DNA from: Anaerocolumna cellulosilytica
Lineage (GTDB): Bacteria > Bacillota > Clostridia > Lachnospirales > Lachnospiraceae
Length of the DNA stretch: 64,000 nt
Direction: 5' to 3'
Assembly (NCBI RefSeq): GCF_014218335.1
Contig: NZ_AP023367.1
Location: 2,233,501 to 2,297,500, forward strand
A program made the position numbers and the translations under genes. Positions within the stretch are counted from its first letter, which is position 1. Each line of letters starts with the position of its first letter. Below are positions 1 through 64,000 of the stretch, one piece after another. The notes below the pieces were generated by a model. That model was not told the origin of the DNA, made no database searches, and saw nothing but the letters and a program-made list of their open reading frames with translations.

Positions 1-2874
1 ATAATTTGTCCAGTCAGCTTTTGCGAAACGAATCTGTACCTCAACACTTTGATTTGCAGCAAGATTTCCCGCACCAGCAGTAAAACCAATCTCTAGGTAG
101 CAATCTGTATGATTCTTGGGATTATCCATAGTAACAAATGTTCCCGTTACATTGGAACTTCCTACAGGAGACCAGTCACACCAGAAGGATTGAGGCTGTA
201 TACCGTCCTTTGTAAAGTAGTAACGAATGGTTACCTCGGATAGGGCAATTGTTTCCGCACCGGTATTCGTTAATTTAAACTTAGGTACTATGGAATTGGT
301 CTGAGTGGTTTTAGTCCCGTTAAAAAACTCCACTACGAGTCCTTCTGCTATTGCTTTTTCAGATATTATAAGTGTTGCATCTTCTCCTGCATCAAAATCA
401 AAGATAAGCCGTACTGTACCGGGAGTCAGTGTTAAGAGATACTCTTTGAAGATAGTTACTGTAGTGCCCGAAAGAGAGTAATCAATGTCTGAAACTAAGG
501 CAGCAGAACCGTTTTTAATACCTGTAAGAGTATTCCCGTTAAGCGATAGCTGAATGGAGATATCAATAGGGGCTTCCCTGTCAAACACAGCAGTCTTTGG
601 TGTAATAAAAGAGTTTGGTACAGTATCTGTTAACAGCAGTGTTAAGATACAGTCAGAACCGGCACTGAAACGAAAGGTTAGAGGAACAATACCAGCAGAG
701 AGACCGGAAAGGTATTCTTTTTTTAAGGTGACTACGTCATATTTAACTGTATAGTCCGTTCCTAAGATAAGTTGTTCAGAGCCATTGAGTATGGTGTTAA
801 GTGTATTGCCATTAAAGGTTAAATGTATAGCAATGTCAGCCGGAAGTCGTTTTTCAAAGGCAGCAGTAGTTGGAGCAATACTTGAATTAGGTGAGGTGTC
901 ACTTATATTTATCTTTAAAACAGGATTAAAATTTTTCTTAAAGTCAAAAGTAAGACGTAGTAAGCCTAGGGGCTGTTTTGCAATATATTCTTTTTTTATA
1001 GTAACCTTATTATCCGCTATGGTGTAATCTGTACCGGATACTAAATTGACCGTATCATTTTTTATGCCATAGAAAGTGTTATAATTCGAGGACATAGTAA
1101 CAATTACATCGGACTGGCTGCCGGCAGTTTTATTAAATTCCACACGACCCGGTCTGATGTAAGGACTTGATGTAGTATCTCCTATTGCAATATCAATTAC
1201 AGGAGCGATACCGCCGCTGTAATTGAGAGTAAGGCGGTGTGTTCCTACAGACATAGCAGCCAAATAGGCTTTTTTGATAGAAAGAAGAGTGCCGGTAATG
1301 CTGTAATCCTTACCTGAAGTCAAAGCAACTCCATTGTTCTTTATCCCATTTAAGGTGTGTGTGTTGGGACTTAAAGTCACTGTGATGTCCGTCTGTTTTT
1401 CTGGATTTTTATCAAATACAGCTATGGCCGGACTGACGGAGGCACTTAAGGCGGATTCTGGGCCATAGATTCCTACTTCATAGATAGAATAGGGCCAGCT
1501 ATTGTTATATCTGTGCATCCCATATATTCTTACATAACGTCCCGCAGCAGACAGACTTATGTCTTCGGTCTTACCTTTGCCGCCATACTGGATATAAACA
1601 TCCGACCATGTAATGCCGTCATTTGAAACCTGTATTTTGTATTGTGTCGCATAGGCAGCTTCCCAATAGATAAGAACACGGTTTATTTCCTTTACTGAGC
1701 CTAAATCAATTGTAACCCAGTTGGGGTCTGTTAAAGTAGAAGCCCATCTGGAATTCAGACTTCCGTCAGTTATGTTTGCTCCGGAATACAGGCTGCTTTC
1801 TAAAGAAGAAGCCGTGACAGGTCTGCCGAGTGCCAGATTGCCGGAAGGCAGGGGCTCTGCCGGTAGCATAGCCGGTAAATTAGAGAGCATAGAAACGGGT
1901 CTCTCTGCAATATTGCTAATACTATACGGACTGGTTACTGCTACCTCCAATCCCCAACCATGTAATGTTTCATAGGTTCCGTCCGTTGTCATATCCAGAA
2001 ACGTCTGAGGATTATTGTCGGGACCCCATTCCCAGGGAAGATAACCAATCTCGTATTTATAGCAATATTCAAGAATGGTTTTGTAAGGTATCTGCCCGGA
2101 TTCCGTCTCGTCCCACATGTGACCGAACTCACCTACGATTAGTGGCAGGTTGATTGCCACCGATTCTTCCAGTTCATCAATGACTCTTTGGGCAGTATAA
2201 CCCCACGCCTTTGGCCACCACATATGAACCGAGAACATAAGATTGCTGTCCGGATCCGCTTCAATAAGGTATGGACCGCAGCTTTTAAGAATATTAATAT
2301 CCTGTCCATAACTGCTGGCATCAATGACTATGGGTACGTGTATCCCTGCCTCACGCATTTTTAAAATGGCAGTTTTATAACCTGCTTTAAAATCTGTTTC
2401 TGAAACCTGATTACCAACTTCATTACCGATATTTACCAAGAGGTATTCCTGATGCTTTTGTATGACTTCTACAATATCCGGTCTTATCCAGTAATCAACA
2501 AGAGTGGGTAGTTTTGACCAGTCCCCGGTTGCATCATGAAGTTCAATCATAGGAATCATATTTTCTGAACGGCAGTTACGGATTGCTGTATCTAAGTCCT
2601 CAGCACTTCCCTCTAAAGACCAAACGATGCGGACGCTGTTAGCACCGGTTTTGGCTATTTCGGAATAGGAGGGGATACCGTCCTTATCTGTCCAGATAAT
2701 CATTTTATTCATACCATATAAGATTACCTTTTCACCTTGATTGTCATATAAAAAACGTCCTTCAACCCGAAAGCCCGGGTACGTTGTATCCGTTGCTGCC
2801 ATTGCTTGTCCAATGGGCAGTAAAAGAAACAAGAGTAAAACAAGCATGGAGAATAAAAAATGGCGTTTTTTCAT
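1..2874 (-). CDS. Secreted modular GH5 endo-beta-1,4-mannanase (partial, C-terminus beyond window)
   Basis: Reading leftward from ATG 2874 (good purine-rich ribosome site just upstream), 958 codons run to position 1 without a stop, so the C-terminus is cut by the window edge. A signal peptide (MKKRHF, hydrophobic Leu run, cleavage near AMA-A) is followed by a GH5 catalytic domain at about residues 30-330. The acid/base is E152 in VNIGNEVGN and the nucleophile E249 in LIVGEFG; the overall style fits the GH5_8 mannanases. Next come an F5/8 (discoidin-like) module at about 340-470, four X2-type Ig-like repeats (about 478-568, 569-656, 657-756, 757-836), each with an N-x-L-x-x-I-x-N-G pattern, and a CBM3 cellulose-binding module up to the edge. 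Expected role: extracellular hydrolysis of mannan while attached to cellulose. Mannanase specificity is inferred from family resemblance; GH5 assignment is secure. Confidence 0.88.
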   Translation of the reverse strand, partial: MKKRHFLFSMLVLLLFLLLPIGQAMAATDTTYPGFRVEGRFLYDNQGEKVILYGMNKMIIWTDKDGIPSYSEIAKTGANSVRIVWSLEGSAEDLDTAIRNCRSENMIPMIELHDATGDWSKLPTLVDYWIRPDIVEVIQKHQEYLLVNIGNEVGNQVSETDFKAGYKTAILKMREAGIHVPIVIDASSYGQDINILKSCGPYLIEADPDSNLMFSVHMWWPKAWGYTAQRVIDELEESVAINLPLIVGEFGHMWDETESGQIPYKTILEYCYKYEIGYLPWEWGPDNNPQTFLDMTTDGTYETLHGWGLEVAVTSPYSISNIAERPVSMLSNLPAMLPAEPLPSGNLALGRPVTASSLESSLYSGANITDGSLNSRWASTLTDPNWVTIDLGSVKEINRVLIYWEAAYATQYKIQVSNDGITWSDVYIQYGGKGKTEDISLSAAGRYVRIYGMHRYNNSWPYSIYEVGIYGPESALSASVSPAIAVFDKNPEKQTDITVTLSPNTHTLNGIKNNGVALTSGKDYSITGTLLSIKKAYLAAMSVGTHRLTLNYSGGIAPVIDIAIGDTTSSPYIRPGRVEFNKTAGSQSDVIVTMSSNYNTFYGIKNDTVNLVSGTDYTIADNKVTIKKEYIAKQPLGLLRLTFDFKKNFNPVLKINISDTSPNSSIAPTTAAFEKRLPADIAIHLTFNGNTLNTILNGSEQLILGTDYTVKYDVVTLKKEYLSGLSAGIVPLTFRFSAGSDCILTLLLTDTVPNSFITPKTAVFDREAPIDISIQLSLNGNTLTGIKNGSAALVSDIDYSLSGTTVTIFKEYLLTLTPGTVRLIFDFDAGEDATLIISEKAIAEGLVVEFFNGTKTTQTNSIVPKFKLTNTGAETIALSEVTIRYYFTKDGIQPQSFWCDWSPVGSSNVTGTFVTMDNPKNHTDCYLEIGFTAGAGNLAANQSVEVQIRFAKADWTNY

Positions 2875-3480
2875 TACTTATACCTTCCCTTCTTTTAGAT
2901 ATTTTGTGGTAAAGTAGCACCTGTATTACCAGTCCAATAATACGCTGTTACTTTTACATAAATATTTGTAAACCCCCAATTCCTATGTCATGGTACACTT
3001 GCTGTTGTTACCCTCCTTTCTAACTTTCATAAGTTCGTGAATTATGAAATAGCCATTCTTATTAATGGAACCAGTCACAATCGCCAAAACAGGTTTCAAT
3101 GCAGTGGCAAGTCACCTTTATGTTGGTGACTGTACTTGCGTCTGTATTCTAATCATAGCGTTTCGCAATTGTCTATTTCATGTGCCAGTATTTCGGACTG
3201 CGATATATATTAATATAAAATTGGGTTTGAGTATTGGGACTGTGCAAGGAAGAAAGTGAAAACTTTTTGCTTTAGAGAAGAAGTAAAATATAGGTTACTT
3301 TATTATAACACGAAATGTAAAATTATTCCACACTATTCTGTGCAATTGAATCTGTTTCTGGTATTTTATTTTTAGTAGAATTTAATCATAATACAGAGTA
3401 ATAGTGGTAGTATTGCATCGAAATATATGCTACAGTTTTAAAAGGAGTTTATAAGTGAAAGGGTAAGAAAAGAGGTTTAT
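2875..3480. other. Divergent intergenic region between mannanase and GH115 genes
   Basis: About 600 bp without a convincing protein gene. It must hold the promoters of the leftward mannanase gene and the rightward GH115 gene. Its main content is copy 1 of a structured repeat at 3044-3181 (listed separately). Just before the GH115 gene a strong ribosome site (AAAGGAG at 3441-3447) precedes GTG 3455, which stops after three codons; the real start at 3481 has its own weaker AGAGG site. I see no clear terminator or operator in the rest. Confidence 0.6.
3044..3181 (+). ncRNA. Structured intergenic element, copy 1 of 3
   Basis: The element is closed by a 9-bp terminal stem, ATGAAATAG (3044-3052) with CTATTTCAT (3173-3181). 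Inside are a 7-bp stem CAGTCAC (3072-3078)/GTGACTG (3126-3132), a small hairpin GCC-AAAAC-AGG(T), and an apical hairpin GTGG-CAAG-TCAC (3104-3115). Copies at 23453 and 62995 share the core (GGTTYCRATGCRGTGGCARG) but have different stem sequences that still pair. The last pair of the apical stem here is G-U only if the plus strand is the RNA. It lies 300 bp before the GH115 gene and 170 bp from the divergent mannanase start. I do not recognise it as a known riboswitch class. Confidence 0.6.
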
Positions 3481-5508
3481 ATGGAAACATTTTATAAGTT
3501 AACCACCGGTGTTAAAATAATATCAGAAGTGAATTACGGTAGTGTGAACAAAGGGATTGAACGATTGCAAAGAGATATACACATGACCTTGCAGGAGAGC
3601 AAAGAAGAAGACTGCTTTATTTATTTAAAGCAGGAAAAGGTTATTAAAGAAGGGTATCATATACATTTTCCTAAAAAAGATACCCTTAGTATTGGTGCAT
3701 CAGATGAGTTGGGTTTTATCTATGCCTTATTATATATAAGCGAAAAATATCTAGGAATTTTGCCATTCTGGTTCTGGAATGATCAAACATTTCAGCAAAA
3801 GGAGTATGTCCTTATACCACTTACAGAATACTACTCAAATCAGCCCAAAGTGCGTTTTCGCGGTTGGTTTATCAATGATGAAGTATTAATTGATAAATGG
3901 GCAATAAAAGGTGACTCTACACTGCCATGGGAAATGGCATTAGAAGCACTGCTTCGATGTGGAGGAAACATGGTAATACCGGGAACAGACCACAATTCCA
4001 GAAAAAACCGGGAACTGGCAGCTCAAATGGGTCTGTGGGTTACCCATCACCATGCGGAACCTTTAGGAGCAGAAATGTTTGCTAGACGATATCCAGAGAA
4101 GGTTCCATCCTATTATCAATATCCGGAATTATACCGTGAATTATGGAAGGAAGGGATACAAGAGCAAAAAGAGAAAAAAGTAATCTGGAACTTGGGTTTT
4201 CGTGGACAGGGCGATCGTCCTTTTTGGGATGATGACCCAAGATACGAAACAGCAGAGGCAAGAGGTGCACTCATAAGTTCTGTTATAAAAGAGCAGTATA
4301 ACTTGGTGGCAGAACTGGTGGAGAATCCGGTATGCTGTTCCAATCTGTATGGTGAAATTATGGAGTTATACCGGGAAGGGCATATTAAGCTGCCTGAAGA
4401 TATAATAAAAATATGGGCGGATAATGGTTACGGCAAAATGGTTTCCAGAAGACAGGGAAATGAAAACCCCAGGGTTTACGCCCTTCCAACAAATCTTGCT
4501 GGTGAAAAGGAACATCATGGATTATACTATCATGTATCATTTTATGATTTACAGGCGGCAAATCACATGACTATGCAGCCTAATTCTCTGGATTTTATAG
4601 GGAGAGAACTTATATATGCCTTTGAGCAGGGAGCTGATGACTTTGTAATAGTAAACTGTTCCAATATAAAGCCCCATGTATATTATTTAGATGCAATCCG
4701 TACGATTTGGCATATGGGTAAGGTTGAGACAGAGAAACAGGGAAAGGCTTATGTCAGTCAATACTTTTCACTAAAAGAGGAAGCCTTGATTCAAATGGTA
4801 TATGATTGCTTTGATGAATATGCCAAATGTACTATTCCATTTGGTAGTCATGAAGATGAGCATGCAGGAGAACAATTTTATAATTATACTACCAGAATAT
4901 TAATATCAAGCTGGTTAAAAGGTAACATGACAGGAGCCAAGGCATTACATTGGGCAACGGGAGATATTTCGTTGGAAGAACAAATTAGCTGGTATTATAA
5001 GCTTTGCACCAAGGGTTATGAACTGTTCTTAGGGCTTTTGCATAAGGGTAAGCGGGTTTTAGAGCTGTTGCCTGAAGCAAGCAGACAGTTATTCGAAGAC
5101 TCTATACTTTTACAGGTTCGACAGCATGTGTATTGTCTGGAAGGAGCCTTGCTATTTTGTAATAGTTTCAAAGAATTTAAACAGACAGCATACCAAAAAG
5201 CTTTTTACTATGCAGGTTCTGCAAGTTTGAAATATCTGGAGGCTGATACTGCTATGAAACAGCGAGCACATGATAAGTGGGATGGTTTTTATGACAATGA
5301 TTGTCTGTGTGACTTTAAACAAACGGCAAATATGCTAAAATATATTATGGGTTATATAAGAAATATGGGGGAAGGTCCCCATTTCTATCAATGGCAGCGG
5401 GAATTTCTATACAAAGAAGAAGACAGAAGAGTTGTATTACTGACCAATCATGAAAATCATTTAACCGATGAAGAACTGTTTGCCTGTATGAAAGGAAAAA
5501 TTGAATAA
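3481..5508 (+). CDS. GH115-type xylan alpha-1,2-glucuronidase, cytoplasmic
   Basis: 675 residues with no signal peptide. GH115 hallmarks are visible: RGWFINDE at W129-E134, GFRGQGDRP around R241, and WADNGYG at 312-318. This family removes (4-O-methyl)glucuronic acid from xylan or xylo-oligosaccharides. The protein is shorter than the usual 800-1000 residues and appears to lack the C-terminal beta-rich domains, so it may be a minimal form. Absence of a signal peptide suggests that it works on imported oligosaccharides, together with the GH8 exo-oligoxylanase encoded 270 bp downstream. ATG 3481 has an AGAGG site 5 nt upstream. A terminator follows immediately, so the two xylan genes may be separate transcripts. 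The family call is firm; substrate is from family knowledge. Confidence 0.85.
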   Translation: METFYKLTTGVKIISEVNYGSVNKGIERLQRDIHMTLQESKEEDCFIYLKQEKVIKEGYHIHFPKKDTLSIGASDELGFIYALLYISEKYLGILPFWFWNDQTFQQKEYVLIPLTEYYSNQPKVRFRGWFINDEVLIDKWAIKGDSTLPWEMALEALLRCGGNMVIPGTDHNSRKNRELAAQMGLWVTHHHAEPLGAEMFARRYPEKVPSYYQYPELYRELWKEGIQEQKEKKVIWNLGFRGQGDRPFWDDDPRYETAEARGALISSVIKEQYNLVAELVENPVCCSNLYGEIMELYREGHIKLPEDIIKIWADNGYGKMVSRRQGNENPRVYALPTNLAGEKEHHGLYYHVSFYDLQAANHMTMQPNSLDFIGRELIYAFEQGADDFVIVNCSNIKPHVYYLDAIRTIWHMGKVETEKQGKAYVSQYFSLKEEALIQMVYDCFDEYAKCTIPFGSHEDEHAGEQFYNYTTRILISSWLKGNMTGAKALHWATGDISLEEQISWYYKLCTKGYELFLGLLHKGKRVLELLPEASRQLFEDSILLQVRQHVYCLEGALLFCNSFKEFKQTAYQKAFYYAGSASLKYLEADTAMKQRAHDKWDGFYDNDCLCDFKQTANMLKYIMGYIRNMGEGPHFYQWQREFLYKEEDRRVVLLTNHENHLTDEELFACMKGKIE

Positions 5509-5519
5509 TAGTGTTACTT

Positions 5520-5552
5520 ACCGGTCTGAAAGTATCCTTCAGACCGGTTTTT
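5520..5552 (+). terminator. Rho-independent terminator after GH115 gene
   Basis: An 11-bp perfect stem ACCGGTCTGAA/TTCAGACCGGT with a 7-nt loop is followed by TTTTT, 12 nt after the stop codon of the GH115 gene. Confidence 0.9.
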
Positions 5553-5779
5553 AGATAGTGCAGATTATGATTGATAAGAATCGATTGTATAGTCATAAAG
5601 ACAAAAGTAGGATAAAAGTATATACTATTTTACTGGAGTAGAGAATAAATGCAAGTATCAAATGACGAGAATCGCAATATTTGAGCAGTTAATGATTGAT
5701 TACAAGATGCATCCAGTTCTTTTATGTGATAAATATAGTTACAGTAAGAATTATATTGATTTGAAAGGATGAATGGATT

Positions 5780-6922
5780 ATGTTTAAGAAAGAATCCGGT
5801 GCTTTTTTTTCAGGGAATTATCCCTGTCTATTCGAGGAAATAGGTATTACACAGGTGGAAATGGAGATAAAAATCAAAGAAACCTTTAACACGATGTTTT
5901 TTGACCCCAAGGAAAAGATATATTTTGAGTTGGGAGAAAACATGGGGTATATGTTAGATACCGGTAATCTGGATGCTCGGTCAGAAGGGATGAGCTACGG
6001 AATGATGATGGCGGTACAAATGGATAGAAAGGATATATTTGACAGATTATGGTTGTTTTCAAAGACTTTCATGTGTCAAAGAGAAGGAAGGTATAAAGGG
6101 TATTTTGCATGGTCTGTAACACCTGAGGGTAAGAAAAATTCAGAGGGTCCTGCACCGGATGGGGAAGAATATTTTGCCATGGCTTTATTTTTTGCAGCCG
6201 GAAGATGGGGTGATGGGGTAGAGCCATTTGATTACAGTGTGCAGGCAAAGACTATTTTGCATCATTGTCTACATCAGGCAGAGATAGTGCCGGAAGGAAG
6301 TGCCATGTGGGAAACAAAGAATTATTACATAAAATTTGTACCGGAGACACCGTATACAGATCCTTCCTATCATCTGCCTCATTTTTATGAACTGTTTGCC
6401 TTGAAAGCGAACGAAGAGGATAAGGAGTTTTGGAAAAAAGCGGCAAAGGAAAGTAGAAAATATCTTACTAAATCCTGCCATCCGGTCACTGGGATGGCAC
6501 CGGAATATGCGGAATATGATGGTAGTCCAAAAAGATTGTTTCATGATGGTCAATTTTATTCGGATGCTTACCGGGTAGCTATGAATATAGGTCTTGATGC
6601 AGCCTGGTTTGGCAGTGAAAAAGGGCTTAGCCAAATTGTGGATAACTTACAGAGTTTTTTCCAAGAGAAAACCAGACCGCATCAATATTATAATTATCTG
6701 CTGGATGGTACTGCGCTTGAGCAGCCGGCACTTCATCCTACTGCCATTATTGCCACCAACGCGGCAGGTTCACTGGCAGCAGAAGGAAAATACCGGCTTA
6801 ACTTTGTCAGAGAATTTTGGAATACGCCTCTTCGTACCGGAGAGAGAAGGTATTATGATAATTGCTTATACTTTTTCTCCTTGCTGATGTTAGCTGGCAA
6901 GTACCGTATTTATTTGACATAA
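5780..6922 (+). CDS. GH8 reducing-end xylose-releasing exo-oligoxylanase
   Basis: 380 residues, no signal peptide, matching the length of bacterial Rex enzymes (about 388). The GH8 signature SEGMSYGMM carries the general acid E69; D127 (in PAPDGEEYF) and D262 (in GQFYSDAYR) sit exactly one residue before the E70, D128 and D263 known from the Bacillus halodurans enzyme, a strong match to this GH8 subgroup rather than to GH8 cellulases. It would remove xylose from the reducing end of xylo-oligosaccharides in the cytoplasm. AAAGGA lies 9 nt before ATG 5780. The gene ends with a 13-bp overlap with the convergent oxidoreductase gene. Neighbouring GH115 supports a glucuronoxylan oligosaccharide pathway. 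Confidence 0.88.
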   Translation: MFKKESGAFFSGNYPCLFEEIGITQVEMEIKIKETFNTMFFDPKEKIYFELGENMGYMLDTGNLDARSEGMSYGMMMAVQMDRKDIFDRLWLFSKTFMCQREGRYKGYFAWSVTPEGKKNSEGPAPDGEEYFAMALFFAAGRWGDGVEPFDYSVQAKTILHHCLHQAEIVPEGSAMWETKNYYIKFVPETPYTDPSYHLPHFYELFALKANEEDKEFWKKAAKESRKYLTKSCHPVTGMAPEYAEYDGSPKRLFHDGQFYSDAYRVAMNIGLDAAWFGSEKGLSQIVDNLQSFFQEKTRPHQYYNYLLDGTALEQPALHPTAIIATNAAGSLAAEGKYRLNFVREFWNTPLRTGERRYYDNCLYFFSLLMLAGKYRIYLT

Positions 6923-8013
6923 CCTTTTACAAGATGTAAGGGCAGGGGGGTTGGCTGGCTGCATGTGGAGGCAAGCTTATAGTAGGTTTGTGAATCAGAG
7001 CTTATATGAAAGGCGTGCATCAGCTCTAATACGTGGTTGGCTAATTCTCCGGATGCCCTGTTAACTCCGCCGTTTTGGACACAATATGCCATATCGGCTA
7101 CCCCGATACCACGACTGTTTTCTTGATAAATATGTGTAAGAGGGATTTCCTTAAATTCTGTTCCGTGAGCCATTTTTAAGAATACCGGTCCGCCAAAGGT
7201 ATTAGGGTCGGGTACAAGAAGCGTGCCCAAGGTACCATAGATTTCAATTCGGGGCAGATTACTGCCCCAAACATCAAAGCTGGTAATCATATTGACAAGG
7301 GCACCATTTTTAAATTGAATGGTTCCTGCAACGTGGGTAGGAATTTCTACCTTAATAACCTGACCGAATTTTTTTGTACTTGTTATTGTTCGTTCCGGGA
7401 AGGACACTTTTGTCATACCGCATACGGTATCTGCTTCGCCTAAAAGGGAAACCAAAGCGGTTAGATAATAGGGACCCATGTCAAACATTGGTCCGCCGCC
7501 TGCCTGATAATAAAATTCCGGATCCGGATGCCAGCCTTCATGACCGTGGTTTACTAAAAAAGCGGTACCTCCAATCGGTGTACCAATAAAACCATCGTCT
7601 ATAAGCTTGCGGCAAGTCTGTAATCCGCCGCCTAAAAAGGTATCAGGAGCACAGCCCACCATTCGATTTCTTTCCTTGGCAAGCTGCAGTAGTTCTCTGC
7701 CCTGTTCCAGAGTAAGAGAAAGAGGTTTTTCAACGTATACATGTTTACCTGCTAAAAGAGCAGCTTTACAAACATCAAAATGAACTTTTGGGATTGTTAG
7801 GTTTACCACAATCTCAACGGCAGGGTCCTGCAGCAGTTCCTCTGTAGTTAACACTTTATGTATCCCGTACTTATCAGCAGCTTCTTTTGCGCGTTCGGTT
7901 ACTATATCTGCACAAGCATAAACTTCTGTATTTACAAATGTTTGTGTTAAATTCTGAAAATAAATTCCACTGATATTTCCACAGCCGATAATACCAATCT
8001 TAGTTTTATTCAT
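6910..8013 (-). CDS. Gfo/Idh/MocA-family NAD(P)-dependent oxidoreductase
   Basis: Starting at the Met before the Rossmann fold (MNKTKIGIIGCGNISG) gives 367 residues; an in-frame ATG eight codons upstream (8037) has no ribosome site. The N-terminal nucleotide-binding domain has GCGNISG and the EKPLSLT motif (Lys-Pro of this family), followed by the C-terminal alpha/beta substrate domain with HEGWHPDPEFYY and GGPMFDMGPYY. Members oxidise or reduce sugars, inositols and sugar acids. It lies 110 bp downstream of a ThuA-domain gene on the same strand, a pairing often seen in sugar-derivative catabolism loci. The exact substrate cannot be read from sequence. Its 3' end overlaps the convergent GH8 gene by 13 bp. 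Confidence 0.85.
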   Translation of the reverse strand: MNKTKIGIIGCGNISGIYFQNLTQTFVNTEVYACADIVTERAKEAADKYGIHKVLTTEELLQDPAVEIVVNLTIPKVHFDVCKAALLAGKHVYVEKPLSLTLEQGRELLQLAKERNRMVGCAPDTFLGGGLQTCRKLIDDGFIGTPIGGTAFLVNHGHEGWHPDPEFYYQAGGGPMFDMGPYYLTALVSLLGEADTVCGMTKVSFPERTITSTKKFGQVIKVEIPTHVAGTIQFKNGALVNMITSFDVWGSNLPRIEIYGTLGTLLVPDPNTFGGPVFLKMAHGTEFKEIPLTHIYQENSRGIGVADMAYCVQNGGVNRASGELANHVLELMHAFHISSDSQTYYKLASTCSQPTPLPLHLVKGYVK

Positions 8014-8125
8014 AGTAATACCCGTTGTATAACACATGTGGTGATAGATGTGTTATTGAAACAACTTCCTTTCATTTATTAATTTTTTTCACGAACTGTA
8101 CGGCTGTTAAATAGTACTTTATAGT

Positions 8126-8785
8126 TTATCTGGCAGCCCATAAAAATCCTCTTTTGGTTATTTCTCTAACTTCTGGAGTGTCAAAAATATCTGCATGATG
8201 TCCTAAGGAAGTGTAAAAAACCTTACCTTTGCCCCAATATTTTGTATATACCACTGGCATAACAGTCATTCCATTGGCAGAATGGGGGCCTTCTACAACA
8301 GGAAAGGTTGTAGTAGCCAGAACATTAACTGCCGGATCCACGTGGATATAATATTGCTCAGTGGTTACCTTAAAATCAGCTATGCCTTTTATTATGGGGC
8401 TGGAGCTTGTTTTTACCATATTTACCTCATATTCCACACCGTCATTACCAGGATGGGCAACCCATTGGGAACCGGTCATAAATTGCCATTCTACGCAATT
8501 ACGGAAGGCATCGCCCATACCCCCGTGGCAACCTGCCACTCCCACACCGGCCTCTACTGCCTTTAGTACGGGCTTTAATTGGTTTTCATTAATTTCACCC
8601 ATAGTCCAGACGGGAATTATCAGGTCTAAATTCATTAATTTATCCTCGTCTGTGAAACTGTCAAGACTGTCTGATACCTCAACTGCGAAACCTTCTGTTT
8701 CAAGTATGTCTTTAAAGACAGCAGATACCTCTGCCGGTTGATGCCCATTCCAACCACCATAAACGATTAAAGCTTTCTTTGCCAT
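8126..8785 (-). CDS. ThuA-like domain protein (class I glutamine amidotransferase fold)
   Basis: The start at 8785 (MAKKALIVYGGWNGHQP) has a perfect AGGAGGT 8 nt upstream, better than the ATG six codons earlier at 8803. The 219-residue product has the ThuA pattern: VYGGWNGHQP at the N-terminus, VGVAGCHGGMGDAF in the middle, the W-A-H-P-G motif, and VFYTSLGHHADIF near the end. ThuA proteins are linked to trehalose or other sugar catabolism, and recent family work connects them with keto-sugar metabolism. The gene is first in a likely two-gene operon with the oxidoreductase and is divergent from an AraC regulator, which is the likely controller. Confidence 0.82.
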   Translation of the reverse strand: MAKKALIVYGGWNGHQPAEVSAVFKDILETEGFAVEVSDSLDSFTDEDKLMNLDLIIPVWTMGEINENQLKPVLKAVEAGVGVAGCHGGMGDAFRNCVEWQFMTGSQWVAHPGNDGVEYEVNMVKTSSSPIIKGIADFKVTTEQYYIHVDPAVNVLATTTFPVVEGPHSANGMTVMPVVYTKYWGKGKVFYTSLGHHADIFDTPEVREITKRGFLWAAR

Positions 8786-8940
8786 AAGTGACCTCCTATG
8801 CATTTAGTCTGTTTCTATCCTTTCATCTAATAGTACTGTTATTTATAAAAAATATCTCGCAATATCTTTGCAAAATATAGACATATCTTGCGGTAGAATT
8901 TATAATGAAACATAAGAACCCTGAGGGAGGAGGCAGTGGC

Positions 8941-9771
8941 ATGTATCCGTTTTATGAAATACGCAAGGAAGAAATGAAGGGCAGTATAAATGTCTACACA
9001 ACGAACAATCTTTCTTTTCCGCCTCATTTTCAATCTCAGGCAGAAGTGATTTTTGTATTGGATGGTACTATAACCACAAGGATTAATGAAAGAAAAGAAA
9101 CTTTGACAAAAGGTGACATTGGAGTAGCCTTTCCAAATGATGTTCACAGCTTTCAGACAGATGTAAAGTCAAAGGTCCTGATAGTTATTGTTTCAGTAAA
9201 ACTTATTAGCAGTTATTTTAATGCACGTTCCGGTAAATCGGTTACAAATCCTTTTCTGAAAAACCAGGAATATGACCCTGCTATTGAGGCTATGTTATTG
9301 ATGCTACGAGAGGAGTATGAACAAAACAGAGGTGAGATGGTTATACAGGGCTTGCTGCACGCTATTTTTGGAAAGCTGGATTCTTATTTAAATTTTAAAG
9401 AAGGCAGTATGTTGTATGATACTACCATCCAAATCGTGTTATCTTATATAGCGGAACATTATAAAGAAAATATTACCTTAACAGAGACAGCAAGAAGACT
9501 TGGGTATAGCCCCTACTATATTTCGCGGATTTTTAACGGTAAGATAGGATATCGCTTTAATCATTATATAAACAGCTTGAGAATTAACATGGCCCAAAAT
9601 CTTCTAAGGGATACGACACTATCTGTTGCCAGTATTGCTTTAGAATGCGGTTTTGAAAGCCTGCGTAATTTTAACAGAGCTTTTAAGAAGCAGACAAATA
9701 CAACGCCGTTGAATTACCGGAAGAGATATATAGGGATAACAATGGAAACTAAAAAGGAAAAAAATAAGTAA
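8941..9771 (+). CDS. AraC-family transcriptional regulator with cupin sensor
   Basis: ATG 8941 has GGGAGGAGG 8 nt upstream; an upstream in-frame ATG at 8905 lacks a site. The 276-residue protein has an N-terminal cupin-like sugar-sensing domain (HFQSQAEVIFVLDG, then FPNDVHSF) and a C-terminal pair of helix-turn-helix motifs (LTETARRLGYSPYYISRIF; SVASIALECGFESLRNFNRAFKKQTNTTPLNYR). It is transcribed divergently from the ThuA/oxidoreductase pair and probably activates it, the normal arrangement in this group of organisms. The effector is unknown. Confidence 0.88.
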   Translation: MYPFYEIRKEEMKGSINVYTTNNLSFPPHFQSQAEVIFVLDGTITTRINERKETLTKGDIGVAFPNDVHSFQTDVKSKVLIVIVSVKLISSYFNARSGKSVTNPFLKNQEYDPAIEAMLLMLREEYEQNRGEMVIQGLLHAIFGKLDSYLNFKEGSMLYDTTIQIVLSYIAEHYKENITLTETARRLGYSPYYISRIFNGKIGYRFNHYINSLRINMAQNLLRDTTLSVASIALECGFESLRNFNRAFKKQTNTTPLNYRKRYIGITMETKKEKNK

Positions 9772-9787
9772 ATATGGAAATAAATCC

Positions 9788-9816
9788 TTGACATTATAGA
9801 ACATATGTTCTATAAT
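9788..9816 (+). promoter_or_regulatory. Consensus promoter with embedded LexA (SOS) operator
   Basis: TTGACA (9788-9793) and TATAAT (9811-9816) are both perfect and 17 bp apart. Between and across them lies a 24-bp perfect palindrome (9793-9816) centred on GAACATATGTTC, which is the Gram-positive LexA box. A repressor bound there would block both promoter elements. The controlled gene is the GyrI-like gene at 9887. Confidence 0.88.
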
Positions 9817-9886
9817 TAACTTGTCTAGATGGTGGTGTAACAAACTCTATAAAATAGGATAAAGGAATACCTTAGAGGAGGATAAC

Positions 9887-10408
9887 ATGATTCGAATTGT
9901 AAATTCATATGTTCAGACCATACCGAATGTGCGGTTTGCTGGTATTCAGTACGGAGATGAAGACAGAGTGAACGGAGGCTTTGGAGAGCAATGGGGAGAA
10001 TGGTTTCAAAGTAATCGGTTTGAGGCGTTAGAAGCACTTATTAATGAGGAATTTAAAAGCAGTTATGAGGATGCAGAAGCGTATATTGGAATGATGAGAT
10101 ATAAAGACGGAGAACCTTTTCAGTATTGGATTGGTATGTTTTTACCGGAAAATGCACAAATACCAAGTGGCTATAATTTTATTGACATACCCGAAGCCAA
10201 GATAGGAGCTTGCTGGCTGCATGGACCTGAACATGAATTATACTGTAATGAAGAAAAATGTGCCGATAAATTAAAACAGGACGGATTGGAATTAATGCAG
10301 GATGAGGAGGGGGCATGGTGGTTTTTTGAACGTTATGTTTGCCCAAGATTCACAGAGAAGGATGAAGAAGGTCAGGTTATTTTAGATATTTGTCATTATG
10401 TAAAATAA
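9887..10408 (+). CDS. GyrI-like / effector-binding-domain protein, probable SOS gene
   Basis: 173 residues, with AGAGGAGGA 7 nt before ATG 9887. The protein resembles the stand-alone GyrI/SbmC-type (AraC effector-binding, SOUL-fold) family: N-terminal strand IRIVNSYVQTIPNVRFAGIQ, YIGMMRY in the middle, and an acidic GACWLHGPEHELY segment before a C-terminal W-W-F-F-E-R-Y motif. In Escherichia coli the related SbmC/GyrI is a DNA-damage-induced inhibitor of gyrase and protects against toxins. The promoter holds a perfect LexA box, which makes the SOS link much stronger. Family is likely; the gyrase target is inference. Confidence 0.75.
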   Translation: MIRIVNSYVQTIPNVRFAGIQYGDEDRVNGGFGEQWGEWFQSNRFEALEALINEEFKSSYEDAEAYIGMMRYKDGEPFQYWIGMFLPENAQIPSGYNFIDIPEAKIGACWLHGPEHELYCNEEKCADKLKQDGLELMQDEEGAWWFFERYVCPRFTEKDEEGQVILDICHYVK

Positions 10409-10583
10409 ACAGCAAGTTTTCAGACAAGGTTTTGTTGTAAATTGGTAAGTAATAATAATTTATATAGATTTTTACTTCTTAAGAGGCAGTTGAGGTAGTT
10501 TCAGTATTACTACATATAAGATGTTATCTTCTCTAAAATGTTGTCTTTCTATGATTTGTTTCTGCAATTTCTGGTATCTTTTT

Positions 10584-10622
10584 AATGTGCAGCCTAAATA
10601 GTTTGGCTGCACATTGTCTTTT
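10584..10622 (+). terminator. Terminator-like hairpin
   Basis: AATGTGCAGCC (10584-10594) pairs perfectly with GGCTGCACATT (10605-10615); a T-rich stretch follows. It lies 175 bp after the GyrI-like gene. The region 10409-11003 otherwise holds only the TipAS remnant. Confidence 0.7.
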
Positions 10623-10707
10623 ATTGTGTGTTGGTTGATTCTCCTCTCTTTATATCATGGTACTTTATTATTAAAGAAAAGATTAAGGTTCCAAAATATT
10701 AAACGGG

Positions 10708-10860
10708 CTAGTGTGTGTGCTTGTTTGAGCTATTATTTTCACTATAAAACTTGAGAGCTTCTCCTATGAATTTAGATGCGCCTTTTCCATATTTTTTATC
10801 CGTAATTTTTATATATTCGGGTTTGGTTAAATAAAGTTCTGCCATAAGTCCCCAATAGTT
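10708..10860 (-). pseudogene. Remnant of a TipAS-domain (MerR-type) regulator, C-terminal fragment
   Basis: Reading leftward from 10860 gives NYWGLMAELYLTKPEYIK, then TDKKYGKGASKFIGEALKFY and a stop at 10708. This is the pattern of the last part of TipAS drug-binding domains (W-x-L-x-x-x-Y-L, then D-x-x-Y-G-x-G-x-x-x-F-x-x-E-A). A stop codon lies directly upstream of the Asn, and no HTH domain or earlier TipAS helices follow in any frame, so this is a decayed C-terminal piece. Translation from ATG 10845 could give 45 residues but has only a weak ribosome site. Confidence 0.55.
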
Positions 10861-11063
10861 TTAACTTCACATAAGTCACTTTACTAACTAGTTTTATCTT
10901 ACACTATGACACGTTGTCAGGGTCAATACTTTTTGCATTAAAATTAAAATATAAAATATAACAAATTTCGTCAATATTCATATATTAATAGTAGTTTTAC
11001 TTCATGCAAATTTGTGTTGGCAGTTCAAAGCTAGCAGGCATCAGAAAGGGAATGGATATATTT

Positions 11064-12533
11064 ATGAAGGACTTTTTATGGGGTCTTACCGGGCGGGTTG
11101 TACTTCCCTTTGACCCCTTATATACATTGAAAAGGCAGGGATTTAACCGGGCTATACAAAAATATCCCCTTGTCATCGTATACTGTCGGAATAAAAAAGA
11201 TGTTTCTAATGCAGTGGTATGGGCAAGAAAACATAGTATACCAATACGTATTAGAAGCGGTGGACATAACTACGAAGGTTATTCCAATGGAGATTATCTC
11301 CTGGTAATAGATATCAGTGAAATGAAAGGGATTGAAATTGTAGAGGATACCAAACAACTTTATATAGAAACAGGAGTGACCAACAAACTGGTTTATGAAG
11401 TTGCAGCTTCTAAGGGATATCCTTTTCCAGGTGGCACTTGTCCGACAGTAGGAGTGAGTGGTTTTGCATTAGGAGGAGGTTGGGGGCTTTCCTGCCGGTA
11501 TTTAGGACTTGGTTGTGACAGTTTAGAGGAAGTAGAGCTTGTAAACTATGAAGGAGACATCATTACAACGAACAAGAGGTGTAATACAGATTTATTCTGG
11601 GCACTGCGTGGTGCAGGAGGAGGCAATTTTGGAGTAGCCGTTTCGATGAGATTCCGGCTTCCAAAACGAATTGAAAAAGTTACGTTAATTGAAATTGATT
11701 ACCTGCATGTAGATGCTGCTGAGCAAGAAGAATTTTTACGTGTTTGGCAGGATTGGCTAAAATGCGCGGATTACAGAGTTACTCTAATTGCACGTATCTA
11801 TAATTCTAAACATGATGGCTTGGCTATGCTGGTACGGGGTATTTTCTATGGAGGTACAGAAGAGGCCAAAGATATTATGGCAAAATTTTTAGTATTGAAA
11901 CATGCAGTCTATGCGTTCAGTTATAGTACTTTTTTAGAGGCAGTAACCATAATAGGAAGTGTATACCCGCCTTATGAAAAATTTGCTTCGGTCAGCAGGT
12001 TTGTAACCAGAGATTTTTTACAGCCAGAGATAGGGCAGGTTGTCGGTTTGATCCGTAAGCGGCCGAGTGGTTCTGTATTTACAGGTCTTTCTTTATATGC
12101 TCTGGGAGGAAAAGTAGCTGCTGTGAGAAAGGACGAAACAGCTTTCTTTTACCGCAAAGCCCAATATATAACATGGTTGGAAACGGTATGGGAGGAAAGA
12201 GAGTATGCAGCAGAAAACGAAGAATGGGTTAGGAGACGCTATCCGGTGTTAGCACAGTACACGACCGGATCCTATGTTAATTTTCCGTATAGAGGCCTAA
12301 TCGATTACCTTGAGGCGTATTATGGAAGTCATATGGAGAGCTTAATAAAAGTGAAGGCTAAATATGATCCTTTCAATGTTTTCACTTACCCTCAGGGAAT
12401 AATACCAACAATGGGACATGATTATCCGGTTCCGAAAGAACAAAGTGAACCTGATATATTCTTACCGGCTTCTGGTGATAGAGATGCCATGTATCGAGGC
12501 TTCCGCTATGTTACGGAGACTAGTGTAAAGTGA
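11064..12533 (+). CDS. FAD-dependent oxidase of the berberine bridge enzyme (BBE) type
   Basis: An FAD_binding_4 (PCMH) domain with RSGGHNYEGYS (His68, 8-alpha-histidyl FAD site) and PGGTCPTVGVSGFALGGGWG (Cys126, the cysteinyl attachment site) points to bicovalently bound FAD, as in BBE-like oxidases of carbohydrates and alkaloids. The C-terminal BBE motif YVNFPYRGL...YDPFNVFTYPQGI is intact. No signal peptide. The start is uncertain: ATG 11064 (used here), 11052 or 11004 are in frame; AAAGGG at 11045-11050 is the only ribosome-like site and fits 11064 best. Natural role may be oxidation of oligosaccharides, but it stands alone and the substrate is unknown. Confidence 0.82.
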   Translation: MKDFLWGLTGRVVLPFDPLYTLKRQGFNRAIQKYPLVIVYCRNKKDVSNAVVWARKHSIPIRIRSGGHNYEGYSNGDYLLVIDISEMKGIEIVEDTKQLYIETGVTNKLVYEVAASKGYPFPGGTCPTVGVSGFALGGGWGLSCRYLGLGCDSLEEVELVNYEGDIITTNKRCNTDLFWALRGAGGGNFGVAVSMRFRLPKRIEKVTLIEIDYLHVDAAEQEEFLRVWQDWLKCADYRVTLIARIYNSKHDGLAMLVRGIFYGGTEEAKDIMAKFLVLKHAVYAFSYSTFLEAVTIIGSVYPPYEKFASVSRFVTRDFLQPEIGQVVGLIRKRPSGSVFTGLSLYALGGKVAAVRKDETAFFYRKAQYITWLETVWEEREYAAENEEWVRRRYPVLAQYTTGSYVNFPYRGLIDYLEAYYGSHMESLIKVKAKYDPFNVFTYPQGIIPTMGHDYPVPKEQSEPDIFLPASGDRDAMYRGFRYVTETSVK

Positions 12534-12598
12534 AAGCACCTTTACACGTTGAATTTAGGCATGCGAGCGAAGTCGCATGTGTGGACGTTAGTGTAAAG
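12522..12598 (+). repeat. Nested inverted repeat with alternative pairings after BBE gene
   Basis: CTTTACAC (12540-12547) can pair with GTGTAAAG either upstream (12523-12530, overlapping the end of the BBE gene) or downstream (12591-12598). Inside the larger arrangement is a 7-bp hairpin CATGCGA/TCGCATG (12560-12579). It may be the transcription end of the BBE gene; the two folds are mutually exclusive. Confidence 0.5.
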
Positions 12599-12712
12599 TA
12601 AAATTATTTTTTTACGTTTGTATAGAAAATATGCACAAAAAACACTTGTAAAATTTATAGGAATTGTCAATGGTAAATATAATTCAATTTGTTTATAATT
12701 ACAGCAGATACA

Positions 12713-12774
12713 AAGTTTGTTACTGTTTAATCAGGCAAGACTTACATCAAATGGTGTAATTCTTGTCTTTTTTT
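12713..12774 (+). promoter_or_regulatory. RAT antiterminator site and terminator upstream of licT
   Basis: A ribonucleic antiterminator (RAT) sequence of the LicT/BglG type (GTTTGTTACTG, then AATCAGGCAAGAC) at 12713-12743 overlaps a terminator: CAAGACTTACATC (12736-12748) pairs with GGTGTAATTCTTG, followed by seven Ts. Binding of the antiterminator to the RAT would prevent the terminator and let transcription enter the bgl operon. A TATAAT at 12694-12699 is the probable promoter -10. Confidence 0.88.
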
Positions 12775-12819
12775 ATTTTAATAAATACGTTAAAACTGAT
12801 GGGTAAAGGGTACGTAGAG

Positions 12820-13653
12820 ATGAAAATAGTTCGCATTCTAAATAACAATTCAATCGTAGCTAAGGATGAAAATCAGCAAGAGTTTGTTCTATTAGGGGCG
12901 GGGTTAGGATTTAACAAAGTAAGGGGAGATGTGGTTGACGAAGCAAAAATTGAAAAGAAATTCGCACCTACGGATGGTAAGATAGCGAATCAATTTATGG
13001 AGCTGGTTAATAATATTTCCATGGATTGCATTCTATATTCTCAGCAAGTTATTGAAGAAGCTAAGATTAATTATGGTAAGAAACTGGCAGATACTATCTA
13101 TATATCATTACCGGATCATATAGCCAATGCTTTGGAGAATGCAAAGAAGGGTATGCTTATTAGAAATCCTTTACTGCATGATATTAAACGGTTTTATAAA
13201 GATGAATATGCCATTGGGGAAGCTGCCTTGCGGGTAATAAAAGAGAAGACAGGAGTTATCTTGCCGACAGATGAAGCTGCATATATTGCTTTGCATTTTG
13301 TCAATGCAGAAATAGGAGAGACAAAAGATACGGCAATTGAAATAACAAAAATTATGCAGGAGATTTCAAACATTGTTAAAAACTTTTTTAAGGTAGAGTA
13401 TAATGAAGAATCCTTGAATTATTACCGTTATATAACGCATCTAAAGTTTTTTGCCCAAAGAATTATTACCCGTACAAATTACCCCGACGGTGATGATGAT
13501 TTATTGAATCTTGTAATTAAAAAGCACAGCAGGGAGTATGAATGTGTTCTTGAGATAACAGATTTTTTAGAAGAAAAATTTGGGTACTCCATCAGTTCGG
13601 ATGAGCGTTTATACCTAACGGTGCATATTGCCAGAGTAGTAAATGCTATGTAG
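12820..13653 (+). CDS. licT: BglG/LicT-family transcriptional antiterminator
   Basis: ATG 12820 (MKIVRILNNN) with AAAGGG 9 nt upstream is the usual start of this family; longer in-frame starts lie inside the upstream terminator. 277 residues: an N-terminal CAT RNA-binding domain (about 1-60, with QEFVLLGAGLGF), then PRD1 (about 65-170; conserved His in LPDHIANAL and LLHDIKRFY) and PRD2 (about 175-277; HLKFFAQRI, HIARV). PTS-dependent phosphorylation of PRD histidines controls dimerisation. RAT sites precede both this gene and the downstream EIIBCA gene, so it autoregulates and controls beta-glucoside uptake. Confidence 0.92.
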   Translation: MKIVRILNNNSIVAKDENQQEFVLLGAGLGFNKVRGDVVDEAKIEKKFAPTDGKIANQFMELVNNISMDCILYSQQVIEEAKINYGKKLADTIYISLPDHIANALENAKKGMLIRNPLLHDIKRFYKDEYAIGEAALRVIKEKTGVILPTDEAAYIALHFVNAEIGETKDTAIEITKIMQEISNIVKNFFKVEYNEESLNYYRYITHLKFFAQRIITRTNYPDGDDDLLNLVIKKHSREYECVLEITDFLEEKFGYSISSDERLYLTVHIARVVNAM

Positions 13654-13680
13654 TAGTAGTTAATAGAATAGGATAAACCA

Positions 13681-13772
13681 AAGGGTTTGTTATGATTTAG
13701 TTCAGCAAGACTCGAAAGCAATCACAGAAAAGGACAGCAGTCTGATTCTGTAATCCGCTTTCGGGTTTTTTT
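13681..13772 (+). promoter_or_regulatory. Second RAT and terminator, between licT and the PTS gene
   Basis: A RAT-like sequence (GGGTTTGTTATGATTTAG, TTCAGCAAGACTC) at 13683-13712 leads into a long terminator: CTCGAAAGC (13711-13719) pairs with GCTTTCGGG, with an inner ATCACAG/CTGTAAT stem, followed by seven Ts. It allows separate LicT-dependent control of the transporter and hydrolase genes. Confidence 0.85.
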
Positions 13773-13795
13773 ATATAAAGCTGTAATCATAGTAG

Positions 13796-15715
<1,920 letters not shown>

Positions 15716-15762
15716 CTCTTAAAAATATCATCGGTATAGTATCTAAATGAACTAATTCTTGA

Positions 15763-17193
<1,431 letters not shown>

Positions 17194-17210
17194 TAAATAC
17201 ATCAAATAAT

Positions 17211-17275
17211 AAATTGCTGTAGTTCCTAAGACCTAAATAACGGTTGTTTAGGCCTTAATACTACAGCAATTTTTT
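17211..17275 (+). terminator. Long hairpin terminator of the bgl operon
   Basis: AAATTGCTGTAG (17211-17222) pairs with CTACAGCAATTT (17261-17272), with an inner AAGACCTAAA/TTTAGGCCTT arm, followed by a T run. It lies 18 bp after the stop of the GH1 gene. Confidence 0.9.
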
Positions 17276-17364
17276 CTACGAGTATCTTTATTCCGGCTAG
17301 CTGTAATAATCATAGCCTGTATGACATATTCATTAATATAGTAGAATTCATGAGGCGGTGAACC

Positions 17365-17997
17365 ATGCAAAGGTCCTATCATAGAACAGGAGATTCTGAA
17401 AACGACGGAGAAAAAAGGTTGCCCTATCCGTATACAGTTGAAACTTTTATGGCTTATGTAGATGCAATACTTCCAAGAACACCGGGTTTGGCTAGGGAAT
17501 ATGGAGATGTACAACTATTCGGGGCTTTGGATCTTCTTACCTATGAGTACATCATATATACGTTAAACTTTGGAGGAGACATTTCACTAGCAGAACAGAC
17601 AGCCGAGATGTTAAATATTGCAGCAAGGCAATTCGTAATTTTACAAGGTTACAGAAAACTGTTAAAGGATTCAAAATTCAAGAGAGGAGGAACCTTTTCT
17701 GCACTTTCCCCCATGGATCGCCTTCGAGCCATAATGCTGCTAAAACAGTTTACAATATATCTTACGGATTTGCCCTATTTGTTTCGTTACCAGCCCGACT
17801 TTGTATTAACACTGATAGGGGCATTAAGTAAATATACTATGATGGGCTATTATACCGAATGGTACGGTTATGGAGCCACAAGGCTTGCACCCCCTAATGA
17901 CAGGGTATTGGAATTCTATCCTGTAAGCTGGGAACAGATAGGCTATCCAGGGCCTTCACTGGGTTATAGGGCACTGCGGGAACAGCCGGTGTCGTAA
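17365..17997 (+). CDS. Small-subunit-like protein partnered with GMC oxidoreductase
   Basis: 210 residues with AGGCGGTG 5 nt before ATG 17365. I do not recognise a conserved catalytic motif. It is largely helical with several aromatic-rich stretches and resembles in position and size the gluconate 2-dehydrogenase subunit-3-type partners of GMC flavoproteins. It contains no Tat signal and no haem motif. It is 30 bp upstream of the GMC gene, so a two-subunit enzyme is likely. Assignment rests mainly on context. Confidence 0.6.
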   Translation: MQRSYHRTGDSENDGEKRLPYPYTVETFMAYVDAILPRTPGLAREYGDVQLFGALDLLTYEYIIYTLNFGGDISLAEQTAEMLNIAARQFVILQGYRKLLKDSKFKRGGTFSALSPMDRLRAIMLLKQFTIYLTDLPYLFRYQPDFVLTLIGALSKYTMMGYYTEWYGYGATRLAPPNDRVLEFYPVSWEQIGYPGPSLGYRALREQPVS

Positions 17998-18027
17998 TAA
18001 AATATTTGAAAGGTACAGGGTTTCAGT

Positions 18028-19737
18028 ATGAGTTTTGACGCAGATGTTATTGTAATTGGTGCCGGTGGTGGCGGAGCTGTTGCAGCCAAGGAATTAGGAG
18101 AAAAAGGTATAAAGGTTTTAGTTTTAGAAGCCGGACCATGGTATGGTAATACAAAATGGCCTGACCCAAATGGAGACAAGGGGGCTGTCAGCAGCTCAAA
18201 TTATGAGGATTTGAGTATTGAGGTGCTAAAACAGAATTTTACAGATTTAGAAAATGATATGAATGATTTTATAACAGGAAAATTACGTTGGGGTCCTGCA
18301 AACCGAAATGTGGGAATTTGGCCAAGAAGCTACAATGGTGAGGGACTATCCTGGCAAAATTCAGGAGTAGGAGGCAGCACTCTTCATTACTTTGGAAATT
18401 CTCCAAGAGCCTTTCCACAGGTAGTGGATAATGTATGGCCTATTTCCTATAGTGAGCTGGTACCATATTACGAAAAAGTAGAAAGGGAGCTTCCTGTCAC
18501 TCCCGCAGCTACCACGGCAAAAGAGGAACTATTTTATTATGGAGCAAAAAAGAAAGGCTGGACATTACTTGAGGGCAAAGATATTACAACACCGGGATAT
18601 CGACCACAGCCAAATGCTATTTTTCCGGTTAACCCATTGTTAAATGAGCCTTCTTTTGACATACAGACAAACCGTTCTGCAGGGTGTACTCTAAGGGGAC
18701 ATTGCATCAATGGATGTCATATAGGACCAACAATTGATACAGTAGCCAAGCGTTCTACCTTTGCAAGCTATATACCAAAAGCACTTCGTACTGGCAATGT
18801 TACAGTAAGACCGAATACTTTTGTTACGAAAGTGCTGACAGAAGAGGGTGAAGCTGAAGGTATTCATGCAGTGGGAGTTTTATACCGGGATACCTGGAAC
18901 GGAGAAACCGGAGAATTAAGAGCTAAGGTTGTTGTCATGTCGGCTGGAAGTGTCGAAACACCAAGATTATGGCTCAATTCGGGATTGCCTGAAAATCCTT
19001 GGGTTGGAAAAGGAATGGTGAATCATTATTTTGATTGCCTGTCTGGTATATTTGAGGAAGAAACCCTTATGGAAAATATAGGGGTATCAGATGTGAAACC
19101 CTTTGTGGGTCAAAATGCAGCAGCAAGATTTGATTATCCGGGTTTGGGGGTTATACAAACCTTTGGAACTAGTCCAGGGTTATATGCATCCATGCTTTAT
19201 GCTACCAGTGATAAGGGGTATCAAAACTTTAACCCGCCGGGACCGGATGCCCTTTGGGATATGGAAGGGATGGTTGCTGGCGAAAAATTAAAAGAATTTA
19301 TGAGAGAATATCCGAGAACCATGAGTGTAGCACTCTTTGTGGATGATGATGTCAATCAGGAAAATGGAATAAGCCTTGATATGGAAGTGAAGGATGAGAA
19401 CGGATATATTCCTGTGATTCATTATAAACCGAGTGCCAGTGATATAGAGAGGAGAGAAAGATTAGCAGTTATTGCTGCTGAAATATTACGTGCTGCGGGA
19501 GCAAAACATGTGGTTCGTGCTAATTGGCCTTCGGTTATTATGATACATATCATGAGTACTATGCGAATTGGGTTGGTAACAGATACCAATTGTGAGGCAT
19601 TACAGGTTAAGGGTTTATATATAGCGGACAACAGTGTACTCTATAATTCTCTTGGAGGCCCTAATCCCACTCTGACCAATCAGGCAATGGCAACCCGTAC
19701 GGCAGACAAAATAGTTGAGAAATATTTTCAAGCATAA
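18028..19737 (+). CDS. GMC-family FAD oxidoreductase (gluconate/glucose dehydrogenase-like)
   Basis: 569 residues. N-terminal FAD-binding GxGxxG in VIVIGAGGGGAVAAKEL, GMC signature WQNSGVGGSTLHYFGNSPR, a Cys-rich segment (CTLRGHCINGCHIGP, about 225-240), VVVMSAGSVETPRLWLNSG, and C-terminal active-site regions MIHIMSTMRIG and GGPNPTLTNQAMATR. No signal peptide, so cytoplasmic unless exported with its partner. The likely reaction is oxidation of a sugar or sugar acid. Second gene of the pair; a strong hairpin follows. Family is sure, substrate is not. Confidence 0.85.
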   Translation: MSFDADVIVIGAGGGGAVAAKELGEKGIKVLVLEAGPWYGNTKWPDPNGDKGAVSSSNYEDLSIEVLKQNFTDLENDMNDFITGKLRWGPANRNVGIWPRSYNGEGLSWQNSGVGGSTLHYFGNSPRAFPQVVDNVWPISYSELVPYYEKVERELPVTPAATTAKEELFYYGAKKKGWTLLEGKDITTPGYRPQPNAIFPVNPLLNEPSFDIQTNRSAGCTLRGHCINGCHIGPTIDTVAKRSTFASYIPKALRTGNVTVRPNTFVTKVLTEEGEAEGIHAVGVLYRDTWNGETGELRAKVVVMSAGSVETPRLWLNSGLPENPWVGKGMVNHYFDCLSGIFEEETLMENIGVSDVKPFVGQNAAARFDYPGLGVIQTFGTSPGLYASMLYATSDKGYQNFNPPGPDALWDMEGMVAGEKLKEFMREYPRTMSVALFVDDDVNQENGISLDMEVKDENGYIPVIHYKPSASDIERRERLAVIAAEILRAAGAKHVVRANWPSVIMIHIMSTMRIGLVTDTNCEALQVKGLYIADNSVLYNSLGGPNPTLTNQAMATRTADKIVEKYFQA

Positions 19738-19747
19738 ATCCAATAGG

Positions 19748-19810
19748 AACAACAAGCTATCGGAAGGAACACTACAGTTTTTTAGAGTGTCCTTCCGATA
19801 GCTTGTTGTT
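19748..19810 (+). terminator. Very long hairpin after GMC gene
   Basis: A stem of about 25 bp (19748-19773 with 19785-19810), interrupted by one unpaired A, closes a T-rich loop. It starts 10 bp after the stop codon. There is no clean U run behind it, so processing or bidirectional termination is possible. Confidence 0.75.
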
Positions 19811-19895
19811 TGATGGAAATAATCACCATTCTCTTATGAATCTGCTACAATATGTTATAAAATCGTACATATATCCTTTCAAAAGAGTTCAAGTA

Positions 19896-20012
19896 ATGAG
19901 TGATTGTATAACAACCTATACAAGAAAAGCTCCCGTAGTAAAAACTCCTGCCCGGAACAAGAAGCTTCCATACACCTTAGTTGAATCAGTAAAAAATAAA
20001 ATAATAAAATAA
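19896..20012 (+). CDS. Possible small basic protein, 38 residues
   Basis: ATG 19896 opens a 38-codon frame, MSDCITTYTRKAPVVK..., rich in Lys/Arg, ending just before the GH16 promoter region. The ribosome site is weak (AAGAG). No family recognised; could be chance. The interval 19738-20129 otherwise holds only the long hairpin. Confidence 0.2.
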   Translation: MSDCITTYTRKAPVVKTPARNKKLPYTLVESVKNKIIK

Positions 20013-20129
20013 TGATACCGATATAAAAATTAGACTCCTTTTTTATGGATAATTATCCCAGTAAAATGAAAGTACAGCCAAGGAATGACAGAAGCTACCA
20101 GAAGTAAACTATAATTAAGGAGGGAATTT

Positions 20130-22757
20130 ATGAAGCATTCAAAGGAGAAGGAAAAGTGCTTTCAAACAGGAGTCTGGCGCAGATTAATGGTGATAGGAAT
20201 TGTTTTTTCTATGCTGATAGCAGTATTGCTGTCGCCTTCAGCGGGAAGAACAATGACTGCACAGGCAGCAACAGCTATAACGTCCATGTCACATTTTTCA
20301 CCAGCAGATGGCCCAATAATTGCTAATTCAGGGGTGGATAAAGCAAGCTTTGGATTTGTAATGCCAGTATTTAATGGAGGGAATGCTACCTGGGAGGAAG
20401 TAGCCTCCGATCTAACAGTAAGGGTTAAAATAAACGGCAATTGGATGGACATTGACAGCAGTGGTATTTTTACCTATAACAAGAATTGGGGTCATTGGAG
20501 TGACAGTGGTTTTTATGGATATTGGTTTACCGTATCCCAAACTACTTATATCCAACTAGCTTCTAAGTCAAGAGGGGTTACTCTGGATTATACGCTGGAA
20601 TTCACAAACATTCATAAAACAACCATAACATCCATGACAGCTACACAGGGACCGCAGATAACAGCAGGAGTTACAGGTGGTGCAGGGTTTACTTACCCGG
20701 TATTTAATGGGGATACCTCCATACCCTATTCTGCTGTAGCAGAGGACATAAAAGTATATGTAAAACCTGTTAACAATAGTGAATGGATAGATATTGATAA
20801 CAATGCCGCAAGTGGTTGGATATATGATTATAACTTTGGTCAGTTTACAGACGGCGGTGGAGGATATTGGTTTACTGTGGGCGAATCGATTCATGTAAAG
20901 CTACAGTCTAAGACCTCAGGTGCCGCTTTAATTTATACAATTACCTACAATGAACCGGTTAGAAATTCTTACGTTCTAACTTCTTATGATGGTACAAACT
21001 ATAAGGCAGGGGATAATGGTGCTATTGGCGTTCCTTTGCCAAAGATTGATGGAAATGCAGCGGTGAAATCAGAACTTGGGAATTTTGTGTATGAGATTCA
21101 GGTGAATGAAGCCTGGGTGGATTTAAGCGATACCAGTAAAAGCAGTTTTCAATATTCCGGAAACGGTTATAACCAACGCTCCGCTGCAAATCAATGGGGG
21201 TATTGGGTAGATCATATCTATGGTCTTTGGTTTCAGCCCATACAAACGGACATGGTACTTCGGATTGGTTATCCTCTTAACGGGCAAAAGGGAGGGGCAA
21301 TAGGTAATAACTATATAACGTATACTTTTATCGGTAATCCCAATGCTCCAAGACCGGATAGTTCGGATATGGAGGACATAGAGCTTGGAACATCTGAAAA
21401 CAGTCATATCAAAGGAATGAATCTGATTTGGAGCGATGAATTCAACGGTACTTCGCTTAACGCCAATGCATGGAATTATGACATTGGTTATTATCTAAAT
21501 GATGACCCTAACACTTGGGGCTGGGGAAATAATGAATTAGAACATTATACAAACAGTGAGCGGAATGTTTATGTTAGAAATGGCAGCTTACATATAACGG
21601 CTCTTGAAGAACCTAAATCGTTTCCTCAGAATCCGAACCGTTATGCTCCCTACTCCTCCGGAAAAATAACGACCAAAGATAAATTCACGTTCCGGTACGG
21701 ACGAATCGATTTCAGGGCAAAGCTTCCAAGAGGAAATGGTTTGTGGCCAGCATTATGGCTTCTGCCAAATGATAATGTATATGGTACCTGGGCAGCTTCT
21801 GGAGAAATTGATGTCATGGAGGCAAGAGGAAGAGTACCGGGGGCCAGCAGTGGTGCCATACATTATGGAGGTCAATGGCCAGCTAACACATATTTGGGTG
21901 GTGATTATCTATTTCCTGAGGGGCAGACCATTGATTCCGAGTATCATGTGTACAGTCTGGTATGGGAAGAAGATATTATTAAATGGTATGTAGATGGCAA
22001 GTGTTTCTTTAAGGCTACCAGTGAACAATGGTTTTCAAATGCTGCTCCGGGCAATCCACTGGCACCCTTTGACCAGGAGTTTTATATTATCATGAATTTA
22101 GCGGTTGGGGGGTGGTTCGATGGAGGAGTAGTACCTTCACCGGGCGACATTCCGGCAACGATGCAGGTAGATTATGTTCGGGTATATAAAGAAGGAGGCT
22201 CTGGTAATCCCGGTAGCATTCCTGTTACCGGAGTAACCTTAAACCAGACCATGGCGGAAGTAAATGTTTCAGAAAGTTTACAACTTAATGCATCTGTTTT
22301 TCCTGTAAATGCTTCAAATAAAGCAGTTAACTGGACAGTTGCCAACAATAGCATAGCTGCTGTTGACCAGACCGGAAAGGTGACTGGAGTATCTAAGGGA
22401 ACTACAGTCGTTACAGTTACAGCAGAAGATGGGAGTAAAACTGCCCAGTGCCAGATTACAGTAAAGGAAGGTGGGTCTTCTGTAATTGTAATTGGGGATT
22501 CTGTACGAGGATTAAAAAAGATAGGAAATAATTTGGAGTTTTATGTGAATGGGGCGGAATTTGCTGATTTACATTACAGGTTAAATAATGGTATCCAGAT
22601 GAATGTGGCTATGAATAGTTCGGGTAACAGAAATTATAAATATCCGTTAAATCAACTAAAACAAGGAGATGTTATAGAGTATTTCTTTACCTATAACCCG
22701 GGAGGCGGTGCATTAGACACACCGGTTTATACCTATATACATGGCGTAACCCAGTGA
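20130..22757 (+). CDS. Secreted GH16 endo-beta-1,3(4)-glucanase with N-terminal repeats, Big_2 and CBM56
   Basis: 875 residues with AAGGAGGG before ATG 20130. A signal peptide ends near residue 46 (AQA-ATAIT). Three related modules of about 110-120 residues follow (about 48-160, 161-278, 280-395), each with a W-[MVI]-D-[IL] segment and a YWFT or LWFQ strand; I do not recognise the family. The GH16 domain (about 428-690) has WSDEFNG, WGWGNNELEHY and the catalytic EIDVME (E559, D561, E564), of the laminarinase type. Then come a Big_2 Ig-like module (about 695-780) and a CBM56-like beta-1,3-glucan-binding module (about 785-875). Predicted role: attack on laminarin, callose or fungal beta-1,3-glucan outside the cell. 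Promoter details are not evident. Confidence 0.88.
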   Translation: MKHSKEKEKCFQTGVWRRLMVIGIVFSMLIAVLLSPSAGRTMTAQAATAITSMSHFSPADGPIIANSGVDKASFGFVMPVFNGGNATWEEVASDLTVRVKINGNWMDIDSSGIFTYNKNWGHWSDSGFYGYWFTVSQTTYIQLASKSRGVTLDYTLEFTNIHKTTITSMTATQGPQITAGVTGGAGFTYPVFNGDTSIPYSAVAEDIKVYVKPVNNSEWIDIDNNAASGWIYDYNFGQFTDGGGGYWFTVGESIHVKLQSKTSGAALIYTITYNEPVRNSYVLTSYDGTNYKAGDNGAIGVPLPKIDGNAAVKSELGNFVYEIQVNEAWVDLSDTSKSSFQYSGNGYNQRSAANQWGYWVDHIYGLWFQPIQTDMVLRIGYPLNGQKGGAIGNNYITYTFIGNPNAPRPDSSDMEDIELGTSENSHIKGMNLIWSDEFNGTSLNANAWNYDIGYYLNDDPNTWGWGNNELEHYTNSERNVYVRNGSLHITALEEPKSFPQNPNRYAPYSSGKITTKDKFTFRYGRIDFRAKLPRGNGLWPALWLLPNDNVYGTWAASGEIDVMEARGRVPGASSGAIHYGGQWPANTYLGGDYLFPEGQTIDSEYHVYSLVWEEDIIKWYVDGKCFFKATSEQWFSNAAPGNPLAPFDQEFYIIMNLAVGGWFDGGVVPSPGDIPATMQVDYVRVYKEGGSGNPGSIPVTGVTLNQTMAEVNVSESLQLNASVFPVNASNKAVNWTVANNSIAAVDQTGKVTGVSKGTTVVTVTAEDGSKTAQCQITVKEGGSSVIVIGDSVRGLKKIGNNLEFYVNGAEFADLHYRLNNGIQMNVAMNSSGNRNYKYPLNQLKQGDVIEYFFTYNPGGGALDTPVYTYIHGVTQ

Positions 22758-22850
22758 AAACTCAATATTAAAAAGTTGCTTTATGACTGGTAATATTGGG
22801 GAAAATATGGTATACTTACGAATATATAAATTCTAAAGGAGGTGGCTTAC

Positions 22851-23000
22851 ATGACAAGCTTTGATTGTATGGAAAAAGCGTATATTTTAATTTTGGAGGG
22901 AAAGCCGTTTGAATTACAAGAAAGGTGCAGATGTATTGCCAGACCGCCTGTTACAAGAAATTCAGGAATATGTGGAAGGATGTCTGGTATATATACCTAA
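22851..23000 (+). CDS. Short upstream frame overlapping the CD3324-family gene
   Basis: ATG 22851 has the best ribosome site of the area (AAAGGAGGTGG, 5 nt spacing) and opens a 49-codon frame (MTSFDCMEKAYILILEGKPFEL...) that runs in a different frame into the next gene. It may be a leader whose translation helps ribosomes reach the TTG start at 22909, or simply the true start before a sequence change. No family recognised. Confidence 0.35.
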   Translation: MTSFDCMEKAYILILEGKPFELQERCRCIARPPVTRNSGICGRMSGIYT

Positions 23001-23172
23001 AAAAGGAGATAAGGCGGGCTGGGGCTATATTAGTGGAGCCAGGCAGCTAATCGATAAGAGAAATAAGGGGATTCTTGATTTATTTGAGAAAGGGGAATCG
23101 ATTCCTGAATTATCGGACAAATTTCACTTGGGTGAGGATACCATTCGTAAGATTGTATATCGGAAAAAATAG
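22909..23172 (+). CDS. CD3324-family small DNA-binding-like protein
   Basis: 87 residues from TTG 22909, with GGAGGG 8 nt upstream. The sequence (KKGADVLPDRLLQEIQEYVEGCLVYIP, GYISGARQLIDKRNKGI, then a C-terminal helix-turn-helix LSDKFHLGEDTIRKIVYRK) matches the CD3324 group of clostridial proteins, related to Mor-like regulators. It is probably a DNA-binding regulator of unknown target. A short frame with a very strong ribosome site starts 58 bp upstream and overlaps it. Confidence 0.75.
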   Translation: MNYKKGADVLPDRLLQEIQEYVEGCLVYIPKKGDKAGWGYISGARQLIDKRNKGILDLFEKGESIPELSDKFHLGEDTIRKIVYRKK

Positions 23173-23338
23173 TTATAATCAAACTGTCCCTAGGAATCAG
23201 GTCTATACTATGAGATAATACATATGACCGGTCAATAAGAAACGAAAGGGGATGGTTGTGTTGATTCAAAAAATAGAGGTGTGTGACTTATAGTACTTTG
23301 TAGGATTCTGCACAAGGTACAGATATAAACACTCTAAG

Positions 23339-23368
23339 AAAGGCAATGGGTAAAACCATTGCCTTTTT
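23339..23368 (+). terminator. Intrinsic terminator
   Basis: AAAGGCAATGG (23339-23349) pairs with CCATTGCCTTT across a 6-nt loop and ends in a T run. Confidence 0.88.
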
Positions 23369-23452
23369 AAAATGTTATGGTATAATTTATTTGACAAATA
23401 ATACATATACAAATATATTTCCTAAAATTAATAAGCTTTATTATGATAGTCA

Positions 23453-23583
23453 ATTGCGAAACCGTTATCTTATGTGTCAGAACCAGTCAAAAAACACCTA
23501 AAACAGGTTCCGATGCGGTGGCAGGCCACCTTTAATTTGGTGTTTTTGCCTACTTCCAACCTCTAGACCTATCGTTTTGCAAT
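23453..23583 (+). ncRNA. Structured intergenic element, copy 2 of 3
   Basis: Terminal stem ATTGCGAAAC (23453-23462)/GTTTTGCAAT (23574-23583), ten pairs with one G-U. Inner stem AAAAACA(CC)/(GG)TGTTTTT (23490-23498/23539-23547), small hairpin ACCT-AAAAC-AGGT, apical hairpin GGTGG-CAGG-CCACC. The same fold is built from different sequence in copies 1 and 3. The G-U pair is compatible only with the plus strand as RNA. It ends 158 bp before the serine hydrolase gene. Confidence 0.65.
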
Positions 23584-23599
23584 CACCTATTTATGATGA

Positions 23600-23704
23600 G
23601 GGTGTCAAAAGTCTTCATAAAAAAATAGAGCAGTAATTGGCACAAGCAAGAGAACGAATGTGCGAATTACTGGTTCTATATAATAATTTGTGCTTTTGAC
23701 ACCC
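23600..23704. repeat. 105-bp inverted repeat, MITE-like or leader hairpin
   Basis: The ends are a perfect 12-bp inverted repeat, GGGTGTCAAAAG (23600-23611) and CTTTTGACACCC (23693-23704). The inside also pairs: ATAGA-CAGTAATT-CACA against TGTG-AATTACTG-TCTAT. Such ends resemble terminal repeats of small non-autonomous elements, but I see no clear target duplication. It sits 37 bp before ATG 23742. Confidence 0.65.
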
Positions 23705-23741
23705 GAATCCGATTATTATATTAAAATAAGGAGAGGTTTTT

Positions 23742-24920
23742 ATGTTAAGTGAATCGGGAATAAGTCAAATAAAAGAGGCAATCAAAGAGGGAGTTGATCA
23801 AAAGTTCATTGCAGGAGCAAATTTATTAATTTATAAAGAGGGTAAAGAAGTCTTTTACCATGAAGAGGGGTATGCGGACCTTAATACAGGTAAACCAATA
23901 AAGAGAGACACAATTTTTCGTCTGTATTCCATGAGTAAACCGGTTACGGCAGCAGCAGTAATGATATTAATGGAACGAGGCAAAATAGATTTGTATGACC
24001 CAGTAAGTAAATATCTGGAGGGTTTTCAGAATCAGAAAGTTGAACAGGACGGCAAACTGGTGGCAGTGGAGCGGGAAGCTACTATAAGGGATTTGCTATT
24101 TATGACCGCAGGTTTAGTATATGGAGGAAATGATAGAGCAGGAAAAGAAACCGAGGCCTTATTTCTTGAGATAAATGAAAAGCTTCTGGGGGAAAAGCCG
24201 CTTGAAACGGTTGAAATAATGAATCGTCTTGGGAAATGTACACTCTCCTTTCAACCAGGTGCCAGCTGGCAGTACGGAACCTCTGCTGACGTATTGGGAG
24301 CAGTGGTGGAGGTTGTAAGCAAAAAGCGTTATGGAGAATTTTTGCGTGATGAATTATTTTTACCTTTAGGAATGAAGGATACTGGTTTTTGGGTAACACC
24401 GGACAAACAAGATCGTCTGGCTGTAACCTATGAAGAAGATAAAAAGGCAGGTTTAATACCTTATTATGGGAATCATCTGGGTATAAATAACCGCATGGAT
24501 AGGGAGCCTGCTTTTGAATCCGGTGGAGCCGGATTGGTATCAACGGTAGATGACTATATTCGATTTGCAACCATGCTGATACAAAGAGGAACCTATGACA
24601 ACTTCCAGCTATTACGGCCTAAAACGGTTGAATACTTAACGACAGGTACGTTAAATATGCTTCAGCAAAAGAACTTTGACCTATGGCAGAACTTAGGGTA
24701 CAGTTATGGAAATCTTATGCGTATAATGACAGATACCACAAAAGCAGGAACGCTTGTGAGTGCAGGTGAGTATGGATGGGATGGCTGGCTGGGGCCTTAC
24801 TTTAGTAATTGCCCGAAAGACAAATTAAGCTATTTATTCATGATACAGAAAACAAATGCCGGAACAACTCCTTTAACCAGAAGACTACGCAATATAATTC
24901 TTAGCTCTTGTTGTGATTAA
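23742..24920 (+). CDS. Serine hydrolase of the beta-lactamase class C / EstB type
   Basis: 392 residues, AAGGAGAGG before ATG 23742, no signal peptide. Active-site SxxK is S63-M-S-K66 in RLYSMSKPVTAAAVM; the second-motif Tyr is Y178 in WQYGTSADVLG (Y-G-T instead of Y-x-N, as in EstB-like esterases); ESGGAGLVSTVDDYIRFA is conserved in the family. Cytoplasmic location and the variant motif suggest an esterase or peptidase-like role rather than beta-lactam resistance. The 5' region contains two structured elements, so expression may be controlled at RNA level. Confidence 0.82.
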   Translation: MLSESGISQIKEAIKEGVDQKFIAGANLLIYKEGKEVFYHEEGYADLNTGKPIKRDTIFRLYSMSKPVTAAAVMILMERGKIDLYDPVSKYLEGFQNQKVEQDGKLVAVEREATIRDLLFMTAGLVYGGNDRAGKETEALFLEINEKLLGEKPLETVEIMNRLGKCTLSFQPGASWQYGTSADVLGAVVEVVSKKRYGEFLRDELFLPLGMKDTGFWVTPDKQDRLAVTYEEDKKAGLIPYYGNHLGINNRMDREPAFESGGAGLVSTVDDYIRFATMLIQRGTYDNFQLLRPKTVEYLTTGTLNMLQQKNFDLWQNLGYSYGNLMRIMTDTTKAGTLVSAGEYGWDGWLGPYFSNCPKDKLSYLFMIQKTNAGTTPLTRRLRNIILSSCCD

Positions 24921-24950
24921 GGAGAGCCGAAGCAATATATAAATTCTAAG

Positions 24951-24988
24951 AACATCCTCTGAATAGTTATCACCGGAGGATGTTTTTT
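24951..24988 (+). terminator. Terminator after serine hydrolase gene
   Basis: AACATCCTC (24951-24959) pairs with GAGGATGTT; six Ts follow the stem. Confidence 0.9.
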
Positions 24989-25045
24989 ATCATTATAGTA
25001 ACAAAACTCTATAAGTGGTTTTCATCATATATATTATTTGATAAA

Positions 25046-25091
25046 TTGTATGCTTGACATACAAATGAAATTAATGTATACTAGGCATACA
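25046..25091 (+). promoter_or_regulatory. Promoter with two tandem TGTAT-N7-ATACA operators
   Basis: TTGACA (25054-25059) and TATACT (25077-25082) are 17 bp apart. Two identical-type palindromes, TGTAT-N7-ATACA, occupy 25047-25063 (over the -35) and 25075-25091 (over the -10), centres 28 bp apart. The MarR-family gene in the operon (26180) is the obvious candidate to bind them. Confidence 0.82.
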
Positions 25092-25130
25092 AAAGTTAGA
25101 TAACACAAACTTCGGAAAGGATAAGTTGAC

Positions 25131-26141
25131 ATGTATATACCAAAAGAAAGTCCAGCCAGTTATTATAAATTGCTTCATCAGAAAAGAGTAGCAGAGTTAT
25201 TTTTATGTGCCTTGCGGTTTGATTTATTTTCTTGCTTAACAGAATGGGAGACAGCGCATGAAGTTGCTGCAATCAGAGGGCTAAAGGAACGAAGTGTTGA
25301 ATTAGTTCTAAATGCTCTTGCAGCAACAGGCTTTCTTGAAAAATCCTCCGGAAAGTACCGTAATACAGCACAGAGCAATGAATTTTTAGCTGCCGGCAGT
25401 CCGGTAGATATTAAAGAGAGCTTGTTGTATCGAGAAGCCATGATGTCATTAAGTACTTTGGATACCCGTCTGTTAACCGGTCCGGATGAAAGAACACGGG
25501 AGAGAAATCTTGGAGTAGAGGCTTATGATTTTAAGGAAACTGCCAGAATTAGTATACCGGAGATGTACACAGGACGAGTACAGAACTTTATGAAAGAAGT
25601 TAAGGATATATATCAAGATAAACAACCAAAGAAGATACTGGATCTTGGTGGAGGTTCAGGTGTTCTCGCCATTGAATTAGTGAAAGCATTCACTAATTGC
25701 CAAGGGGTCATCTTTGAATCCCCCCAGGTCACAGAGATTCCTGAGAAATTAGTAAGAACGGAAGGAATATCAGAAAAAATCAGTGTTTTAGAAGGTGATT
25801 TTATGGAAGATGATTTTGGTGGAGCGTATGACTTGATTATAGCAGCGGGTATTTTGGATTTTACCAAAGGTAATCTGGAGAATTTGTTAAAGCGTCTTTA
25901 TGATGCTCTGACGAAAGAAGGAATGTTGTATGTAGTAACGCATCAGGTAGATAAGGATTATTTATCACCACCGGAAACTATATTGGGTTGGTTATCAAGT
26001 CATCTGGAGGGTTTGGATATACTTTTAACTGAGGAGATAATTGAGACTGCTTTGCATAAGCAAGGATTTGTAAGAAAGAAGGAAAGCTTAACCGGTGGAA
26101 CCTTACAGGGAATTAAGGCTAAGTTTTATGGTAAGAACTAA
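25131..26141 (+). CDS. SAM-dependent O-methyltransferase-like protein
   Basis: 336 residues. An N-terminal winged-helix dimerisation domain (about 15-100) is followed by a class I methyltransferase fold with motif I ILDLGGGSGVLAIELV (about 165-180), the acidic IFESPQV strand and LEGDFMEDDFGGAYDLIIAAG. The architecture fits plant/bacterial O-methyltransferases (Methyltransf_2). Catalytic His is not evident, so the acceptor is unknown. AAAGGA precedes ATG 25131 by about 9 nt. First gene of a three-gene operon with MarR and a dehydrogenase, under twin operators. Confidence 0.8.
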   Translation: MYIPKESPASYYKLLHQKRVAELFLCALRFDLFSCLTEWETAHEVAAIRGLKERSVELVLNALAATGFLEKSSGKYRNTAQSNEFLAAGSPVDIKESLLYREAMMSLSTLDTRLLTGPDERTRERNLGVEAYDFKETARISIPEMYTGRVQNFMKEVKDIYQDKQPKKILDLGGGSGVLAIELVKAFTNCQGVIFESPQVTEIPEKLVRTEGISEKISVLEGDFMEDDFGGAYDLIIAAGILDFTKGNLENLLKRLYDALTKEGMLYVVTHQVDKDYLSPPETILGWLSSHLEGLDILLTEEIIETALHKQGFVRKKESLTGGTLQGIKAKFYGKN

Positions 26142-26179
26142 AGTTTATACGGGTAAGAACCTTTTTTTTTAGGATTTTT

Positions 26180-26704
26180 ATGAATTTAATCAGTAGGCAA
26201 CTGCAAGACTCTAATCTAGAGGCAGGAGAAAAGAAGGAGTTATTAATATTTATGGATAAAGTGCAAGATACTATCATACGTGATTTTATAAAATTAACAG
26301 AGAAGATAGCAAATGGCAAAGTGAATATACTTGATTTTGGATCGGAGGATATGACTTTTTACAGAGGAGAAATCCATATGCTAAAAATGATTGGAGATAA
26401 TCCGGGCATATTTGGTTCAGAAATGGCTAGAAATTTTAATATAACAAGAGCAGTGGTAGCAAAGACTGTCCGTAAGCTAGAGGAAAGAAATTTAATATAC
26501 AGGCAGGATGATGAGAAGGATAAGAAACGTTATCGGCTGTTTCTTACAGAGAAAGGCTTACAAGCATATATAATGCATCAGGAGTACCACCGTCAGGCTG
26601 ATAAGCCCCTATTTGACTATCTGGATAGCCTATCTGAAAAGGAACTAAAAACAGTCAAAGATTTTTTATATCACGCAAATGCCTTGATAGAACAGCACTT
26701 TTAA
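26180..26704 (+). CDS. MarR-family transcriptional regulator
   Basis: 174 residues. Winged helix-turn-helix at about 60-135: HMLKMIGDNPGIFGSEMARNFNITRAVVAKTVRKLEERNLI with the wing DDEKDKKRYRLFLTEKG. The long helices at both ends are for dimerisation. The start codon has only a short AGGA site close behind a T run. Placed between the methyltransferase and dehydrogenase genes; likely autorepressor of the operon through the TGTAT-N7-ATACA pair. Confidence 0.87.
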   Translation: MNLISRQLQDSNLEAGEKKELLIFMDKVQDTIIRDFIKLTEKIANGKVNILDFGSEDMTFYRGEIHMLKMIGDNPGIFGSEMARNFNITRAVVAKTVRKLEERNLIYRQDDEKDKKRYRLFLTEKGLQAYIMHQEYHRQADKPLFDYLDSLSEKELKTVKDFLYHANALIEQHF

Positions 26705-26743
26705 GGAATAAAATACAAAGCTGCGGTAGCATGGAGATTTATT

Positions 26744-27814
26744 ATGAAAAATAAGATTATAGTAGTAGGCGGTTATGGCTCTGTTGGTCAGATTATATGT
26801 ACGGAGCTTGCAAAATATTTTCCGGGTATGGTTTATGCGGCGGGCAGAAGTTTTCAGAAAGCAGAAGCATTTACAGTGAAATCCCAAGGTGCGGTAAAGC
26901 CCATGGAATTAGACGTTACAAAGACATTAGATAGAGAATCTATTGAAGATGCAAGATTAATCATTATGTGCTTAGATCAGCTGGATACGGAATTTGTTAG
27001 AGCTGTATTTCAGTACGGCATTGACTATATAGATATCACTGCAGGCAGCGATTTCTTAATTGAAGTAGAGAAACTTAAGAAAGAGGCTGTTGCCGGTGGT
27101 TCAACAGCACTCTTAAGTGTAGGACTTACCCCAGGGTTAAGTAATCTTATGGCATTAGAAGCAAGCTGCCGCCTGGATTATACAGACAGTATTGATATTG
27201 CCATAATGTTAGGCTTAGGTGACAAACATGGTGATGCTGCTATACAATGGACACTGGATAATATGAATCAAGAGTTTTCATGGATAAACCATGGTAAGAC
27301 TGAAAAAGCTTCTAGTTTCAGAGATAAAAAAAGGTTTTATTTTGGAGAAAATCTCGGGTATATGAGGGCATACCGCTTTCCTTTTTCTGACCAGCATACC
27401 ATTGCAAAAACTCTTGAAGTTCCCGTAGTAAAAACAAGGCTATGTTTTGATTCTGCCATAATAACGGAAGGTATCGCCTTAATGAAAAAAATAGGTGGGC
27501 TTAGTGTGTTAAAGAATCAGACTGTCCGGCATATAGTTGAAAAAGCAATGGAGAACTTACCCTTTGGGACTGATAAATATGCTCTAAAAGTGGAGGCAGC
27601 CGGTAAATTGAACGGTAAAAGTGTAAAGTCTGAACTTCTGATAGAAGGGCAAAAAGAGGCTGAAATTACTGGTATAGTGGCAGCTGCCTCTGCCAGATAT
27701 TTGTATGAAGGAGATTATCCTAAAGGAATATATCATATAGAACAGCTCTTTGATTTTAGGATACTTCCAGTTCAAATTAAGAAGAAGATGAAAAAGAGGC
27801 TCCTTTTACATTAG
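26744..27814 (+). CDS. Saccharopine dehydrogenase-family NAD(P)-binding protein
   Basis: 356 residues. Rossmann start KIIVVGGYGSVGQIICTELAK, then DVTKTLDRESIEDARLIIMCLDQ and VGLTPGLSNLMALEA, typical for the saccharopine-dehydrogenase-like (Sacchrp_dh_NADP) group. GGAG precedes ATG 26744. Last gene of the MarR operon; its stop codon lies within the terminator hairpin. Substrate unknown; the methyltransferase partner suggests a small secondary or detoxification pathway. Confidence 0.8.
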   Translation: MKNKIIVVGGYGSVGQIICTELAKYFPGMVYAAGRSFQKAEAFTVKSQGAVKPMELDVTKTLDRESIEDARLIIMCLDQLDTEFVRAVFQYGIDYIDITAGSDFLIEVEKLKKEAVAGGSTALLSVGLTPGLSNLMALEASCRLDYTDSIDIAIMLGLGDKHGDAAIQWTLDNMNQEFSWINHGKTEKASSFRDKKRFYFGENLGYMRAYRFPFSDQHTIAKTLEVPVVKTRLCFDSAIITEGIALMKKIGGLSVLKNQTVRHIVEKAMENLPFGTDKYALKVEAAGKLNGKSVKSELLIEGQKEAEITGIVAAASARYLYEGDYPKGIYHIEQLFDFRILPVQIKKKMKKRLLLH

Positions 27815-27824
27815 GGCCTCTTTT
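27791..27824 (+). terminator. Terminator overlapping the end of the dehydrogenase gene
   Basis: AAAAGAGGC pairs with GCCTCTTTT; the TAG stop (27812-27814) is inside the hairpin. Confidence 0.8.
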
Positions 27825-27859
27825 AAGATTATACCATTCTTTTACAGGAAAGTAACAAA

Positions 27860-28003
27860 TTAATTCTTTTCGTGCTTCCCATTATGGGTACTAATTTTTT
27901 CACCGTGTATGATACCTAAGTCGGAATTATGCTTTGGGTCCATTTTACGCAATTCGGGGTTACTTTTTTCACGGTCTTTTATTCTATTCTTATTATTATC
28001 CAT
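27860..28003 (-). CDS. Small hydrophilic protein, 47 residues, unknown function
   Basis: ATG 28003 has AAAGGAAG 5 nt upstream and opens a 47-residue frame: MDNNKNRIKDREKSNPELRK, then MDPKHNSDLGIIHGEKISTH and NGKHEKN. It is highly charged with no membrane segment. Spacing, ribosome site and composition look like a real gene, similar in style to small spore-associated proteins of clostridia, but I cannot name the family. Convergent with the MarR operon. Confidence 0.6.
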   Translation of the reverse strand: MDNNKNRIKDREKSNPELRKMDPKHNSDLGIIHGEKISTHNGKHEKN

Positions 28004-28147
28004 ACGTACTTCCTTTCTGCTTCAATAGTTGCAATTTATAAGAACTTAGAAAGTCAATGAGTAGCAGAAGTAGTATTTGTATTTTTAAAATGTTTATGAT
28101 AAAAAGTAGTGTTTTATAGGGAATTAACTTAAAATAAATTTTTAGGC

Positions 28148-28188
28148 ACACTATAAATGGGCGTCGAGCAAAACCACATTTATAGTGT
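28148..28188. repeat. 12-bp perfect inverted repeat
   Basis: ACACTATAAATG (28148-28159) pairs with CATTTATAGTGT (28177-28188) across a 17-nt spacer. No T run on either side. It lies between the end of the hydrogenase operon and the small gene at 27860; termination or mRNA stabilisation is possible. Nothing else stands out in 28004-28276. Confidence 0.55.
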
Positions 28189-28276
28189 ACCTGTATATGA
28201 AATCTACTCCTACCTGTGACTATATAGCACCGTATATTTTTAGACTTCCCCAAAAAACTAATGAATGTACGGATAG

Positions 28277-28525
28277 TTACACTGTTAAAGGCATAATTGT
28301 ATCTTTAAAAAATTCTCTGGCTGTTTCCTGTTGTATATGGTAGGCTGTTCCGTTAACAGATACGGCAACACCTGTTCCCTGACACTCCCTCATACAAAAA
28401 TTAGCTTTAAAATCAACTCTATCATGGAGTCTATTTTCTTCTATCAGTTGTTGAAATAACTGTATAATATTATAGGAACCCTTTAAATGACAGGAACTTC
28501 CAATGCAGACACTCAGTTCAACCAT
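28277..28525 (-). CDS. Thioredoxin-like [2Fe-2S] ferredoxin, last gene of hydrogenase operon
   Basis: 82 residues from ATG 28525 (AGAGGAGGA upstream, inside the end of hydA); a longer in-frame start at 28579 has no site. Four cysteines in the NuoE-like pattern: VCIGSSCHLKGS at the start and NFCMRECQGTG near residue 50. It begins one base past the hydA stop, so translation is coupled. Probably an extra electron carrier or assembly partner for the hydrogenase. Confidence 0.8.
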   Translation of the reverse strand: MVELSVCIGSSCHLKGSYNIIQLFQQLIEENRLHDRVDFKANFCMRECQGTGVAVSVNGTAYHIQQETAREFFKDTIMPLTV

Positions 28526-28526
28526 A

Positions 28527-30227
28527 TTATTCCTCCTCTTCCCCAGCAGCATAATGTACGTGGAGCAGTTCGTGCACACGCCCTTTTAATATGCCGTTAT
28601 AGAGGGACATCATCAGAGGATTTTCTTCTGAGCGTTTGATGTTGGTTAATCTGTCCGCAGAGTAGAGACCTTTTCCTCTCGTGGCTTTTTCTTCGGAAGA
28701 AGCAAAAGGCTGACCGGCACCACTTACACATCCGCCGGGACAAGCCATGACTTCTACAAAATCATAATGCTCACCGGCTTTGATTCGCTCTATTAAATCA
28801 GAAGTATTTTTTAGTCCGCTCACAATGGCAACCTTTAATTCACGGTCGCCATACATAACCGTAGTTTCTTTTACACCTTCCATACCTCTGGCTCCCTGAT
28901 AAGCAATTGACATAAGAGAGGTATTTGACTTATCGGAGGATAGACGTCTTAAAACAGCTTCTGTGACACCTCCGGTTACGCCAAAGATAAGACCGGCACC
29001 GGTCATAGTACCAAAAGGCATATCAACAGCTTCCGGTTCTAAATCGGTAAAGACAATACCGGATTCCTTAATCATTTGAATTAATTCCTGTGTAGTGATT
29101 ACATAATCCACATTTGGAATATCCTCTATCTTAAATTCATCTCTGGCTGCTTCAAATTTTTTTGCGGTACAGGGCATAACAGCCACGTGTACGGGACGTC
29201 TGCTGGAGGTTCGGCCATGTTCCTTGATAACAGAAGCAAACATCTGCATGGGAGAACGGCAGGTTGAGACATTAGGTAAAAGTTCAGGATAATTTTTCTC
29301 ACAGTAATTCACCCAGGCAGGGCAGCAGGAAGTAAATAATGGCATATCCGTGTCACCCGCCTCTAATCTCTTTATGAATTCACCTGACTCCTCCAAAACG
29401 GTTAAATCAGCACCGGTGGAGGTATCGTATATCTCGTCAAAACCCATACGTCTTAATGCAGCAACAATCCTACCGATAGCATTATCACCGCCGGTTAACC
29501 CAAATTCTTTTCCAATAGCGACTCTAACAGCAGGAGCAATCTGAACGGATACTTTGGCAGATTTATCATCAAGAGCCTCCCAAACCTTGCTTTTATCATT
29601 TTTAACTACAAGTGCACCAGTAGGGCATACGGCGGCACATTGTCCGCAGCCAACACATGGAGAGGAGGAGAGCGGTCTGTCAAAAGCAGTACTGATGGTC
29701 ATTTTTGAACCACGGTGGGCAAAGTCTATGGCACCTACATTTTGCACCTCATTACACATGCGGACACAGTCACCACAGAGTATACATTTGTTCTGATCCC
29801 TGGTAATGCAAAGAGATGAATCATCAATATTAGGTTCTGCTTTAGTATTTGGAAAGCGAACTCCTTCAATATTAAATTTCATTGCAAGATCTTGAAGCTT
29901 GCAAGTACCATTATTACTGCAAGTGGTACAATCCCTGCAATGGTTCGCTAACAGCAGTTCAAGAATCATTTTCCGGTATTTGCGGAGTCTTTGTGTATTC
30001 GTACGAATCTTCATACCGCCTTTCGGAGGTGTGGAACAGGCTGCATCCAGCCCTCCCCATTCATTTTCTACCATACACATACGACAGGCACCATATATAG
30101 AGAGCTCGGAATGATAGCAAAAGGTAGGTAACTTAATTCCGGCCTTTCGTATTAATTGAAGTAGATTCTTTTCACCGTTTATTTCTACAGGAATACCATC
30201 TATAATTACAATTTCATTATTATTCAT
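28527..30227 (-). CDS. hydA: [FeFe]-hydrogenase catalytic subunit
   Basis: 566 residues from ATG 30227 (GGAG 8 nt upstream; the ATG at 30248 lacks a site). Order: N-terminal [2Fe-2S] domain (CYHSELSIYGACRMC), His/Cys cluster motif HCRDCTTCSNNGTC, two [4Fe-4S] motifs (CILCGDCVRMC, CVGCGQCAAVC), then the H-cluster domain with TSCCPAW (about 300), MPCTAKK (about 350) and CPGGCVSGAGQP (about 497). All binding cysteines are present. With the two upstream subunits it forms an NADH/ferredoxin-coupled, probably electron-bifurcating, hydrogenase in the cytoplasm. Confidence 0.95.
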   Translation of the reverse strand: MNNNEIVIIDGIPVEINGEKNLLQLIRKAGIKLPTFCYHSELSIYGACRMCMVENEWGGLDAACSTPPKGGMKIRTNTQRLRKYRKMILELLLANHCRDCTTCSNNGTCKLQDLAMKFNIEGVRFPNTKAEPNIDDSSLCITRDQNKCILCGDCVRMCNEVQNVGAIDFAHRGSKMTISTAFDRPLSSSPCVGCGQCAAVCPTGALVVKNDKSKVWEALDDKSAKVSVQIAPAVRVAIGKEFGLTGGDNAIGRIVAALRRMGFDEIYDTSTGADLTVLEESGEFIKRLEAGDTDMPLFTSCCPAWVNYCEKNYPELLPNVSTCRSPMQMFASVIKEHGRTSSRRPVHVAVMPCTAKKFEAARDEFKIEDIPNVDYVITTQELIQMIKESGIVFTDLEPEAVDMPFGTMTGAGLIFGVTGGVTEAVLRRLSSDKSNTSLMSIAYQGARGMEGVKETTVMYGDRELKVAIVSGLKNTSDLIERIKAGEHYDFVEVMACPGGCVSGAGQPFASSEEKATRGKGLYSADRLTNIKRSEENPLMMSLYNGILKGRVHELLHVHYAAGEEEE

Positions 30228-30281
30228 ATAAAATCTCCATTCTTCCAAAATTCAGTGAATTTGAGCGTGAGCATTTTCAAA

Positions 30282-32153
30282 CTAATCCTCCTTGATTGCA
30301 TGGAAAGGACAGGTAGTAATACAAGCCTGGCACTTAATACATTTTAACTGGTCAATTATAAATGGTTCTTTTACCTTACCGGAGATAGCACCAACTGGAC
30401 AGGCTCTGGAACATTTCGAGCAGCCTTTGCACAAGGAAGAATCAATTTCTATTTTCTTTAGCTTCTGACAGCTTCCTGCCGGACAACGTTTTTCATAAAT
30501 ATGTGCTTCGTATTCATCACGGAAACTCTGAATGGTGCTAACTACCGGGAAGGCTGCTGTTTTTCCAAGGCCGCAGAGCGCAGTGGCAGAGATGGTATCA
30601 GCTAGCTCTAAGAGCAGTTCAATATCTCCGTCCTCACCTTTTCCTTCAACAATCCGTTCTAAGATTGCCAACATACGTTTGGTACCTTCACGGCAGGGAA
30701 CGCATTTACCGCAGGATTCATTCTGGGTGAAGTTCATAAAGAAGCGTGCTACCTCCACCATACAGGTGTTGGAATCCATAACTACCAGACCGCCCGAACC
30801 TATCATAGCACCTGCTTTCTTTAGAGAATCAAAGTCAAGGGGCAGGTCAAGATGTTCTTTTGTAAGACAACCGCCGGAAGGACCTCCGATTTGTACGGCT
30901 TTAAATTCTCCGTTGTCCTTCATACCACCGCCCACATCAAAAATAACTTCTTTTAGGGTAGTGCCCATAGGAACTTCAATTAATCCGGTATTTTCTATAT
31001 TACCTGTCAGGGCGAAGGCTTTGGTACCGGGACTTTTCTCAGGACCGATACCTTTATACCAATCGGAACCATTGCATATAATTAGGGGAACATTGGCAAA
31101 GGTTTCTACGTTATTTAGTACAGTCGGTTTATCAAAAAGACCATGTTCCACCGTTCTTGGCGGCTTTACTCTTGGCATACCTCTGTTACCTTCAATAGAT
31201 GCGGTTAAAGCACTTCCTTCGCCGCATACAAAGGCACCGGCACCCCGGTTGATGTGAAGACGGAAGGAGAAGTCTGTTCCCAGAATATTATCGCCTAATA
31301 AGCCTAATTCCTCTGCTTGGGAAATGGCAGTTCTTAATCGGTTTACTGCCATTGGATATTCAGCACGAACATAAATATACCCCTCATTTGCACCACAGGC
31401 AAGACCGGCTATCATCATACCTTCTAACATTCTGTGAGGGTCACCTTCCATAATACTTCTGTCCATGAAAGCACCTGGGTCACCTTCATCTCCATTACAG
31501 ACAATATATTTTTGTTCTGTATTCTGTCGTTTTACCTGTGACCATTTTCTGCCGGTAGGAAAGCCACCGCCGCCTCTTCCTCTTAGGTTGGAGTCTGAGA
31601 TTTCCTGTATTATTTCATCGGAAGTCATGGAAAAAAGAGCTTTTTCAAATGCCTCATAACCACCAAAACCAAGATATTCATTAATAGAAGTAGCATCAAT
31701 ATGTCCGCAGTGGTCAAGTACCAGACGAGTTTGTTTTTCATAGAAAGGTATTTCATTCTGCTTTTTACGAACAATACCACCTTTTTGATAAGCCAGCCGT
31801 TCGATATGTTTATCTTTAAGAATAGTTTCTACTACAATTTCTTCACAATCAGCAAGAGAAACTTTTGTATAGAGATAACCCTGTGGCTCAATTCGTACAA
31901 GTGGCCCCATTTCACAAAATCCATGACAGCCGCTTTTTTTCATTCCCACTGCATCATGAGGCTCCTCCTGTAGTTCTACGGAACAGGCCTCGCCGTGCTC
32001 CTTTATAAGTTCAGTCAGTCTATCAAATATTTCAAGGGAGCCACTGGAGATACATCCCGTACCTGCACAAACAAGTATTTTTTTCGTTTCCGCCGCAAGC
32101 GAAGCTTCATATATGCTTCTAAGCTTTGCTAAATCTTCCCTGCAAGTCAGCAT
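30282..32153 (-). CDS. hydB: Hydrogenase NADH-binding subunit, NuoF-like
   Basis: 623 residues. N-terminal thioredoxin-like [2Fe-2S] region (CAGTGCISSGS...CHGFCEMGP), NuoF core with FMN/NADH motifs GRGGGGFPTGRKW and GDEGDPGAFMDRS, the [4Fe-4S] motif ESCGKCVPCREGT, and a C-terminal double [4Fe-4S] ferredoxin domain (CKGCSKCSRACPVGAI, CIKCQACITTCPFHAI). This is the beta subunit layout of bifurcating hydrogenases. AAAGGAGGAAG precedes ATG 32153, which follows the hydC stop directly. Confidence 0.94.
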   Translation of the reverse strand: MLTCREDLAKLRSIYEASLAAETKKILVCAGTGCISSGSLEIFDRLTELIKEHGEACSVELQEEPHDAVGMKKSGCHGFCEMGPLVRIEPQGYLYTKVSLADCEEIVVETILKDKHIERLAYQKGGIVRKKQNEIPFYEKQTRLVLDHCGHIDATSINEYLGFGGYEAFEKALFSMTSDEIIQEISDSNLRGRGGGGFPTGRKWSQVKRQNTEQKYIVCNGDEGDPGAFMDRSIMEGDPHRMLEGMMIAGLACGANEGYIYVRAEYPMAVNRLRTAISQAEELGLLGDNILGTDFSFRLHINRGAGAFVCGEGSALTASIEGNRGMPRVKPPRTVEHGLFDKPTVLNNVETFANVPLIICNGSDWYKGIGPEKSPGTKAFALTGNIENTGLIEVPMGTTLKEVIFDVGGGMKDNGEFKAVQIGGPSGGCLTKEHLDLPLDFDSLKKAGAMIGSGGLVVMDSNTCMVEVARFFMNFTQNESCGKCVPCREGTKRMLAILERIVEGKGEDGDIELLLELADTISATALCGLGKTAAFPVVSTIQSFRDEYEAHIYEKRCPAGSCQKLKKIEIDSSLCKGCSKCSRACPVGAISGKVKEPFIIDQLKCIKCQACITTCPFHAIKED

Positions 32154-32154
32154 A

Positions 32155-32631
32155 TTACTCTTCCTCCTTTAATTCATTTAAAAGTTCGGCGGCCTTATCC
32201 GGTGTCATGGCAGGATAAACCTTGTCATTTACGGTAAGAACCGGAGCCAAACCACAGGCACCCAGACAGGATACAGTTTCAACAGTAAAGGTAAGATTGT
32301 CTGTTGTATGCTTCGTTTCAGACAGACCCAGTTCTTTGCGGAGTTTTTCTAAAATGGGGATAGATTTTCTTACATGACAAGCTGTTCCGTCACATACTTT
32401 GATTACGTACTTACCTTTGGGTTCTAAGGAAAAATTCTCATAGAAAGTTGCTACACTATAGATTTTCGCCTCACTAACGGAAAGCTTTTTCGCAAGATAA
32501 GGAAAAATTTCTTTCGGCAGGTACCGATAGTGTTCTTGTATACTTTGGAGAATGGCAATAATTGCACTTTGTTTACATCCAAGCTCAGTTATAATAGTAT
32601 CTACAACCTGGAAGTCAAATGTTTCATTCAT
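32155..32631 (-). CDS. hydC: Hydrogenase gamma subunit, NuoE-like [2Fe-2S] protein
   Basis: 158 residues. Helical N-terminus, then thioredoxin-like fold with CDGTACHVRKS and CLGACGLAPV, the four cysteines of the NuoE cluster. First structural gene of hydCBA; 28 bp downstream of rex. Transfers electrons between NADH site and hydrogenase. Confidence 0.93.
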   Translation of the reverse strand: MNETFDFQVVDTIITELGCKQSAIIAILQSIQEHYRYLPKEIFPYLAKKLSVSEAKIYSVATFYENFSLEPKGKYVIKVCDGTACHVRKSIPILEKLRKELGLSETKHTTDNLTFTVETVSCLGACGLAPVLTVNDKVYPAMTPDKAAELLNELKEEE

Positions 32632-32659
32632 AAATTTCCTCCGATCTGTTTTCCTTTGA

Positions 32660-33310
32660 TTATGTATTACAATGATTCTTTCTCATACTTTCTGTTAAAT
32701 CTTTAGACAGCTTTGCCAGTGAAAAGGCCATATCCTCATTTTGAATTAATATGTGATCCGGAACGGTTAGAGGTACAGGTGTAAAGTTCCAGATAGCAAG
32801 GATACCACTCTCAATCATAGAGTTACAGGTAATCTGAGCCTCTGTAGGTGGTACTGTAAGGATACCGATTCGTACCTTCATTCTATTGCACAAATCCTTT
32901 AGCTTATCAGCCGCAAGGACTTTCTTTCCAAATATGGTACTGCCAATCATTGCTTCATCGCTGTCAAAGGCAGCAACAATAGTAAGACCGTATTTTGAAA
33001 AACCATCGTAGGAGAGAAGAGCACGTCCTAAGTCTCCCACACCGACCAATATGGCACTGTCTGCATTGTCAAAACCTAAATATTTTTCAATATCTGCTAT
33101 CAAATTCCTGGTTATATACCCAATTTTAGGACGGCCTCCCGTACTTATTAATGCTAAATCCTTTCTTACCTGCACATCGTTTAGCTTTAAGGCCTCAGCA
33201 ATGGTTGTTGCGGATATGTTCACAACCTTGTCTTTTGGTAAAGACTTTAAATAGTTCAGATATATGGGCAGCCGTCTGAGTGCTTGCGTGGAAATGGATT
33301 TATATAACAT
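32660..33310 (-). CDS. rex: Redox-sensing transcriptional repressor Rex (copy 1)
   Basis: 216 residues. N-terminal winged helix (STQALRRLPIYLNYLKSL, NDVQVRKDLALIS) and Rossmann domain with VGVGDLGRALLSYDGF that binds NADH/NAD+. Its ATG overlaps the nfnB stop (TAATG), so it is translationally coupled in the nfnAB-rex-hydCBA operon. High NADH releases Rex from DNA; a Rex-like palindrome lies before nfnA, suggesting autoregulation of the whole operon. A second copy is at 36997. Confidence 0.95.
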   Translation of the reverse strand: MLYKSISTQALRRLPIYLNYLKSLPKDKVVNISATTIAEALKLNDVQVRKDLALISTGGRPKIGYITRNLIADIEKYLGFDNADSAILVGVGDLGRALLSYDGFSKYGLTIVAAFDSDEAMIGSTIFGKKVLAADKLKDLCNRMKVRIGILTVPPTEAQITCNSMIESGILAIWNFTPVPLTVPDHILIQNEDMAFSLAKLSKDLTESMRKNHCNT

Positions 33311-34707
33311 TAACTGGCTCCTTCCCCCTTAAGATAGGAATCAATTGCTTCTGCCGCAGTTTTACCCGCTCCCATAGCAAGGATAACGGTTGCAGCACCG
33401 GTTACGGCATCACCGCCGGCGTATACACCGGTTAAAGAAGTAAGGCCAGTTGCTTCATCCACAATAATGCCACCCCAATTTCTTATGGACAGACCTTTGG
33501 TAGTGTCTTTAATCAGGGGATTAGGGGAAGTACCGATGGACATAATAACACAGTCAGCTTCCATTTCAAATGCACTGTTTTCTAAGGGAACAGGTTTACG
33601 ACGTCCGGAGTCATCCGGCTGGCTTAAGGTCATCTCCTGACAGCACAATCCGGTTACCCATCCATTGCTGTCACCCTTAATTTCTATGGGTGAGGTCAAA
33701 AGTTTAAACTGTATCCCTTCTTCCTTAGCATGTTCCACCTCTTCATGCCGGGCAGGGAGTTCATTTTCCGTACGGCGGTAAACAATCGTTACTTCCGCTC
33801 CCAAACGTTTGGCGCATCTTGCAGCATCCATGGCTACATTGCCGCCCCCGACAACCATAACCTTTTTACCTTTTTGAATCGGAGTAGTACTATCCGGTGT
33901 GTAAGCTTTCATTAGATTGACACGGGTCAGAAACTCATTGGCAGAATAGACACCTTTCAGATTTTCACCTGGTATGTTCATAAAGTTTGGAAGTCCGGCA
34001 CCGGAACCGACGAATACTGCTTCAAAGCCATATTCGTTCTGCAATTCTTCAATGGATAAGGTTTTACCTATAATCACATTGGTAGCAATTTCAACACCCA
34101 GCTCTTTGAGCGCATTGATTTCTTTTTGGACGATTGCTTTGGGTAAACGGAATTCCGGAATACCATAGACTAACACACCACCTGCCAGATGAAGCGCCTC
34201 AAAAATGGTGACAGAATACCCTTTTTTTGCCAAATCACCGGCACAGGCAAGCCCAGAAGGACCGGAACCAATAACAGCGATTTTATGACCGTTAGAGGCT
34301 GGCTTCGTTAATTTTGTATTACCGTATGTATTCTGATAATCTGCTACAAAACGTTCCAGTCTTCCAATGGCAACAGGTTCTCCTTTGATTCCACGGACAC
34401 ATTTTTGCTCACATTGGCTCTCTTGAGGACAGACTCTGCCGCATACTGCCGGCAGGGAACTAGAGCGGGAGATAATTTCGTATGCGGTATCAAAATTCCC
34501 TCTGGCGGTTTCCTGTATAAAGGCAGGTATATCAATCCGGACGGGACAACCGCTAATGCAAGGTTTATGCTTACAGTTTAGACAGCGATTTGCTTCATCA
34601 ATTGCCTGTTCTTTGGAATAACCTAAGGCTACTTCGAGAAAATTCTGATTACGTACCTGAGGCTCCTGAGCAGGCATTTCGTTTTTGGTAAGAGACATAT
34701 TCGCCAT
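33310..34707 (-). CDS. nfnB: NADH-dependent reduced ferredoxin:NADP+ oxidoreductase, large subunit
   Basis: 465 residues, GltA/NfnB type. N-terminal [4Fe-4S] region CLNCKHKPCISGCPVRIDIP and CGRVCPQESQCEQKCV, then two FAD/NAD(P)-binding Rossmann motifs (IAVIGSGPSGLACAGDLAKKG and VMVVGGGNVAMDAARCAKRLG). Starts 1 nt after the nfnA stop. With NfnA this would bifurcate electrons between NADPH, NADH and ferredoxin. It could be misread as glutamate synthase small subunit, but the NfnA partner settles the call. Confidence 0.93.
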   Translation of the reverse strand: MANMSLTKNEMPAQEPQVRNQNFLEVALGYSKEQAIDEANRCLNCKHKPCISGCPVRIDIPAFIQETARGNFDTAYEIISRSSSLPAVCGRVCPQESQCEQKCVRGIKGEPVAIGRLERFVADYQNTYGNTKLTKPASNGHKIAVIGSGPSGLACAGDLAKKGYSVTIFEALHLAGGVLVYGIPEFRLPKAIVQKEINALKELGVEIATNVIIGKTLSIEELQNEYGFEAVFVGSGAGLPNFMNIPGENLKGVYSANEFLTRVNLMKAYTPDSTTPIQKGKKVMVVGGGNVAMDAARCAKRLGAEVTIVYRRTENELPARHEEVEHAKEEGIQFKLLTSPIEIKGDSNGWVTGLCCQEMTLSQPDDSGRRKPVPLENSAFEMEADCVIMSIGTSPNPLIKDTTKGLSIRNWGGIIVDEATGLTSLTGVYAGGDAVTGAATVILAMGAGKTAAEAIDSYLKGEGAS

Positions 34708-34708
34708 A

Positions 34709-35551
34709 TCATTTTACCTCCATTTCATACAGATGACAGACCTCTTCGTGAGCTCTGCGCTCGAAAGGCTTATAAATAGAAGAACGGGTTAAGGCCTCAT
34801 CAAAATCAATCTCGTGCCCATCAAAGTCGGGGCCGTCTACACAGGCGAATTTTGTCTTTCCACCAACACTTAAACGGCAGCCGCCACACATTCCGGTTCC
34901 ATCAATCATGATAGGATTCATACTGGCGAGGGTTTTTATCTGATATTCTTTTGTGAGAGCACAGACAAACTTCATCATGATTAATGGTCCGATTGTAATA
35001 ACGGCATCATATTTCTCGCCGGATTCAATTAAAGTTTTTAGGGCATCGGTAACAAGTCCTTTCGTTCCGTAGCTGCCATCATCTGTCATTAATACAAGTT
35101 TATTGCTTACTTTTTTAAATTCTTCTTCCAAAATAACCAGCTCTTTGTTACGAAAGCCTGTTATGGAATGCACCTCACAACCTTGTTCATAAAGCTTTTT
35201 TGCAACTGGGTAAGCGATGGCACACCCCACCCCACCGCCTACAACTGCAACTTTCTTAAAATCTTCAGTCTCGGTTGGTCTTCCCAAAGGACCGGCAAAA
35301 TCTTGAATGTTCTCTCCCTCCTTAAGATGGTCAAGAGCCTGGGTAGTAGCACCGACAATCTGATATATAATGGTTACAGTTCCCGTTGCCCGATTAAAAT
35401 CAGCAATGGTTAAAGGGATACGCTCACCATTACTATCCACTCTGAGGATAATAAATTGTCCCGGTTCTGCTTTTTTGGCTATCAGTGGAGCTTCCACTTC
35501 CATAAGCGTGACGGTAGGATTTAAGCTTTCCTTTTTTACGATTCTGTACAT
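34709..35551 (-). CDS. nfnA: NfnAB small subunit, ferredoxin-NADP reductase-like
   Basis: 280 residues. FAD domain (PGQFIILRVDSNGERIPLTIAD), NAD-binding VAVVGGGVGCAIAYPVAKKLYEQG and a C-terminal [2Fe-2S] motif DGTGMCGGCRLSVGGKTKFACVDGP. First gene of the operon nfnA-nfnB-rex-hydC-hydB-hydA. A GGGAGAA ribosome site precedes ATG 35551. Upstream are a Rex-like palindrome, a possible promoter and paired TATCGATA boxes. Confidence 0.93.
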   Translation of the reverse strand: MYRIVKKESLNPTVTLMEVEAPLIAKKAEPGQFIILRVDSNGERIPLTIADFNRATGTVTIIYQIVGATTQALDHLKEGENIQDFAGPLGRPTETEDFKKVAVVGGGVGCAIAYPVAKKLYEQGCEVHSITGFRNKELVILEEEFKKVSNKLVLMTDDGSYGTKGLVTDALKTLIESGEKYDAVITIGPLIMMKFVCALTKEYQIKTLASMNPIMIDGTGMCGGCRLSVGGKTKFACVDGPDFDGHEIDFDEALTRSSIYKPFERRAHEEVCHLYEMEVK

Positions 35552-35579
35552 ATTCTTCTCCCATTTAATAATAGTTAAT

Positions 35580-35597
35580 TCGTTATAATTTTAACAA
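35580..35597. promoter_or_regulatory. Probable Rex operator before nfnA
   Basis: On the minus strand the sequence is TTGTTAA-AATT-ATAACGA, close to the clostridial Rex consensus TTGTTAA-N4-TTAACAA (12 of 14 fixed bases). It lies about 30 bp before ATG 35551, downstream of the predicted -10. Confidence 0.6.
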
Positions 35598-35618
35598 ATT
35601 AGGAGCTAAGGGTGTAAT

Positions 35619-35652
35619 ATAAAGATTGAATATCGATATGTGAATATCGATA
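35619..35652 (-). promoter_or_regulatory. Predicted nfnA promoter with paired TATCGATA boxes
   Basis: On the minus strand TTCACA is followed after 17 bp by TATATT, a plausible promoter. Two TATCGATA palindromes at 35631-35638 and 35645-35652, exactly 14 bp apart, overlap the -35/spacer. A second pair with the same spacing is at 35875/35889 and a single box at 37690. Confidence 0.5.
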
Positions 35653-35861
35653 TAATAAGAGCGATATAATTTGAGAATGATTCTTAGTAAATGATAGATT
35701 TGAACTTTTAACAAGTTACACTAGCTAACATTCCATGTTCCAGTTGTTTACAGATGTAGTACTGCCATTAATCTGGTGGGAAATGTTTTTAATTTCAATC
35801 TGAAAGTAGAGATAATAAAGGCAGAATGAAATGCACTAAGGTTAAATTGTGATAAATTGAA

Positions 35862-35909
35862 ATAAGAAGTGATATATCGATAATTAGATATCGATATATC
35901 ACTTCTTAT
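35862..35909. repeat. 21-bp perfect inverted repeat holding two TATCGATA boxes
   Basis: Arms 35862-35882 and 35889-35909 are perfect inverted copies with a 6-bp spacer; each arm contains one TATCGATA. It lies between the divergent-ended nfn operon and the LysR gene, and could be an operator or the LysR operon terminator. The rest of 35552-36039 is AT-rich with no gene. Confidence 0.65.
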
Positions 35910-36039
35910 ATAGCCCGTATTTTATCTATGAAAGCTCGCCTATAATAGTTGGCTTAATAACAATTTTATTATATTGTTCAATCCAAGGTTTCTAAATACC
36001 TTATTATGCATCATATGATTTAAGCTTATTAATAATGAG

Positions 36040-36975
36040 TTAAGTAAAATGATAAAAGGCTACCTGGTTTTTAGCCATATAGAGCTTATCTATCAGTTTT
36101 CTGTCGAGAGTGGTAAGTGAATATTCCTTGGGGTAAATTAACACATCTTTATAACGGATATCTGAATCGGCACACTTTCTTTGTATCACACCCCAAGTTC
36201 GCAATAGTTCTTCTTGCAGGGGTGAGCTCCACATGTATGAATTAGGCAATGATGATAATAAAGTAAGTCTGGTATACTGATCACCGACATAGATGGTTTT
36301 GTGAATATGATTGCTATCAGGCAGAGGCGTTTCACCAGCGGATATGTAAGGGATAGCAGTGTCTCCTGGAAGAATCTCTAAGCAATCGGCTAATTTATGC
36401 TTAAGTAAAACCTTTTCATGTGCTATTTTATGATTTTCCGACATAATAGCCATACAATCGAATTCCCATATAAGGTCATAATTTAGCTCTTTTTCTTTGA
36501 GATAATTTAAAAAATATGTTTCATATACAGTTTGATAACGAATGACACCCAAATCAAATTTATCGTAGAGTATATTATTGATTGCTTCAATGGAGCCTGC
36601 CTCCTTCATGCAGATTTCTATTTCTTTGGAATGCTCCAAGTCCTTAATAAACTGAATAAAGCCATCTTTTAAATAACTTCCGTAAGGAAGAGATATATTA
36701 AGATATTGTTTTTGGGTATCGTCTTGCTGGTTCAGGGCTTCCATCTTTTCTATCTGAGCCAGAATATTTTTGGCATAAACTAAAAATTCCGCGCCTTTTT
36801 GGGTCGGAATGACTCCCTTAGAGGTTCTTTTAAAAATAGATATCCCCAGAGAATCTTCTAGTTCTTTTATTGCCTTACTTAAATTAGGCTGAGCCATATA
36901 CAGGGTATCTGCTGCCTGAGTAATGGAGCCAAAGCGCTCTACCTCAACAGCATATTTATAATATAAAGTGTTCAT
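36040..36975 (-). CDS. LysR-family transcriptional regulator
   Basis: 311 residues. N-terminal HTH (VERFGSITQAADTLYMAQPNLSKAIKELEDSLGISIFKR) and the usual substrate-binding domain from about residue 90. It is 21 bp downstream of the second rex gene and probably cotranscribed. No metabolic gene is divergent to it, which is unusual for LysR; the nearest possible target is the nfn/hyd operon downstream. A plain ligand cannot be predicted. Confidence 0.88.
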   Translation of the reverse strand: MNTLYYKYAVEVERFGSITQAADTLYMAQPNLSKAIKELEDSLGISIFKRTSKGVIPTQKGAEFLVYAKNILAQIEKMEALNQQDDTQKQYLNISLPYGSYLKDGFIQFIKDLEHSKEIEICMKEAGSIEAINNILYDKFDLGVIRYQTVYETYFLNYLKEKELNYDLIWEFDCMAIMSENHKIAHEKVLLKHKLADCLEILPGDTAIPYISAGETPLPDSNHIHKTIYVGDQYTRLTLLSSLPNSYMWSSPLQEELLRTWGVIQRKCADSDIRYKDVLIYPKEYSLTTLDRKLIDKLYMAKNQVAFYHFT

Positions 36976-36996
36976 GTATACCTCCCATAAAATTAA

Positions 36997-37659
36997 TCAA
37001 AGCATATGTTCCTTTAGCTTATCTTTTAGATGCTGTGATAGTATAGCAAGAGAAGCAGCCATGTTTTCATTCCGAACCATGATTCCCTCCGGTGTAGTAA
37101 GCCTAATGGGAGAAAAGTTCCAGATAGCTAAAATTCCTCCTGCAACCATCTGGTCGCAAACAGTCTGCGCCTGATTTGCAGGCACGGTTATAATTCCAAT
37201 ATGGATATTTAACCTGCGGCAGACACTGCTTAATTTGCTGACAGGAAGAACTTTTTTTCCGTTGATTTCAGTATCGATTAAACCATCCTGATTATCAAAG
37301 GCAGCAACTATATGCATGCCGCTTATTTCAAATCCTTTATAAGAAAGCAAAGCTTTTCCAAGAGATCCTGCGCCAACCAGAACCGCATCTTTTACATTAT
37401 GATAACCTAAAAGTTCCTCCATATTATAGATTAAATCCTGGATATAAAAACCGGCTTTTGGTTTTCCCTTTGAGGAGCTGACTGCTGCCAAATCTTTTCT
37501 CACCTGAACCTCATTGAGTCCCAAATCTGCTGCTATGGCGGGGGAGGCTATCTGGGTGATACCTTTTTTTTGAAGTTGCTTTATATAATGCAGGTAGTAT
37601 GGCATACGTTCCAATGCCTGCGTGGATAATGCAATAGGTGTTACTTTTTCGTTTTTCAT
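36997..37659 (-). CDS. Second Rex-family redox repressor (paralog)
   Basis: 220 residues, clearly homologous to the Rex at 32660: HTH (STQALERMPYYLHYIKQL, NEVQVRKDLAAVS), Rossmann GxGxxG as VGAGSLGKALLSYKGF. GTGAGGT precedes ATG 37659. Two Rex copies 3.7 kb apart is odd; the second differs in the recognition region and may have another operator. A TATCGATA box and a TATAAT lie 30-45 bp upstream. Confidence 0.9.
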   Translation of the reverse strand: MKNEKVTPIALSTQALERMPYYLHYIKQLQKKGITQIASPAIAADLGLNEVQVRKDLAAVSSSKGKPKAGFYIQDLIYNMEELLGYHNVKDAVLVGAGSLGKALLSYKGFEISGMHIVAAFDNQDGLIDTEINGKKVLPVSKLSSVCRRLNIHIGIITVPANQAQTVCDQMVAGGILAIWNFSPIRLTTPEGIMVRNENMAASLAILSQHLKDKLKEHML

Positions 37660-37940
37660 AGGTACCTCACTTTGATATCAGTATCTCATTATCGATATTA
37701 TAATACTGGAAGGAAAAGCTGTCAATCATTATGCCTTTTAATAAAAAAGTTGTTAGAAAAGAGAAATATAAATAAGGGAGAAGTGTTTGATATTTTACAA
37801 CAATCACTAAACAAAAGGTTTAAATTTTTAGAACAGTTGTTAGTTTTATAATAATAATAATAATATAAAATTATTAATGTACTTTGAATAAACAAGAGCT
37901 TTATTAATTTTATGATGCATGAAATATCAGGAGGAAACAA
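37660..37940. other. Divergent intergenic region, rex2 / groESL2
   Basis: AT-rich. It holds the rex2 promoter (TATCGATA at 37690-37697 beside TATAAT on the minus strand) and the region before groES. No CIRCE element (TTAGCACTC-N9-GAGTGCTAA) is present, which is unusual for a groESL operon. An (ATA) run lies at 37850-37870. Confidence 0.6.
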
Positions 37941-37962
37941 GGTTGAATAAAAATATTCAACC
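37941..37962 (+). promoter_or_regulatory. Leader hairpin over an alternative groES start
   Basis: GGTTGAATA pairs perfectly with TATTCAACC across an AAAA loop. It covers a TTG codon (37943) that lies 8 nt after a strong AGGAGG (37929-37934) and is in frame with groES. The hairpin could block this start. Confidence 0.55.
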
Positions 37963-38005
37963 CCTTGATTTGTACGCGACCAATGGCCGCAGATGGGAGC
38001 TGAAA

Positions 38006-38278
38006 ATGAAAATAAAACCGTTAAAAAATCATTTACTCGTTGAAATGGTAGAAAATGATGAATCCACAAAAAACGGTATTATACTAGTCGGAAATGCAAA
38101 GGTTGAATCTAACATAGCAAAGATTGTTGAGACGGCTGATATTTATGATGAGAATCAGGATATCATGTTAAAAGGGGATAAGATTATTATTAATCCCCAC
38201 CTTGGTACAAAAATTAATTTTAATAATGCGGAATATCTTATTATTAATCAAAAAGATATTTTAGCAGTATTAATGTAA
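38006..38278 (+). CDS. groES: Divergent GroES co-chaperonin (second copy)
   Basis: 90 residues from ATG 38006 (GGGAG 6 nt upstream). Matches GroES: MKIKPLKNHLLVEMVE, mobile loop ESTKNGIILV, and the C-terminal YLIINQKDILAVL. It departs from the consensus in many places and lacks the usual EVVAVG-type strand. An in-frame TTG at 37943 with a better ribosome site would add 21 residues. Followed 18 bp later by groEL. Absence of CIRCE and the downstream loaP gene suggest a specialised, not housekeeping, chaperonin. Confidence 0.85.
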   Translation: MKIKPLKNHLLVEMVENDESTKNGIILVGNAKVESNIAKIVETADIYDENQDIMLKGDKIIINPHLGTKINFNNAEYLIINQKDILAVLM

Positions 38279-39925
<1,647 letters not shown>

Positions 39926-40031
39926 ATTGCAACAACTAAAATAAATAATTGTAACAAGTATGTGAGCAGAGACTGTATCGCAATGGCTAAACCTGTCCGT
40001 TTATATTATAACAGATTATAGGGGGAGTAAA

Positions 40032-40562
40032 ATGAACTGGTATGCTATATTTGTTGAAACTGGATTTGAGGACGAGGTTTGTTTATTTATTAATAAACGA
40101 AAGATACAAATTTATAACAATATTGAATACAACTTGCTGGTTCCCAAAAGAAGAATTTATGAACGTAAACAGGGCGTACGTAGAGAAGTTACCAAAATTA
40201 TGTTTCCTGGGTATGTTTTACTTGAGACAAATAATATAAATGAATTTTATAGCAGAACAAGAGGTGGACCTCATATCATTAAGTTTCTAAAAAACAATTA
40301 TAATTTTTTAGAGGTAGGTGTTGATGAAATCAAGCAAATACTGCATATGGTTGATCAGGAAGGATTCATAAACATATCTCAAGCCCTGATAATGAATGAT
40401 AGAATTAAGATTATGGAAGGCCCATTACTAGGTCAGGAAGGTATCATTAAAAAGATAGATAAGCGTAAAGGCAGAGCAAAAGTACAGTTTACCATTAATT
40501 ATAACACTTTGCTGATAGACTTGGGTATTGATATAATACAAAAAATAGAAGCATCTTCTTAA
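40032..40562 (+). CDS. loaP: Specialised NusG paralog, LoaP type antiterminator
   Basis: 176 residues. NGN domain (MNWYAIFVETGFEDEVCLFI; PKRRIYERKQG, typical of LoaP; KIMFPGYVLLET; GGPHIIKFL) and C-terminal KOW domain (MNDRIKIMEGPLLGQEGIIKKIDKRKGRAKV). LoaP proteins load on RNA polymerase at a leader hairpin and prevent termination in long biosynthetic operons of Firmicutes. GGGGGAG precedes ATG 40032. It lies between groEL2 and two genes that may belong to a small-molecule or lipid pathway. Confidence 0.85.
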   Translation: MNWYAIFVETGFEDEVCLFINKRKIQIYNNIEYNLLVPKRRIYERKQGVRREVTKIMFPGYVLLETNNINEFYSRTRGGPHIIKFLKNNYNFLEVGVDEIKQILHMVDQEGFINISQALIMNDRIKIMEGPLLGQEGIIKKIDKRKGRAKVQFTINYNTLLIDLGIDIIQKIEASS

Positions 40563-40664
40563 AATATGGAAAAAGGTTAGAGCATAATTGTGATAACTTT
40601 TAACGATACATTCTTTAATTTGACAGTCAATATTATTAAGTTGGAAAGAGGGAAAGCTGTACCG

Positions 40665-40692
40665 GTTATAAGCTGATAGAAAAAGTTATAAC
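40665..40692 (+). promoter_or_regulatory. Possible leader hairpin after loaP
   Basis: GTTATAA (40665-40671) pairs with TTATAAC (40686-40692), flanked by CCGG on both sides at 40662 and 40706. It might be a LoaP recognition hairpin for the next gene, but it is short. Confidence 0.3.
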
Positions 40693-40722
40693 TAATAAAG
40701 ATAATCCGGACGCCTGAAATAT

Positions 40723-41706
40723 ATGAGAGAAGCAAAAATATTAAACCTAAAAAAGCCTTGTATATATTCGTATACAACCTTTAGTATCTTCTTTGCAGTG
40801 ATTTCTGATAATGCATGGCCATGGATATATAATAATTTCATCCAGATTTTTTATGGTCACCAATGGAATATACTAACATTCTACAAGCATGAATGGCTTT
40901 TGGCTGATTGCCCCCTATTAAGCTATTATGAGATACCGAAAAAAACTATAATTTATAATTGGAAACACTGTCTACAGGAGGCAATTCTCGAATTTATTAA
41001 TGCTGAATATTACATGTATTTCTATGCGGATTATTATTATATTCCAGGCAGTAAGTATTATAAGAAGGAGCATAATTTTCATGAACTTTTTGTCTATGGA
41101 TATGATTTGCTTAACAATAAAGTATATTTTGGGGATAATGTTATGCAAGGAAGGTTCATACAGTATGAATGCCGGTTTCAGGATATGGAGATGGCGTTTT
41201 GGTGTGTATTGGTAGAACAGGAATATAAAAACAAAATATATTTGATACGTACAAAGCCGGAAATAGACTGTGAGATTAATACACAAGCTATAAAGACTGG
41301 ACTTGAAAACTATCTGTATTCTGTAAAAGACATTGATTTTGAGGAGCAGCAAAATTGCACCTATGGGTTTCTGGCAATTGATTTAATCTATAAGGAATGT
41401 ATTAGAGTAGCAGAAAATAAAACACTTATTGATTACCGCCCTTATCATTTACTTTATGAGCATGCAGTGTTAATGGAGTTAAGAGTAGAATATCTGCTTT
41501 ATAAGAAACTTATAAATTGTAATGAGGAGCTGCTGAAAGGGTACAAAGAATTAGGAAAGGGATACATAATTCTTAGAAATATGGTACTTCGGTATATTGG
41601 TAATAGAGATGAGAAATTGATAGAAAGAATAATTTATAGATTCGGTAGTTTAATCAAAAAAGAAAGAGAATTAACAGTGGAATTTTTATATAAGATAAAA
41701 AATTGA
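40723..41706 (+). CDS. BtrH-like / cysteine-peptidase-fold protein of unknown function
   Basis: 327 residues, no signal peptide. The N-terminal half (FYGHQWNILTFY; ADYYYIPGSKYYKKEHNFHELFVYGYDLLNNKVYFGDN) resembles proteins with the butirosin BtrH N-terminal (papain-like acyltransferase) pattern common in Firmicutes peptide and polyketide clusters. The usual catalytic Cys is not visible, so activity is uncertain. C-terminal half is helical. Start ATG 40723 has no clear ribosome site. The link to natural-product clusters and the neighbouring LoaP agree, but this is inference. Confidence 0.5.
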   Translation: MREAKILNLKKPCIYSYTTFSIFFAVISDNAWPWIYNNFIQIFYGHQWNILTFYKHEWLLADCPLLSYYEIPKKTIIYNWKHCLQEAILEFINAEYYMYFYADYYYIPGSKYYKKEHNFHELFVYGYDLLNNKVYFGDNVMQGRFIQYECRFQDMEMAFWCVLVEQEYKNKIYLIRTKPEIDCEINTQAIKTGLENYLYSVKDIDFEEQQNCTYGFLAIDLIYKECIRVAENKTLIDYRPYHLLYEHAVLMELRVEYLLYKKLINCNEELLKGYKELGKGYIILRNMVLRYIGNRDEKLIERIIYRFGSLIKKERELTVEFLYKIKN

Positions 41707-41890
41707 TGAGTAGTCGCAATAATGAGAGATGTTTTTTAGCATAACAAAAAAAGGAAGAGTACCACAATTAATCGATTTATGCTGTGATGAAAATACAATA
41801 CTCTTAAAATGTTGTTAAATTATGATTGTTTTCTGTAAATTATTCAAAAAACAAACAATTAATCAGTGCAATATAAAATCGAGGAGAAAT

Positions 41891-42316
41891 ATGAAGGTAT
41901 ATGACAGAAATAAGATAAAAGAATTAATACCTCACAGGAGTCCTATGTTATTAGTAGATAATATATATATTATGGATAAAAGCATTGAAAGCAGATATTA
42001 CTTTCGAGGAGATGAATGGTTTTTCAGGGGACATTATCCTGAAAGCCCGATTGTACCAGGAGTTATACTATGTGAGATTATGGCGCAGACTTGCTGCGGT
42101 TTATTAAATGAGGAAGAACGAGGAAAGGTACCATATCTTGTCAGAATTGTAAATGCAAAGTTTCGTAAGATGGTTCATCCAAAAGAAGAATGTAGTATAA
42201 AGGCGATGCTGTATGATAAAAAAGGCCCTTTTCTATTTGTTAGCTGTAAGTTGTATGTTAAGAATATCTTATGTGCGGAAAGTCAATTAAGCTTTGTTTT
42301 AAAGGATAAGGAGTAG
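41891..42316 (+). CDS. FabZ-like 3-hydroxyacyl-ACP dehydratase
   Basis: 141 residues from ATG 41891 (GAGGAG 4 nt upstream; the ATG at 41822 has none). HotDog-fold motifs: LIPHRSPMLLVD, and FRGHYPESPIVPGVILCEIMAQ, with catalytic His and Glu in place. It would dehydrate 3-hydroxyacyl-ACP. It stands apart from a fab operon, so may serve an acyl chain made by enzymes elsewhere or the product of the BtrH/LoaP cluster. Followed by a terminator. Confidence 0.85.
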   Translation: MKVYDRNKIKELIPHRSPMLLVDNIYIMDKSIESRYYFRGDEWFFRGHYPESPIVPGVILCEIMAQTCCGLLNEEERGKVPYLVRIVNAKFRKMVHPKEECSIKAMLYDKKGPFLFVSCKLYVKNILCAESQLSFVLKDKE

Positions 42317-42324
42317 TGGAGCTA

Positions 42325-42361
42325 AGCTGCAATCTGATTATAAATCGGACTGCAGCTTTTT
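42325..42361 (+). terminator. Terminator of the groESL2-fabZ unit
   Basis: AGCTGCA...TGCAGCT stem extended by ATCTGAT/ATCGGAC pairs with one mismatch, followed by T-rich sequence. Confidence 0.85.
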
Positions 42362-42495
42362 ATATTTTTTAGCAAAATCATTATGAGGTTTTTTTCGTTT
42401 GAAAGTACTAAAACTAACTTATGGTATGTAATATAAGGGTAATAAACATTCATGTAAGTAAATCTAGTCTGTATCTCTTAATTAGTATTAACTTA

Positions 42496-42819
42496 TTATT
42501 TTTTATTAACATTATAATATAGTTCTAGTAAGTAAACTATTGTATTAAGTTGGATATCATCAAATAGACTCAAGGTACTGATTAATTCATTGATATGTCT
42601 TGATTGATTAATTCCAGTAAGGATAAAATCACTGTTAACAGATAATGCCTTTGATATTCGGTACAATGTATCAGCAGAAAACCCTTTATGCCCACTTTCT
42701 ATTTCGTATAAAAATTTTGAAGATATGGTTGCTTTCTCAGCCAATTCTTCACGTGTGTACCCCTTAATTTCTCTTAATCTTCTTATTCGTTGTCCTGCGT
42801 CGCTATATAAACTATTCAT
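42496..42819 (-). CDS. XRE-family HTH regulator (paralog A)
   Basis: 107 residues from ATG 42819 (AGGAGG 6 nt upstream). HTH: GQRIRRLREIKGYTREELAEKATISSKFLYEIESGHKGFSADTLYRISKAL. Short C-terminal helical tail. About 65 percent identical over the HTH to the divergent gene at 43158, a recent duplication. Target unknown; possibly the LoaP/groESL2 cluster that ends just upstream. Confidence 0.85.
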   Translation of the reverse strand: MNSLYSDAGQRIRRLREIKGYTREELAEKATISSKFLYEIESGHKGFSADTLYRISKALSVNSDFILTGINQSRHINELISTLSLFDDIQLNTIVYLLELYYNVNKK

Positions 42820-43157
42820 ATATTTCCTCCTATGTAAGATTTCTAAAGCACATATACAATTTACTAAATTTACCAATGTTTTTTATCAACTATAACCCTT
42901 ATGTCTGAATTGTAAACCAATATACAATAGATAAAAAACACAAATAGAAAACTGAAACAGAAATTAGGTGAATTATTTAATTTCTCATAAAAACAACGAA
43001 AGAAATCCTTGAAATTAAAAAATATGCCATATAGTGTAAAAATATGGAGCTATAGATGGTTTTTATTATCTGCATTTATATTAAAATATAACTATAAACA
43101 AACTTTTGATTTTGAAACAAGAAAGACAATAACATAGTTGTATGGGGGGAAATAAGT

Positions 43158-43490
43158 ATGAACAGTTTTTATAACGAAGCTGGAAGTAGAATAAGAAGTT
43201 TACGTGAGATTAACAGATTTACCAGAGAAAGATTTGCCGAGATAGCAGATATTTCACCTAAATTCTTATATGAGATTGAGACTGGGCAAAAGGGATTTTC
43301 AGCAGATACTTTATATAGAATAGCTAAGGCATTATCTGTATCCTGTGAGTATATTCTAACAGGAGATGAACAGGGGGATTGTAGTGAAGAAGCATTAACT
43401 GCACTTAAATTATTCAACAATCCTCAAATAGGTACAGTTTCTCAAATATTAAAATTAATTTATGAGCTCAATACAAAATGTAATAAATAG
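43158..43490 (+). CDS. XRE-family HTH regulator (paralog B)
   Basis: 110 residues, GGGGGG ribosome site. Same layout as paralog A: GSRIRSLREINRFTRERFAEIADISPKFLYEIETGQKGFSADTLYRIAKAL. The two face away from each other across 340 bp of AT-rich DNA (42820-43157), in which I see no obvious operator. They may repress each other or form mixed dimers. Confidence 0.85.
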   Translation: MNSFYNEAGSRIRSLREINRFTRERFAEIADISPKFLYEIETGQKGFSADTLYRIAKALSVSCEYILTGDEQGDCSEEALTALKLFNNPQIGTVSQILKLIYELNTKCNK

Positions 43491-43615
43491 TGAATATACT
43501 ATTATAAATGTTTTATATCATATTTATTTTTTAATGCTGTAATATTCCGCTCCCTATTGCGTAAAATTCTTAAATATTATACGATAGAAGGAAGATATGT
43601 AAAGGGGCGGTCAAG

Positions 43616-44482
43616 ATGGAGAATTGCAACTACAGAGGAAAAGAAATTTGTACATATGTATTAAAAGATGACAATAACTTGTATATCAGCGAACTGGTAG
43701 AGGAATTAAAAATTGCCGCTGCGAATGGGGAATTAACTTGCTGTGATTGCAACGAGAGGGTATACCTTGCTGCCGGACCCATAATGGAGCCGTATTTTGC
43801 ACATTATGATAAACTCCACTGTGAATATAGCGATCTAGTAGAATCTGAAGAATTAAAAAAAGGAAAACGGCTCTTGTATCAGTTATTATCAAGAAGTTAT
43901 CCAAACCAGACGATACATGCAAGGTATCATATGAAAAACGGTATGTTCAGTACTTGCTTTGTGAAGTTACCGGGAGGACTTAAGCTTGCTATTGATTACC
44001 GGCTGCAAAATACAGCAATCGATAAGTTTTTTGCCAGAGATATATACTATAAGGAAGAAAAAATAAAAGCAATCTATATTCTTGGCAGTGAGCTGAATGC
44101 TGAAGGGGCACAGCTGTCCTGGTATGAGAACCTCATACAAAAAGCGATGGGTTGCTGTGTATTTTTAGATACCCAATCAGAAACCTTATGTTTAAAAAAA
44201 GGATATGATTACAAAATTAACGGACGTAGAAAAATTAATATCTGTCAAAAGGAATATGCTATACAAAAACTTTTATTACATTACGACGGTAATTTCCTAA
44301 GTGATTTTTCTTATGAGTGCCAAAAGATTGAGGACATGATTCAAAAAGAAAAGAACAGCATAAGGAAGCTACCTGAGGGTATTCGACCGGACATATTACA
44401 AAGTGCCATTGAATGCATAAAAAGAGGGGAAGACTACTTGGTATCGCAAAGGTATTTAGATTATATTAGGTTGAAAAAATGA
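43616..44482 (+). CDS. CoiA-like competence-family protein
   Basis: 288 residues. N-terminal zinc-ribbon pattern LTCCDCNERVYLAAG, then MEPYFAHYDKLHC, followed by a region like the endonuclease-type domain of CoiA proteins (LESELKKGKRLLYQLLSRSYPN; IDYRLQN). CoiA-like proteins are linked to competence and recombination. AAGGGGCGG precedes ATG 43616. No competence genes are adjacent. The C-terminal half has no motif I can name. Confidence 0.65.
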   Translation: MENCNYRGKEICTYVLKDDNNLYISELVEELKIAAANGELTCCDCNERVYLAAGPIMEPYFAHYDKLHCEYSDLVESEELKKGKRLLYQLLSRSYPNQTIHARYHMKNGMFSTCFVKLPGGLKLAIDYRLQNTAIDKFFARDIYYKEEKIKAIYILGSELNAEGAQLSWYENLIQKAMGCCVFLDTQSETLCLKKGYDYKINGRRKINICQKEYAIQKLLLHYDGNFLSDFSYECQKIEDMIQKEKNSIRKLPEGIRPDILQSAIECIKRGEDYLVSQRYLDYIRLKK

Positions 44483-44551
44483 TAAGATATCTTTAGAATA
44501 TCTTGACTTGTGTGTTCCAAGGTAGACAGATGATAGTAAATAGAATAAGGA

Positions 44552-44615
44552 TTAAAGGCATTACAGTTTGTAAGAACGTATGGTTTAATAGTTCTTAAAA
44601 GTGCAATGCCTTTAA
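44552..44615. terminator. Bidirectional-type hairpin after CoiA-like gene
   Basis: TTAAAGGCATT (44552-44562) pairs with AATGCCTTTAA (44605-44615), with an inner AAGAAC/GTTCTT arm. Located 70 bp after the stop codon. Confidence 0.7.
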
Positions 44616-44643
44616 AATTATTTATATAAGCAACTGCTTCATG

Positions 44644-44727
44644 GTTCATATGTGCATCAATAACATTCATTACATTGGAGCCGTCAATACCTTTAATAGG
44701 GGGTGTTAAAGGAATAAGGCAACCAAT
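44644..44727 (-). pseudogene. Fragment of an old-yellow-enzyme / enoate reductase FAD domain
   Basis: Reading leftward from 44727 gives IGCLIPLTPPIKGIDGSNV, then MNVIDAHMN, which matches the link region of NADH:flavin oxidoreductases (PPIPGIDG-N-V). A stop lies directly upstream and the similarity ends after about 28 residues, so it is a relic of a deleted gene. Confidence 0.5.
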
Positions 44728-44733
44728 TTATTG

Positions 44734-45429
44734 TTATTTTTTAATTAGCAGCACATGGTGGAAGAATGCAATTGCCTTATACGCCTCCATATCACTTACT
44801 TTATTCTCGATGCAAAGCATTTCATTTTGCCATGCAGTGTCTTTTTGAATCTCCTGGTTTTGCTGTAAATCCCAAAAGGTACGCATTCCCAAAATCTTCT
44901 CAATGGTAAAACCCTTGCACCACTTAATCAAATCGGTATCCTCGTAATAGTTTATAGTACCAAATTTTTTTGCCTGTCCGTCACCACCGTCTAATAAGTC
45001 TTTTGCATGTTGAAAGTTATTGAGCAGTACTACCATTTGCATGACTCTGCCTGCTTTATTATGTTTTAAAACGGAGAGCTGTCCTCCCGTCTTTAGTATT
45101 CTTACGAATTCACTAAGAATTGTCTCCCGGTCTGAAACATATTCAAGTACATTGTGGCAGAGAATCATGTCAAAGGTTTCATCGGGAAAAGTTATTAATA
45201 GCTCCTCAGCTCCAACAAGCTGAGTATACTTAGTGTTTGTGAATCGATGATTTACTGCATTATGGTCTGGTTCAATGGCAGTCACTTCATTATTCACTGC
45301 AAAGTGATTAGCTGACATACCGTTGCCGCTTCCAAAATCTAGAATCTTCTTATTTTGTACAAAGGATAATTGCTCCCAGGTTTGTTTTTTCTGTAGTAAC
45401 TCCCATGGTACTATGTTGTCATAAGTCAT
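44734..45429 (-). CDS. Class I SAM-dependent methyltransferase
   Basis: 231 residues. Motif I KKILDFGSGNGMSANHFA, acidic loop VTAIEPDHNAV, and motif IV MILCHNVLEYV, of the UbiE/Methyltransf_11 type. AGGAGGTA precedes ATG 45429. Substrate unknown; stand-alone, between the OYE relic and an AraC gene. Confidence 0.85.
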   Translation of the reverse strand: MTYDNIVPWELLQKKQTWEQLSFVQNKKILDFGSGNGMSANHFAVNNEVTAIEPDHNAVNHRFTNTKYTQLVGAEELLITFPDETFDMILCHNVLEYVSDRETILSEFVRILKTGGQLSVLKHNKAGRVMQMVVLLNNFQHAKDLLDGGDGQAKKFGTINYYEDTDLIKWCKGFTIEKILGMRTFWDLQQNQEIQKDTAWQNEMLCIENKVSDMEAYKAIAFFHHVLLIKK

Positions 45430-45570
45430 AAATACCTCCTAATGTTATTCACCAAATTAAACCAACTGTATACAAAGATTATACATTTTTACCGAGTAAA
45501 AAACCAAGCTTTCAGGCAGGAATTATGCCGAGAAAGAACTATAAACCAGTCGAGATGTAATAGGGACAAA

Positions 45571-46419
45571 TCAGTTTACGGAGGTGTTTCGGTATACGCT
45601 GGGTGTCATTTGGACGGATTTTTTAAAAGCTGTACAAAAACTGCTTTCACTGGAAAAACCACAGTGTAAGCCGATTTCTTTAACAGACATATCGGTAGTT
45701 TTTAGAGTGAATTTGGCAAGATTAATTCTCGATAGCAGTATATACTCATGAGGAGTAAAACCCGTATTATCCTTAAACAGTCTTAAAAAATAGTATGGAC
45801 TTAAAGAAGCTTTCTTTGCAAGGAAGTCAAGACTTAAAGGGGAACTAAGGTTTTTGTGGATAAAAGATACAATTTCGTCAACGATATTGCTATTGCGGAT
45901 TTCTGTTTCATATTCTCCCTGTGACAGCAACAGTTGGGTTAATAAGGTTATGATATATTGGGATAACAAGGGTTCCTTTAAGTTGCTGTTCTGATGAAAA
46001 TTTTCAAATAGTAACGTAAGTATCTTTAAAAACAAGTAATTACTCTTAAGGGTTATAACATTGCCTAAAGAAGAGTGAATTAAATCATAGTACTCCCTTG
46101 CCAGAACACCATCAAAGTGTATCCAAAGGGCTTCCCACCCGGTTTTTGTAAAATAACTATGGGGTTGATAGCAATCAAGAAAAGCAATTTGGTTTTCAGT
46201 GACGGCAGCAGTCATTTCATTGGTTCCGATAGTACAGCTCCCCTTTAGGATAAACATAAGCAAAAAGCTGTCATAACTATTTCGTTCCAGTCTATAGTCC
46301 GGCGAATAATAATAATGTCCTGTACATAGGGGGTATAAAAATATCTTTTGAGCTTGTGTGCTCGGAGTATAAAAATATATGTCTGATTGGTTTAAAATAC
46401 CGTTTTCTTTTGATTTCAT
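45571..46419 (-). CDS. AraC-family regulator of the DUF5107/GH2 locus
   Basis: 282 residues from the second of two tandem ATGs (46419), which has the better spacing to AAAAGGGAG. N-terminal cupin domain (LLMFILKGSCTIGTN, CYQPHSYFT) and C-terminal HTH pair (SLDFLAKKASLSPYYFLRLFKDNTGFTPHEY; SVKEIGLHCGFSSESSFCTAFKKSVQMTPSVYR). Divergent from the DUF5107-TPR gene; a 21-bp-spaced direct repeat in the shared region is its likely operator. Confidence 0.88.
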   Translation of the reverse strand: MKSKENGILNQSDIYFYTPSTQAQKIFLYPLCTGHYYYSPDYRLERNSYDSFLLMFILKGSCTIGTNEMTAAVTENQIAFLDCYQPHSYFTKTGWEALWIHFDGVLAREYYDLIHSSLGNVITLKSNYLFLKILTLLFENFHQNSNLKEPLLSQYIITLLTQLLLSQGEYETEIRNSNIVDEIVSFIHKNLSSPLSLDFLAKKASLSPYYFLRLFKDNTGFTPHEYILLSRINLAKFTLKTTDMSVKEIGLHCGFSSESSFCTAFKKSVQMTPSVYRNTSVN

Positions 46420-46626
46420 CATACTCCCTTTTCTAATGAGTTTCCTTTTCTGGTAAAAAGAGTTCCGAATCGAGTATTCAATTCTTTTTGTTGTCTATGC
46501 AAGAATTTTAAATAAATGGTAGCACGTTATATAAAAAAATACAAGGGAATGATTACGAATTATAATTAAATTCAGTATTTACGTACATATTATTCATAAA
46601 AGCAAAGAACAGCTATAGAATAGCAA

Positions 46627-46704
46627 TTTTTCAAAATAATAAAGCAGTTTTACAAAATGAAAAAATTAATATTTTAGGATATAGTAAAAGTATAGTTTTG
46701 TAAA
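46627..46704. promoter_or_regulatory. AraC-type direct-repeat operator candidate
   Basis: TTTTTCAAAAT (46627-46637) and TTTTACAAAAT (46648-46658) are 21 bp apart, two helical turns, the classic arrangement for AraC proteins. An inverted copy, TTTTGTAAA, is at 46696-46704. The gene-free stretch 46420-46775 otherwise shows nothing clear. Confidence 0.55.
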
Positions 46705-46775
46705 TGATTCAATTCATATAAAAACTTGTGCTGTTGCTTATTAAGTGCAGGTTTCGGAAAGGAAATGGTTATTAT

Positions 46776-49700
46776 ATGGAAAATGATTCCGTCGTAATGG
46801 TATGGGAGGAAGAGGTTGTAATTCCAACTTATGAAATTGGTAAAGCTGATAAGAATCCAATGTTTTTGGACAAAAGAGTTTATCAGGGAAGTTCAGGCAA
46901 AATTTATCCCTATCCAATGGTTGAAACAATAAGTGACGAAAAGAAGGACAAGATATATAAGGCTGTATTTCTGGAAAATAAATACATTAGAGTAATGATT
47001 CTTCCAGAGCTTGGAGGAAGGATTCAGAGAGCCTATGATAAAACCAATAAGTATGATTTTATTTATTACAACCGTGTCATAAAACCGGCACTGGTTGGGC
47101 TCACGGGTCCTTGGATATCAGGAGGAATTGAATTTAACTGGCCTCAGCACCACAGGCCAACAACTTTTATGCCAGTAGACTATGTATTGCAGGATAATGA
47201 AGACGGAAGTAAGACAGTATTCATTAACGATGTAGATCAGATGTACGGAACAAAGGGGATTGCAGGGTTCACCCTGTATCCGGATACAGCTTACATCGAA
47301 ATCAGGGGTCAGTTGTACAACCGTACGCCGCTGCCGCAGACATTTCTTTGGTGGGCTAATCCGGCAGTTGCGGTAAATGATTATACCCAGAGTATTTTCC
47401 CCCCGGATGTACATGCGGTCATGGACCATGGAAAAAGAGATGTATCCAGATTCCCCATTGCCACTGGTGTTTACTATAAAAAAGACTACAGTGCAGGTGT
47501 GGATATCTCCAGGTATAAGAACATACCGGTACCTACTTCATATATGGCGGAGAAGTCTGACTATGACTTTGTAGGCGGTTATGACCATAACTTACAGGCA
47601 GGCTTACTTCATGTGGCAGACCATCATATAGCGCCTGGTAAAAAGCAGTGGACTTGGGGCTGTGGAGATTTTGGTAAGGCCTGGGATCGGAATTTGACAG
47701 ATGAGGATGGTCCATATATCGAATTGATGACAGGAGTATATACGGATAACCAACCGGATTTTACCTGGCTAAAACCTTTTGAAGAAAAAAGTTTTTATCA
47801 ATATTTTATGCCTTATAAGAAGGTGGGAGCGGTTAAAAATGCTACCATTCATGGTGCTGTCAATATGACTGTAGGAGAAAAAGAGGTATCTATCTGCGTT
47901 TATACAACAAAGGAATATGATAATGCAGTAGTTACACTTTATAGTAACGGTAAAGTTTGCTATGAGACAAACGTAAATTTATCACCAATACAGGTGTTTG
48001 ATAAAACCATACCTTGTGAATACACGAAAGAAACCGATTTAAAGGTTGTAGTATCCTATAAAGAAACAATTCTAGTAGAATATCAGCCTCAGGAAAAAAA
48101 AATAGAAAAATTGCCCAAACCTGCCGAAGCTGCGAAAGAACCTTCACAAATTATGACGAATGAAGAACTGTACCTGACAGGACTTCATATTGAACAGTAC
48201 CGACATGCTACGTATCATCCGGAAGATTATTATCTGGAAGGCTTAAAAAGAGATGGCGGTGATATACGTATCAATACTGCATATGGAGCTTTACTCTTAA
48301 GAAAAGGGAATCTTAAAAAGGCAGAAGAACACTTTAGAAAGGCAATTAAAAGGCTTACCTGGAAGAATCCCAATCCTTATAACAGTGAACCATATTACTT
48401 ATTGGGACTGTCATTATTCTACCAGGGTGCGGAAAAAGAATCTTATGATTCTTTTTATAAAGCAAGCTGGAGTAATGAACAACAGGAAATGTCCTTTTAT
48501 TTTCTGGCAGTGCTAGAAACTAGACAAGGTAACTATAACCAGGCATTATCATTTATCGATAAAGCCCTTAGTAAAAATACAAAAAATATCAAAGCAAGAG
48601 GTTTAAGGGCAGCGTTGCTTCGAAAATTAGGAAAGACAGAAATCGTTCAAACGTATATACTTGAGAACTTAGAAACAGATCGATTTGATTCTATCAGTTT
48701 GCATGAAAGAATTCTAACTGCTCATATAGAAAAGAAAGCAGCGTATGAAAAGGAAATGAATTCCATACTGAGGGGCTACTATAATAATTATCTGCAAGCT
48801 GCAAGGGATTATGCTGAAGCAGGTCTTTATGAAGAAGCAGTACAGCTTCTTGCATACTGCAAGGAAAGTACGCCTTTACTCTATTATTATAGGGGCTATT
48901 ATTACGGAAAATTAAAGCAGGAGGAGAAAAAAGCGGAGAATTACCAATTAGCGGCGAAGGCTTCTCCAGTCTATTGCTTTCCCAATAAATTAGAAGATAT
49001 GATTGTACTTGAGGAGGCAGTACGTAGTAATCCGCTGGATGCAAAAGGTTTTTATTATCTTGGAAATCTGTATTATGACAAACAGCAATTTGAACAGGCC
49101 GCAACTGTGTGGGAGAAGTCCAAAGAGCTTGATAAGACTTTTCCGACTGTATATAGGAATTTGGCTCTGGCTTATTATAACAAACTGAATAAAAAAGAAA
49201 AAGCCAGAGAGGCTATGGAAACAGCCTTCACCCTTGATACTACAGATGCCAGGATATTCTTAGAGTTAGATCAACTCTATAAGAAGCTTTTCATGTCACC
49301 GGAGGAACGACTTGAAACGTTTAAGGCATATTCTGAGTTATATAAACAGAGGGATGATTTGTATTTAGAATATGTTACTCTGCACAATCAAGTGAAACAA
49401 TATGCCCATGCATATGAATTACTAAAAAACCGTAAGTTTCATCCATGGGAAGGTGGAGAAGGAAAAGTTACCTCCCAATATAAATTGGCATTAATACAAC
49501 TGGCAAAAGAGAAACTTAGGAAGATTCACTACGAGGAAGCCAAGGTATATCTGAATTTAGCACTTAGTTATCCTGAAAATCTGGGAGAGGGTAAACTGGA
49601 AGGGACAAAAGATAACCATATTTATTACTATCTGGGTGTAGCAGAAGAAGCCTTGGGTAATCAAGCCGAGGCAGAAAGATACTATGAAATAGCAGCAGCA

Positions 49701-50084
49701 GGAGATTTTGAACCGGCCGGTATGATGTATTATAATGATCAGCCAGCTGATATGATTCTATTCCAAGGGTTGGCGCTGAAAAAACTAGGAAGAACTGCAG
49801 AAGCTAATGCCAGATTTTATAAATTACTGGATTACGGCGAACAACATTTGTTTGATAAAGTGAAGGTGGAGTATTTTGCAGTTTCTTTACCGGATTTTCT
49901 AATATTTGAAGAGGACTTAAGTAAACGAAGCCAGGTACATTGTAATTATCTGATTGGCTTGGCTTACCTTGGAATGGGAGTTGTGAAAAAGAGCCGAGAA
50001 GCGTTTGAAAAAGCACTTGCATTAGATAGAAACCATATGGAATCCTTGATTTATTTAGAGGACGGATTACAAGGAATGAAATAG
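46776..50084 (+). CDS. DUF5107 domain protein with C-terminal TPR repeats
   Basis: 1102 residues from ATG 46776 (GGAAAGGAAA upstream; the ATG at 46728 has none). Residues about 1-400 are a beta-rich DUF5107 domain (ILPELGGRIQRAYDKTNKYDFIYYN, SGGIEFNWPQHHRPTTFMP, TFLWWANPAVAVNDY), with mutarotase-like features. From about 500 to the end are TPR-like repeats (GNLKKAEEHFRKAIKRL; FYYLGNLYYDKQQFEQAATVWEKSKELD; and others). No signal peptide. Such proteins accompany glycoside hydrolases in many Firmicutes and Bacteroidetes; the biochemical function is not known to me. Upstream of a GH2 gene. Confidence 0.85.
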   Translation: MENDSVVMVWEEEVVIPTYEIGKADKNPMFLDKRVYQGSSGKIYPYPMVETISDEKKDKIYKAVFLENKYIRVMILPELGGRIQRAYDKTNKYDFIYYNRVIKPALVGLTGPWISGGIEFNWPQHHRPTTFMPVDYVLQDNEDGSKTVFINDVDQMYGTKGIAGFTLYPDTAYIEIRGQLYNRTPLPQTFLWWANPAVAVNDYTQSIFPPDVHAVMDHGKRDVSRFPIATGVYYKKDYSAGVDISRYKNIPVPTSYMAEKSDYDFVGGYDHNLQAGLLHVADHHIAPGKKQWTWGCGDFGKAWDRNLTDEDGPYIELMTGVYTDNQPDFTWLKPFEEKSFYQYFMPYKKVGAVKNATIHGAVNMTVGEKEVSICVYTTKEYDNAVVTLYSNGKVCYETNVNLSPIQVFDKTIPCEYTKETDLKVVVSYKETILVEYQPQEKKIEKLPKPAEAAKEPSQIMTNEELYLTGLHIEQYRHATYHPEDYYLEGLKRDGGDIRINTAYGALLLRKGNLKKAEEHFRKAIKRLTWKNPNPYNSEPYYLLGLSLFYQGAEKESYDSFYKASWSNEQQEMSFYFLAVLETRQGNYNQALSFIDKALSKNTKNIKARGLRAALLRKLGKTEIVQTYILENLETDRFDSISLHERILTAHIEKKAAYEKEMNSILRGYYNNYLQAARDYAEAGLYEEAVQLLAYCKESTPLLYYYRGYYYGKLKQEEKKAENYQLAAKASPVYCFPNKLEDMIVLEEAVRSNPLDAKGFYYLGNLYYDKQQFEQAATVWEKSKELDKTFPTVYRNLALAYYNKLNKKEKAREAMETAFTLDTTDARIFLELDQLYKKLFMSPEERLETFKAYSELYKQRDDLYLEYVTLHNQVKQYAHAYELLKNRKFHPWEGGEGKVTSQYKLALIQLAKEKLRKIHYEEAKVYLNLALSYPENLGEGKLEGTKDNHIYYYLGVAEEALGNQAEAERYYEIAAAGDFEPAGMMYYNDQPADMILFQGLALKKLGRTAEANARFYKLLDYGEQHLFDKVKVEYFAVSLPDFLIFEEDLSKRSQVHCNYLIGLAYLGMGVVKKSREAFEKALALDRNHMESLIYLEDGLQGMK

Positions 50085-50113
50085 TAAAGGCGCAGGGATG
50101 GGGGAAAATTAAA

Positions 50114-50190
50114 AAGAAAGGATGCCACAGCAGCCTTCATCCTAATACGGTGTGGCAGTAACTCTAGTACACTCATATAGCAGAGACCAA
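50114..50190 (+). ncRNA. Leader motif copy A, before GH2 gene (degenerate second hairpin)
   Basis: AAGAAAGGA then TGCCAC (50123-50128) paired with GTGGCA (50152-50157), loop containing CTTCATCC. This matches copies B and C before ptsH and ptsI. The following hairpin is weak here (CTCT/AGAG) and no ribosome site follows it. Confidence 0.5.
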
Positions 50191-50210
50191 AGCATGCAGA
50201 CAGAGTTATT

Positions 50211-52952
50211 ATGGTAATTAACATGTATATCGGATTAGAAGGCAATTGGGAGTTTTCCATGGGTGAGAATTATTACGTCCCGGAGGGCAGTCATGAATCT
50301 TTTCATCCTGTTTTAAATGTAATTGATTCAGAGTGTATCAAGGTGAATGAAACGAAGGTACATCCTTTGACAGCGCCGAGTCTGATTTTTTCTGATGTAA
50401 TAAACCTTCCTTCTACCACAGAAATAAGTAAAAAGGGACAGTTTCAGATTGACAAAGGGCAAAAGGCGCATCTTAGCAGAGTGTATCCTTTTACAGGTAA
50501 ATGTTATTACAGAAGGCGTTTTTCATTACCGGAGGATATGACTTCAAAGGGCTTAAAGTTAATACTAGAGCGTACGAAATTTACAGCTATATATTTTGAT
50601 GGTGTACTGGTGTCTGAGTCCTATGAGACTTTAATACCGCAGGAGCACATTCTATCAAGAAATGCCACAGCAGGCGAACATGAGATACTTATTGCTGTGG
50701 ATAATCATCTAACAGAATATAAAGACTTTCCTGCATGTTTGTATAATGGACATCAGTTTACAGAACATACCCAGACGAATTGGAATGGTATTATGGGCAG
50801 GATATACCTAGAAAGCTGTCAGGGGATTTATGAGGCAAATTTCCGTTTAAAGAATACTGGTACATTACAAAATTACAGTATTGAAGCGATAGTGGATTAT
50901 ACAGGAGCAACAGGGAAAGCAGAATTTACAGTAGACATTAAAGAACTTGGTATCAGTGAAGCGTATCAGATTGTTTTACAGGAAGGAAAGAACTACTTTG
51001 ACTTTGAGCTGCAATTACCTGAAACAGTGCATGTCTGGGATGAGTTCCATACAAATCTCTATGAGGTAAGCTTTGGAATTACGAAAGATCAGGTTGGGCT
51101 TATAAGTCAAAGACTACGAACCGGCTTTTTAAAGGTTATGACGAAGGGGAGAAAGATACTGGTTAACGATAAGAAGATATTCTTAAGAGGCACGATTGAC
51201 TGTGCAATCTATCCTCTGACCGGAGCAGCTCCCATGACCAAAGAAGAGTGGTTAAAAATATTCAATCGTATGAAAGAATATGGATTAAATCATTATCGTT
51301 TTCATAGCTGGTGTCCACCGGAGGGAGCATTTATGGCAGCGGATGAACTGGGGATCTATTTGCAGATTGAATTGCCCTTTTTTGCAGCAGCCTTTACAGG
51401 AGAGGAAGGAAATTCTAAAGAGGGGCTTGTTACAAAATATATATATGACCAGGCTGTTAAGGTAATAGATACTTATGGAAATCATCCTTCCTTTTTGATG
51501 TTTGCAATAGGGAATGAAATGACCGGAGAATTAGAAGCCTTTGATAAAGTTTTGGCTCACCTAAAAACAATACGTTCGGATATTTTATACAGTCAAGGGT
51601 CGAACAACTTTCTAGAGACGCCTGTTTACGGAACAGAAGACCAGTATTGGATTACTATGCGTACTGCTATGGGGGGAAATAATATTAGAGCCTCTTTTTC
51701 TCATGGGGATTTACCCTTAGGACATATACAGGGCTTAGAACGGCTAGGCACTAATATCAGCTATGAGAATGCCTTATTGGAGGTGAATCTACCTATTATA
51801 TCCCATGAAATCGGACAATATGAGACTTATCCTGACATAAATGAGGTAGAAAAATACACAGGTGTCACTCGTTCTACAGCATTAGAACTTTGGAAGGAAA
51901 AAATCAAAGAGAAAGGACGAATCGACAAATGCGGTGATTATCTGAAATATTCGGGCGCCTTGGCGGCTAGGTGCTATCAGGAGGATATAGAAGCAATTAT
52001 CCGTACGGAGGGAATGAGTGGGTTTCAATTGCTTTCTTTACAGGATTTTCCTGGTCAGGGAACGGCATTAATTGGAATATTAAATAGTTTCCTTGAAGAA
52101 AAAGGAGTTGTGTCACCAGAAGAGTTCCGAAGATTTTGTGATGCCAGGGTTTTATTTGCTAAGCTTCCTTATTACACTTATCTGGAGGGAGACATAATTC
52201 CAATCGAAGCCGGTATCTTTAACTATGGGGAAGCATCCATGCCAGACAGTGGGTTTAAAATATCTCTCATGGTTGAGGGAGCGGAGATAAGTAACGTGAT
52301 AAAAGATGTTACAGCTCCTACTGGACAACTTACCAAACTTCCTATAGTTGAACTAATAGTACCAAAACTTAATGGGCCGGCTGCTGCCACTATATTACTC
52401 ACCTATAGAGATTTAATAAAAGAGTATCCGGTGTGGCTTTATCCATCTGTAACTAAAGGCAACAAGGATGCCTATATAACATCAGAGCTTAACGCTGCTG
52501 CCCTTTCAAAATTAGAGGAGGGTAAGAATGTAGTTCTCTTTAGTGACAGTCTTCCGGATAGTATTGAAGCTGGATTCACAACTGACTTCTGGTCTTATCC
52601 TATGTTTAAGTCTATTTGCGAAAGTAAAAACAGGAAGCCTGCACCCGGAACTATGGGGTTGGTAATTGACAACACGCATAAAGCCTTAGAACTATTTCCG
52701 ACAGAAAAGTTCGCAAGTTGGCAATGGCAGCAAATCATAACAAAGGCAAAACCAGTGATTCTTGATAAAGAAGAGGAGTATCAATTGATAGTAGAGGTGA
52801 TTGATAACTTTGAACGGGGACATACGCTTGGATTACTGTATGAGAAGAAGTATAAAAATGGAACGCTTCTTGTATGCACTGCTGATTTGCCGAAACACCT
52901 TGAAGTTCCGGAAATCAGACAGTTATATTTCAGTATTCTTAATTACGTATAG
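50211..52952 (+). CDS. GH2-family beta-glycosidase, cytoplasmic
   Basis: 913 residues, no signal peptide. N-terminal sugar-binding domain (CYYRRRFSLPEDM), Ig-like domain, TIM barrel with acid/base E436 (FAIGNEMTG) and nucleophile E533 (IISHEIGQYETYP). This nucleophile context differs from LacZ-type galactosidases. The C-terminal 250 residues are beta-rich and extra. The start is not certain: ATG 50211 or 50223, neither with a good ribosome site. Cotranscribed with the DUF5107-TPR gene under AraC control; substrate could be an arabinogalactan- or glucuronide-type oligosaccharide, not decidable here. Confidence 0.82.
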   Translation: MVINMYIGLEGNWEFSMGENYYVPEGSHESFHPVLNVIDSECIKVNETKVHPLTAPSLIFSDVINLPSTTEISKKGQFQIDKGQKAHLSRVYPFTGKCYYRRRFSLPEDMTSKGLKLILERTKFTAIYFDGVLVSESYETLIPQEHILSRNATAGEHEILIAVDNHLTEYKDFPACLYNGHQFTEHTQTNWNGIMGRIYLESCQGIYEANFRLKNTGTLQNYSIEAIVDYTGATGKAEFTVDIKELGISEAYQIVLQEGKNYFDFELQLPETVHVWDEFHTNLYEVSFGITKDQVGLISQRLRTGFLKVMTKGRKILVNDKKIFLRGTIDCAIYPLTGAAPMTKEEWLKIFNRMKEYGLNHYRFHSWCPPEGAFMAADELGIYLQIELPFFAAAFTGEEGNSKEGLVTKYIYDQAVKVIDTYGNHPSFLMFAIGNEMTGELEAFDKVLAHLKTIRSDILYSQGSNNFLETPVYGTEDQYWITMRTAMGGNNIRASFSHGDLPLGHIQGLERLGTNISYENALLEVNLPIISHEIGQYETYPDINEVEKYTGVTRSTALELWKEKIKEKGRIDKCGDYLKYSGALAARCYQEDIEAIIRTEGMSGFQLLSLQDFPGQGTALIGILNSFLEEKGVVSPEEFRRFCDARVLFAKLPYYTYLEGDIIPIEAGIFNYGEASMPDSGFKISLMVEGAEISNVIKDVTAPTGQLTKLPIVELIVPKLNGPAAATILLTYRDLIKEYPVWLYPSVTKGNKDAYITSELNAAALSKLEEGKNVVLFSDSLPDSIEAGFTTDFWSYPMFKSICESKNRKPAPGTMGLVIDNTHKALELFPTEKFASWQWQQIITKAKPVILDKEEEYQLIVEVIDNFERGHTLGLLYEKKYKNGTLLVCTADLPKHLEVPEIRQLYFSILNYV

Positions 52953-52962
52953 GAGCGAAAAG

Positions 52963-52999
52963 GGCTATCGGATACTTTCAAGGTATTCGATAGCATTTT
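52963..52999. terminator. Shared terminator between GH2 and HAD genes
   Basis: GCTATCG (52963-52969) with CGATAGC (52988-52994), inner ATAC/GTAT arm, T run rightward. It overlaps the 3' end of the convergent HAD gene. Confidence 0.85.
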
Positions 53000-53750
53000 T
53001 AATACCATCCTCTGAAATAGGAGTAGTAATAAAGTTGGCTATTTCTTTTAACCTAGACACGGCATTTCCCATGGCGATACCGACGGTGGCAGCTTCTATC
53101 AATTCGAAATCATTCATACTGTCACCGACCGCAGCAACATTTGCAAAGGTCATATTCCAATGGTTTAACAAGATTTCCATACCGGTAGCCTTTGATACAT
53201 GTATTGGAATAATATCAGCACCACCACTCTTTTCTGACATGATAGGAGTTCGTAAGGAGGGGAACTTCTCTGCAATAAATGCAGCGGTTTCTACAGTGTC
53301 ATCCAAAAAGAGTGAATATATTTTTTTGTCCAGCAGCTCGTGAATACTTCTTACTTCAGGAAAATTTATTCTTCCTTTTGTCAGCCAGCTTTCTTTTTGC
53401 TGAATGGGTTTGGTGCTATACCAGACACCTTCATACAATCCACCGAGTGTAAGATTATGTTCTATGGAGAAGGAAACAACAGATTGAAGTAAGCCAGAGT
53501 CAAAAAAAGCTTCGTGAAGAATCTCTCCATGGGCTTCCACTACAGAACCATTTGCATGTATAATTCCGTCAGGCTTTATCAGTTCTTTGGCTTGTAGATT
53601 CAGAGTATCATTAAAATACCTTCCACTGGCAAGAACGATTTTGTACTTGTCCCTTATGTTGTCAAGGGCTTTCATGGCGCTGTCCGGTATCTGGTTAGCA
53701 GCGTGGTCAAATAGTGTCATGTCATAATCCAGACAAATTATGTGAATCAT
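52965..53750 (-). CDS. Cof-type HAD-superfamily sugar phosphatase-like protein
   Basis: 261 residues from ATG 53750 (AAAGGA 10 nt upstream). HAD motifs: DYDMTLFDH (nucleophile Asp; D-x-D-x-T variant with Tyr), LASGRYF, and C-terminal GDSMNDFELIEAATVGIAMGNA. C2B cap domain in the middle. Members dephosphorylate sugar phosphates or flavin precursors. Stand-alone and convergent with the GH2 gene. Confidence 0.88.
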   Translation of the reverse strand: MIHIICLDYDMTLFDHAANQIPDSAMKALDNIRDKYKIVLASGRYFNDTLNLQAKELIKPDGIIHANGSVVEAHGEILHEAFFDSGLLQSVVSFSIEHNLTLGGLYEGVWYSTKPIQQKESWLTKGRINFPEVRSIHELLDKKIYSLFLDDTVETAAFIAEKFPSLRTPIMSEKSGGADIIPIHVSKATGMEILLNHWNMTFANVAAVGDSMNDFELIEAATVGIAMGNAVSRLKEIANFITTPISEDGIKNAIEYLESIR

Positions 53751-54144
53751 ATGAAATATCCTTTCTGTCTTATACACAATTGGTTGTACAATAAATTTAT
53801 AAGCATAACTTTGTGCCCGAGGGTCAAAATTTGTAGATTAATAGAATGTATTTTCTGTTTAAATTAGCATAGTAAAGCATTGTTCTTAGTTTGGGGTTAG
53901 AATGTGTCAAAAATGTGTCAGAAATTTATTGGGGAAAATAGCGAATTCTATATGGCATATACTATTCCATAGGGTGAAGATTTTATACGAATGTTATCCT
54001 TAAATTTACACGAACAAACCCCTGCGAACATGAACTAAATTTATAGAATGATAAAGACGGAGCTGATAAAGAATAAAGGGTTAGTAAATATTAACTAAAA
54101 ATTGTGGCCTGAATTATTAAATGTATAGAAAATAGCCTGAATGG
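53751..54144. other. Gene-free AT-rich region before PTS antiterminator
   Basis: No gene seen. One short direct repeat, AATGTGTCA at 53901-53909 and 53912-53920 (11 bp apart), could be a protein-binding site. Confidence 0.4.
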
Positions 54145-54173
54145 TTGACAGGATGTTAAGAAAATGTTATACT
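54145..54173 (+). promoter_or_regulatory. Promoter of the antiterminator gene
   Basis: TTGACA (54145-54150), 17-bp spacer, TATACT (54168-54173). Transcription would start about 20 bp before the RAT. Confidence 0.8.
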
Positions 54174-54194
54174 TCATTTAAATCAATAGTAGTT

Positions 54195-54257
54195 GGATTG
54201 TTACTGGTAAAGCAGGCTATACCACTTGTGATATAATCAAGGGGGTAGTCTATTTTT
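54195..54257 (+). promoter_or_regulatory. RAT site and terminator before glcT-like gene
   Basis: A near-consensus RAT (GGATTGTTACTGGTAAAGC, then AGGCTATACC) at 54195-54223 overlaps a terminator stem formed by GGCTATACC and GGTAGTC plus a T run (54251-54257). Confidence 0.85.
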
Positions 54258-54285
54258 GTATATATAAGCTTAAGAGGAGGATTGG

Positions 54286-55119
54286 ATGAAGGTTGCTAAA
54301 GTAATTAATAATAATCTAATCTGTTCACATAATGAAGGTAATAAAGAAATACTTGTAATGGGCTGTGGATTAGGATTTAAGAAAAAGCCTGGTGATGAAA
54401 TTGATACTTCATTAATAGAGAAAGTATATACAATAGAAGATGAAAAGATTTCCAACCAGCTCATTGACTTATTATCCCGTATTCCTCAGGATCATATCCG
54501 TGTAGCCAATAATATAGTTGGTTACGCAAAAGAAGTGTTAGAGCACAAACTAAATGACAGTATATATGTTTCATTAACAGATCATTTAAACTATGCAATT
54601 GAGAGGCATAAACAGGGGATACATCTAAAGAACGCTTTGCTTTGGGAAATAAAAAAGTACTATAGCAAAGAATTTGAAGTAGGAATAGAAGCCCTTCATA
54701 TCATAGAAAAGCAGTTAGGAATTCAGTTGCCTGAGGATGAAGCAGGATATATAGCTCTTCATGTGGCAAGTGCTTCAATGGAAGCTGTTGATATGGGACA
54801 CACTACAGATACTTTAAAGATGATACAAGGTATTTTGCAGATAGTAAAGTATTATTTTAAGATAGAACTTGATACAGAGTCTCTTCACTATGAAAGATTT
54901 TTGACTCATTTAAAATTTTTATCCCTAAGAATCCATCAGGATAAACATATTGAAGGAGCTGACGATTATTTCATTAAACTAATGAAAGAGCATTATAAAA
55001 ACGAATATGATTGTGCTTTAAAAATAGGCAATTATATTCATAGCAATTATTCTAAATCTTTAACAGATGAAGAATTGGTGTACTTGACAGTTCATATTAA
55101 TAGAATCACGCATTCATAG
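54286..55119 (+). CDS. BglG-family antiterminator (GlcT/LicT-like) of the PTS locus
   Basis: 277 residues, AGAGGAGGA before ATG 54286. CAT domain (MKVAKVINNNLICSHNEGNKEILVMGCGLGFKKKPG), PRD1 (LTDHLNYAIERHKQGIHLKNALLWEIKKYY) and PRD2 (HLKFLSLRIHQ; HINRI). RAT/terminator units with the same RAT sequence both precede and directly follow this gene, so it controls itself and the EIIB gene behind. Position as in Bacillus glcT-ptsGHI. Confidence 0.9.
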   Translation: MKVAKVINNNLICSHNEGNKEILVMGCGLGFKKKPGDEIDTSLIEKVYTIEDEKISNQLIDLLSRIPQDHIRVANNIVGYAKEVLEHKLNDSIYVSLTDHLNYAIERHKQGIHLKNALLWEIKKYYSKEFEVGIEALHIIEKQLGIQLPEDEAGYIALHVASASMEAVDMGHTTDTLKMIQGILQIVKYYFKIELDTESLHYERFLTHLKFLSLRIHQDKHIEGADDYFIKLMKEHYKNEYDCALKIGNYIHSNYSKSLTDEELVYLTVHINRITHS

Positions 55120-55192
55120 GATTGTTACTGGTAAAGCAGGCTATACCTAGAATTCGGGGTGGGAAACCACTCTGTTTTCTGGGTATTTTTTT
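55119..55192 (+). promoter_or_regulatory. RAT site and terminator before the EIIB gene
   Basis: The RAT (55119-55147) is identical to the one at 54195 for 29 nt and starts on the last base of the antiterminator stop codon. The terminator is ATACCTAGAA/TTCTGGGTAT with an inner GGTGG/CCAC arm and a T run ending at 55192. Confidence 0.88.
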
Positions 55193-55291
55193 ACTTCATC
55201 TAACTAATTATTAGTTACAAGAATTTTTTAAAGGTTCTTTGTTGGTGTATGAAACTCATCAAAAAATTGAAAGGCATGGGTGTTAAAATGA

Positions 55292-55543
55292 ATGAATTAT
55301 AAGGAAACTGCAACATCGATTCTTGAAAAGATTGGTGGTAAAGAAAATATTATAAGGATTACTCACTGTGCAACCAGACTTCGTTTTCAGCTTAGAGCTG
55401 AAGAAATTGCAGAGACAGAAGAAATAAAAAAAATACCCGGAGTTGTGGGGGTTATAACGCAAGGTGATCAATATCAGATTGTAATCGGCAGTGAGGTTGA
55501 CGATGTATATAAGCCTTTAGTAGAATGTATTACTAACTTATAG
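55292..55543 (+). CDS. Free-standing PTS EIIB domain (Bgl/Glc superfamily)
   Basis: 83 residues: MNYKETATSILEKIGGKENI, then RITHCATRLRF with the phospho-Cys, and VVGVITQGDQYQIVIGSEVDDVY. This is a complete EIIB domain like the first 80 residues of BglP, ending in a normal stop; no EIIC or EIIA sequence follows in any frame before ptsH. The ribosome site is weak. It sits where ptsG lies in Bacillus. It may pass phosphate to an EIIC elsewhere or act as a phosphate-sensing partner of the antiterminator. Confidence 0.85.
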   Translation: MNYKETATSILEKIGGKENIIRITHCATRLRFQLRAEEIAETEEIKKIPGVVGVITQGDQYQIVIGSEVDDVYKPLVECITNL

Positions 55544-55702
55544 AGAAGTTTTATAATTTTAATGGTATTTGCGTAAACTTATGTTTATGATTCAATACAA
55601 TAGATATTTCTGGGTGGGATATCCTGTAACATGGAAGGTCGCCGTAGAATTACGTTTCAGCCATAATTGTGGCAAGTTTTGAGGTTGAAGGTAGAACAGA
55701 AT

Positions 55703-55783
55703 AAAGAAAGGTAGCCACGTAAAATACTTCAACTTTTCTTATATGTGGCCATAGTACCGATGAGAACAGTACTATGTAAAGGT
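55703..55783 (+). ncRNA. Leader motif copy B, before ptsH
   Basis: AAAGAAAGG, stem GCCAC (55714-55718)/GTGGC (55745-55749) with a pyrimidine-rich 26-nt loop containing ACTTCAACT, then hairpin ATAGTAC (55751-55757)/GTACTAT (55769-55775), directly followed by the AAAGGTG ribosome site of ptsH. Same layout before ptsI. Confidence 0.65.
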
Positions 55784-55789
55784 GAAAAT

Positions 55790-56047
55790 ATGAAAAAATT
55801 TAGTTATGTAATCAAAGATGAAATCGGAATCCATGCAAGACCAGCAGGACAAATTGTAAAAATTGCAAAAGAATTACAGTCGAATCTTACAATCGATGCA
55901 GAGGGTAAGACTGCTGATATGAAAAAACTCATGGCAGTTATGGCGCTTGGCGTAAAAAAAGGTGCTAATGTCACTATTACAGCAGATGGTGCGGATGAGG
56001 ATGCAGCAATTGCTCAATTAGAAGAGTTTTTCAAGTCAAATTTATAA
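55790..56047 (+). CDS. ptsH: HPr phosphocarrier protein lacking regulatory Ser46
   Basis: 85 residues from ATG 55790. Active His15 in IGIHARPAG is intact. The position of the HPr-kinase site, Ser46 in Gram-positive HPr (KSIMGVMSLG), is Lys46 here (MKKLMAVMALG). It can carry phosphate from enzyme I but should not be able to act with CcpA as P-Ser-HPr. AAAGGTG site 5 nt upstream. Between the lone EIIB gene and ptsI, with a leader motif on both sides. Confidence 0.92.
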   Translation: MKKFSYVIKDEIGIHARPAGQIVKIAKELQSNLTIDAEGKTADMKKLMAVMALGVKKGANVTITADGADEDAAIAQLEEFFKSNL

Positions 56048-56050
56048 TAA

Positions 56051-56079
56051 AAACGTATAAACACGCATTTCATACGTTT
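56051..56079 (+). terminator. Weak hairpin between ptsH and ptsI
   Basis: AAACGTAT (56051-56058) pairs with ATACGTTT (56072-56079); no T run, so perhaps a partial terminator or stabiliser. Confidence 0.45.
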
Positions 56080-56102
56080 AGGGTTGTAAGAAAATATATA
56101 GC

Positions 56103-56187
56103 TAAGAAAGGATGCCACTGTACCATTCTTTCAACCTGTTTGTATGTGGCAATAATACATGCTGATGCAAATGTATTATGCAAAGGA
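56103..56187 (+). ncRNA. Leader motif copy C, before ptsI
   Basis: TAAGAAAGGA, stem TGCCAC (56113-56118)/GTGGCA (56146-56151) with loop containing CTTTCAACC, hairpin ATAATACAT (56152-56160)/ATGTATTAT (56171-56179), followed by the AAAGGA ribosome site. Stem sequences of the second hairpin differ from copy B but pair fully. Confidence 0.68.
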
Positions 56188-56194
56188 TAATTTT

Positions 56195-57820
56195 ATGAAA
56201 AGTTATAAAGGCAAATCCATTTATAATGGAGTAGCAATAGGAAAAATATATTTCTATTCAAAGGGTGAGCAGGTAGTTAAAAGAGAAAAGGTTGATAATT
56301 CTGATGAGGAAGTTAAGCGTTTTGAAAAGGCAAAAGAGCAGGCAATCACAGAACTGAATTCTTTGTATGACAAAGCATTGAAGGAAGTGGGAGAAGTGAA
56401 TGCGGCTATCTTTGAAGTACATGCTATGATGCTTGAAGATGATGACTACATCGACTCCATTGTAAATATGATTTCTTCGCAAAAAGTCAATGCAGAATAT
56501 GCAGTGGCTATGACTGGCGATAACTTTTCTAAATTATTTGCCGAAATGGAAGATGAATATTTTAAAGCCAGAGCCATTGATATAAAAGACATCTCCGAGA
56601 GAGTAGTTAATTGTTTAACTGGCAAAGCCCTAGATGGCAATCTGGGTGAAGAACCGGTGATTGTTCTTGCGAAGGATTTGGCTCCAAGCGAGACGGTGCA
56701 GATGGATAAATCAAAACTGTTAGGTTTTGTTACAGAGCTTGGTTCCTCTAATTCTCATACCGCTATTCTTGCCAGAACTATGAATATCCCTGCCTTAATT
56801 GGTATCGAAGCGCTTCCGGAGTTGAATGGAAAGCTTGCGATTTTAGATGGGTATTCCGGAACCCTCATTATTGAGCCGGAGGAAGATATTCTGGAAAAGA
56901 TGAAAAAGAAACAGCAGGAGGATTTAGAAAACAGAAAGCTTCTCATGCAGCTTAAGGGAAAAGAGACTATCACTCTTGACGGTAAGAAGATTCATCTTTA
57001 TGCAAATATCGGCAGTGTGTCAGATGTAAAAGCGGTATTAGCCAATGATGCAGCAGGAATTGGTTTATTCCGAAGTGAATTCTTATATCTGGAAAAAAAT
57101 ACTTATCCGACAGAAGAAGAACAGTTTCAGGTTTACCGTACAGTAGCCGAGATGATGGCAGGTAAAAAGGTTATTATTCGTACGCTTGATATCGGAGCTG
57201 ATAAACAGGTGGACTACTTTAATCTGGAAAAGGAAGAGAATCCGGCGATGGGCTATCGTGCCATTCGAATCTGTCTTGATAGAACAGATATTTTTAAAAC
57301 ACAGCTTCGAGCATTATATAGGGCGAGCGCTTACGGAAATATTTCCATTATGTATCCTATGATTATATCTGTCGATGAGGTGAGACAGATTAAAAAAATC
57401 GTAGAAGAAGTAAAAGCAGAGCTTATGGAACAGGGCATTAAATTTAATGAAGTAGAGCAGGGGATTATGATTGAAACACCTGCTGCGGTAATGGAAAGTG
57501 AGGCATTGGCAGGAGAAGTGGATTTCTTTAGTATCGGTACCAATGACTTAACCCAGTATACATTGGCTATTGACCGTCAGAATCCTAAGCTTGATAATAT
57601 CTATGATTCCCATCATCCGGCTGTTTTAAAGATGATTCAAATGGTAGTGGAAAATGGACATAAAGAAGGATGTTGGGTAGGAATTTGCGGCGAATTGGGC
57701 GCTGATATATCTCTTACACGTACTTTCTTAAAAATGGGAGTAGATGAATTATCTGTATCTCCTTCCTTTGTTCTTGCCCTTCGTAAGGAAATCAGAGAAG
57801 TTAACATTTCTGAATTATAA
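56195..57820 (+). CDS. ptsI: PTS enzyme I (PEP-protein phosphotransferase)
   Basis: 541 residues from ATG 56195. Phospho-His H188 in SNSHTAILART, PEP-binding GIGLFRSEFLYL and DKQVDYFNLEKEENPAMGYRAIR, catalytic Cys498 in GICGELGAD. Transfers phosphate from PEP to HPr. Slight departures from the consensus (GSSNSHTAI for GGRTSHSAI) are common in clostridia. Terminator follows. Confidence 0.95.
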   Translation: MKSYKGKSIYNGVAIGKIYFYSKGEQVVKREKVDNSDEEVKRFEKAKEQAITELNSLYDKALKEVGEVNAAIFEVHAMMLEDDDYIDSIVNMISSQKVNAEYAVAMTGDNFSKLFAEMEDEYFKARAIDIKDISERVVNCLTGKALDGNLGEEPVIVLAKDLAPSETVQMDKSKLLGFVTELGSSNSHTAILARTMNIPALIGIEALPELNGKLAILDGYSGTLIIEPEEDILEKMKKKQQEDLENRKLLMQLKGKETITLDGKKIHLYANIGSVSDVKAVLANDAAGIGLFRSEFLYLEKNTYPTEEEQFQVYRTVAEMMAGKKVIIRTLDIGADKQVDYFNLEKEENPAMGYRAIRICLDRTDIFKTQLRALYRASAYGNISIMYPMIISVDEVRQIKKIVEEVKAELMEQGIKFNEVEQGIMIETPAAVMESEALAGEVDFFSIGTNDLTQYTLAIDRQNPKLDNIYDSHHPAVLKMIQMVVENGHKEGCWVGICGELGADISLTRTFLKMGVDELSVSPSFVLALRKEIREVNISEL

Positions 57821-57853
57821 CATGTAACAGGTGATTTGTTTTTAAAGATGAAT

Positions 57854-57893
57854 AAACCCAGCCTTTGGTGGTAAGCCAACGGGCTGGGTTTAT
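57854..57893 (+). terminator. Terminator of ptsI
   Basis: AAACCCAGCC pairs with GGCTGGGTTT and is followed by a short T-rich stretch. Confidence 0.88.
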
Positions 57894-58062
57894 TGTTATA
57901 GACAGAGAAGTGTTACTAATTTTCACTACATGAACGGGTAATTTTATTTTGATAAATATGTAATAAAATGGCATTGTGATTTGTTATGTATATTGATATA
58001 ATAACTCATACAAAATATTACAAACTCTTATCACACTTTTTCATTTTATGAAAGGAATGCAT

Positions 58063-58251
58063 ATGGATAAAATATTTTTTGCATTAATTGGAATTGCATT
58101 TATTGTTTTTGGAATTACATGTTTATTATTTAGTACCTTATTACAATGGAGTATAATGGATCTGCCAGGAATCTTTTTTCCTTTTGTTGGGGCAGGAATA
58201 ATTGTATATTCGGTGAAATTATATATAAAAGAGAATAGTAAGTATATTTGA
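58063..58251 (+). CDS. Small membrane protein, 62 residues
   Basis: ATG 58063 with AAAGGA 6 nt upstream. Two hydrophobic segments (IFFALIGIAFIVFGITCLLF and LPGIFFPFVGAGIIVYSV) separated by a short loop, with a basic C-terminal tail. Function unknown; similar to many small two-helix membrane proteins of Firmicutes. Confidence 0.6.
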   Translation: MDKIFFALIGIAFIVFGITCLLFSTLLQWSIMDLPGIFFPFVGAGIIVYSVKLYIKENSKYI

Positions 58252-58391
58252 AATGCTAAAGAGAAGAACAATTAGCATAGATTGAATATACAAAGAATGT
58301 GCAACTATAAATTATACCTTTCCCTATAGAAGACTAAAAAGAGTGAAAAATTCACTCTGTATCAGAACGTATATAAATAGTAAAATACATA

Positions 58392-58430
58392 AAAATGGAT
58401 ACGAAGTTCTAAAGTCATCGTATCCATTTT
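58392..58430. terminator. Bidirectional terminator
   Basis: AAAATGGATACGA (58392-58404) pairs perfectly with TCGTATCCATTTT (58418-58430), giving T runs in both directions; it serves the amidohydrolase gene on the minus strand and possibly the small gene at 58063. Confidence 0.85.
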
Positions 58431-58453
58431 AAATTAAAAGCTACATAAAGGCA

Positions 58454-59626
58454 TTACATTTCCACATTCTTATCAGCTTTAATCAGTTTACCATCAATGT
58501 AAGTACCGACCACGTTTGTTAAGGAATCCATAATATCACCATCTGCTATAACGATATCTGCATCCTTGCCAACAGAAAGAGAACCTACACGAGCTTCAAC
58601 ACCAATGTGCTTTGCAGGATTAATGGTAATAGCCTGTAAAGCGGCAAAGGGTTCCATGCCTGATTTTACAGCAAGACCTGCACACAACGCCAGATACTGC
58701 TGTGGTATAACAGGGCTGTCTGTGATAATGGAAACGGAAAGCCCTGCTTTTGCTAAGATTCCCGGAGTTTTAAAGGTTTTATTGCGAAGCTCATATTTCG
58801 TAGCATGACCAAGGGAAGGGCCTACTGCAACCGGATAACCTTCTTTTGCCAACTCTCCGGCAATGAGATGACCTTCTGTACAATGCTCTAAAGTTAGCTT
58901 TAAATCAAATTCTTTAGCTATGCGGATAGCAGTAAAGATATCATCAGCTCTGTGAGCATGTGCTTTTAAAGGCATTTCTCGATTCAGCACCGGAAGAAGT
59001 GCCTCTAGTTTCATGTTAAAAGCCGGTTTTTTACTAAGATCTTCACCGGCATTGTCTAATTTTTCTTTGTATTCCTTCGCCTGAAAGAGCATTTCCCTAA
59101 GTTTTGCTGCAGTGGACATTCTGGAGTAATTATTTTTGTCCTTATAGCAGCGTTTTGGATTTTCTCCGAAGGCGCATTTCATGGCTGTCTTTTCCTTCAG
59201 TATCATATTGTCAATTCTGTCACCAATTAATTTGATAGCTGTAAAAGCACCGCCTAATACATTAGAGCTTCCAGGACCTGTAGAAACAGTAGTAACACCA
59301 CCAAGAGCCGCCAGTAATAAAGATTCGTCCCTTGGATTTACTGCGTCAATTGCACGAAGGTGAGGTGTTATAATATCGTTTAATTCATTATAATCCTGTC
59401 CTTCAAAGCCAATTCCATAACCATCAAGACCAATATGGGAATGGGCATCTACAAGACCCGGATATACATTAAGACCAGTAGCGTCAACAACTTCGGTTCC
59501 TTCCTCCGGAACAATATCTTGTTGGATTTTTGTGATTTTACCGTCAACAGCTAATATGTCTGCTATGTAAGGGGCGGGATTTACAGCGTCATGAACGAAT
59601 CCGCCTTTGATTAGTAAAGCTTTCAT
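58454..59626 (-). CDS. Amidohydrolase-family metal-dependent hydrolase
   Basis: 390 residues. Metal ligands visible: HxH in YPGLVDAHSHIG, MPLKAHAHRADDI, LEHCTEG, and Asp in IITDSPV. The composite beta-sandwich plus TIM-barrel layout is typical (N-terminal MKALLIKGGFVHD; C-terminal ARVGSLSVGKDADIVIADGD). Resembles the imidazolonepropionase/prolidase-like subgroup of unknown substrate found in clostridia. AGGAGGAA precedes ATG 59626. Single gene. Confidence 0.88.
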   Translation of the reverse strand: MKALLIKGGFVHDAVNPAPYIADILAVDGKITKIQQDIVPEEGTEVVDATGLNVYPGLVDAHSHIGLDGYGIGFEGQDYNELNDIITPHLRAIDAVNPRDESLLLAALGGVTTVSTGPGSSNVLGGAFTAIKLIGDRIDNMILKEKTAMKCAFGENPKRCYKDKNNYSRMSTAAKLREMLFQAKEYKEKLDNAGEDLSKKPAFNMKLEALLPVLNREMPLKAHAHRADDIFTAIRIAKEFDLKLTLEHCTEGHLIAGELAKEGYPVAVGPSLGHATKYELRNKTFKTPGILAKAGLSVSIITDSPVIPQQYLALCAGLAVKSGMEPFAALQAITINPAKHIGVEARVGSLSVGKDADIVIADGDIMDSLTNVVGTYIDGKLIKADKNVEM

Positions 59627-59758
59627 TTGATTCCTCCTGTCATTTACATCTTCTTGTATGCTTTATGAATATCTGCATTTAATAGTGTAATCCTTTATTG
59701 CTGTGAAGTCAAATATCAGAATTGATAAATTTATTTTGTTAATACCCGAATAAAAGTC

Positions 59759-62700
59759 TTACTTCTTGGTGAGTCGTTCTGTCTTTAAGAATTGTAAAGT
59801 CAGATTCCAATGAATATCCTCTTCGCATAACTGATATTTTTCTGCTAAATCGGGACCACAGGAACTGGAGCCTACACCACTCATTTTATAATCCAGACAG
59901 AGAATTGTGCCGTCTGATTTTTGCAGCTCATAGTTATGAGCTTTCTGCATTAATTCTTCTTGTGTATAAGCAGTTGCCTGAAAGGAAAAAGGATTCGCAC
60001 CTGTTATATATATGCTTTGCCCGTAGTCAGAGGTTATTGTAACATCATTGCAACCATAGTGACTGGAATTCTCCTGTGGTTTAATGTAATCTACGTAGGT
60101 AGTATCAACCACTTCATCAAATCTACCGAACCAGGAGGAACGGTGTTTATCCATATAACTTTCATTAGGACCATAGCCTAAATAATTTACCTTCTGATAT
60201 TCTTTTGGCAGGAAGAAGCGAAGCCCAAATCTAGGAAGATATGGTAAATCTGTATTGCGCTTTCCATCTAACTTAAGCGAAACAGTACCGTCAGCCCCAA
60301 TATACCAGGTTACTTCTATATCAAGTATGTGCTGAATCTGAATGGCAGTAATAGTGAGTCGGCAATGAATGGAAGTACCCTGACTTTCCTGTGTTACCTG
60401 TGTATCATAAACTCGTGTAAGAGCTCTATGGTAGCCGGCGTTTTCCCAGGCAGAACGAATTCTACGGTCATTATCAATCGGTGCACGCCAGATGTTATAT
60501 TCCAAGGGCTTATCTAAAATACAGTGATTGTTAATAATCATGGAATCGAAGTTTCCTCGGAGTTTGTTAAACTGATAGCAGTAATTTGCCCCGGTAAGGA
60601 TTACCTTGGAAGCATTTTCTTCCATGTGAACTGCAAAAGGTTTATCAACCGTGTTGGCAACAGCTATATCTTTTGCCGATACATAAGGCTTGGAGCTTTC
60701 TTTTAAGAACAACTGGTCAAATCCAAGTTCATGTCCTTTTGCAGTAAAAGGTAAATCCTTTGACTGGATATATACAAGTCTTAAAGTAACACTGCCTGTT
60801 TTAGTCATATCTGTAATATAGCTTTTATTGTAAGGTATTGTTAGGATTCCTTTTGTATGTGGCTCTAAATGTATAGTTCCAAGTTCTAAAGTCTCTATGA
60901 GCTCGCCGTCATAAAGAAGTTCACTGCGCAATGATACATAATCAGACAGGTTAGTAAAGTCTAATTTATTCTCAAGTTCAATCGTTCCATCTTCTGCGTT
61001 CAGTAATGCAGCGCGTACTGGACGAATTACATTTTTATATTCAGCCAGTGCAGGATGGGGGATACGGTCAGGGGATACCATGCCGTCTACACAAAAATTG
61101 TCATCGTGTGGATATTCACCGGAGTCACCGCCATAATGGAAGATTTTGCGACCATCTGTAGTGATACCGCGATAAATTGCATGGTCACACCATTCCCATA
61201 CAAAACCACCCACAAACCGGTCATGTTTATAAATGCAATCGAAATAATCTTCAATATCTCCGGGGCCGTTACCCATCGCATGAACAAATTCACATAGTAT
61301 GTAAGGCTTCGGCTTCTCAGTCAGATATTCTTCAATACTTGGTACAGAAGCATACATGGTACTATATACATCTAGCATAGAAGTGTCATTTATATGGCCT
61401 CCGGTTTCATGTACACTGCCTTCGTAATGAAGTAGTCTGGTAGGGTCATAAGCTTTTATAAAACGCCCTGTATCTTCAAAAGCTTTGCTGTAGCCGGCTT
61501 CATTTCCCATAGACCACATAATAATAGAAGGGTTATTCTTATCCCGTATAACATTTCTCTGGTTCCGGTCGAGTATAGCATCTGCAAAGATTTCACGTTG
61601 TGTAAGATCACCATAGGTAGTTTGGTAACCGCCTCCATAAAAGCTTACGGCACCGTGTGCTTCTAAATCACTTTCCCCAATTACATAAAAACCATATTCA
61701 TTACATAACCCGGTAAACCAGGGGGCGTTGGGATAATGACTAGTACGGATGGCATTGATATTAGATTCCTTCATCAATTTCAAATCAATCAACGCTTGTT
61801 CTTTACGGATAGTATAGCCGGTAACTGGATCACTGTCATGACGATTGACACCTTTAAATTTGACTTTTGATCCATTAATATAAATGATATCCTCTTTTAT
61901 TTCAATACAACGAATTCCGACTTTTTGGTATATTACCTCATTTGGTGTTGTAATAGTCAGGTTATACAGATAGGGGTCTTCAGCATTCCAAAGATGCGGA
62001 TTTAATAGTTCTATGGATAAGGTATTGTTTTTAACAATTTTAGTAACCAGCATATTACCATCCCTATCCTGTAAAGTACAAGTTATTGGAACTTCGGAAC
62101 CGGTAAAACGGAAGTCTACCCTTATTTCGGCTTTGGTATAGGGGGCTTCAAGTAATGTTTTTACAAAGTAATCCTGAATATGATTTACAGGACGTATAAG
62201 CAGATAAACATCACGGAAGATGCCGGTCATACGGAATTTATCCTGGTCTTCTAAGTAACTTCCGTCACACCATTTTAATACGACTACGGTTAAATCATTA
62301 TTGCCGGACTTTAGGTAAGGGGTAATGTCAAATTCGCTGGTAGAATGGGATACTTGACTATAGCCGACGAGTGTCTGATTCACATAGACATAAAAGCAGG
62401 AGTCTACACCTTCAAAATTTAAGTAATGCTTGTAAGTATGTAATTCTTGTGTAATAGAAAGAGTTCTATGATAAACGCAGGTCGGATTTTCAGCCGGTAC
62501 ATAAGGTGGGTCATAAGGAAAAGGAAATCTAACATTGGTGTATTGATGACGGTCATAACCATAATTTTGAATACAGCCAGGTACCGGTATTGTGTCATAT
62601 TTGTCATAGCGGTAATCCGGGGCAGTAAAATCCTCTACTTCAAAAGGGGTGTTATAGAAGCGGAAATCCCAATCTCCACTTAATAACTGTACCCTAGAGC

Positions 62701-62818
62701 TGTCTTTTATTTCTCCCGGAGCATAAGGAATATAGTAGCTGCGATTTTCTTCACAGCCTTTATGAAGCACTTTGGTGTCCTCATAATATTTTGGTAAGTT
62801 AAGTTCTGATTTCAACAT
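59759..62818 (-). CDS. lacZ: GH2 beta-galactosidase, LacZ type
   Basis: 1019 residues from ATG 62818 (AAAGGAGT 5 nt upstream; the ATG at 62899 has no site). Full LacZ layout: jelly-roll sugar-binding domain, Ig domain, TIM barrel with acid/base E440 (SMGNEAGYS) and nucleophile E510 (ILCEFVHAMGNGPG), and C-terminal Bgal_small_N domain (about 740-1015). Cytoplasmic hydrolysis of lactose or beta-galactosides from plant galactans. Divergent from an AraC gene; copy 3 of the structured element lies in the shared region. Confidence 0.94.
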   Translation of the reverse strand: MLKSELNLPKYYEDTKVLHKGCEENRSYYIPYAPGEIKDSSRVQLLSGDWDFRFYNTPFEVEDFTAPDYRYDKYDTIPVPGCIQNYGYDRHQYTNVRFPFPYDPPYVPAENPTCVYHRTLSITQELHTYKHYLNFEGVDSCFYVYVNQTLVGYSQVSHSTSEFDITPYLKSGNNDLTVVVLKWCDGSYLEDQDKFRMTGIFRDVYLLIRPVNHIQDYFVKTLLEAPYTKAEIRVDFRFTGSEVPITCTLQDRDGNMLVTKIVKNNTLSIELLNPHLWNAEDPYLYNLTITTPNEVIYQKVGIRCIEIKEDIIYINGSKVKFKGVNRHDSDPVTGYTIRKEQALIDLKLMKESNINAIRTSHYPNAPWFTGLCNEYGFYVIGESDLEAHGAVSFYGGGYQTTYGDLTQREIFADAILDRNQRNVIRDKNNPSIIMWSMGNEAGYSKAFEDTGRFIKAYDPTRLLHYEGSVHETGGHINDTSMLDVYSTMYASVPSIEEYLTEKPKPYILCEFVHAMGNGPGDIEDYFDCIYKHDRFVGGFVWEWCDHAIYRGITTDGRKIFHYGGDSGEYPHDDNFCVDGMVSPDRIPHPALAEYKNVIRPVRAALLNAEDGTIELENKLDFTNLSDYVSLRSELLYDGELIETLELGTIHLEPHTKGILTIPYNKSYITDMTKTGSVTLRLVYIQSKDLPFTAKGHELGFDQLFLKESSKPYVSAKDIAVANTVDKPFAVHMEENASKVILTGANYCYQFNKLRGNFDSMIINNHCILDKPLEYNIWRAPIDNDRRIRSAWENAGYHRALTRVYDTQVTQESQGTSIHCRLTITAIQIQHILDIEVTWYIGADGTVSLKLDGKRNTDLPYLPRFGLRFFLPKEYQKVNYLGYGPNESYMDKHRSSWFGRFDEVVDTTYVDYIKPQENSSHYGCNDVTITSDYGQSIYITGANPFSFQATAYTQEELMQKAHNYELQKSDGTILCLDYKMSGVGSSSCGPDLAEKYQLCEEDIHWNLTLQFLKTERLTKK

Positions 62819-62994
62819 GAATACTCCTTTCAATATGATAATTCTAAGGAATTGCATAAGCATAAAATTGTTTTCTGTAATGAATATATCAAAAAACAAT
62901 CCATATTTCTATACATAAAATTTATGTTCACATGCACAAAGTTTTCAAATTGACAGAATTAAGTAAAAGATTTATGATATAGCTTATATAGTCA

Positions 62995-63117
62995 TTTGCG
63001 ATACTGTTTTTTTCTGTTTTGAAACCATCAGATTCACCAAAAAGGGTTCCGATGCAGTGGCAAGCCGCCCTTATTTTAATGATTTTGCCCACTTCCAATC
63101 GCCACCTATTTCGCAAA
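62995..63117 (+). ncRNA. Structured intergenic element, copy 3 of 3
   Basis: Terminal stem TTTGCGA (62995-63001)/TCGCAAA (63111-63117), small hairpin ACC-AAAAA-GGGT, apical hairpin GTGG-CAAG-CCGC (one U-G pair, plus strand only), conserved GGTTCCGATGCAGTGGCAAG core and downstream TTTTGCCCACTTCCAATC shared with copy 2. The outer inner stem is weaker here (ATCA/TGAT). It ends 40 bp before the AraC start codon, inside its probable 5' leader. Confidence 0.65.
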
Positions 63118-63156
63118 GGTCTAATTATAACGGATAAGTTCACAGGAGGAAGTAGT

Positions 63157-64000
63157 ATGTTAACAGTTGTTGGATATTACGACTGGCAATCCAATGAAAA
63201 ATCTGTATCGGAAGAAGAGTTTTTTGTACATTGCTGCGGAAGATATAAATTGGTACGAACAGAGCGGTTCCAGACAGAACGCCCTCAGGGTGCTGCGAAT
63301 TACCAGTTAATCTATATTGCAGACGGGAGCGCCAGATTTATGATGGATGGTAAGCTGTATACACTGGAAAAGGGGAATTGTATACTGTACCGCCCAGGTG
63401 AGGCACAGTACTATTATTATCATTTGGAAGAACACCCGGACATTTATTGGGTTCATTTCTCCTGTCATGAAGGATGTGCCCTTTTAGAACAATTGAACTT
63501 TCAGGAGGGGAATATCTACAATGTAGGAATTCATAACAGTTATATCCACTTGTTTGATAATATAATACAAGAGCTCCAGCTAAAACAGCCTTTTTGTGAA
63601 GAGCAGCTAAAATTGATGATACAGCAGCTGCTTTTAAAGATGGGAAGAAATCGGATGATACAGAATAATCTATTTGAGAATTATAACAAGGAGGTAGAAG
63701 AAGCCATACGTTTGTTCCACCTTGCTCCAGAAAAGGATTATACCATAAAAGAGTTTACAAGAGAGAGGGGACTTAATTACTATAGATTTATAGATACATT
63801 TACAAAATATGTGGGGATGTCGCCAAGACAGTATATCATTAATATACGCATGACGACCGCCAAGGAGTTATTAACCAACTCCTTGTTTCAGATTTCTGAA
63901 GTGGCGCAGTTAACCGGTTATGATAATCCTTTATACTTTAGCAGATTGTTTAAGAAGACATGGGGCGTATCACCTACAGAATATCGTAATATAAGCGGCA
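63157..64000 (+). CDS. AraC-family regulator (partial, cut by right edge)
   Basis: 281 codons from ATG 63157 (ACAGGAGGA 7 nt upstream) to the window end, no stop reached. N-terminal cupin-type domain (YQLIYIADGSARFMMDGKLY; YRPGEAQYY; YWVHFSCHEG) and C-terminal HTH region (YTIKEFTRERGLNYYRFIDTF; ISEVAQLTGYDNPLYFSRLFKKTWGVSPTEYR), almost complete. Divergent from lacZ and likely its regulator. A structured element occupies its leader. Confidence 0.88.
   Translation, partial: MLTVVGYYDWQSNEKSVSEEEFFVHCCGRYKLVRTERFQTERPQGAANYQLIYIADGSARFMMDGKLYTLEKGNCILYRPGEAQYYYYHLEEHPDIYWVHFSCHEGCALLEQLNFQEGNIYNVGIHNSYIHLFDNIIQELQLKQPFCEEQLKLMIQQLLLKMGRNRMIQNNLFENYNKEVEEAIRLFHLAPEKDYTIKEFTRERGLNYYRFIDTFTKYVGMSPRQYIINIRMTTAKELLTNSLFQISEVAQLTGYDNPLYFSRLFKKTWGVSPTEYRNISG

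Follow-up and report, generated by a model that had tools for sequence, protein, structure and literature searches.

The Correia repeat enclosed elements (NEMIS) of Neisseria are ~105 to 157 bp long, have inverted-repeat ends, lie in many cases 5' of genes, and show evidence of mobility; they can form mRNA hairpins, and binding by RNase III has been reported (PMC2649163, in the available sections of that paper). In the Bacillus cereus group, the bcr repeats are described as short intergenic sequences with a conserved secondary structure, of which bcr1 to bcr3 are called MITE-like, and 40 to 51% of the copies of 18 bcr families were found to be transcribed (available sections of PMC2267715 and PMC3446304). 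Among these repeats, bcr3 is the only one that the available sections of PMC3446304 report as correlated with mRNA decay; therefore, an effect on stability does not follow from the mere presence of such a hairpin in a leader.

The repeat described here occurs three times in a 64,000-nucleotide stretch of the Anaerocolumna cellulosilytica genome (the window; G000:C1:2233501-2297500). This genome (G000) is a single contig of 5,430,627 bp. Like the Correia elements, as characterized in the available sections of PMC2649163, the repeat has inverted-repeat ends, many copies 5' of genes, the potential to form hairpins, and evidence of mobility. Its host is a different one, however, the likeness is one of descriptions and not of sequence, and RNase III binding is a feature of the Correia elements (PMC2649163). 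The repeat also carries a hairpin tip that recurs across genera on unrelated stems, which is not among the Correia features described in those sections of PMC2649163. It resembles the bcr repeats, again compared by description, in being a short intergenic repeat with conserved secondary structure, whereas its ends, its transposase type, and its cross-genus tip are unlike the bcr repeats as the available sections describe them. REP elements, which are associated with RAYT transposases, have conserved stems and a foot tetranucleotide. The present hairpins are likewise dispersed and extragenic, with several per genome, but the tip is conserved here and the stem is not, in contrast to the conserved stem of REP elements.

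A sequence-only reading of the window had reported three copies of a core in the same orientation, and all three were recovered on the plus strand with 0 mismatches (3092-3111, 23506-23525, and 63045-63064; 0.04 expected from shuffles). The intergenic position that it gave is borne out for copies 1 and 2, which are overlapped by no ORF of ≥80 aa. Its extent for copy 2 (23453-23583) was too narrow, the element spanning 23446-23590 (Table 1). In copy 1, decay has gone further in the left terminal inverted repeat than in the right one, and the left repeat is absent from the end-sequence matches. Direct repeats flanking the three window copies are only 5 to 6 bp long, and the TTATGA flanks of copy 2 are a possible decayed target duplication.

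Table 1. Positions of the three element copies and their parts in the window
Feature	Position	Strand	Sequence	Remarks
MITE copy 1, whole element	3034..3176	+		Aligned with 15 other G000 copies; model R1 match G000:C1:2236534-2236676, E 1.4e-23
MITE copy 2, whole element (copy under study)	23446..23590	+		R1 match G000:C1:2256946-2257090, E 2.4e-30
MITE copy 3, whole element	62988..63124	+		R1 match G000:C1:2296488-2296624, E 1.4e-21
Left terminal inverted repeat, copy 2	23447..23462	+	TAGTCAATTGCGAAAC	0 mismatches to TAGNNAATTGCGAAAC
Right terminal inverted repeat, copy 2	23574..23589	-	TAGGTGATTGCAAAAC	2 mismatches
Right terminal inverted repeat, copy 1	3160..3175	-	TAGACAATTGCGAAAC	0 mismatches
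Left terminal inverted repeat, copy 3	62989..63004	+		2 mismatches
Right terminal inverted repeat, copy 3	63108..63123	-		3 mismatches (chance matches in the window also reach 3)
Covarying inner stem, 5' arm, copy 2	23490..23502	+		Alignment columns 45-57
Covarying inner stem, 3' arm, copy 2	23535..23547	+		Alignment columns 91-103
Conserved 25-base hairpin tip, copy 2	23506..23530	+	GGTTCCGATGCGGTGGCAGGCCACC	Pattern match
Hairpin tip, copy 1	3092..3116	+	GGTTTCAATGCAGTGGCAAGTCACC	Pattern match
Hairpin tip, copy 3	63045..63069	+	GGTTCCGATGCAGTGGCAAGCCGCC	One base off the 25-base pattern
Short direct repeat, left, copy 2	23441..23446	+	TTATGA	6 bp, below the 8-bp counting level
Short direct repeat, right, copy 2	23591..23596	+	TTATGA	6 bp, below the 8-bp counting level

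With ≤2 mismatches, the 20-base core occurs 17 times in G000. Sixteen of these occurrences align over the whole ~144 bp, and the 17th, which has no covariance-model match, is probably due to chance. A covariance model built from the 16 copies matched at least 50 distinct places in G000 at an E value of ≤1e-3 (counted by hand from the matches listed, with both strands merged). Fourteen of the 34 further places were read; all were more diverged than the 16 copies, and the exact tip was present in none of them (0/14). Loci L017 to L023 were kept out of the alignment of G000 copies; L019 and L022 fall in model-found places, and the other five do not.

The element ends are TAGGCAATTGCGAAAC and its reverse complement, and the inverted repeats are 16 bp long. 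At ≤3 mismatches, the 11-base end was detected at both ends of 13 of the 16 G000 copies and at one or more ends of all 16. Direct repeats of ≥8 bp, most commonly 11 to 12 bp, flank 5 of the 16 G000 copies and 10 of 16 same-genus elements (L054 to L072, excluding L061, L062, and L066, which have other ends or are incomplete and were also left out of the Shine-Dalgarno counts below). When flanks of different copies were paired as a control, such repeats appeared in 0.4% and 0.8%. The earlier suggestion of a small mobile repeat is supported by the inverted repeats and target duplications, by the number of close copies (16), and by the existence of an autonomous relative that shares these ends. 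We conclude that each of the window copies is a ~144-bp non-autonomous DNA transposon (MITE).

A same-genus search with the model gave matches in at least 10 of 15 genomes, G000 included. Most of the relatives fetched have the same ends and a different interior that again forms a hairpin, with a tip that resembles the present one by eye, and 228 matches to the end sequence at ≤1 mismatch were present in genome G003. Mechanically called ORFs overlap the tip in 6 of the 16 G000 copies; we attribute them to frames open by chance or to starts called too far upstream. Among the same-genus loci L054 to L072, there is also a sister MITE of ~150 bp with the same ends, another inner hairpin, and a similar tip (AGCTTCAGTTGCC..GGCAAGATTCAGCT). 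The same-genus loci L061 and L062 are short elements with other ends, terminating in TTTTGCAACAGTC and matched weakly by R1, and probably belong to a different MITE family. In G000, loci L197, L199, L201, L202, L203, L211, L212, and L213 hold putative elements of 42 to 63 bp with little beyond two inverted repeats and 3 to 5 mismatches between the ends; these are perhaps remnants.

The transposase that mobilizes a MITE need not be in the same genome now. Scanning viral contigs for the exact end yielded 29 stretches, of which 4 (L227, L232, L234, and L241) contain inverted-repeat pairs of the element type, 1,756 to 3,650 bp apart; 3 of these 4 pairs are flanked by direct repeats of ~9 to 12 bp. 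One intact transposase ORF (485 to 507 aa; Pfam DUF772) is present in each of L227, L232, and L241, and in L234 the transposase ORF is broken and a neighboring second ORF looks transposase-like. Judging from these protein matches, the autonomous relative with the element's ends is an IS with a predicted IS1182-like DDE transposase. Its likeness to IS1182-like IS lies in a full-length relative with the same ends encoding a transposase that matches both NCBIfam NF033551 (IS1182 family) and Pfam DUF772. It is unlike them in that NF033551 is matched at 68 to 73 bits and the cutoff of 270 is not reached, and in that the noncoding parts of these viral-contig IS showed no tip hairpin.

In G000 itself, this transposase had no match at an E value of ≤1e-10, and only two fragments were detected in the genus. 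Ends were determined for 7 of the 12 DUF772 loci in this genome and are all GGGGCTGTAAAA; the element's inverted-repeat pair was found in none of the 12 (3.2 kb each). For long G000 elements with these ends, 20 regions at ends lacking an obvious partner gave only pairs of 42 and 50 bp (≤3 mismatches), and locus L199 has one 1.9-kb end pair with 4 mismatches between the ends. Given that no matching transposase was found in G000 and no inverted-repeat pair of the element at the DUF772 loci, the G000 copies look orphaned. A transposase acting in trans would once have moved them, and they may now be immobile here because the transposase was not found in this genome. A search of plasmid and phage records with one 171-base query gave no match.

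Regarding structure, the sequence-only reading had described stems that differ in sequence among the copies and keep their pairing. This holds for the inner stem, which stays paired through double changes at 6 of 13 pairs in the 16 G000 copies (0 of 500 shuffles as high). The terminal stem, in contrast, is a conserved terminal inverted repeat with a covariation score of 0.142, compared with 0.135 in shuffles (167 of 500 as high), and its copy 1 version (ATGAAATAG/CTATTTCAT) had included part of the flanking direct repeat (TTTCAT). Since clear covariation in the G000 copies is confined to the inner stem among these helices, we regard the terminal stem as the transposon end and the inner stem as the structured part. 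With no more than three copies to compare, transposon inverted repeats can pass for an RNA stem that covaries, which is a trap for analyses of this type. Single-sequence folds of the three copies gave z values of -2.08, -2.52, and -0.53; thus, the fold is not strong in all three copies.

Two further helices were considered and rejected. A pseudoknot between alignment columns 29-39 and 61-71 is 92% paired in the G000 copies and crosses the inner stem; its covariation is not clearly above that of shuffles (176 of 500 reached its score, and 25 of 500 its number of pairs with double changes), and its 5' partner is not evident by eye in other genomes. The local hairpin TCACC/GGTGA, part of the RNAalifold consensus, is broken in copies whose longer inner stem has compensatory changes (L001, L002, and L007; by eye). 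An alternative pairing of the tip, GTGG/TCAC, is 100% paired in the G000 copies; the GGT/ACC model given below is favored over it because of the double changes across genera. The view that the element falls in no known RNA class agrees with the window having no Rfam match at gathering score; near copy 2, there was one chance-level match at an E value of ≤5. By E value, 22 Rfam matches were obtained from 25 other loci, all below gathering score and 19 of them to microRNA-precursor families.

The 25-base tip (GGTTYCRATGCRGTGGCARGYCACC) is present exactly in 27 stretches of 12 other genomes. By title, 26 of these stretches are from Lachnospiraceae, Roseburia, Butyrivibrio, or Lachnoclostridium, and one is labeled only Clostridiales; viral contigs contained no exact tip. 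In a set of 397 genomes, the tip was detected with ≤3 mismatches in 7 and exactly in only 2 (G000 and G381). The other five genomes have one match each, with 2 to 3 mismatches, and the reversed control matched 2 genomes; these single matches may be due to chance. The order-level model search matched at least 4 of 392 genomes (E ≤ 1e-3), all of the same family, and the class-level search matched at least 1 of 391 (E ≤ 1e-4), which was G000. In G165, short loops take the place of the apical TGCRGTGGCA, and TTCC and AAGTC are kept in the 7 copies listed.

Outside G000, the tip forms the apex of long hairpins with paired stems. From copy to copy, these stems have little sequence in common in some genomes (e.g., G410 and G413) and resemble each other in others (e.g., G411). 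In a cross-genus alignment of 46 of the 64 listed hairpins (10 from G000), 81.0% of the cells were paired, compared with 64.5% in shuffles, and 163 cells had double changes, compared with 63.4; the double changes were spread over 16 of 19 pairs, and 0 of 500 shuffles were as high. Sliding the 3' partners by one column still gave a covariation score of 0.316, compared with 0.408 in register, so part of this score is not register specific. Within the tip, double changes from T-A to C-G (2 rows), C-G to G-C (4 rows), and T-A to A-T (3 rows) were observed. The tip is modeled as a GGT/ACC helix, a TC/TC internal loop, a C-G pair, a GA/A loop, and a TGC-RGTG-GCA hairpin; on the complementary strand, the TC/TC loop becomes GA/GA. 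Inverted repeats are present at both ends of 13 of the 16 G000 copies and of 3 of 41 other tip copies (at one or more ends of 9 of the 41). Given this rarity around tips from other genomes, the tip and the transposon ends are separable. A tip that is kept across genera on a freely changing stem offers a starting point in the search for its recognition protein. Searches by sequence and in the literature on related elements, with preprints and most subscription papers outside their scope, found no description of it in print.

Contig ends lie ~12 to 45 bases from the hairpin tip in L123, L132, L102, and L158 to L161. Because contigs end beside tips, the hairpins may break assemblies and be undercounted. 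In L096/L150 (G410), the element is immediately followed by an altered second copy of the hairpin's right half, which includes GTGGCAAGTCACC, and a ~52-base part of the right flank recurs at several other G410 places.

Orthologous pairs of sites constitute a natural experiment on the evolution of such stems. L090 and L108 lie before the same gene, which from its protein sequence we take to be of the glycogen-phosphorylase type, and have flanks that are 86 to 88% identical; the two have the same tip, and the changes in their stem pairs are compensatory. The tip is also identical at L131/L135 (flanks, 84 to 94% identical), with one compensated pair, and at L151/L279, double changes affect two of the ten inner pairs, and the tip itself contains two changes. 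At L105/L276, the stem base is kept, the inner hairpin is replaced, and the tip is absent. In L276 (G409; ~258-331), the stem base of L105 is topped by an inner stem and loop of another kind, which may represent a further interchangeable tip. At L089/L275, L153/L282, and L154/L283, one species looks empty by eye, with neither stem arm present, which argues that the whole hairpin is gained or lost as a unit. L098/L277 and L146/L278 were too diverged to read. Unrelated paired stems around the same tip in one genome (e.g., G410) could arise by rapid compensatory change, by template-switch palindrome correction, or by insertion of the tip into existing hairpins; the last of these is disfavored because the empty sites show no prior matching stem.

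The argument that G-U pairs identify the plus strand as the RNA fails in the long stems of the G000 copies (terminal stem, 18 G-U versus 19 A-C; inner stem, 8 versus 8). Elsewhere in these copies, the counts were 15 G-U versus 0 A-C for GTGG/TCAC (one nearly fixed pair contributes 14), 38 versus 7 for the pseudoknot candidate (26 from two nearly fixed pairs), 7 versus 1 for the tip pairs (P = 0.07), and 8 versus 25 for the outer extension of the inner stem (P = 0.005). The stem mismatches of the 41 copies from other genomes, read on the tip-bearing strand, comprise 17 G-U and 44 A-C (P = 7e-4); this result points to the complementary strand and comes mostly from G410 and G413. Among 21 codirectional copies of other genomes (gene directions entered by hand), wobbles numbered 21 sense versus 7 antisense (P = 0.013), or 14 versus 7 without L101 (P = 0.19). 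The wobble count leaves out L099, L102, and L103, whose tips lie at or near a contig end. On the basis of this conflicting evidence, the plus strand is not established as the RNA, and a role in mRNA is only suggested.

A Shine-Dalgarno sequence plus start codon is located ≤45 bases from one end in 12 of the 16 G000 copies (9 sense and 3 antisense) and in 13 of the 16 same-genus elements, compared with 87 of 1,339 control windows (6.5% per side). In 20 of those 25 cases, the Shine-Dalgarno sequence starts 15 to 19 bases from the element. In the window, such a site is found on the antisense side of copy 1 and on the sense side of copy 3, whereas none lies within 45 bases of copy 2. By eye, 3 of the 4 printed IS flanks also contain a Shine-Dalgarno-like sequence. 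The pattern suggests that the transposase prefers such targets or that insertions at this site are selected. MITEs landing just 5' of ribosome-binding sites could alter the translation of many genes together.

We consider it likely that the element is a MITE carrying a selected hairpin module, i.e., a mobile shell with a covarying inner stem and a cross-genus tip that would serve as an mRNA element in leaders and gaps within operons. Because most copies precede start codons, we infer that the hairpin would be transcribed and act as a structured mRNA element. By analogy with the Correia elements or the bcr repeats, it would most likely be a protein-binding, processing, or stability element, with the tip as the probable recognition site at which a protein would bind and expression would be affected. 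The absence of the exact tip from all 14 further G000 places read counts against this reading, as do, for copy 2, the lack of a nearby Shine-Dalgarno sequence and start codon and a flanking repeat of only 6 bp. A broader and distinctly tentative proposal, which we rate as rather unlikely, is that the near-fixed 25-base tip is a family-wide recognition module that moves on rewritten, re-paired stems between shells in Lachnospiraceae and is read by a host or element protein; the shells would be inverted-repeat transposons and solo long hairpins. If this were true, stem rewriting at orthologous sites would suggest that palindromes are actively rebuilt around a loop that stays the same.

DNA palindromes can also remain paired via template-switch repair, which counts against an RNA reading. 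The tip and stem may accordingly be imagined to act at the DNA level during transposition or replication, in a single-stranded or cruciform state, their pairing being kept by template-switch correction. We regard this as a possible but doubtful explanation. It would fit the absence of a wobble strand bias in the two long stems of the G000 copies, the occurrence of both orientations relative to genes, the long, near-perfect stems with unrelated sequences between copies of one genome, and the replaced inner hairpin on a kept stem base at L105/L276. DNA-only constraints, however, do not predict the excess of A-C over G-U mismatches in the 41 copies from other genomes, and conservation of the tip requires some recognition anyway. 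If the interior were instead the functionless part of an ordinary decayed MITE, the missing tip in the 14 further G000 copies would be accounted for, and related sequences without structure can exceed shuffle controls. This reading is nevertheless improbable in view of the exact tips in 12 other genomes, partly on unrelated stems, and of its retention at three pairs of orthologous sites, in one of which it has two internal changes.

It is equally hard to credit that the hairpin is an intergenic transcription terminator module replacing ordinary terminators, even though many tips of other genomes lie 30 to 70 bases after a stop codon and, at the two convergent gene pairs L111/L280 and L106/L281, the tip hairpin of one species is matched in the other by a terminator-like hairpin of the ordinary kind (by eye). 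At L153 and L154, a separate terminator-like hairpin adjoins the element (by eye), and most G000 copies precede start codons, a position in which a terminator would shut off the gene. The conserved, structured tip and the 9 of 16 G000 copies directly preceding a sense Shine-Dalgarno sequence and start codon would also suit a cis-regulatory, riboswitch-like leader controlling a gene set. Nevertheless, the largest shared ORF family covers only 4 of 27 loci of other genomes, the neighboring proteins look unrelated by eye, and both orientations occur in place of a fixed sense orientation with linked downstream genes; moreover, target duplications and inverted repeats explain the spread. With no widely shared flanking gene family and with both orientations present, a riboswitch-like regulator of one gene set is very improbable.

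A second, different MITE-like element adjoins copy 2 (23600-23704), with inverted repeats GGGTGTCAAAAG at 23600-23611 and 23693-23704. An inverted-repeat pair of GGGTGTCAAAAG, 143 bp apart, also occurs in locus L204 (3012-3154), and a single end of this type lies beside the G000 copy L005.
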